From: Chitinophagaceae bacterium | GTDB lineage: Bacteria; Bacteroidota; Bacteroidia; Chitinophagales; Chitinophagaceae | Assembly: GCA_947380435.1 (NCBI GenBank) | Contig: CANCRC010000004.1 | Coordinates: 1 to 36,252, forward strand | DNA length: 36,252 nt | Reading direction: 5' to 3' | Shown: positions 1 to 36,252 of the stretch, piece by piece | Layout of the letters: each line of letters starts with the position of its first letter | Numbering within the stretch: position 1 is the stretch's first letter | Notes under the pieces: generated by a model | Told to the model about the DNA's origin: nothing | Database searches by the model: none | Seen by the model: only the letters and a program-made list of their open reading frames with translations | Position numbers and translations under genes: made by a program

Positions 1-1
1 A

Positions 2-91
2 GCCGGGCTTTTACCCAATGATGAAAAATGGGTAGGAGAGATAGTAAAAAATATTAGTTATTTTAATGCCAAAGAATATTTTAAGCTATGA
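2..91 (+). CDS. uxaC: Glucuronate (uronate) isomerase, C-terminal fragment (truncated by window start)
   Basis: Open frame from base 2 translates to AGLLPNDEKWVGEIVKNISYFNAKEYFKL*, resembling the C-terminus of UxaC (ICYxNAKxYF); its TGA overlaps the ATG of the downstream KDG kinase (ATGA). Confidence 0.6.
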   Translation, partial: AGLLPNDEKWVGEIVKNISYFNAKEYFKL

Positions 92-1089
92 GTATAAACA
101 AAGTATTTTGTTTTGGTGAAATATTACTGCATTATGCACCACCGGTGAATAGTAATTTTATGGAGCAGCAGCAAATGCCTTTTTATTTAGGGGGTGCTGA
201 ATTAAATGTGGCCACTGCATTAGCCAAATGGGATATGCCTGTAAAATATGGAACAGCCATGCCGTCTCATTTTTTAACCGATACTATTATAAGTCATTTA
301 TCGAAAAAAAATATTGATACTTCGGCCATTCAGTTTTCTGGTAATCGTATAGGTTGCTTTTATTTAGCTACAGGCTTGGATATGAAAAGTGCAGGGGTAG
401 TCTATGATAGAGCCCATTCTTCTTTTGCAGAAATTAAGAAGGGAAGTATTCATTGGAAAGAAGTTTTGAAAGATGTGAATTGGTTTCATTTTAGCGCTAT
501 ATCGGCCTCTCTTACTCAAAATGCAACAGATGTTTGCATGGAGGCTTTAATAGCGGCAACAGAACTTGGTATTCCTATATCTGTTGATTTAAATTATAGA
601 GCCAAATTATGGCAGTATGGAAAAACGCCCATTGAAGTAATGTCTCAGTTGGTTAAGTACTGTACTGTATTAATGGGTAATCTTTGGGCGGTAGAAGATA
701 TGTTGGGTATTGCATCTAGTATAAAAACAAGTATCGGATGTTCTAATGAACAATTGTCAATAGCTGCAAATAATAGTATGTTGAAATTAAAAGAGCAGTA
801 CCCTTTGTTAAATACGATTGCCTATACATTTAGGCTAACTGAAACTTATTTTGGAGTCATGTTTAATAAAAATAATTTTTATACGTCTCCAACTTATAAA
901 ATTATAGATGTAAAAAACATAGTGGGTACTGGAGATTGCTTTATGGCGGGTCTTATATATGGAATGTATCATGAAAATACACCAGAGGAATTTATCAATT
1001 TTGCTGCAGCTGCTGCGGTTGGGAAATTATATGAATTAGGCGATGCAACAGAGCAGAGCCCTGAACAAATTAAAAATAGAATGCTATGA
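88..1089 (+). CDS. kdgK: 2-dehydro-3-deoxygluconate kinase (PfkB family)
   Basis: PfkB/ribokinase features (N-terminal GGAELNVATALAKW, C-terminal VGTGDCFMAGLIYGM) and operon context with KDPG aldolase. Confidence 0.85.
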   Translation: MSINKVFCFGEILLHYAPPVNSNFMEQQQMPFYLGGAELNVATALAKWDMPVKYGTAMPSHFLTDTIISHLSKKNIDTSAIQFSGNRIGCFYLATGLDMKSAGVVYDRAHSSFAEIKKGSIHWKEVLKDVNWFHFSAISASLTQNATDVCMEALIAATELGIPISVDLNYRAKLWQYGKTPIEVMSQLVKYCTVLMGNLWAVEDMLGIASSIKTSIGCSNEQLSIAANNSMLKLKEQYPLLNTIAYTFRLTETYFGVMFNKNNFYTSPTYKIIDVKNIVGTGDCFMAGLIYGMYHENTPEEFINFAAAAAVGKLYELGDATEQSPEQIKNRML

Positions 1090-1745
1090 TGACAGAAGAA
1101 CAAATGAAGGCTTATGTAAAAAAGGTAAAATTATTACCTTTATTTTATCATGATGATATTATAGTTTGTAAAGAAATTATCAAAGCATTATATACTGCGG
1201 GTATAAGATGTATTGAATTTACCAACAGAGGGCCGCTGGCTTTGGAGAATTTTAAATTATTATTAGCGCATAGAAATGAAAATTACCCTGACTTATTGTT
1301 AGCTATTGGCACTATTCAAAATCAGAAAGAAGCCCAAGCCTTTATAGAAGCGGGGGCCGATTTTTTAATTAGCCCATTTTTTGATCAGTCCATTGCAGAT
1401 GCAGCTTATTTACATAAGAAGCTTTGGATACCAGGTTGTATGACATCAACGGAAATTCATGTAGCTGAAACGGCGGGCTGTGATTTAATTAAATTATTTC
1501 CAGGTAATGTACTTGGGCCTGGTTTTGTAAATGCTATTAAGCCTTTATTCCCAACACTTAGTTTTTTAGTAACAGGAGGGGTGGAACTAAGTAAAGAAAA
1601 TTTAACTGCTTGGTTTAAAACCGGTGTAGTAGGTGTGGGCATGGGTAGTAAATTAATTAGTAATGAATTATTAGCTGCTAAGAATTATACCGCTATAGCC
1701 TCAGAGACTGCTAAGGCATTGGCAATTATTAATGCCATCAATTAA
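1086..1745 (+). CDS. eda: KDPG / 4-hydroxy-2-oxoglutarate aldolase
   Basis: CDLIKLFPG Schiff-base Lys motif, GIRCIEFTNRGP and VTGGV motifs; 4-nt overlap with kdgK. Confidence 0.88.
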   Translation: MMTEEQMKAYVKKVKLLPLFYHDDIIVCKEIIKALYTAGIRCIEFTNRGPLALENFKLLLAHRNENYPDLLLAIGTIQNQKEAQAFIEAGADFLISPFFDQSIADAAYLHKKLWIPGCMTSTEIHVAETAGCDLIKLFPGNVLGPGFVNAIKPLFPTLSFLVTGGVELSKENLTAWFKTGVVGVGMGSKLISNELLAAKNYTAIASETAKALAIINAIN

Positions 1746-1750
1746 TTTAA

Positions 1751-3334
1751 ATGAAAGTCGCAGCCATTGGTAAATATCGTTGGACTATCTGCGCACTATT
1801 ATTTTTTGCGACCACTGTTAATTATTTAGACAGGCAAGTATTAAGTTTATTAAAACCCACCCTTGAAAAGGAATTTGATTGGACGAATTCCGATTATGCA
1901 AATATTGCATCTGTGTTTCAGTTTGTCTATGCTATTAGTATGTTATTTGCAGGGCGTATTGTAGATAAATTAGGCACGAAATGGGGTTATGCTTTGGCCA
2001 TTATTATTTGGTCATTGGCCGCCATCATTCATGCTTTCGCTGTACCTGTTGGAACAAGTATTATTAGTATTTTAGGTTGGATGGGTATTGCCGCAGTACC
2101 TGTATCTATTGCAGGCTTTATGTTTTCAAGAGCTTTATTAGGATTTGGAGAAGCAGGTAATTTCCCTGCAGCCATTAAAGCCACTGCAGAATATTTTCCT
2201 AAAAAAGAAAGAGCCTTTGCTACTGGTATATTTAATTCAGGAACTAATGTGGGAGCTATTTTAGCTCCTTTATCCGTTCCTTGGATAGCAAGCCATTGGG
2301 GATGGGAGGCCGCCTTTATTATTATTGGAGCCATTGGTTTTCTTTGGTTAATTGCTTGGTTTATTTTTTATGACACACCTCAAAAGCAAATAAGACTAAG
2401 TACTGAAGAAAGAGCATACATTAATAGCGATAATGAAACAGAAGCTAAATTTGAAAATGGTATTCAAACCAATAAAATTTCATGGCTTACTTTACTAAAG
2501 TATAAACAAACATGGGCCTTTGCTATAGGTAAGTTTTTAACCGATGGGGTATGGTGGTTCTTTTTATTTTGGTTACCTGGTTATTTGAAGGATCAATATA
2601 ATATGCAAGGCACTGCTATCATACTGCCTTTATCGGTTTTATATAGTATGACCATGGTGGGTAGTATTGGAGGGGGTTGGTTGCCTACCTATTTTATTAA
2701 TAAAGGCTTCCTGCCTTATGAAGGTCGTATGAAGGCTATGTTACGCATTGCATTTATTCCTTTAGTGGTACTAGCTGTGCAACCTTTTGGATATTTAAGT
2801 TTTTGGGTACCAGTAATATTTATTGGCCTAGGTGCTTCAGCGCATCAGGCATGGTCTGCCAATATTTATACCACTGTTTCAGATATGTTTCCTAAGCGTT
2901 CCATTGCCACCGTTATTGGCATGGGAGGAATGGCAGGAGGTTTGGGAGGGGTAGTGGTTTCTAAAATAGGAGGTTGGTTATTTGATGCGTATAAATTAAA
3001 AGGTATTCAGCAAGGCATAGAATATGCTAATGCAAACGGTTTAGATACTTATTATGCTAAAATAAAAAGCCTTTCCATTTTAGATGCTAAGGGAGAATTC
3101 ATTTATCTTGTAAATAAAGAATGGAGCAATTTGCCAGCTAGTGCTATTGAGAAATTGCAAACCATTGACCCGATCAATTTTGAAAAATTTAGTCAAATGC
3201 AAAAATTATATATTCATGATTCAATGACCTTGGCCTATGGGTATATGTTTACATTTTGTGCAGTAGCTTATTTAATAGCTTGGCGTATTATGAAATGGTT
3301 GGTGCCAAAAGAAAAAATTATAAATATTATTTAA
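1751..3334 (+). CDS. MFS transporter, hexuronate/anion:cation symporter (ExuT-like)
   Basis: Hydrophobic 12-TM-like protein; NYLDRQVLSLLKPTLEKEF and LLGFGEAGNFPAAIKATAEYFPKKERAFATGIFNSGTNVGA are typical of the ACS family. Confidence 0.85.
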   Translation: MKVAAIGKYRWTICALLFFATTVNYLDRQVLSLLKPTLEKEFDWTNSDYANIASVFQFVYAISMLFAGRIVDKLGTKWGYALAIIIWSLAAIIHAFAVPVGTSIISILGWMGIAAVPVSIAGFMFSRALLGFGEAGNFPAAIKATAEYFPKKERAFATGIFNSGTNVGAILAPLSVPWIASHWGWEAAFIIIGAIGFLWLIAWFIFYDTPQKQIRLSTEERAYINSDNETEAKFENGIQTNKISWLTLLKYKQTWAFAIGKFLTDGVWWFFLFWLPGYLKDQYNMQGTAIILPLSVLYSMTMVGSIGGGWLPTYFINKGFLPYEGRMKAMLRIAFIPLVVLAVQPFGYLSFWVPVIFIGLGASAHQAWSANIYTTVSDMFPKRSIATVIGMGGMAGGLGGVVVSKIGGWLFDAYKLKGIQQGIEYANANGLDTYYAKIKSLSILDAKGEFIYLVNKEWSNLPASAIEKLQTIDPINFEKFSQMQKLYIHDSMTLAYGYMFTFCAVAYLIAWRIMKWLVPKEKIINII

Positions 3335-3345
3335 ATAAAGTTTTC

Positions 3346-4734
3346 ATGAAAGAAGTTAAATTAGGATTGCTTGGGGTATTCATTTTTTTGAGTGCTAGCT
3401 TATTGGCACAATCTAAAGTGGAAAACTTATTTAATGGCAAGGATTTAAAAGGCTGGGTGCAATACAATGGTAAAGCAAAGTATACGGTTGAAAATGGAGA
3501 AATTGTAGGAAGAACAGTGCCGAATGAGCCCAATAGTTTTTTATCTACTGAAAAATTATACGGCGATTTTATTTTAGAATTAGACCTTAAAGTAGATGAG
3601 CATATGAATTCGGGTATTCAGTTTAGAAGTGAAATAAACGATGCCAATGATAAATGCACTGTAACAGATAAACATACCCCCAATAGAGTACATGGTTATC
3701 AAATGGAGGTCGATCCTTCCCCTAGAGCCTGGAGTGGTGGTATTTACGACGAAGCTAGAAGAGAGTGGTTATATCCCTTAGAGTATAATACGTCAGCTAA
3801 ATCGGCTTTTAAAAATAATGTTTGGAATCATTATAAAATTGAAGCCATAGGTAATAGTATAAGAACTTGGGTGAATGGTGTAGAATGCGCTCATATTATT
3901 GATAACATGACTTTAAAAGGTTTTATTTCTTTACAAGTGCATGAAATAGGAAATCCTAAGGACGCAGGTCAGGAAGTGCGTTGGAAAAATATTAAAATTC
4001 AAACTACCAATTTGAAACCGGCAGCGCCCTCTTCTTTATTTGTGGTGAATTTAATTCCTAATACCATTTCAGAAGACGAGCAAAGAAATGGTGTAAGGCT
4101 TTTATGGGATGGGCTAAGCAGCAAAGGTTGGAGAGGGGCGTATAAAAATTATTTTCCTGAAAATGTATGGTATGTAAAGGACGGTACTTTAAATGTGAAA
4201 GGATCTAATGGGAAAGAAGCTGCTAATGGAGGAGATATAGTAACCGTGGATGAGTTTCATGCTTTTGATTTACAATTTGAATTTCAAATGTCAGATACTG
4301 CGAATAGTGGTGTAAAATATTTTGTGACTGAAAAAGAAAACAATACTGGTTCTGCGATTGGATTAGAATATCAAATATTAGATGATGATAAACATCCCGA
4401 TGCATTACTTGGGTCTATTGGTAATAGAACCAACGCTTCTTTATATGATATGATTCCTGCTTTAAGAATTGGTGCTGGTAGAAGAGAAAAAATACCTATT
4501 GGCGCTTGGAACAGAGGTCGCATTATTGTTTTTCCTGATGGAAAAATTGAACATTGGATAAATGGATGGAAAGTAGTAGAGTACCAAAGAGGTACTCAAT
4601 ATTTTTATGCATTGGTAGCTAAAAGTAAATATGTGGTATGGCCAAATTTTGGAATGGCTGAAAAAGGGCATATCTTATTGCAAGAACATGGCTACCATGT
4701 AGCCTTTAGAAGTATTAAAATAAAAGAACTATAG
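3346..4734 (+). CDS. Secreted protein with two DUF1080 (3-keto-disaccharide hydrolase-type) domains
   Basis: Signal peptide MKEVKLGLLGVFIFLSASLLAQ; two repeats of LFNGKDLKGW.../LLWDGLSSKGW... with YGDFILELDLKV...NSGIQFR and FDLQFEFQMS...NSGVKYF. The ORF-track start at 3256 overlaps the transporter; Met at 3346 preferred. Confidence 0.82.
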   Translation: MKEVKLGLLGVFIFLSASLLAQSKVENLFNGKDLKGWVQYNGKAKYTVENGEIVGRTVPNEPNSFLSTEKLYGDFILELDLKVDEHMNSGIQFRSEINDANDKCTVTDKHTPNRVHGYQMEVDPSPRAWSGGIYDEARREWLYPLEYNTSAKSAFKNNVWNHYKIEAIGNSIRTWVNGVECAHIIDNMTLKGFISLQVHEIGNPKDAGQEVRWKNIKIQTTNLKPAAPSSLFVVNLIPNTISEDEQRNGVRLLWDGLSSKGWRGAYKNYFPENVWYVKDGTLNVKGSNGKEAANGGDIVTVDEFHAFDLQFEFQMSDTANSGVKYFVTEKENNTGSAIGLEYQILDDDKHPDALLGSIGNRTNASLYDMIPALRIGAGRREKIPIGAWNRGRIIVFPDGKIEHWINGWKVVEYQRGTQYFYALVAKSKYVVWPNFGMAEKGHILLQEHGYHVAFRSIKIKEL

Positions 4735-4796
4735 AAATCAAAATTATAAAAAGCAACATTTTCAACTTATTATAGTAAGTCATTAAAAACAAGTTT

Positions 4797-6155
4797 ATGA
4801 AAAATTCAAGAAGAAATTTTATTAAAACAACCACCAAGGCTACAGCAGCTACTTATGCTGCCACCTTAGGATTTTCTGCTAAAAGTTATGCCAATATCAT
4901 GGGTGCTAATGATAGAGTAAGACTAGGTGTGGTAGGTTATTCAGATAGGTTTAGACAAACGCATCTACCTTGTTTTTTGAATCATTATAAGGAATTGAAT
5001 TTTGAAATTGTAGCCGTTTCAGATATATGGAAAATAAGAAGAGAAGAAGGTAAAGATTTTTTAGAAAAAACTTTTGGACATTCTATAAGAGCTGCGCGCA
5101 ACAATGAAGAACTATATGCAGGAAAAGATATTGATGGCGTTTTTATTAGTACAGCCGATTTTCAACATGCCATTCATGCCACAGAAGCTGTCAATGCAGG
5201 TATGGATGTTTACTGTGAAAAGCCTTTTGCAGAAACCATGGAAGACAATAGAATGGCCTTAAAAACTATTAAAGCTTCTGATAGAATTGTACAAATTGGT
5301 TCACAGAGAAGAAGTGGCCCTAATTATCAGGCTGCTGCCGAATTTATTCAAGCTGGAAAGTTTGGACCCATTACCATGGTGGAATTAACTTGGAATGTAA
5401 ACCAACCTGGCCGTTGGAGAAGACCAGACTTAGTCGCAAAATGTAAAGAAGAGGATTTAGATTGGAACCGTTTTTTATTAAATCGTCCGCATGAAAATTT
5501 TGATCCCAGAAAATATTTAGAGTATAGATTGTTCTGGCCTTATTCATCTGGCATGCCTGGACAATGGATGAGTCATCAAATAGATACAGTGAATTGGTTC
5601 AGTCAGTTACCACATCCAAGAAGTGTAACTGCTAATGGTGGGGTATATGCTTGGAAAGATGGAAGAAAAAACTGGGATACCACTACAGCTGTATTTGACT
5701 ACGGCCCTTTAGATGATATGTCTAAAGGTTTTCAAGTTGTATTTATGTCTCGTATGCATAATGGCGATGAAAACCCTTCTGAAATTTATTATTCCAATGG
5801 AGGCGAATTAAATTTAGTAACTAATATGGTTTCTTCTAATGGTGGTTTGCAAGCAGGTTCAGCTGCTGCTATGAAAATGCAGCCTAATTTATTAGAGAAG
5901 TATAATTTATCGGACAATGCAACCAAGGTGGCAGCCTCAGCTAATACGGGTGGAGATGTACTCACTTCTGCACATGTGCGTAATTGGATGGAATGTATAA
6001 GATCAAGAAAACAACCTAATGCACCAGTAGAAGCGGGTTATCAGCATTCTATTGCTAATATTATGACCAATGCGGCTTGTCGCACAGGGGCAAAAGTAAG
6101 CTTCGATGAAAAAACACAGGAGGTAATGGCAAACGGGAAGGTATTTAAGTATTAG
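4797..6155 (+). CDS. Gfo/Idh/MocA family oxidoreductase with Tat signal
   Basis: Twin-arginine N-terminus SRRNFIKTTTKATAATYAATLG; YCEKPFAETMEDN motif of Gfo/Idh/MocA enzymes. Confidence 0.88.
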   Translation: MKNSRRNFIKTTTKATAATYAATLGFSAKSYANIMGANDRVRLGVVGYSDRFRQTHLPCFLNHYKELNFEIVAVSDIWKIRREEGKDFLEKTFGHSIRAARNNEELYAGKDIDGVFISTADFQHAIHATEAVNAGMDVYCEKPFAETMEDNRMALKTIKASDRIVQIGSQRRSGPNYQAAAEFIQAGKFGPITMVELTWNVNQPGRWRRPDLVAKCKEEDLDWNRFLLNRPHENFDPRKYLEYRLFWPYSSGMPGQWMSHQIDTVNWFSQLPHPRSVTANGGVYAWKDGRKNWDTTTAVFDYGPLDDMSKGFQVVFMSRMHNGDENPSEIYYSNGGELNLVTNMVSSNGGLQAGSAAAMKMQPNLLEKYNLSDNATKVAASANTGGDVLTSAHVRNWMECIRSRKQPNAPVEAGYQHSIANIMTNAACRTGAKVSFDEKTQEVMANGKVFKY

Positions 6156-6164
6156 TTTTATGTA

Positions 6165-7823
6165 CTAATCGACCTTATACATTTTCTCATAATACTCTTC
6201 GGCCATTCTATTGCTGTCAAATTGGAAACGAACATCCTTCATTCCGTTTTGTGTAATCTGACGCCAAGTATCTTTGTTGTCATAATACATAGGAACTATT
6301 TGTTGCTCTAAAATTTTATATAATTCATCTAAATCGTAGTCGTCTTGTTGTTGTGTGCTCATGTTTTCATAATCGGCCTTTGGAATTACAAAGCCATTAT
6401 TTCCATGATTAATAAATTCTGGTATCCATCCATCATCGGTAGAGAAGTTAATGGCGCCATTCATTGCAGCGGTCATGCCGCTTGTTCCTGAAGCTTCTCT
6501 TGGCACACGCGGGTTATTTAGCCAAACATCTGAAGCTTGTTTCATTCTCTTGCTTAAACCTAATTCATAACCAATTAATACAGCTACATTATTATAGTTC
6601 TTACTTAAGTGTACTAAATTATTGAATTGAGAAATGGCAGGATGGTCTACTGGATAAGGTTTGCCTGCAAATATAATTTGTACCGGATATTTTGCATTAG
6701 AAAGCAATTTTTCAAAACGATCTAAATCCCATGACAAGAAATCGGCTCTTTTATAGCCAGCAAAACGTCTTGCCCAAACAATGGTTAAAACATTCGGGTC
6801 AAATACTTTTCCTGTTTGATCGGCTACAATTTCAAAAGCGCGTTTTTTCAAATACATTTTACGGTCATCAAATCCTGCTTCATCTTGATTTTCTGCAAAA
6901 CGGTATAATTGTTTATCGGCCCAGTAGCGCCAGTTCTGTGCGTTGGTAATATGGGTGATAGGGCAGATGCCATCATACTTACTCCATAATTCTCTACTTA
7001 CATGTCCGTGTAGTTCAGAAACGCCATTGGCTTTTCTGGCAAAACGAAGGGCTGCTAAAGAGTGATTGAACTGATCGTCTTCAATACCTGTTAATTTTCT
7101 TACTTCATCCATACTTAAGCCACAGAAATAACCCATTTTATGACATAAATAAATATCGTGTTTTTCATTGCCTGCTTCTTCTGGGGTATGGGTAGTGAAC
7201 ACTAAACGTTTTTTAACTTCTGCTAAGGACTTAAATTTATTCAATAAATAAAAGGCTGCAGAGAATCCATGGGCTTCATTTAAATGATATACTTCCGGAT
7301 TGAAATTTAATTCATCAATTAATTTTGCACCGGCAACACCTAATAAAATAAATTGAGCCACTTTGGTTGCAACATTGGCATCATATAAACGGTGCGTGAT
7401 GGTTTGAGAAACATAATCGTTCTCAGGTAAATCGGTGCTTAATAAAAATAGGGGAGCACTGCAAAAAGTATTAGGCGCTAAATAAAATGCCTTTACCCAT
7501 ACTGGATGGTCATGAATAAGTATTTGGTATTTAATACCTGTGTCTTCTAAGAAAGAATATATTTTTTCCATGAAAGTTACCTGCAAGGTTTGGTCTTGGT
7601 TGCGCGCTTGGTCATAGTAACCATACTTCCATAAAATACCTACACCAATTAAATTTTGGTTTAACTCAAAAGCACTTCTTAAATGGGAGCCTGCTAAAAA
7701 ACCTAGGCCACCACTATATATTTTCAAAGGTTGATGAATAGCAAATTCCATAGAAAAATAAGCTGCCTTTTTCTTGAATTGATCATTAATAGCATAAGGC
7801 ACTTGATAGTTTCTAAAACTCAT
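6165..7823 (-). CDS. glgP: Alpha-glucan phosphorylase-like protein (short GT35-type), PLP Lys replaced by Thr
   Basis: THTPEEAGNEKHD, VWARRFAGYKRADFL and EASGTSGMTAAMNGAINFSTDDGW match phosphorylase motifs; see finding about the missing PLP lysine. Confidence 0.8.
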   Translation of the reverse strand: MSFRNYQVPYAINDQFKKKAAYFSMEFAIHQPLKIYSGGLGFLAGSHLRSAFELNQNLIGVGILWKYGYYDQARNQDQTLQVTFMEKIYSFLEDTGIKYQILIHDHPVWVKAFYLAPNTFCSAPLFLLSTDLPENDYVSQTITHRLYDANVATKVAQFILLGVAGAKLIDELNFNPEVYHLNEAHGFSAAFYLLNKFKSLAEVKKRLVFTTHTPEEAGNEKHDIYLCHKMGYFCGLSMDEVRKLTGIEDDQFNHSLAALRFARKANGVSELHGHVSRELWSKYDGICPITHITNAQNWRYWADKQLYRFAENQDEAGFDDRKMYLKKRAFEIVADQTGKVFDPNVLTIVWARRFAGYKRADFLSWDLDRFEKLLSNAKYPVQIIFAGKPYPVDHPAISQFNNLVHLSKNYNNVAVLIGYELGLSKRMKQASDVWLNNPRVPREASGTSGMTAAMNGAINFSTDDGWIPEFINHGNNGFVIPKADYENMSTQQQDDYDLDELYKILEQQIVPMYYDNKDTWRQITQNGMKDVRFQFDSNRMAEEYYEKMYKVD

Positions 7824-7929
7824 ACAAACGGGTTTGGTTATTTGACTGCAATATAATGGTATTTGAAGAAAATGTAATTATTACACATTAAACTGTGGAT
7901 AAGAACCAGCTATAGGGCTTGATTGTGGA

Positions 7930-8877
7930 TTATTTCTTCTTTTTTACCTTTCTTTTTTTGTCATAACTATCATTAAAATAGCAGGTCATATTGCGGTGAT
8001 TTCCACAATTCCCATCTTCTTTAATATTTATAACATTGCCTTGTATGGTGAAATGAATAATACAAGGATCTCCTTTTTCTGAATAAGTAGCTTGGTTTTT
8101 TGTGAAATTCATCATGCCTTTTAATTCACCTGTACAGCTACCATTCTGTTTTTCAAAATGCAAGAAAAATTGATACTTATTTTGAACAGCGTAGTCTCTT
8201 ATAGAAATAAAATTTTTAGCATCTCTTGCATAGTCCCCACTATAGGTATTATTCATAGACATAGTGTCTAGAGGGTTGAGCACTTTTTTAGTTTCTGGTT
8301 TTTTATTGCTATCAAAATAAATTAATCTAAAACTACTATCGGTATAAGCCCATCCCTTTTTTTCGTATGTAAGAGAATTGTCTTCTGCTAATTTATTTTC
8401 TTCCACTAAAAAAGATGGCTCTCTATTAATATTTAAATTCTTTCCATACATTTTAGAACTATGATTCTCCTCATTAAATTCTGTAATCACTTTATAATCT
8501 AAGAACTTATTTTTTTTGCTAAATACCACTACCGCTATTTCTTGTTTTTTAGGATGGCTTACATTTAATAATAAATAGTATTCTTCTTCTTTTTCAATTC
8601 TAATAATAGGATGTAGGAAAGCTTTTTTATCTTTGATGCCTACTATGTTTTCAACAATGGAGTCTGGTACAAACTGCGCCAATGCTTTACGACCAATTAT
8701 TAAAGTATCTGTAAACTTGTGCAAATTGGAATCGGAAATAGAAGTAGGTAAACTAGCTGCTTTAAATACTTTATTAAAGTCATTAATGGTAAGGGGCGTA
8801 TTGCCCGTTAAGTCCGGTTTTTTCTCCGAGCATGCAATGATAAAGCAGTAGAATAATATAAAGTAGCCCTTACGCAT
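7930..8877 (-). CDS. Hypothetical lipoprotein
   Basis: Lipobox-like N-terminus MRKGYFILFYCFIIAC; Lys-rich C-terminus; no family recognised. Confidence 0.65.
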   Translation of the reverse strand: MRKGYFILFYCFIIACSEKKPDLTGNTPLTINDFNKVFKAASLPTSISDSNLHKFTDTLIIGRKALAQFVPDSIVENIVGIKDKKAFLHPIIRIEKEEEYYLLLNVSHPKKQEIAVVVFSKKNKFLDYKVITEFNEENHSSKMYGKNLNINREPSFLVEENKLAEDNSLTYEKKGWAYTDSSFRLIYFDSNKKPETKKVLNPLDTMSMNNTYSGDYARDAKNFISIRDYAVQNKYQFFLHFEKQNGSCTGELKGMMNFTKNQATYSEKGDPCIIHFTIQGNVINIKEDGNCGNHRNMTCYFNDSYDKKRKVKKKK

Positions 8878-8964
8878 CTTCTAGTTTTTTGCTAAAATAG
8901 ACTATCAAACTGAGTTAGGCAAAAGCTTTTATCATTAAATTTACATTACTACGGGCATGAACCA

Positions 8965-8977
8965 TTTAGCCTCTAAA
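8965..8977. promoter_or_regulatory. Inverted repeat TTTAG-CCT-CTAAA upstream of the metal transporter; candidate metalloregulator box
   Basis: Perfect 5-bp half sites in the divergent intergenic region 8878-9059. Confidence 0.3.
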
Positions 8978-9059
8978 AAGGGCCAAAATCGACACTGACC
9001 ATTAGTTATATAATTATTAGGTGCTTGATGAAGTATTTAATTTAGAAGGAAGTACAATT

Positions 9060-10928
9060 ATGAGAGAAAAGTCATTAGATAACTTAAACGAGTCGGTTCC
9101 CGTCCAAAATAAAGGCGGGTGGCGTAAGCTATTGGCTTTTATGGGACCTGCTTATTTGGTAAGTGTGGGATATATGGACCCAGGTAATTGGGCCACCGAT
9201 TTACAGGGGGGTGCTCAATTTGGCTACCAATTAATTTGGGTTTTATTATTGAGTAATTTAATGGCCATTCTATTACAAAGTTTAAGTGCAAGATTGGGTA
9301 TTGTGCGCAGGTTAGATTTAGCGCAAGCCAATAGAGAAACCTATCCTCGTTTTGTAAATTTCATATTATATATATTAGCAGAGATTGCGATTGCCGCCAC
9401 CGACTTAGCAGAAGTATTAGGCATGGCCATTGGTATTAAATTATTAACAGGTATGCCATTAATGTATGGTACTTTAATAACTGTTTTTGATACTTTTCTA
9501 TTTTTATTCTTACAACGTTATGGTATACGTAAATTGGAAGCCTTTATTTTAGTATTGGTAGCTACCATTGGTTTTAGTTTTCTAATACAATTGTTTATTG
9601 CTAAACCCGATTTATCTTATGCCATTAAAGGTTTTATTCCTTCCAAATTATCACCAGCTGCTTTATATATAGCCGTGGGTATTATTGGTGCCACCGTAAT
9701 GCCGCATAATTTATACTTACATTCTGCTTTAGTACAAACCAGGAAAATTGAAAGAACCAGTAAGGGTATAAGAAAATCTATTTGGTATAATTTTATAGAT
9801 AGTGCTGTAGCTTTAAATGCTGCCTTTTTTGTAAATGCTTCCATTTTAATTTTAGCCGCCACTGCTTTTTTTACAACAGGTAATACGCATGTTGCAAGAA
9901 TTGAAGAAGCGCATGCTATGCTAGCCCCTTTGTTAGGTTCTAGATTAGCACCTATATTATTTGCCATTGCTTTAATTGCTGCAGGCCAAAGCTCAACAGT
10001 GACGGGCACTTTAGCAGGTCAAATAGTAATGGAGGGGTATTTAAAATTAAGATTGAATCCCTGGATAAGACGATTGTTAACCCGCCTTCTTGCTATTATT
10101 CCTGCACTATTAGTGATTGGTATTATGGGAGAAGAACATGTAGACGAGCTATTGGTGTTTAGCCAAGTAATATTAAGTTTACAATTAGGCTTTGCGGTTA
10201 TTCCATTAATACATTTCGTGAGTGATAAAACCACTATGGGAGAATTTGTAATTAATTGGAAAGTAAAAGCCATGGCTTGGATAGTAGCTAGCATTTTGGT
10301 GTTTTTAAATGGAAACTTAGTACTAAGTTTTGTGATAAATTATTATCAAGGGGCAGGCAGTGTATTTGTAAAAATATTTTTGATAGTAATAGTACTTTTA
10401 TTTTTAGTACTACTTATTTACATCATTGCATTTCCCATTTTTCTAAAAAGACACCATGCGAAGGTGGAGGAGGGTTTTCATGGGGAGATGATTGAACTAG
10501 ATTGGAGTCAAGAGGCGCCTGTGAATAAAATTGCCATTGCGGTTGATTTTTCAGTAGCCGATGCAAAGCTTATTAAAACAGCTATTCAACATGCACATGA
10601 GGCCACTGAATTTATTTTTATACATGTAGTGGAAAGTGCTACTGCTAAATATTTAAAGGAGTCTAGCGATGATAATGAAACCAGAAAAGACCAAGCAAGA
10701 CTAGATACCTATGCCCATGCGCTACAATTAAAAGGGTATAAGGCCACTACTTATTTAGGCTATGAAAATAGGGTGAAGGAAATTGTTAAAATGGTAGCTT
10801 CTTATGAGGCTAAATTACTGGTCATGGGAGGGCATCGCCACCAAGGTTGGAAGGACTATATTTTTGGCGAAACCATTGAATCTGTTAGGCATAAAGTAAA
10901 GATTCCGGTACTTATTGTGAATATATAA
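9060..10928 (+). CDS. mntH: Nramp-family divalent metal transporter fused to C-terminal UspA domain
   Basis: GYMDPGNWATDLQGGAQFGY (TM1 DPGN) and VMPHNLYLHSALVQTR (TM6 MPH); C-terminal ~145 aa UspA-like (IAIAVDFS...LLVMGGHRHQGWKDYIFGETIESV...PVLIVNI). Met14 of the ORF preferred. Confidence 0.88.
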   Translation: MREKSLDNLNESVPVQNKGGWRKLLAFMGPAYLVSVGYMDPGNWATDLQGGAQFGYQLIWVLLLSNLMAILLQSLSARLGIVRRLDLAQANRETYPRFVNFILYILAEIAIAATDLAEVLGMAIGIKLLTGMPLMYGTLITVFDTFLFLFLQRYGIRKLEAFILVLVATIGFSFLIQLFIAKPDLSYAIKGFIPSKLSPAALYIAVGIIGATVMPHNLYLHSALVQTRKIERTSKGIRKSIWYNFIDSAVALNAAFFVNASILILAATAFFTTGNTHVARIEEAHAMLAPLLGSRLAPILFAIALIAAGQSSTVTGTLAGQIVMEGYLKLRLNPWIRRLLTRLLAIIPALLVIGIMGEEHVDELLVFSQVILSLQLGFAVIPLIHFVSDKTTMGEFVINWKVKAMAWIVASILVFLNGNLVLSFVINYYQGAGSVFVKIFLIVIVLLFLVLLIYIIAFPIFLKRHHAKVEEGFHGEMIELDWSQEAPVNKIAIAVDFSVADAKLIKTAIQHAHEATEFIFIHVVESATAKYLKESSDDNETRKDQARLDTYAHALQLKGYKATTYLGYENRVKEIVKMVASYEAKLLVMGGHRHQGWKDYIFGETIESVRHKVKIPVLIVNI

Positions 10929-10987
10929 ATGGCCCATTTAGACCTATTTTACCTACCTATATCAGTTATTTATAAAGCTAGTTTTTG

Positions 10988-10995
10988 TACATTTG
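10988..10995 (+). promoter_or_regulatory. Bacteroidota -7 element TACATTTG upstream of icd
   Basis: Matches TAnnTTTG; lies 21 nt upstream of ATG 11017 and overlaps the spurious TTG start at 10993. Confidence 0.5.
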
Positions 10996-11016
10996 CTTAC
11001 AAAATTTTTATACACT

Positions 11017-12249
11017 ATGGGACAGAAAATTAAAGTAGCCAATCCAGTAGTAGAATTGGATGGCGATGAAATGACCAGAATTATCTGGAAATTTATTAAA
11101 GACAAATTAATACTTCCTTATTTAGAAATTGATATTAAGTATTATGATTTAGGTATGGAGTATCGTGACGAGACCAACGATCAGGTAACCATTGATGCCG
11201 CCAATGCCATTAAGCAATATGGAGTAGGTATTAAATGTGCCACCATTACCCCAGATGAGCAAAGAGTAGAAGAGTTTAAGTTAAAACAAATGTGGAAGAG
11301 TCCTAATGGAACTATTCGTAATATATTAGATGGTACTGTATTCAGAGAGCCTATTGTATGTAATAATGTACCTCGCTTAGTGCCTAATTGGACAGCACCT
11401 ATTTGTATTGGTCGTCATGCCTTTGGAGATCAATACCGTGCTACCGATTTTGTAACTAAAGGAAAAGGTAAATTAACCATTAAGTTTGAAGGAGAAGATG
11501 GAACGAAACAAGAATTTGAAGTATTTAATTTCAAAGGAGATGGCGTAGCCATGGCGATGTACAATACCGATGAAAGTATTTATGGTTTTGCACGCGCTTG
11601 TTTTAACCAAGCTTTAGCAAAAAAATGGCCTTTGTATTTATCTACTAAGAATACTATTTTGAAAAAATACGATGGTCGTTTCAAGGATATTTTTGAAGAT
11701 GTATATCAAAATGAATTCAAAGCGAAGTATGCAGATGCCGGAATTACTTATGAGCACCGTTTAATTGATGATATGGTAGCTTCTGCTTTAAAGTGGAATG
11801 GTAATTTTGTATGGGCTTGTAAGAATTATGATGGTGATGTGCAATCAGACACAGTGGCGCAGGGTTTTGGTTCATTAGGTTTAATGACATCTACCTTAAT
11901 CACACCCGATGGTAAAGTAATGGAAGCGGAAGCGGCGCATGGTACAGTAACACGCCATTTCCGTGAACACCAAAAAGGAAATAGAACTTCTACCAATCCA
12001 ATTGCTTCTATTTTTGCTTGGACTAGAGGATTAGAGTTCCGTGGTCAATTAGATAATAACCAAGAGCTTATTCGTTTCTCTAAAGCTTTAGAAGAAGTTT
12101 GTGTGGAGACAGTAGAGTCGGGTATTATGACCAAGGATTTAGCAGTTTGCGTACATGGCAATAAAGTAAAACATGGCGACCACTATGTTTATACTGAAGA
12201 GTTCTTAGATGCACTTGACGCTAATTTACAAGCTAAACTTGCTAAATAA
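11017..12249 (+). CDS. icd: Isocitrate dehydrogenase (NADP-type, homodimeric eukaryote-like)
   Basis: [79 protein letters not shown]. Confidence 0.93.
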
Positions 12250-12342
12250 TTTTATTTAGAAATAACACAAATCCTCTCCTCGCTCTGCGCAATGCTCGAA
12301 AGCTCGTCTAGGATTAGTATTATTATCTAAATTAAACATATA

Positions 12343-12374
12343 AAAAACCCGGTAGCTAGTAACTATCGGGTTTT
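12343..12374. terminator. Bidirectional Rho-independent terminator between convergent icd and Cys-rich gene
   Basis: AAAACCCGGTAG-ctagtaa-CTATCGGGTTTT hairpin (one G-U pair) with A/T tracts on both sides. Confidence 0.8.
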
Positions 12375-12419
12375 ACATTTATATACTTAACGAAGTGATA
12401 TTTCTAAAAATATTTATAA

Positions 12420-12638
12420 TTATTTCTTCATACATGCAGCAGTACAATCATGCTTGCAATCCTTTGTAGTACACATATGTCCTTTCTCGCCATGATTAGC
12501 TATATGACCTGCTCCGTCTTTGTGACAAGCTTTTGTGCACTTATGCTCTGCTTTATGACAATCGGCTGTGCATTTATCAGCTGCAAAAGAAAAGTTAGTT
12601 GCCATTAAAAACAACCCAGCGAATAATAATTTTTTCAT
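12420..12638 (-). CDS. Small secreted Cys/His-rich putative metal-binding protein
   Basis: 72 aa; signal peptide MKKLLFAGLFLMATNFSFAA then 8 Cys and several His (KCTADCHK..KCTKACHK..MCTTKDCKHDCTAACMKK). Confidence 0.75.
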   Translation of the reverse strand: MKKLLFAGLFLMATNFSFAADKCTADCHKAEHKCTKACHKDGAGHIANHGEKGHMCTTKDCKHDCTAACMKK

Positions 12639-12763
12639 AATTGTAATTTTTAGTGTGTAATATTTTTATCAATACTAATGTAAGCCATTTTATTTATGAA
12701 TACTTTTTTAGGCTAGTTTTGATTTTGTTAAAAAGCTTATAATAAAAGTTTATGTTCTTTTTT

Positions 12764-14437
12764 CTATTGTAGTACTTCTGTAATTGGTTTTCCAATTGAA
12801 CCACTAGGCATTTGAATACCCATTAGTGCAGTTATAGTAGGCGCAATATCGGTCATGTAGGTTTCACGATGCACCGCTCCTTTTTTAATACCATTACCAA
12901 AGAATAGCAAAGGAATATGCGCATCATAATTATATAATGTGCCATGACTTGTGCCTGTAGCAAATCCATCAACATAGCCCGATTTATTTATAATAACTAA
13001 GTCTCCACTTCTTTGTGCATTATAACCATTCACAATTCTTTCTCTTAAAGAGGCTGGAATAGCGGCAGTTGCTGCATGTCGAGCTTCTACTATTTGTAAT
13101 ACTTCAGGTTTTCTTTCTAACAAAGAACTTACTAAATCAACTAATTTTTCTTGATTTACATGCAAGCTATCCATTAAGGGGTGATTAAAATAAATATTGC
13201 CCTCGCCAATGAAGCTAATTAAGTTGGCTGTCAAACCTTTAGTGCTTAACATATTGCCAATATCATTTTTCATAGCAGTTTCATTACTTAATCCACCTGG
13301 TATTTGATGTTTACTATTAAAAGCAGGAATATTTGCCACTGCATGATCGGCTGTTAAAAAAACAGTGTAGTTGTCTTTGCCCACTTGCTTATCTAAATAA
13401 GTAAAAAAGTCGGCTAATACTTCGTCTAGTTTAATATAGCCATCCATGGTTTCCCAAGAGTCTGGGCCAAAACTATGTCCAATATAATCGGGAGAAGAAA
13501 AACTTACGGCCAGTAAGTCGGTGATATCATCTGCACCCATGGCTTCATTACTTATTGCTTGTTTAGCTAATTCTTCTACTAAACTATTACCGTATGGAGT
13601 GGTAGAAATTTTACCATAATCTTTTCCAATAAAACTTTTTAGAGCATAAGGAAAATGTTTAGCTTCTTTACCAAAGGGAGTTGACTCATAAGTATTTTCA
13701 TCCTTATCGCAATTGGCCTCATATACAGATGCAGCTAAACTTAAATTCCAATCTAAATTATATAAGCTATCGGGGCGGTGTAAATTATTATAATTACTAA
13801 CCCATGTAGGCAGCGTTTTTCCATAATAAGTAGAACTAATAAAATTACCTGATTTACTATCATACCAAAAAGCCCCATTCGCACTATGTCCAGCGGGTAT
13901 AATAGCTCCTCTATCTTTTAAAGAAATGCCAATAACTTTACTTTTAAAATTACTAGCTAATTTAAATTCATCACCTAGGGTAGTTGTCCATACATTTAAA
14001 GGGCTCATTTGACCTGCACTATTATTACTGCTGCCCACTGTTTGTACATTAGCATCGTCTACACAATACACTTTTTTCTGTTTAACATTGTCATACCATT
14101 CATTACCCGCTATACCATGTAGGGCAGGAACTGAGCCAGTATAAACACAGGCATGACCACAGGCAGTAACAGTGGGTAGGTAAGGAATTAAAGTATTATC
14201 CACAGTGGCGCCTTCATTAATAAACCTTTGGAATCCGCCAGCTGTTTTGAAAAAAGGCTTAAATCTGTTCACATAATCCCAACGCATTTGATCTACTACT
14301 ATACCTATTACCAATTTAGGTTTAATGGCTGTAGTTTGCTTGCTGGTACTCGTTTTCACCAAGTTTGAATGCTCCTTCTTTTGAGCATTACTGAATAATG
14401 AAAAAAAGCTTAAGCAAATTAATAAAAGGTATCTCAT
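12764..14437 (-). CDS. PafA-like secreted alkaline phosphatase / phosphodiesterase superfamily
   Basis: Signal peptide; IVVDQMRWDYVNRF, YLPTVTACGHACVYTGSVPALHGI (Thr nucleophile region), GISLKDRGAIIPAGH (K/R motif), FLTADHAV. Confidence 0.87.
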   Translation of the reverse strand: MRYLLLICLSFFSLFSNAQKKEHSNLVKTSTSKQTTAIKPKLVIGIVVDQMRWDYVNRFKPFFKTAGGFQRFINEGATVDNTLIPYLPTVTACGHACVYTGSVPALHGIAGNEWYDNVKQKKVYCVDDANVQTVGSSNNSAGQMSPLNVWTTTLGDEFKLASNFKSKVIGISLKDRGAIIPAGHSANGAFWYDSKSGNFISSTYYGKTLPTWVSNYNNLHRPDSLYNLDWNLSLAASVYEANCDKDENTYESTPFGKEAKHFPYALKSFIGKDYGKISTTPYGNSLVEELAKQAISNEAMGADDITDLLAVSFSSPDYIGHSFGPDSWETMDGYIKLDEVLADFFTYLDKQVGKDNYTVFLTADHAVANIPAFNSKHQIPGGLSNETAMKNDIGNMLSTKGLTANLISFIGEGNIYFNHPLMDSLHVNQEKLVDLVSSLLERKPEVLQIVEARHAATAAIPASLRERIVNGYNAQRSGDLVIINKSGYVDGFATGTSHGTLYNYDAHIPLLFFGNGIKKGAVHRETYMTDIAPTITALMGIQMPSGSIGKPITEVLQ

Positions 14438-14564
14438 GTCAATTTATTTTCTCTTATAAAATGGACTTGTTAACATTAACAAGTACTAGGCTGCAATTTA
14501 CAGCTATTTATTAGATGGAAAAAGGTAAAAAATTATTAAATTCGCGCATATAATTAACTTTAAT

Positions 14565-15821
14565 ATGGCGGATATATTTGAAAGACTCATTAAGAATTAT
14601 GGCCCCATTGGTCAACACCGTGAAAGAGCCCATGGCTACTTTGCTTTTCCTAAGTTAGAAGGGGAAATTGGCACTAAAATGATGTTTAGAGGCCAAGAAA
14701 TGATTGTTTGGAGCTTGAATAACTATTTAGGCCTAGCCAATCACCCAGCAGTGCGTAAGGCCGATGCCGATGCCAGTGCTAAATATGGTTTAGCCTTACC
14801 CATGGGAGCAAGAATGATGAGTGGAAATAGCGATTTACATGAACAGCTAGAAGCCGAATTAGCCAGTTTTGAGCATAAGGAAGATGCTATATTAATGAAT
14901 TATGGATACCAAGGTATAATGAGTGCCATTGATGCAATTTGCGGAAGACATGATGTAGTAGTATATGATGCAGAATGTCATGCATGTATTATTGATGGAT
15001 TAAGAATGTTGGCAGGGCATAGGTTTGTTTATAAACATAATGATATTGAAGACTGCGAAAAGCAATTACAAAGAGCACAGGCTTTAATTGATAAACAAGA
15101 GTCTGGTGGAATATTAGTAATTACAGAGGGCGTATTTGGAATGGCAGGTGATCAAGGGAAATTAAAAGAAGTAGTGGCTTTAAAAAATAAAGTTTCCTTT
15201 AGGTTATTAGTAGATGATGCACATGGTTTTGGTACTTTAGGAAAGACAGGTGCAGGTGCAGGAGAAGAGCAAGGCTGTCAAGATGGAATAGATTTATATT
15301 TTTCCACTTTTGCAAAAAGTATGGCTTCTATTGGCGCCTTTATGGCTGGGCCTAAAACTATTATTGATTATATCAGATACAATATTCGTTCACAAATTTT
15401 TGCAAAAAGTTTACCTATGCCATTTGTAGTGGGTAATTTAAAGCGTTTAGAATTATTGCGTACACAAACTGAATTAAAAGATAAGTTGTGGAAGAATGCT
15501 TTGGCTTTACAAAGTGGTTTAAAAGAAAGAGGCTTTGATATTGGCAATACCGATTCAGTGGTGACACCCGTTTATATGAAAGGCGGCGTAGAAGAAGCTA
15601 CTTTAATGGTGATGGACTTAAGAGAGAATTATAAAATATTTTGTTCTATTGTGGTCTATCCAGTCATTCCTAAAGGACATATTATTTATAGATTAATTCC
15701 CACTGCCGATCATACACAGGAAGAAATTGATTTAACCTTGAAGGCCTTTAGCGAAACCAAGGCTAAATTAGATGCAGGGGCGTATAAGTCGGAAGAGATT
15801 CCAGATATGGCGAATAAGTAA
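14565..15821 (+). CDS. Alpha-oxoamine synthase family PLP enzyme (serine palmitoyltransferase-like)
   Basis: NNYLGLANHPAVRKA, VDDAHGFGTLGKTGAG, PLP Lys motif STFAKSMASIGAFMAG. Confidence 0.8.
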   Translation: MADIFERLIKNYGPIGQHRERAHGYFAFPKLEGEIGTKMMFRGQEMIVWSLNNYLGLANHPAVRKADADASAKYGLALPMGARMMSGNSDLHEQLEAELASFEHKEDAILMNYGYQGIMSAIDAICGRHDVVVYDAECHACIIDGLRMLAGHRFVYKHNDIEDCEKQLQRAQALIDKQESGGILVITEGVFGMAGDQGKLKEVVALKNKVSFRLLVDDAHGFGTLGKTGAGAGEEQGCQDGIDLYFSTFAKSMASIGAFMAGPKTIIDYIRYNIRSQIFAKSLPMPFVVGNLKRLELLRTQTELKDKLWKNALALQSGLKERGFDIGNTDSVVTPVYMKGGVEEATLMVMDLRENYKIFCSIVVYPVIPKGHIIYRLIPTADHTQEEIDLTLKAFSETKAKLDAGAYKSEEIPDMANK

Positions 15822-15881
15822 TGAGTGTAAAAAGTTTACAGTAATTTGTTATGTAGAGACAAATACAGAAGTGAATAGTAA

Positions 15882-15929
15882 AGAGCAATTTGAATTAGAG
15901 TAAGTCTAATTGATTTTGCTCTTTTTTTA
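15882..15929 (+). terminator. Terminator for the SPT-like gene, overlapping the 3' end of convergent yihY
   Basis: AGAGCAA-TTTG-AATTAGA / TCTAATT-GATT-TTGCTCT hairpin followed by TTTTTTAA. Confidence 0.65.
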
Positions 15930-16839
15930 ATACCTCAATACTTACATTGAGTTCAAATCCTATGAGTAAGATTAAAGAGTTCAAGTAAACTAATGTCATT
16001 ACCACAAGTACCGTTCCAATAGAACCATATATTTTATTATAACTGCTAAAATTATTTACCCAATAAGAAAAGCCAAGGGTAGTAATTAACATTAATAATG
16101 TAGAAAGTAAAGCGCCAGGTGATACCAGTGGCCACTTTTCTTTAATAAGAGGTGCATATTTATAAATAAAGGCATTGCCTAAAAATAGTAGTAAAATAAT
16201 GACTCCCCAACGAACCGTATTCCAATAAGGCACAATGGTTTTACGTTGTATATCAAAAATTTCTCTTAGTAAGGTAGTTAATTGGTCTTGCCCAATTAAT
16301 ACGAGTAAGCTTGCAAAAACTAAGAGTATTAAAATAATGGTTAATCGAATGGCCCTCATTCTTTGGTGTAAGAAAAAAGGTTTGTTTTGCATAATGGATT
16401 TATCGAAACTTCTAATAATACCTGTCATTGCATTGGAAGCGTAAAATAAGAGTAGTAAAAATCCAAAAGAAAAAATACCCACATGCTGACTCAATAAATC
16501 GTTTATAATATCTAATATAAATTTATAAGTACTTGAATTAGGGGCAATATCTTTAAATAGAGAAAGTATTTGCTTTTTTACCTTGAAGGCTTTTGGGAAA
16601 TAGGGTATGATGGAAAATAAAAATAGAAATCCTGCAGGCAGGGCCATGATTAAGTTAAATGAAATGGCGGAGGCCCTGTCGTATAAGCCTAAAGTATTTA
16701 ATTGATTGTAGACAAACCTTAATACCTGATATAAATTAACATGTTGAAAGCCTGGAATATAAATAGCTTTTGCTTTTTGTTTTAAAAACAAATACAAGGG
16801 TTTGAGCAGTCTTATAAATATGTTAAGTATTTTATTCAA
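15895..16839 (-). CDS. YihY/BrkB-family inner membrane protein
   Basis: YDRASAISFNLIMALPAGFLFLFSIIPYFP and YGSIGTVLVVMTLVYLNSLILLIGFELN, hallmark YihY segments. Confidence 0.87.
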   Translation of the reverse strand: MNKILNIFIRLLKPLYLFLKQKAKAIYIPGFQHVNLYQVLRFVYNQLNTLGLYDRASAISFNLIMALPAGFLFLFSIIPYFPKAFKVKKQILSLFKDIAPNSSTYKFILDIINDLLSQHVGIFSFGFLLLLFYASNAMTGIIRSFDKSIMQNKPFFLHQRMRAIRLTIILILLVFASLLVLIGQDQLTTLLREIFDIQRKTIVPYWNTVRWGVIILLLFLGNAFIYKYAPLIKEKWPLVSPGALLSTLLMLITTLGFSYWVNNFSSYNKIYGSIGTVLVVMTLVYLNSLILLIGFELNVSIEVLKKEQNQLDLL

Positions 16840-16896
16840 ATGAATTAGTTAGTAGGCGTGAATAGGGGTATAAAACTGTTCTAAAATATAGTTTGG

Positions 16897-17910
16897 TTAT
16901 TTATTTTTTCTGGCTTGGTATTCATCTAGCTTATGCTGGTATTCTTTGGCAAATTTACTATGTTCTTCATAAGTAGCACTAAAATGATGGTAACCACTAA
17001 AATCGGCCTTGGCCACAAAATAAAAATAGTTGGTGCTAGGAGCGTTCAATACTAAATCAATGGTTTTTGGGGCAGGGGTACATATGGGGCCAGGAGGAAG
17101 GCCTGCTTTTTTGTAAGTGTTATAAGGAGAAGGGTTGGTTAAATACTTCTCATAAATACGGGTAAGGGTAAAATCCTGCATGGCGTATTTAATAGTAGGA
17201 CATGCTTGTAAGGGCATTTTTTTCTTCAATCTATTTTGGTATACACTGGCAATAATGGTTTTATCAGAATCATAATTCGTTTCTTCTTCCACAATGGAAG
17301 CTAAAGTATACACCTCATTTTTACTAAGTCCAATAGACTCTGCTTTTGCTAAGCGATTATTTTTACTCCAAAATATACCTTCTTCTGTTTTCATTTTTTG
17401 CAAAAGCTTAGACATTGGCGTTGACCAATAAAATTCATAAGTATTGGGAATGAAAAGGCTAAGCACTTGTGTGGTATCTGTTCCAAAGGACGCAAGGGAG
17501 TCATTGCTAGTTAAATACTGCATGCACTCTGTACTATCTATTGAAAAAGTACTTGCTACTAATTGAGCAAGGTCGGCCTTGGTTCTTACTTTGTTTAAAA
17601 TAAATTTGACCCTGGCTTGTTGATTGTTTCTAAGTATTCTAATTAAGTTTAGTAAGCTTGTTTTTTTATCAATTAAAAATTTACCAGGTTTAATTTTATC
17701 TTCTACATTGAATAATTTAGCCAAAACTAAAAAGCTTGTTTTATCTCTAATTATTTTTTTAGCACTTAAGCTATCGGCTAAGGCATCTAGCCCTCCCGTT
17801 TTATATTGAAAGCTTGCTTTTTCAGCACTGAAATGAGTCACCTTTATAAATAGGGTATAGGAACTATACAGTACTAACACCAATAAAGCGAGTAAGATCC
17901 ATTTTTTCAT
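16897..17910 (-). CDS. mltG: Endolytic transglycosylase MltG
   Basis: ASIVEEETNYDSDKTIIASVYQNRLKKKMPLQACPTIKYAM, AGLPPGPICTPA; single N-terminal TM. Start at the MKKWILL Met preferred over 17928 because a -7-like element precedes it. Confidence 0.88.
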   Translation of the reverse strand: MKKWILLALLVLVLYSSYTLFIKVTHFSAEKASFQYKTGGLDALADSLSAKKIIRDKTSFLVLAKLFNVEDKIKPGKFLIDKKTSLLNLIRILRNNQQARVKFILNKVRTKADLAQLVASTFSIDSTECMQYLTSNDSLASFGTDTTQVLSLFIPNTYEFYWSTPMSKLLQKMKTEEGIFWSKNNRLAKAESIGLSKNEVYTLASIVEEETNYDSDKTIIASVYQNRLKKKMPLQACPTIKYAMQDFTLTRIYEKYLTNPSPYNTYKKAGLPPGPICTPAPKTIDLVLNAPSTNYFYFVAKADFSGYHHFSATYEEHSKFAKEYQHKLDEYQARKNK

Positions 17911-17952
17911 AGGGTAAAGATATTTCATCCTTTTAATACAGAATCAAAATAC

Positions 17953-17985
17953 AATAAAAATCCCTCTCGTTTCTGCGAGAGGGAT
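17953..17985 (-). terminator. Rho-independent terminator downstream of secG (minus strand)
   Basis: Perfect 10-bp stem ATCCCTCTCG/CGAGAGGGAT, 6-nt loop, followed on the minus strand by TTTTTATTG. Confidence 0.82.
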
Positions 17986-18043
17986 AGAATATTTTTAATT
18001 GAATTGTTAAAGTTAATCTAGCAATTCACTAAACAATGTGAAA

Positions 18044-18400
18044 TTACTTTTTAGTAGCTGCTGGAACAGTGGCAGGTGCCGGAGCAGGGGCTGCTTGTTG
18101 AACCGGTGCATTTGCTGGAGCCGTCACTGAAGTGTTCACTTTGTTTAATAAGCCTTTATCACCTTCAGCACCACCCGATTTTAAAAATAAGGTAGAAGTC
18201 ATTGCTAATAATGCAATCACTGCAGCGAAAATCCAAGTACCTTTTTCAAGTACATCGGTTGTTTGCTTAACGCCCATAAAATTATTACTAAGGCCGCCTA
18301 CATTCGCATTTAAACCGCCACCCTTTGGATTTTGAATTAATACCATAAATCCAAGGCCTAAACAAGCCACAATAATCAATATTAAATACAGTGTAATCAT
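18044..18400 (-). CDS. secG: Preprotein translocase subunit SecG
   Basis: VLIQNPKGGGLNANVGGLSNNFMGVKQTTDVLEKGTWIFA; two TMs; Ala/Pro-rich tail. Confidence 0.9.
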   Translation of the reverse strand: MITLYLILIIVACLGLGFMVLIQNPKGGGLNANVGGLSNNFMGVKQTTDVLEKGTWIFAAVIALLAMTSTLFLKSGGAEGDKGLLNKVNTSVTAPANAPVQQAAPAPAPATVPAATKK

Positions 18401-19116
18401 TTCTTTTGTTTTAATTGTTCTATTCTAGACGCAAAATAAACGGATTTTTCAGGAAAAATAAAACTTAATTTGGAATAGATATCGATGGCTTTACGCTTAT
18501 TGCCTTGTTTTATCCATATTTCAGCCATGGCTTCGGTGATAACATCGGCCGTGGTATTGGCTTTCTCCGCAATAGCGGCTATTTCTTTCTCATTTTCCTC
18601 AGCCATTTCCACCATGATAGGAAGGCCATCTTTTTGCTTTAAAACCTTTAACCAGGCCGTAAAACTCCTTAATTGTTGCGTGAATTTGTCCTGAGGTACC
18701 TTCGATAGGTCAATTTCAATGCCTTGGGCTGCAAAATAATCGGCTTGTGCGGCCATGGCTATTTCTTCTTCAAATGCTAGTTCTTTTGTATCAATGGGTG
18801 CTTGAAATTGAGCCAATTGTTCTGAGATAAGGTTGGTGACTTTATCGTCTAGTGGGTCAGAACTGGTATCCTCTTCTTGCTCTTTTAAAATATGATGCAG
18901 ATGTAAAGCCGAAGGAAAGTAGCTAGTGGTTTTCTGCACTTGTTCTTGAAATAAGGGAGAGCCATCTAATTCATATTTCTTGGCTAATAAAAATTGTAAG
19001 CTAGCGCTATAAGGATGTGCTTGAACCCATTTTTCTAAAGCAGCTGTTTCAATGGAGTCTAGTGAGCTATGACCAGTCCATTGTGATAATATTTTATTAT
19101 GTAGGGCTGAAGTCAT
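18397..19116 (-). CDS. TPR-like hypothetical protein
   Basis: 4-nt overlap with secG; C-terminal WIKQGNKRKAIDIYSKLSFIFPEKSVYFASRIEQL is TPR-like. Confidence 0.6.
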   Translation of the reverse strand: MTSALHNKILSQWTGHSSLDSIETAALEKWVQAHPYSASLQFLLAKKYELDGSPLFQEQVQKTTSYFPSALHLHHILKEQEEDTSSDPLDDKVTNLISEQLAQFQAPIDTKELAFEEEIAMAAQADYFAAQGIEIDLSKVPQDKFTQQLRSFTAWLKVLKQKDGLPIMVEMAEENEKEIAAIAEKANTTADVITEAMAEIWIKQGNKRKAIDIYSKLSFIFPEKSVYFASRIEQLKQKK

Positions 19117-19118
19117 GC

Positions 19119-19628
19119 TTACCAGTTTGAAAAAATTTGGTTAAAGATATCGTCTGTGATATTTCTAATAATGTCTTCCATTAATTGACCTTCTGCTTGG
19201 TTTAAAGTAAGGTTAGCAGAAAAATCAAAATTTCGGGTAACATCAAATTCTTGTTCTTTGTTTTCTAAAGTCTTTTTTAAGACTACATGCACTGTTACAG
19301 TTAATCGGTTGGTGCTAGCTTGTTGAGCACTTACACCCACTGTTTGAGAAGGATCATAATTGGTAATGGTTGCAAAAATCTGATAATGTGCATCGTCATT
19401 ATTGGTTCTAGTCAATTTGGTTTGACTCATTATTTTTTGCTGCAACTTATCGGTTAATAGGGGAGCCAACTGAGGGTTTACATACCTGGCTTTGTTTTCT
19501 ATAAAACCAATTTTAATGGTTTTAATATTATCTGGAATAACGGCATCTCTAAAGCTATAAATGCCACAACCACTTAAAAGTGTTGCGCAAATTGTAATGG
19601 GTAAAATAAATTTTACAAATAAGTGCAT
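19119..19628 (-). CDS. lptE: LptE-family LPS assembly lipoprotein
   Basis: Lipoprotein signal MHLFVKFILPITICATLLSGCGIYSF; Bacteroidota-type LptE sequence; start trimmed to the signal-peptide Met. Confidence 0.75.
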   Translation of the reverse strand: MHLFVKFILPITICATLLSGCGIYSFRDAVIPDNIKTIKIGFIENKARYVNPQLAPLLTDKLQQKIMSQTKLTRTNNDDAHYQIFATITNYDPSQTVGVSAQQASTNRLTVTVHVVLKKTLENKEQEFDVTRNFDFSANLTLNQAEGQLMEDIIRNITDDIFNQIFSNW

Positions 19629-19683
19629 AGCCGTTTTTCTTTTTCTAAGAAAAGCAGCAGGCTTTATTATTTTTATGTAAGCT

Positions 19684-20940
19684 TTATTCTTCAATGTTAT
19701 ATTCTTTAATTTTTCGATACAAGGTTCTCTCACTTATGCCTAAGTCGGTAGAAGCGTCTTTTCTACGGCCTCTATGTTTCTTAAGCGCCTTTAAAATTAG
19801 TTCTTTTTCCTTATCCATAATATTCAATGATTCATCTACTTCATAATGGCTACTGGTATCATTGTCTATAATAATGGGCTGCGGATGACTTATATGAACG
19901 GTATTCGGAGGGTGGGGCATAGATGCTTGCGAGGCAGCGCTAGGCATGATATCTTCTTTTAGTTCATTGATTAAGGATTCTTTATTAAAATTAGCCGATT
20001 GCCCAGCAATAGATGGGTTTTGTAATATTTCTAAAAACATTTTCTTTAACTCGTTCACATCTTTTTTCATATCAAAGAAAAGCTTGTACAAAATTTCTCT
20101 CTCGTTTGCAAATTCTCCCAAGGGGGTTCCACCCGTTACCATGGGCATATTATGCATATTATGTTGAGGTAAAAATCCTGCTAAGGTTTCACTATTAATA
20201 TTATCCGATTTGCGCAGTACTGAAATTTGTTCAGCAATATTTTTTAATTCTCTCACATTACCTGGCCAACTGTACTTAGTAAGCAGTTCTCTTGCTTCTT
20301 CGTCTAAAAAAATTGGCTTGGTCTTATACTTGTCTGCAAAGTCAACTACGAATTTTCTAAACAACAAAGGAATATCTTCTTTTCGATCTCTTAAAGAAGG
20401 AACACGAATAGGTACTGTATTTAATCGATAATATAAGTCTTCTCTAAATTTTCCTTTCTGTGTGTATTCTAGAAGTTCTCTATTAGTGGCTGCAATAACT
20501 CTTACATCCGACTTTTGTACTTTTGAAGAACCCACTCTTATAAATTCGCCCGTTTCTAATACACGTAATAATCGAGCCTGTGTGCCTAAAGGCAATTCGC
20601 CAATCTCATCTAAAAATATGGTACCACCACTCACTGTTTCGAAATAACCTTTTCTACTATCTACAGCACCAGTGAAAGAACCTTTCTCGTGTCCAAATAA
20701 TTCAGAGTCAATAGTGCCTTCTGGAATGGCGCCACAGTTTACTGCAATAAAGGGGTTGTGTTTTCTTGCCGATAAGCTATGAATAATTTGAGAGAAAACT
20801 TCTTTACCTACACCGCTTTCACCCACAATTAAAACAGTTAAGTCGGTAGCCGCTACTTGCTCTGCGGTATTCAATGCATGATTGAGCGCAGGCGTGTTGC
20901 CTATAATATTAAATCTATTTTTAAGTGCTTGTAAGTCCAT
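19684..20940 (-). CDS. Sigma-54-dependent transcriptional activator (AAA+ / Fis HTH, no receiver domain)
   Basis: GESGVGKE Walker A, GSFTGA loop, GTIFLDEIGELP, ATNRELLEYTQKGKFREDLYYRLN, C-terminal Fis HTH DLGISERTLYRKIKEY. Confidence 0.93.
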   Translation of the reverse strand: MDLQALKNRFNIIGNTPALNHALNTAEQVAATDLTVLIVGESGVGKEVFSQIIHSLSARKHNPFIAVNCGAIPEGTIDSELFGHEKGSFTGAVDSRKGYFETVSGGTIFLDEIGELPLGTQARLLRVLETGEFIRVGSSKVQKSDVRVIAATNRELLEYTQKGKFREDLYYRLNTVPIRVPSLRDRKEDIPLLFRKFVVDFADKYKTKPIFLDEEARELLTKYSWPGNVRELKNIAEQISVLRKSDNINSETLAGFLPQHNMHNMPMVTGGTPLGEFANEREILYKLFFDMKKDVNELKKMFLEILQNPSIAGQSANFNKESLINELKEDIMPSAASQASMPHPPNTVHISHPQPIIIDNDTSSHYEVDESLNIMDKEKELILKALKKHRGRRKDASTDLGISERTLYRKIKEYNIEE

Positions 20941-20945
20941 GTTTA

Positions 20946-22370
20946 TTATTTTATAGTACCCATTAAAGTACCTTTTGTATAATCTGTAATCAGAATATGT
21001 ACATAATCTCCTTTGACTAGTGGTTTTAACGCACCTGCTTTTGGAAATACAACTACTTTATTCTGACTAGTTCTTCCCATCCAATGCAGATCGCTTTTTT
21101 TACTATTGCCTTCAATTAGCACTTCATAAGATTTACCTAGTTCTTTTTTATTACTGTCGTTGGACAAGTGCCATTGCACATCTACAATTTCTTGCAATCT
21201 TCTTTTCTTTACATCAAGTGGTACATCATCTTCATATCTTTTCTCTGCTAAAGTGCCTGGGCGTTCAGAATAAAAATACATGTATGCATAATCGTACTGT
21301 GCTAATTGCATAATACTCATTGTGTCTTGGTGGTCTTCTTCTGTTTCAGTACAAAAGCCTGCGATGATATCGGCAGAAATACTACATTCTGGCATCAGTT
21401 CTCTAATACGCACTACTTTTGCTAAATACCATTCGCGTGTATAAGTACGGTTCATTAATTGTAATACACGGGTGCTGCCACTTTGAACGGGTAGGTGAAT
21501 GTATTTACAAATATTGGGGTACTTCATCATGGTAAATAAAACTTCGTCTGTAATATCCTTCGGATGTGAAGTGCTAAATCGAACTCTTAGTAATGGACTA
21601 ATTAAAGCGACGCTTTCTAATAGCTGCGCAAATGTAACCTGGGTATTGGTTTCAGGGTTAGTCCAATAATAACTATCTACATTTTGTCCAAGTAAGGTTA
21701 CTTCCTTATAGCCTTTATCGAATAAGTCTTTAGATTCTGCCACAATAGAAAAAGCATCTCTACTTCTTTCACGCCCTCTTGTAAAAGGCACCACGCAAAA
21801 GCTACACATATTATTACATCCACGCATAATGGAAACAAATCCACTAATGCCATTACTATCTAAACGAACGGGAGAAATATCTGAATAGGTTTCATCACGA
21901 CTTAATAAAACATTCACTGCTTTTTGTCCAGTGCCTGCTTCTATAATTAAATCGGGTAGGGTTCTATAAGCATCTGGGCCTACTACTAAGTCCACTAATT
22001 TTTCTTCTTCTAATAATTTTGATTTTAATCTTTCCGCCATACAACCTAAAACACCCACTAACATTCCTGGCTTTTGTTGCTTGTATTTTCTAAACTCGGT
22101 TAATCTTTTACGCACTGTGAGTTCTGCCTTCTCTCGAATAGAACAAGTATTAATTAAAATTAAGTCGGCTATTTCCAAGTTACGTGTACTACCATACCCA
22201 TTCTTTTCTAAAATAGAAGCCACCACTTCGCTGTCCGCAAAGTTCATAGCACAGCCATAGCTTTCCACGTAGAAAAACTTAGAAAAAGCTGCTTTGTTTT
22301 GAGCAGATTCATAGGCTTCCCCCTGTCTTAATTCATCATGTTCCTTGGTCGCCGTGGTGAATAATTCCAT
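20946..22370 (-). CDS. miaB: tRNA-2-methylthio-N6-dimethylallyladenosine synthase MiaB
   Basis: [47 protein letters not shown] radical SAM motif, TRAM-like C-terminus. Confidence 0.94.
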
Positions 22371-22388
22371 TCAAATTGGTTTGAAACG

Positions 22389-22419
22389 CAAATTTAGTTA
22401 AAAAAATAGAATGTGTCAA
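22389..22419 (-). promoter_or_regulatory. miaB promoter: TTG-N20-TAAATTTG (minus strand)
   Basis: Bacteroidota -33/-7 type elements in the 142-bp divergent region. Confidence 0.65.
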
Positions 22420-22557
22420 CTTGTCAGCCAAAACTTCTAATTATTTGATAATGAAACCCTTACTTAGCTCATAGCGCATATCTGTTAAAAATTTATATAT
22501 AATTAGAAATCAATGATTTATCAAAGGCTTCCTATATTTGAAAAAATATTGAGTTAC

Positions 22558-23541
22558 ATGCGAAAAAGTCTGCTTACAGTTTTAGTTTTTATAGGTGTAC
22601 AGACAGTTATAGGTGTGCAGACATTAATGGCTCAAAATATAGCAGTGGCCAAACTAAGGTCAGAAACTTCAAGAACAATAAGAAAAGACAACGATACTAG
22701 TTACTACAATTGGAAGCAGGGTGGAATGTATAATTTTAATTTATCTCAAAGCTCTTTAAGTAACTGGGCAGCGGGGGGTGATAATTTTAATATGGCTATT
22801 AATAGTTACTTTAATTATTATGCCTATTTCCAAAAGCCTCGTCAAAGTTGGGATAATAATTTAGATCTTAATTTAGGCTTTGTACAATCTACTAGTTTAG
22901 GGGGAAGAAAAAATGACGATAGAGTGGATGTGCTAAGTAAATATGGTTACCGCATTGATACTACCGGTATGTGGTACTTATCTGGTTTATTCAATTTCCG
23001 TTCTCAATTCTTTGATGGGTATAGTTTTAGTGGGTCCAATTCCAATTTTACCTCTTCTTTCTTATCACCTGCCTATATTATTTTATCTGCAGGATTGGAC
23101 TTTAAACCTAATAATACTTTTTCCGTTTTCTTTTCTCCTTTAACTTCTAGAACCACTTTAGTATTAAGTACTAAACTTTCTAATTTGGGTAGCTATGGTG
23201 TGCCAGTGGGTAAAAAGATAAATAGAGAGACGGGTTTATTTGTAACCGTTAATTATAATAATACCATTGCACCCAATATTACCTATAAAGGCCGTGCCGA
23301 TTTTTTCTCTAATTATTATGAAAAGCCAGAGAACATTAATTTATACATGACCAACATGTTTACTTTTAAAATAAACAAAAACTTTTCAGCCTCTTATAGT
23401 TTGGATTTAATTTACGACGACAAGATTAAAATATTTGGGCCATTGAAAAAATCGCCTGGGCTTCAATTAAAAAGTATCATAGGAATTGGCTACTTTAAAA
23501 ACTTACAAGTAAAAAAGACGATACTGAAGCCAAAGGTTTAG
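22558..23541 (+). CDS. DUF3078 family protein
   Basis: YNFNLSQSSLSNWAAGGDNFNMAINSYFNYYAYFQK...WDNNLDLNLGFVQS motif region; signal peptide starting at MRKSLLTVLVF. Confidence 0.82.
   Translation: MRKSLLTVLVFIGVQTVIGVQTLMAQNIAVAKLRSETSRTIRKDNDTSYYNWKQGGMYNFNLSQSSLSNWAAGGDNFNMAINSYFNYYAYFQKPRQSWDNNLDLNLGFVQSTSLGGRKNDDRVDVLSKYGYRIDTTGMWYLSGLFNFRSQFFDGYSFSGSNSNFTSSFLSPAYIILSAGLDFKPNNTFSVFFSPLTSRTTLVLSTKLSNLGSYGVPVGKKINRETGLFVTVNYNNTIAPNITYKGRADFFSNYYEKPENINLYMTNMFTFKINKNFSASYSLDLIYDDKIKIFGPLKKSPGLQLKSIIGIGYFKNLQVKKTILKPKV
22591..22626 (+). repeat. Two-copy 18-bp imperfect tandem repeat within the signal peptide
   Basis: ATAGGTGTACAGACAGTT / ATAGGTGTGCAGACATTA (15/18 identical), encoding IGVQTV-IGVQTL. 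Confidence 0.8.
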
Positions 23542-23591
23542 TAAAGTATTATTCAAATAGTATTGCGCTAAGTTATTGGTGGACTGTTTAA

Positions 23592-24713
23592 TTATTTAGC
23601 GACAGCCTTCAATCTGTGTTTTATCTTATTCGCTTTATGCGTTAGATCCTGATAGTCTTTACTGATAATGGTTACATGGCCCATTTTTCTACCGGGCTTG
23701 GTTTGTTTTTTACCATATATATGTACAAATACATTATCCATTTTCAACACTTCGTCTAAACCATCATAATAAACCTCTCCGCTCTGCCCTTCGCTACCAA
23801 TAATATTCACAATGGCAGAAGGAAGTATAGCATCGGTATTGCCTAAAGGGTAGTCTAGTAAAATTCTTAAAAGCATATCATACTGGCTACTATAATTTGC
23901 TTCAATAGTATGGTGACCGCTATTATGCACACGAGGGGCTGTTTCATTTACCCAAACATCATCGTTGCCATCAATAAATAATTCAATAGCAAATAAGCCG
24001 GGGCTATTTAAACCTTGTACTACTTTTCTTGCAATGGCCTGAGCCTTCCATAAAACTTTTTCTTCTAACTTAGCTGGGCTTAATTGGTAGTCCAATAAAT
24101 TATATACAGGATCAAAAATCATTTCAGCAGGAGGGTAAATTATAGTTTCTCCTTTGACGTTCATACCCACAATAAGGGCAATTTCTTTTGCAATTTTTAT
24201 TTTTTGTTCTAAGACAGAAGGAACATTAAAACCTAATTCAATTTCTTTTTCGCTAGCTATTATTTGAACCCCTTTACCATCATAGCCACCTTCAGCCATT
24301 TTATGTACCGCAGGTAATAAAGAAATATGGTTTAGTAAATCGGATTTATTTTCTGTAATGACAAATGAAGCGCTAGGAATTTCATTTTCCTTATAAAACT
24401 GCTTTTGTAAAATTTTATTTTTAATAGTTCGAATGGCGCTAGGCTTGGGGTATACTTTCACACCTTCGGCTTCGAGTTTTTCTAAGGCATCTACATTTAC
24501 CGCTTCAATTTCTATGGTAATAGCGTCCAAGCCTTTTCCAAAATTATAAACTGCATCAAAGTCTTGAATATTGCCTAAGGTAAAATGGTGACATAAATGA
24601 GCGGCAGGACAGCTGGCATCATTTTCTAGCACATAGGTGGTTGCATCATAGTTAGCGGCTGCTTGCAATAACATTCGTCCTAATTGACCCCCTCCTAAAA
24701 TGCCTAATTTCAT
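23592..24713 (-). CDS. purK: 5-(carboxyamino)imidazole ribonucleotide synthase
   Basis: MKLGILGGGQLGRMLLQAA, EGGYDGKGVQ, NETAPRVHNSGHHTIEA; Met18 start preferred. Confidence 0.93.
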   Translation of the reverse strand: MKLGILGGGQLGRMLLQAAANYDATTYVLENDASCPAAHLCHHFTLGNIQDFDAVYNFGKGLDAITIEIEAVNVDALEKLEAEGVKVYPKPSAIRTIKNKILQKQFYKENEIPSASFVITENKSDLLNHISLLPAVHKMAEGGYDGKGVQIIASEKEIELGFNVPSVLEQKIKIAKEIALIVGMNVKGETIIYPPAEMIFDPVYNLLDYQLSPAKLEEKVLWKAQAIARKVVQGLNSPGLFAIELFIDGNDDVWVNETAPRVHNSGHHTIEANYSSQYDMLLRILLDYPLGNTDAILPSAIVNIIGSEGQSGEVYYDGLDEVLKMDNVFVHIYGKKQTKPGRKMGHVTIISKDYQDLTHKANKIKHRLKAVAK

Positions 24714-24727
24714 TTGCTGTCTTTTGG

Positions 24728-24735
24728 CAAAGATA
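24728..24735 (-). promoter_or_regulatory. -7 element TATCTTTG upstream of purK
   Basis: TAnnTTTG on the minus strand 14 nt upstream of the purK ATG (24713); lies inside the longer ORF call. Confidence 0.5.
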
Positions 24736-24757
24736 AGGTTCTTGGACAAGTTTTCAT

Positions 24758-24788
24758 TTTGCATAGCGCTGAAAAGAGATTAAATTTG
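24758..24788 (+). promoter_or_regulatory. Promoter TTTG-N19-TAAATTTG upstream of the ABC ATPase
   Basis: Both Bacteroidota -33 and -7 consensus elements with canonical spacing. Confidence 0.7.
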
Positions 24789-24822
24789 CCTACTTATTCA
24801 TCCAGTTATCAACCAAGGTACT

Positions 24823-25587
24823 ATGTCAGCACTGCCCATTATTACTGTAAAAGACCTCGTAAAATCCTATGGCAATTTCAAAGCTGTGAAAGGCATCAGC
24901 TTTGAGGTAAAAGAAGGGGAGATATTTGGTTTATTGGGCCCCAATGGCGCAGGCAAGTCTACCACCCTTGAAATTATTGAAACCTTAAGGGAGAAAACAA
25001 GTGGTACAGTAATGGTGAATGGTTTTGATTTAGATAAGTCACCAGAGTCTATTAAAAAAATGATAGGCGTTCAATTACAAACAGCCGGCTTTTATCCTAA
25101 TTTAAATTTAACTGAGCTCATTCATTTATTTGTGGGTTTATACCAAAATGAAATGGATGCTACAGCGCTTTTGCAAAAAGTTAATTTAGAAGACAAAGCG
25201 AAAGCAAAGTTTAAAGAATTAAGTGGGGGACAGAAACAAAGGTTTTCTATTGCCACTACTTTAATTAATAAACCTAAAATTATTTTCTTAGATGAACCTA
25301 CCACAGGTTTAGACCCGCAAGCAAGAAGAAACTTATGGGATTTAATCAAAGAAATTAGAGACAATGGTACTACAGTAATTATAACCACTCATTATATGGA
25401 TGAGGCAGAAGTATTATGTGATAGAGTAGCCATTATTGATAGTGGTAAAATAATTGCTATAAATACACCCAATCATTTAATTGATGAGTTGGTGGAAACC
25501 GGATTTGAAAAAGTGAAAGAAGTAAAAAAAGCAAACTTAGAAGATGTATTTATACATTTAACGGGGAAGGCTTTAAGAGAAGAGTAA
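24823..25587 (+). CDS. ABC transporter ATP-binding protein (ABC-2 type)
   Basis: Walker A GPNGAGKST, signature LSGGQKQR, Walker B IIFLDEPTTGLDP, C-terminal NLEDVFIHLTG. Confidence 0.94.
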   Translation: MSALPIITVKDLVKSYGNFKAVKGISFEVKEGEIFGLLGPNGAGKSTTLEIIETLREKTSGTVMVNGFDLDKSPESIKKMIGVQLQTAGFYPNLNLTELIHLFVGLYQNEMDATALLQKVNLEDKAKAKFKELSGGQKQRFSIATTLINKPKIIFLDEPTTGLDPQARRNLWDLIKEIRDNGTTVIITTHYMDEAEVLCDRVAIIDSGKIIAINTPNHLIDELVETGFEKVKEVKKANLEDVFIHLTGKALREE

Positions 25588-25699
25588 TTAAGAGCCTAGT
25601 AAAATTTTCTAGCCTCATAATAATAGAGCCTATTTAAATATTGTAGATAATTGAAAACATATTATTCAAAAACATAAATAATAAATTAAAATATAAAAA

Positions 25700-26224
25700 A
25701 TGGAAGATTTAAAATATCCTATTGGTAAGATTGAATATTTACCTTTTACAGAAGCGAACAAGAGAGCATTCATTAATGCTATTAAAATAGCGCCAGCCAA
25801 TTTAGAAATGGCTGTGCAACATTTAGATAAAGCTCAGTTAGACACCCCCTATAGAGAAGGCGGTTGGACTATTCAACAAGTAATGCACCATATGGCAGAT
25901 AGCCATATGAATGCTTTTATTCGTTTTAAAATGGCCTTGACGGAAGAAGTACCTGCTATTAAAGCCTATGATGAAAAAGGTTTTGCTAATACTGCCGATT
26001 CCTTAAATACACCTATTAATTATTCTACTACAATTTTACATGCTTTACACGCGCGTTGGGTAATGCTATTAGAATCTATGACCGATGAACAGTTTCAAAG
26101 AAAATTATTTCATCCAGGTAGAAATGCAGAAGTAAGTTTATGGGATATGTTAGCAATATACTCTTGGCATGGTAAACACCATTTAGCGCATATTACGAAT
26201 TTGTGTAAGCAGAAGGGTTGGTAG
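25700..26224 (+). CDS. DinB/YfiT-like putative metal-dependent hydrolase (bacillithiol transferase family)
   Basis: YPIGKIEYLPF, GGWTIQQVMHHMADSHMNAFIRFK, YSWHGKHHLAHI (His metal-ligand triad). Confidence 0.87.
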   Translation: MEDLKYPIGKIEYLPFTEANKRAFINAIKIAPANLEMAVQHLDKAQLDTPYREGGWTIQQVMHHMADSHMNAFIRFKMALTEEVPAIKAYDEKGFANTADSLNTPINYSTTILHALHARWVMLLESMTDEQFQRKLFHPGRNAEVSLWDMLAIYSWHGKHHLAHITNLCKQKGW

Positions 26225-26234
26225 TAGACTTTGT

Positions 26235-27566
26235 TTATTTTTTAAACAAGGCTCTGTCTACTTCGGCTACTAAGTAAACGCTACCTATAACTAAAATTAA
26301 GTCCTTATCAGTGGCTTTTGCTGAAGCTGTTTGTAAAGCAATGTTTACATCGTCATAAATACCCCCTTTCAGTCCTAATGCATTTGCTTTTTCTGCAAGT
26401 TCCTTAGAAGCAAGTGCTCTAGGTAAATGCGATTGGGTGAAATAGTAATTTGCATTTTTAGGAAGTAAGGTGAGTACTGCATCCACATCTTTATCCTTCA
26501 CCATTCCTGTTACTATATATAGTTGTTGGAATGTAGTAGTAGTTATTTGATCGAGTAGGGCCTTGATGCCATGTTCATTATGCGCTACATCTAAAACAAT
26601 TCTAGGAGAAGCTTGAATGCATTCCCATCTACCCATAAAACCAGTAGAAGCTTTTATTTCAACTAAGGCTTGCTGAATAATTTCACTTGTCAATTTCCAA
26701 CCCATGTCTGCTAATAATTGACATGCCACTAAAACACCTTTTAAATTTTTAGCTTGATACTTTCCTGGTAGGTCGCAACTAATGGTAAACTTTGCATCAA
26801 ATAAAGGCTTGTTCAATAAATGAACATGTGGTTGACTAAAACTAAAGCTGGCGGTATTCCAATTGTTTTCAAAAGCATTTAGTTCAATAAAATCTTCACT
26901 AAAATAAATGGGTGCATTTTCAAGTGCAGCCTTTTGTGTAAAAACTGGTTTTGTTTCAGCAATGCTTTCACTTATCACAATAGGCGTTTCTTTTTTTATA
27001 ATGCCTGCTTTCTCTGATGCAATGGCTTCAAGTGTATTTCCAAGTAAGGCCATATGATCCCAACCAATATTGGTTATAAGGCTTAGTATGGGCTGAATAA
27101 CATTGGTGCTATCTAGTCTTCCGCCAAGTCCAGTTTCTATAATGGAAATATCACAATTTTCTGCAGCGAAATAATCAAAAGCCATGCCTACTGTAATTTC
27201 AAAAAAGGAAGGTTCAATTTCTTCAATTAAGGGTTTTACTTTTTCTGTAAAGGAACTGACAAACTCTTTGGTACACATTTCTCCATTTACTTTTATTCTT
27301 TCTCTAAAATCATATAAATGGGGAGAGGTATATAAACCTGTTCTATAGCCCGCTTTTTGAAAAATGGCTGCAAGCATATGACTTGTAGAACCTTTTCCAT
27401 TGGTGCCTGCCACATGAATGGTCTTAAATTTATTTTCAGGATTTCCTAAGAAAGAACAAATTAATTGAGTGTTATGTAAATCGTTTTTTATGGCAGCGGC
27501 TCCAATACGACTAAACATAGGAAGACGACTATATAAATAGTCAATGGTATTTTGATAATCGCTCAA
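26235..27566 (-). CDS. folC: Bifunctional folylpolyglutamate synthase/dihydrofolate synthase
   Basis: HVAGTNGKGSTSHMLAAI, TGLYTSPHLYDFRERI, ETGLGGRLDSTN. Confidence 0.94.
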   Translation of the reverse strand: MSDYQNTIDYLYSRLPMFSRIGAAAIKNDLHNTQLICSFLGNPENKFKTIHVAGTNGKGSTSHMLAAIFQKAGYRTGLYTSPHLYDFRERIKVNGEMCTKEFVSSFTEKVKPLIEEIEPSFFEITVGMAFDYFAAENCDISIIETGLGGRLDSTNVIQPILSLITNIGWDHMALLGNTLEAIASEKAGIIKKETPIVISESIAETKPVFTQKAALENAPIYFSEDFIELNAFENNWNTASFSFSQPHVHLLNKPLFDAKFTISCDLPGKYQAKNLKGVLVACQLLADMGWKLTSEIIQQALVEIKASTGFMGRWECIQASPRIVLDVAHNEHGIKALLDQITTTTFQQLYIVTGMVKDKDVDAVLTLLPKNANYYFTQSHLPRALASKELAEKANALGLKGGIYDDVNIALQTASAKATDKDLILVIGSVYLVAEVDRALFKK

Positions 27567-27580
27567 AGCAGTGGAATTAA

Positions 27581-28363
27581 TTATTGATTTTCGAACTTAA
27601 ACTTTACAGTCACATTAGAAACATGATCGGCGCTATTGAAACTAATTTTAGTTAAGTACTCCACAATGGCTTTTTTATATTTAGCGTCGTTAGAGCTTGA
27701 ACCTTTTACAATTTGTATAAAGCGGCCAGCGCCAGTAGGACTCACTTCAATTTCTGCATAAATAGTAGCGGGTTCTACATCTCCATTAAATGAATAAGCC
27801 TTGGTCACTCTTCGGTCTCCTTTAGTTACAAAAGGGCCACCGGTTCCTTCATAATTTTTCCCATTAATGCTTCCATTCGCCACCCCTTGATCGCCTTTAC
27901 CTCCGGCAATGCCTTGGTCTTTTACATTATTATAACTGTCTTGGTTATTGCCACCTTTGCCATTACCCCCAGCATATTTTCCCATTAATGCTTTTGGCTT
28001 AGGAGCAGGGGGAAGCGGTAGGTTTTTAATATTGGTTTTTGCTTTCGATGATCTGATGGCTTCATCATTAGGATCGTTGCCACTTGCATTTATCTTAACA
28101 GCCTTATTAATAGCAGTTGCTTTTACTTTTTTGCTTGAACCTAGTTCTGGTGCTGGGGCTTCTTTACTTAAGGGGGCAATATCTCCTTGGCCTGTTGTGG
28201 TATTGCCTAAGTTCACTTCCATATAAGCAGTAGCAGGAGGGATAACGGTGGCAGCTGGTTGTTGCCAATGCATGATAATAAATAAGCAAGACAAGGCAAT
28301 ACATATAACTAAGGTGTAAACACCAGCCTTTATATTTTTTTCTTGTTCAAAGCTTAATTGCAT
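27581..28363 (-). CDS. TonB-like energy transducer protein
   Basis: N-terminal TM, Pro/Gly/Asn-rich periplasmic linker, C-terminal TonB-like domain (EIEVSPTGAGRFIQIVKGSS...VTVKFKFENQ). Confidence 0.65.
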   Translation of the reverse strand: MQLSFEQEKNIKAGVYTLVICIALSCLFIIMHWQQPAATVIPPATAYMEVNLGNTTTGQGDIAPLSKEAPAPELGSSKKVKATAINKAVKINASGNDPNDEAIRSSKAKTNIKNLPLPPAPKPKALMGKYAGGNGKGGNNQDSYNNVKDQGIAGGKGDQGVANGSINGKNYEGTGGPFVTKGDRRVTKAYSFNGDVEPATIYAEIEVSPTGAGRFIQIVKGSSSNDAKYKKAIVEYLTKISFNSADHVSNVTVKFKFENQ

Positions 28364-28411
28364 GCTATAAAATTAATACAAAAATAGATCAAAACCCAAA
28401 TTTGAGATCCT

Positions 28412-29329
28412 TTAAGATGAATGTATTATGGGCTTATTTGGACTAGGCCATGTATTTATTATAATGCCTGTGATAATAATACAACCACTCACTATTTGAG
28501 CTGTAGAAAAGCTTTCTCCTAAAAAAAACACAGCTTCAATAGAACTTAATAGTGGAATTAATGTACCAAATAAAGCGGCTTTGCCTGCGCCAATTTTTTG
28601 AATGGCATTGTTCCATATTAAATAAGAGATGGTAGAATTACCAATGCCTATATATAGGACTATCCATAATAAATGAGCGTTGAATATTATTGGTTGAACG
28701 AAATTCATTTCATAGGTAGCTACTGGTAGTAATAAAATTGCGCCTATAGCAAAGAGTACTAGTAAGAAACTATTATTAGAAATGCCTACAGGTTTTTTAC
28801 GCACAAAAACATTGTATATGCCAAAACAAAAACCTGCACCAATCATCCATAAATCGCCGGTACTTATTTGAAAATTTAAAATATTGGCCATCTGACCTTT
28901 TGTTAATAAATACACTGTGCCAATTAAACCAAGTATAATGCCTGTGATATTTTTCCAATGTAATTTTTCATTTACAAAATAGGCAGCTAATAGTGCCGCC
29001 ACAATAGGATGCACTGTGGAACCGAATAAAGCCATATTAATAGCAGTGGTATAATGGCCTGCCGTATATATTAAAGTATTGTAAACGGAAAATCCAACAA
29101 GGCCCATCCAAAAAAAGTAGGCTTTATTGGCTTTAAAAATGGGCCATTCGTTTTTTAAATTTTTATAGGCAAAGGGAAACATGAAAATGGTGGCTATTGT
29201 CCATCTCATGAAAGCTAAACTAGCAGGGCCTGCTAAATGAATTGAATAACGAGATACTATAAAATTTCCAGACCAAATAATACTAGAGGTAATGGCAAGT
29301 GCTGCTCCTATTTGGTTTTGTCTTCTCAA
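28412..29329 (-). CDS. EamA/DMT-family transporter
   Basis: ~10 TM segments, ITSSIIWSGNFIVSRY and FGSTVHPIVAALLAAYFVNEKLHWKNITGIILGLIGTVYLL. Confidence 0.87.
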   Translation of the reverse strand: MRRQNQIGAALAITSSIIWSGNFIVSRYSIHLAGPASLAFMRWTIATIFMFPFAYKNLKNEWPIFKANKAYFFWMGLVGFSVYNTLIYTAGHYTTAINMALFGSTVHPIVAALLAAYFVNEKLHWKNITGIILGLIGTVYLLTKGQMANILNFQISTGDLWMIGAGFCFGIYNVFVRKKPVGISNNSFLLVLFAIGAILLLPVATYEMNFVQPIIFNAHLLWIVLYIGIGNSTISYLIWNNAIQKIGAGKAALFGTLIPLLSSIEAVFFLGESFSTAQIVSGCIIITGIIINTWPSPNKPIIHSS

Positions 29330-30627
29330 TGGTGTGCAAAGTTTTGAGTAAAATCGCCTTTAATTCTTTCAATAGGAGGGTTGTAATAACCAAATTGTAA
29401 GAGAGGGAATTCTTCTTTAATTAATTCCATCATTTGTTTAACACCCATAATTTCTCCCACTTCTGTAACACCTATTTTTCCTAAATACCAATCGGGATCA
29501 ATATTAAAATTGCGCCATTGTATCATTTTCAAATCGGTGTCTCTAATAAATTTTCTTAAGGCTTCATATTCTGCAACACTGTCCGTCATACCTGGGAAAA
29601 CAAAATAATTAATACTTGTCCATTTACCTGCAGCCGACATCTCTTTTAAACTTTCTACAATATCGTTAAAGGTATAATTATTAGGTCTGTAGTAAGGATT
29701 GTAAATTTCTGGTCTTACCGAATTGGTACTAACTCTTAAACTATCCAATCCCGCTGCTGCTAAAATTTTTACAGCTTTTGGATCAGAGCCATTGGAATTA
29801 ATATTAATACTTCCTTTGTTAGTATGTTTTCTTATTTCAATAATAGCTTCTTTAATAGTCTCCCACATTAATAAAGGTTCTCCTTCACATCCTTGTCCAA
29901 AACTTACAATAGGGAAAGGGGCTGTCATTAAATGAGGAACTGTATATTCTACTACTTCAGCGGCAGTAGGTTTAAAACTCAATCGCTCTTGATTCGAAAA
30001 AATTTCTTCTTCAATAGGTTGAAATGAAATACATCCAATACAATTGGCATTACAAGCAGGGGATATAGGAATGGGGCATTCCCATCTGTCCATGGCAAAA
30101 TTTCTGGCAGCAGGACAATGATAAGTCATGCAGCAATTTTCCATTAAATGTTTTACCAATCTGTTTTGGCTATAAGTTTCTAATAATTTGCTTGTTCCTG
30201 TTTCAATTGTTTCTTGATCATAGCCTTCACAATCTTGTCTTATATCTTTTTCAATTCTTACAGCAGGCACATAATTTTTTCCATCCTGCCAACCCACAGC
30301 AGTATAACAAAATAATGGAAGTGTTGGTGCATTGGGCAAGGTTTCATAAGCCGCAATATATAATCCTGTATGTGCTGGAGGAATAAAGGCAGCCACGGCC
30401 CAACCTTTTTCACAAATACGCATCTCGCCCGTTTCTACATCAATACCAATGCCTCTTCTTTCTGGTAGTTCATATAAGCTTCCACCATTAGGCAGTTCAA
30501 TCCAATCCTCAACATCTATTGGATAAGCGTCCCAGCCAGCACGGCCTGCAACATACAAACTAGTATCTTCAAATATTTGGCCATTGCCATCGGAATATAA
30601 AATATAGGGGGAAGATTGTAAAGACAT
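29326..30627 (-). CDS. Uncharacterised radical SAM protein
   Basis: CNANCIGC (Cx3Cx2C), FGQGCEGEPLL, RVSTNSVRPEIYNPYYRPNNYTFNDIVES; 4-nt overlap with the EamA gene. Confidence 0.87.
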   Translation of the reverse strand: MSLQSSPYILYSDGNGQIFEDTSLYVAGRAGWDAYPIDVEDWIELPNGGSLYELPERRGIGIDVETGEMRICEKGWAVAAFIPPAHTGLYIAAYETLPNAPTLPLFCYTAVGWQDGKNYVPAVRIEKDIRQDCEGYDQETIETGTSKLLETYSQNRLVKHLMENCCMTYHCPAARNFAMDRWECPIPISPACNANCIGCISFQPIEEEIFSNQERLSFKPTAAEVVEYTVPHLMTAPFPIVSFGQGCEGEPLLMWETIKEAIIEIRKHTNKGSININSNGSDPKAVKILAAAGLDSLRVSTNSVRPEIYNPYYRPNNYTFNDIVESLKEMSAAGKWTSINYFVFPGMTDSVAEYEALRKFIRDTDLKMIQWRNFNIDPDWYLGKIGVTEVGEIMGVKQMMELIKEEFPLLQFGYYNPPIERIKGDFTQNFAHH

Positions 30628-30631
30628 AGTA

Positions 30632-30639
30632 CAAAGGTA
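30632..30639 (-). promoter_or_regulatory. -7 element TACCTTTG directly upstream of the radical SAM ATG
   Basis: Minus strand reads TACCTTTG-TACT-ATG. Confidence 0.5.
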
Positions 30640-30679
30640 TCAATTAGAAATGAGTTTAGTAAACAGATTAGGAAACAGT

Positions 30680-31246
30680 TTAGGATTGACTTGTTCTAGA
30701 ATGGGTTATTTGTTCTGCACAAAATGAATTGAATTCATTGGTGATGGTAGAACTTACTGGTTCATTAATTTGTTTTTGAATGATTTTGTTGTCTTTGAAG
30801 TCAATGGTAATAAGGTCGTCTTTAATAATGGCATTTTCTAAATAGCCCCAGGGGTAGTGTTTTTTAGGGAAAGTATTAATAACAATGCCTGCCGGATCAA
30901 ATGCAATTTCGTAGGGGAATTTAACCTGTCTTTCAAATAGGGCACCTATTAAAAAAATACCTGCTATGATTAATCCGTTGGGCTGTAAAAACCAACCCCA
31001 GGAGGCTAATAATAAACCCAATCTGTAATAAGGCAAAACACCTCTTTTGGATTGAAAAACACAGAATATCCACCAGCTTGTAAAAGAAGTCATGATGGCG
31101 AAAATAAGTGCTGGCTTAGGGAATAAGCCTAAAAATATAGAATAGCCAAAAGCCAGTAATGAAATGAATAACATGAATTGGCTAATGCGGTCTACGTTCT
31201 TAAAGTCGGGGCTTTTACAAACTATGATGTAGTCAAATTCACGCAT
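30680..31246 (-). CDS. Hypothetical membrane protein
   Basis: Several hydrophobic segments followed by a soluble C-terminal domain (FDPAGIVINTFPKKHYPWGYLENAIIKDD); start trimmed from 31282. Confidence 0.65.
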   Translation of the reverse strand: MREFDYIIVCKSPDFKNVDRISQFMLFISLLAFGYSIFLGLFPKPALIFAIMTSFTSWWIFCVFQSKRGVLPYYRLGLLLASWGWFLQPNGLIIAGIFLIGALFERQVKFPYEIAFDPAGIVINTFPKKHYPWGYLENAIIKDDLITIDFKDNKIIQKQINEPVSSTITNEFNSFCAEQITHSRTSQS

Positions 31247-31272
31247 AAAATTGGGTTTCGATGAGGATAAAA

Positions 31273-31306
31273 TTTGATGCAATTTAAGCTCATTTGGTTA
31301 ACTTTG
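31273..31306 (+). promoter_or_regulatory. ccmE promoter TTTG-N22-TAACTTTG abutting the start codon
   Basis: -33/-7 elements; only CACC separates TAACTTTG from the ATG at 31311. Confidence 0.6.
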
Positions 31307-31310
31307 CACC

Positions 31311-31721
31311 ATGAAGAAAACACATATTGCATTATTAGTATTAATTGCTGCTGCCATTGTTGTACTTATAAGCTATACAGGCGATTTAAGTAGCTATGAG
31401 ACAATTGGTTCAGCCAAGCAAAAAGAAGGGAAATTCGTGAATTTAATTGTAAGAATGGACAAGTCTGTTCCTGTTCAATACGACCCAGTAAAAGACCCTA
31501 ATTTATTAGCATTTAATGTGCAAGATAGTGTGGGGGGTAAAATTAGTGTGGTCTATCATAATACCATGCCTACCGATATGGAAAAGTCGGAGCGATTAGT
31601 GTTGAAAGGAAAAGTACAAGGCGATCATTTTGAATGTTCTGCTATCGTTATGAAATGTCCTTCTAAATACAAGGACAATCCCAATGCTATGAAAAACCAA
31701 CCGGTGACCATTAGCAATTAA
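31311..31721 (+). CDS. ccmE: Cytochrome c maturation protein CcmE (CxxxY variant)
   Basis: N-terminal TM, OB-fold-like pattern, MKCPSKYKDNP at the heme-binding motif position, followed by ccmF. Confidence 0.82.
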   Translation: MKKTHIALLVLIAAAIVVLISYTGDLSSYETIGSAKQKEGKFVNLIVRMDKSVPVQYDPVKDPNLLAFNVQDSVGGKISVVYHNTMPTDMEKSERLVLKGKVQGDHFECSAIVMKCPSKYKDNPNAMKNQPVTISN

Positions 31722-31740
31722 TAAAAATACAATTAGGTAA

Positions 31741-34179
31741 ATGAGTACTACAAAGTTTATTGACGAGCATTTATTCCCTGGTCAAATAGGATATTTTTTA
31801 ACCATTCTTGCATTAGTTGCTTCTTTAGTGGCAACTTATTCTTTTGCTAAAGCATTTTTCTCCAAAGAAATATCTCTGCAAGCGCAATGGGAAAAATTAG
31901 CCAAAATAGCTTTTATTATAGAATCGATAGCGGTATTCTCTTGCTTTGTGGTTTTATTTTATATTATTTCAAATCATTTGTTTGAGTATAAGTATGCCTA
32001 TACACATAGTGACAAAAACTTACCCTACCAATATTTATTAAGTTGTTTTTGGGAAGGGCAGGAAGGAAGTTTTTTATTATGGAGCTTCTGGCACTGCGTT
32101 TTAGGATTGGTCGTACTTGCTACTAAAAAGAAATGGGGTAGCTCTTTTTCTGGAGTGATGATGGTATTGAACTTTGTTCAATTTTGCTTAGCCACTATGA
32201 TAGTGGGCTTGTATATATTTGATATGAAATTAGGAAGCAGTCCATTTTCGTTGTTAAGAGAGGAAATGAGCTGGCCTATTTTATCCAGACCCGATTATTT
32301 ACACCTTATTAAAGATGGCACCGGCTTAAATACTTTATTACAGAATTATTGGATGGTCATTCATCCGCCTATTTTATTTTTAGGATTTGCTTCTACCACT
32401 ATTCCATTTGCTTTTGCAGTGGTGGGCTTAATTAAAAAGAAACATGATTGGATGGATATTTGTTTGCCTTGGGCAACATTTTCCGCGGGCATATTGGGTT
32501 TAGGTATTATGATGGGAGCTGCTTGGGCTTACGAGAGTTTAACTTTCGGCGGTTATTGGGCTTGGGATCCGGTAGAGAATGCCTCTCTGGTTCCTTGGTT
32601 AACCTTAGTTTCTGCTATTCATGCTTGTATTATTTATAGAAAAACAGGATCTAGTTTAAAATTGACTTATTTATTTTTCGGTATTAGTTTTTTATTAGTA
32701 TTGTATTCTACTTTTTTAACAAGAAGTGGTATACTAGGAGACACTTCAGTACATGCCTTTACCGACTTAGGAATGAATGGGCAACTACTTAGCTTCTTAT
32801 TAATTTTTGTCATTCCTTACTTCGTTTTATTTTTTGCAAGGTTTAAATATATGCCCGAGCCTCAAAAAGAGGAAGCTATTGATAGCAGAGAATTTTGGAT
32901 GTTGATAGGCTCTCTTGTTTTATTTTTATCGGCGGTAGTTATTATTGCTATTACTTCTATACCCGTATTCAATAAATTATTTGGAACAAAAATTGCTCCT
33001 CCAGAAGATGCAGCCTTTGCACATAATCAAGTACAAGTATTTGTAGCTATTATTATTGGTTTATTAACCGCAACGGGACAGTTTTTAAAATTCAAAGGAA
33101 CTGCTAAAGCATTTTTAATTGAAAAACTTAAAATGCCTTTACTAGTGACAATTGCAATTACTGCGCTTGTGTATATTTTTGTGGGCGTTGCTTTTAAAGA
33201 AAAAGGTATTGGATTTGAAGGGGCTATTTATGTAGCTATGTTTGCTGCTATTTATGCTATTGTTGCCAATGTTTTCTTTTGGATCACTATGCAAAAAGGA
33301 AAATTAAAATCGGCAGGGTCTTCTATTGGTCATATAGGTTTTGGAATGGTTTTATTAGGTATTTTAATATCCTCTTCCAATAAAACAGTATTAAGTTGGA
33401 ATACCACTGGTATTAGCCCACTTCGTATGGAATCAAAAAAGAACCCAGCTGGCAACCCTAGAGAAAACATTACTTTGTTTGAAGGTATTGCCACTGACAT
33501 GGGAAAATTTATGGTCACCTATGTGCGTGATACTTTTGACGTATTAGATAAAAGATTTTTTGAACTTAAATTTAAAGAGAAGAAAACAGAAGAAACTTTT
33601 TTCCTTTATCCTGATGTATTGAAAAACAATAAAGGCATGGAAGGTTTCTCTGCGAATCCTTCTTCTAAACATTATTGGAATAAAGATATTTTCGTGTATG
33701 TGACTTCTTTTCAAGATAATTCTAAAGAAGACACTACCCGTTTTAAGCCATATCAAATTGCAGTGGGCGATTCTATTTTTTATAGCAATGGCTATATTAA
33801 ATTAGAAAAAGTTTTAGTGAATCCGAACCCCAGCAGACCAGCAGGGTCTAACGAGCTTGTTTTACAATTAGCCGTTACTTCTAAAGAAGGTTTAAAGTAT
33901 ACGGCTAGTCCAGGTATTATATTGCAGGGCATGAGTTTGCAAGCCAATTTAGACACTATTAAGGCGCAAAACCTAGTGCTAAGTTTTAATAAAGTAATTG
34001 ATCAACAAAAAGGAACTTTAGAAATTGGGGTGAAAGAATCGGCTGCCTTAACCAATTTAATTACATTAAAAGCCTATGAATTCCCTTTCATTAATTTATT
34101 ATGGTTAGGGGTAATTATTATGACTTTTGGCTTTGGGGTAGCTACTTGGAGCAGGGTGGCTAAGTTAAAAGAAAAGTAA
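31741..34179 (+). CDS. ccmF: Cytochrome c heme lyase component CcmF/CcsA family
   Basis: GGYWAWDPVENASLVPWL tryptophan-rich motif, many TMs, follows ccmE. Confidence 0.9.
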   Translation: MSTTKFIDEHLFPGQIGYFLTILALVASLVATYSFAKAFFSKEISLQAQWEKLAKIAFIIESIAVFSCFVVLFYIISNHLFEYKYAYTHSDKNLPYQYLLSCFWEGQEGSFLLWSFWHCVLGLVVLATKKKWGSSFSGVMMVLNFVQFCLATMIVGLYIFDMKLGSSPFSLLREEMSWPILSRPDYLHLIKDGTGLNTLLQNYWMVIHPPILFLGFASTTIPFAFAVVGLIKKKHDWMDICLPWATFSAGILGLGIMMGAAWAYESLTFGGYWAWDPVENASLVPWLTLVSAIHACIIYRKTGSSLKLTYLFFGISFLLVLYSTFLTRSGILGDTSVHAFTDLGMNGQLLSFLLIFVIPYFVLFFARFKYMPEPQKEEAIDSREFWMLIGSLVLFLSAVVIIAITSIPVFNKLFGTKIAPPEDAAFAHNQVQVFVAIIIGLLTATGQFLKFKGTAKAFLIEKLKMPLLVTIAITALVYIFVGVAFKEKGIGFEGAIYVAMFAAIYAIVANVFFWITMQKGKLKSAGSSIGHIGFGMVLLGILISSSNKTVLSWNTTGISPLRMESKKNPAGNPRENITLFEGIATDMGKFMVTYVRDTFDVLDKRFFELKFKEKKTEETFFLYPDVLKNNKGMEGFSANPSSKHYWNKDIFVYVTSFQDNSKEDTTRFKPYQIAVGDSIFYSNGYIKLEKVLVNPNPSRPAGSNELVLQLAVTSKEGLKYTASPGIILQGMSLQANLDTIKAQNLVLSFNKVIDQQKGTLEIGVKESAALTNLITLKAYEFPFINLLWLGVIIMTFGFGVATWSRVAKLKEK

Positions 34180-34292
34180 ATTATAGAAATTAGAGGTTCT
34201 CAAAGGTTACTTTTCTTAGATTAGTGTATTAAATTTATAGAAACTATATATAATAGTCAGTATTTAGGTTTTCAATAATTTCAGCTATTAAA

Positions 34293-34904
34293 ATGAAAAA
34301 AGGCTTTGTCTATATTATGTTTTTTTGTTTGTCGGGCTTTACTAGTTTAAAGGCTACTGCGCAAACCATGAACAATGACACCATTCGTGTGGAAGCTTTT
34401 ATTACACCTGAAGGAGATACTATCCCACAATCTTGGTTGCCAACAGTAGAAGTCATTGCTATACAATCGGCACGTTGGAAAAACTATTGGAGAAACTGGA
34501 CTAGGCTTCGCAATGCAGTGTATGTAACTTATCCCTATGCTAAAACAGCTAGTAAATTAATTACGGAGGTTAATAATCAGTTGGCGGGCATTAGCGATGA
34601 AGGACAAAGAAAAAAAATAATTAAGTCTAGAGAAAAGGAAATGAAAAGAGACTTTGGAGATAAAGTAACTAGTTTGTCAGTGTACCAAGGAAAAGTACTC
34701 ATGAAATTAATTAATAGAGAAACAGGAAATAACTGTTATGAAATAATTAAAGAATATAAAGGAGGCTTTAATGCAGGATTTTGGCAAACAGTGGCCTTTG
34801 TTTTTGGAAGCAGTTTAAAGCAACAATACGACCCTCAAGGGGAGGATAAAGACATTGAAAAAATTGTCTTAGAATTACAAAAGCTCTACGGCTACAAGGG
34901 TTAA
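34293..34904 (+). CDS. DUF4294 family protein
   Basis: Signal peptide; [77 protein letters not shown]. Confidence 0.8.
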
Positions 34905-34909
34905 GCATA

Positions 34910-34935
34910 GGGGTAGGTTTTTGGGGCAGGTTTTT
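34910..34935 (+). repeat. Two-copy 13-bp tandem repeat upstream of glnS
   Basis: GGGGTAGGTTTTT / GGGGCAGGTTTTT (12/13 identical), immediately before a -7-like TATCTTTA. Confidence 0.8.
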
Positions 34936-34963
34936 GTATCTTTACCCCATACTAATTACCATC

Positions 34964-36252
34964 ATGAGCGAAGAAAAGAGTCTAAATTTTATTGAAGAAA
35001 TTATATCCCAAGATTTGGCATCGGGTAAGTACGACCAAATTTTAACCCGATTCCCACCCGAGCCTAATGGTTATTTACATATTGGACATGCTAAAAGTAT
35101 TTGTTTAAACTTTGGATTAGCTAATCATTTTGGAGGAGGCACCAATCTAAGATTCGATGATACCAATCCCACTACAGAAGAAACTGAATATGTAGATAGT
35201 ATTAAGGCCGACTTGAAATGGTTGGGCTTTAACTGGGTGAAGGAATGTTATGCATCGGATTATTTTGATACGCTTTATGGTTTTGCAGTTCAATTAATAG
35301 AGAAAGGATTGGCCTATGTAGATGATAGCAGTCCTGAAGAAATTGCTTTACAAAAAGGAACACCTACTGCGGCAGGAACAGGAAATGAATATAGAAATAG
35401 ATCCATTGCTGAGAATTTGGAATTGTTTACAAATATGAAGGCGGGTAAATATGCAGATGGCGCAAAAGTGTTAAGAGCTAAAATAGATTTAGCGAATCCT
35501 AATATGCTTTTAAGAGATCCTATTTTATACCGTATCAAAAAAGCGCATCATCACCGTACTGGAGATACATGGTGTATTTACCCCATGTACGATTTTGCAC
35601 ATGGACAAAGTGATTCCATTGAAAAAATTACCCATTCCATTTGTACTTTGGAATTTATTCCACACAGAGCCTTGTATGATTGGGGTATTGAAAATTTAGG
35701 TATTTATCCATCCAAGCAATATGAATTTTCTCGTTTAAATATTACGTATACTATTTTAAGTAAAAGAAAATTATTACAACTTGTACAAGAAGGCCATGTA
35801 AATAGTTGGGATGACCCTCGTATGCCTACCATTAGTGGTATGCGACGTAGAGGCTATACAGCAGAGAGTATCAGAGATTTTTGTGATAGGATAGGCATTG
35901 CTAAAAGAGAAAACATTATTGATTTTAGTTTATTAGAATTTTGTGTGAGAGAGCATTTAAATAAAATTGCACAAAGAAGAATGGTGGTCACCGATCCTAT
36001 TAAATTAGTCATTACCAATTATGATAAAGGAGAGGAGATACTTCATTCTGAAAATAACCCGGAGGATCCTGAAGGAGGCGTGAGAGCTATTCCATTTAGT
36101 AATGAACTATATATTCAAAGAGACGATTTCATGGAAGAGCCTACTAAAAAATATTTTAGACTAGGGCCCGGTTTAATGGTACGTTTAAAGAGTGCCTATA
36201 TTGTTAAGTGCGATAGTTTTGAAAAAGATGCAGCGGGTGTAGTGCAAACTGT
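34964..36252 (+). CDS. glnS: Glutaminyl-tRNA synthetase (3' end beyond window)
   Basis: [26 protein letters not shown] and the KMSKS-equivalent [11 protein letters not shown]; frame stays open to the window end. Confidence 0.94.

Follow-up and report, generated by a model that had tools for sequence, protein, structure and literature searches.

The window analyzed here, a 36,252-nucleotide stretch of a Chitinophagaceae bacterium genome (contig CANCRC010000004.1), carries on its minus strand a GT35-like gene whose product has threonine at the position of the PLP-binding lysine. The gene, its conserved motifs, and its upstream neighbor are listed below by window position, with residue numbers of the protein in parentheses. 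Rabbit residue numbers refer to muscle phosphorylase. The clade named in the list consists of the homologues with Thr or Ser at this position, and Lys-type denotes GT35 proteins that keep the lysine.

6165 to 7823, minus strand: GT35-like gene of the Thr/Ser clade, 552 amino acids (TIGR02094, AlphaFold2, Foldseek)
6471 to 6473, minus strand: codon 451, ACC (Thr), at the position of the PLP Schiff-base lysine (HMMER alignment, homologues)
6471 to 6497, minus strand: EASGTSGMT motif (443-451), with E443 equivalent to rabbit E672 and T447/S448/G449 as the PLP-phosphate loop
6540 to 6542, minus strand: K428, a clade-invariant lysine, Lys in 125 of 125 members and V, I, T, or Y in 27 of 27 Lys-type proteins
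6561 to 6572, minus strand: GYEL loop (418-421), with Y419 equivalent to rabbit Y648; the clade-specific G418 and E420 give it a likeness to the GT5 GYxE loop
6651 to 6665, minus strand: GKPYP (387-391), with K388 kept and P389/Y390 clade-specific (A/H in Lys-type proteins)
6747 to 6770, minus strand: RRFAGYKR (352-359), with the phosphate-site residues R353 (rabbit R569) and K358 (rabbit K574) kept
6936 to 6947, minus strand: TNAQ (293-296), with N294 (rabbit N484) kept and Q296 clade-specific (V/I in Lys-type proteins)
7164 to 7199, minus strand: FTTHTPEEAGNE (209-220), with HTP kept and E215, N219, and E220 clade-specific
7701 to 7718, minus strand: conserved YSGGLG glycine loop (36-41) in the N-terminal Rossmann domain
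7930 to 8877, minus strand: upstream neighbor, 315 amino acids, no Pfam match

The 315-amino-acid gene lies directly upstream of the GT35-like gene, with which it is possibly co-transcribed, and the two are neighbors in 22 Chitinophagaceae-type loci, that of the window among them. The homologue at locus L057 (MHKYLLISLLFLMAIACKDE...) makes it probable that the product is a lipoprotein. Positions 88 to 6155 of the plus strand hold a cluster of PfkB kinase, KDPG/KHG aldolase, MFS transporter, 3-keto-disaccharide hydrolase, and Gfo/Idh/MocA oxidoreductase genes that looks like a sugar-acid or 3-keto-sugar utilization operon. A gene for an Nramp metal transporter with a fused universal stress protein (Usp) domain is located at positions 9021 to 10,928 (plus strand). 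Glycogen genes are not among the neighbors of the GT35-like gene in the window; a glgA-glgC-MFS-GH13-glgB cluster lies on another contig of the host genome. PADLOC returned no defense-gene match for the GT35-like gene, and a defense reading was therefore dropped.

By homology, the 552-amino-acid protein is a member of the TIGR02094/GT35 superfamily. It scores 437.4 bits against TIGR02094 (alpha-glucan family phosphorylase), above the family cut-off of 191.7, and other clade members score 406 to 454 bits. A profile search found it to be the only PF00343 match, and thus the sole GT35 protein, of the host genome. The AlphaFold2 model (43 sequences) has a pLDDT of 90.4, and its best PDB match by Foldseek is the Segatella copri glycogen phosphorylase (PDB 9l6i, also 20yr; TIGR02094), with a TM-score of 0.90 over the query length, E = 9.8e-46, and 28% identity. 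The predicted fold is thus the GT-B fold of phosphorylases. The two proteins have the YSGGLG, HTP, TN, RR..YKR, GK, and EASGTSG motifs in common; the window protein has Thr for the PLP lysine and lacks about 90 N-terminal and about 140 C-terminal residues of the 852-amino-acid Segatella copri enzyme. Compared with canonical GT35 enzymes (TIGR02093, PF00343; rabbit glycogen phosphorylase, E. coli MalP/GlgP), it keeps the equivalents of E672, R569, K574, N484, W491, Y648, and T676 but has neither the K680/K646 lysine nor the regulatory N-terminal part, and only its C-terminal half matches PF00343. Short Lys-type TIGR02094 proteins of about 560 to 600 amino acids (L053 and L154; Simkania, Criblamydia, and Chroococcidiopsis plasmids) are similar in length and domain make-up but keep EASGTSGMK. 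Short length and lysine loss are therefore separate traits, and the idea that a short form means no lysine was rejected.

At 6471 to 6473 the plus strand reads GGT, which gives ACC, Thr451, on the minus strand. HMMER alignment against solved phosphorylases places Thr451, with no gap, opposite the lysine of EASGTSGEK (9l6i) and of EASGTSNMK (canonical enzymes), the position of K680 in rabbit muscle phosphorylase and K646 in E. coli MalP. A first-pass annotation had called a threonine with codon ACC at this position, which the codon check and the alignment bear out. The threonine itself is confirmed; what that annotation had missed is that the trait, as Thr or Ser, defines a whole clade and not one odd protein. 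Mapping the position across homologues, as that annotation had proposed, gave 112 Thr, 12 Ser, and 0 Lys among 124 close homologues, so that the Schiff-base lysine of PLP-dependent glycogen phosphorylases is absent from all of them. Copies from the same genus, 82 to 95% identical to the window protein, all have Thr. Sequencing error or chance is excluded by the 124 homologues without a lysine, and a pseudogene by a dN/dS of 0.026 to 0.032 against same-genus relatives, a rough figure because dS is near saturation. The clade is under strong purifying selection. RefSeq names its members glgP, alpha-glucan family phosphorylase (for example, WP_114070759.1 and WP_025603925.1), and no paper reporting GT35 proteins without the PLP lysine was found in the open-access PMC literature.

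To collect the homologues, 198 genomes of the phylum and 31 relatives were searched, and one genome per species was scanned with two conserved peptides, neither of which covers position 451. Carriers occur in Bacteroidota (Chitinophagales, Cytophagales, Sphingobacteriales, Flavobacteriales, and Saprospiria), Verrucomicrobiota (an Akkermansia among them), and Campylobacterota (Sulfurovum, Sulfuricurvum, and Sulfurimonas). The lysine is kept in 32 of 32 other GT35 proteins checked, that is, 27 of the set and five further ones from Actinomycetota, Chlamydiota, Cyanobacteriota, and Deinococcota plasmids. A tree built without column 451 places the Thr/Ser proteins on one side of a branch with support of 100/100 and a long stem. 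Rooting with GT5 was tried as a test of whether the threonine is ancestral, but the order of the GT35 branches came out as a polytomy with long branches from which the direction of the Lys/Thr change was not recovered. Loss of the lysine is the simpler reading, because Lys is present in the canonical enzymes and in several TIGR02094 lineages. Mutual exclusion of Thr-type and Lys-type proteins was also considered and dropped, since the count of 0 genomes with both in the class sample compares with a chance expectation of about one (Fisher p = 0.6).

Around the altered position the site is intact. E443, R353, Y357, K358, K388, N294, W301, H212, T447, S448, and G449 are invariant over 125 clade members, as in Lys-type proteins, and Y419 is present in 123 of the 125. 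Among these, E443, R353, K358, N294, and T447 represent the substrate- and phosphate-site residues E672, R569, K574, N484, and T676. The first-pass annotation had described the phosphate- and sugar-site motifs as retained, and these residues are indeed invariant; the Arg at the K568 position of VWARRFAGYKR, in contrast, is not special to the window protein and is also found in Lys-bearing TIGR02094 relatives. The clade has near-invariant residues of its own, namely Q296, W350, P389/Y390, G418, E420, S424, and K428. Differences from the Segatella copri enzyme include Q296, W350, P389/Y390, G418, E420, and K428. From the alignment, we infer that the clade-specific residues surround the cofactor pocket. 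A hydroxyl seems to be required at position 451: with T or S in 124 of 124 homologues and no other residue, its retention presumably serves a purpose, and the site shows no decay.

The clade also resembles GT5 glycogen synthases (GlgA) more closely than Lys-type GT35 proteins do. The NCBI GlgA model TIGR02095 matches six of six clade members at 22 to 50 bits, and one of five Lys-type members (18.9 bits; the other four gave no match). The window protein itself scores 49.3 bits against a cut-off of 328.45, which places it outside GT5. A locally built GlgA HMM gave medians of 29 bits for the clade (minimum 11.6), 5 for Lys-type proteins (maximum 15.8), and about 0 for canonical enzymes; the sequences in this comparison are related, and its p-value is not to be taken at face value. 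In profile-profile comparisons, the local scores against GT5 were 88 for the clade and 70 for Lys-type proteins, and against canonical glycogen phosphorylase 101 and 237, respectively. Plain drift would reduce both similarities, and the pattern therefore points to GT-B nucleotide-site features that may have been retained or regained. The clade and GT5 GlgA have the GT-B fold and a GYxE-like loop in common; GlgA has EPCGLxQxY where the clade has EASGTSGMT. In the alignment, EASGTSGMT lines up with the GT4 EX7E segment and position 451 with its second Glu, which contacts the donor ribose in GT4 enzymes and is present in the GT4 protein of locus L133 (EPFGIINVE). The clade has T/S there and so lacks the GT4-type EX7E motif.

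Neither HMM nor profile-profile scores showed any closeness of the clade to GT3 synthases. High GT3 scores of Lys-type proteins stem from GT3-GT35 fusion frames, and a GT3 likeness was dropped. In G249:C2, G305:C28, and G263:C91 (L140, L141, and L145), a GT3-type glycogen synthase and a Lys-type GT35 protein share one open frame of 1173 to 1420 amino acids, which combines glycogen synthesis and degradation in one polypeptide.

A PF00343 search found the clade member to be the only GT35 protein in 55 of 57 carrier genomes, many of which are MAGs of uncertain completeness; the other two (G020 and G353) also have a canonical phosphorylase. Among 27 carriers, 14 have GT5 GlgA and nine a GT3 synthase. 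Neither synthase occurs in 20 GT35-less genomes of the class (Fisher p ~1e-9), which were not phylogenetically matched to the carriers. A GT5 search of 27 further carriers gave GlgA above the cut-off in 13 and a weaker or partial match in six. Strong GlgC matches and the clade co-occur beyond chance (6/13, Fisher p = 0.0006). A third route, GlgE, is found in G148 and in two Flavobacteriaceae loci. In one of these (L133), GlgC with GT4, GlgE, GlgB, GH31, and GT35 lie together; in the other (L129), a GlgE-sized protein, maltokinase, GlgB, a GH31-sized protein, and GT35 do. The clade thus accompanies three non-homologous glycogen-making routes. In Campylobacterota, the order glgA-glgB-GT35 is operon-like in a Sulfuricurvum (L120), pgm adjoins GT35 at L121 and L125 and pgi at L126, and a Sulfurovum locus (L115) has genes for GH57, a GalT-like protein, PFK, and a sugar-1-phosphate nucleotidyltransferase/mutase beside GT35.

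The reading that we favor, at a little short of an even chance, is an active GT-B glucosyltransferase that acts on intracellular glycogen or maltodextrin without Lys-anchored PLP, in a phosphorylase-like degradative role. The enzyme would take glucose off the non-reducing ends of alpha-1,4-glucan, as glycogen phosphorylase does, with the glucosyl acceptor at the place of the phosphorylase's phosphate (R353, K358, K388, and the T447-G449 loop). The lysine is lost, and PLP, if present, would therefore not be anchored in the known way. The acid/base phosphate would instead be supplied by PLP that is bound with no Schiff base, or by another phosphate-bearing ligand in the same pocket, which W301, Y419, T/S451, E420, and K428 would line. 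According to PMC11046441, it is through its 5'-phosphate that PLP works in phosphorylase, and a loosely bound PLP or some other ligand with a phosphate could therefore serve. These are the activity, direction, and ligand that we infer for the clade enzyme. Since the clade accompanies all three synthesis routes, acting on the shared polymer is likelier than being a synthase, and the protein most likely does so in the place of glycogen phosphorylase. Counting against this reading are the non-glycogen neighbors in the window, the Algoriphagus-like carriers G106, G141, and G224, in which neither a GT5 nor a GT3 synthase was found (a GT5 synthase was also not found in a fourth, G340), and three genomes (G032, G051, and G055) that have GlgA/GlgC with no GT35 found, so that GT35 is dispensable for glycogen users.

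The likeliest alternative, itself rather unlikely, is a PLP-free, nucleotide-dependent glucosyltransferase with NDP in the PLP pocket as in GT5. Such an enzyme would extend glucan from NDP-glucose or run in reverse, forming NDP-glucose from glucan and NDP as sucrose synthase does with sucrose. The GlgA model and HMM scores, the GYxE-like G418/E420, and the coincidence of position 451 with the second EX7E Glu agree with it, and the closer GT5 match suits a nucleotide-sugar donor no less than a phosphorylase-like role. The GT5 resemblance is nevertheless modest and far under the family cut-off, T/S is neither the EX7E Glu nor the GT5 Tyr, the nearest solved fold relative is a phosphorylase, and GT5, GT3, or GlgE synthesis is already available in most of the carrier genomes. 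That the clade is a deeply conserved GT35 branch performing PLP-free glycogen chemistry with a nucleotide in the PLP pocket, in either direction, is a rather improbable reading; if true, the branch would be the present-day equivalent of the NDP-sugar-dependent proto-GT35 that PMC11046441 proposes as the ancestor of phosphorylases.

A migrated lysine, with PLP bound covalently through K428 or K322, is a lesser prospect still. Each is Lys in 125 of 125 clade members, and among 27 Lys680-type relatives K428 is Lys in none and K322 in one. K428 aligns with rabbit I657, on a helix that begins two turns earlier with the equivalent of the PLP-stacking Tyr648, and could act as a replacement charge or as another lysine for PLP; invariance alone is no proof that it faces the pocket. 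Of the three outcomes that the first-pass annotation offered, a non-canonical phosphorylase and a PLP-independent glycosyltransferase are both still plausible. The third, a regulatory pseudoenzyme, here a catalytically dead regulator or glucan-binding scaffold, is disfavored and very improbable. The residue that defines the cofactor site is lost, but the remaining catalytic-site residues are all invariant over the 125 sequences at a dN/dS of about 0.03, and a sole GT35 protein usually has no active paralogue to regulate.

PLP is regarded as defining and essential for GT35. How it entered a GT-B fold that uses nucleotide sugars becomes testable, with a small protein, through this large natural clade, which either shed the lysine or never possessed it and still supplies the sole GT35 protein of most hosts. 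Many labels of the glgP, alpha-glucan family phosphorylase kind rest on assumption, and the genes may use a different glycogen chemistry. The same holds for the glycogen-degradation pathways called on the strength of these labels in Chitinophagaceae, Chryseobacterium, Pedobacter, Hymenobacter, Sulfuricurvum, and Akkermansia relatives.

Some genomes (G003, G129, G220, G334, G337, and G356) contain two Thr/Ser-type or short GT35 paralogues; in the second copy of G003 (L023), EASG is changed to EACG. The GT35-like gene follows a carboxylesterase gene in the four Algoriphagus-like carriers and precedes a zinc carboxypeptidase gene at L080. Two plasmids carry a Thr-type gene beside stress or redox genes: in Runella rosea (L168), the neighbors encode a pyridoxamine 5'-phosphate oxidase family protein and thioredoxin, and in Pontibacter actiniarum (L169), a type II GAPDH and a formate/nitrite transporter.
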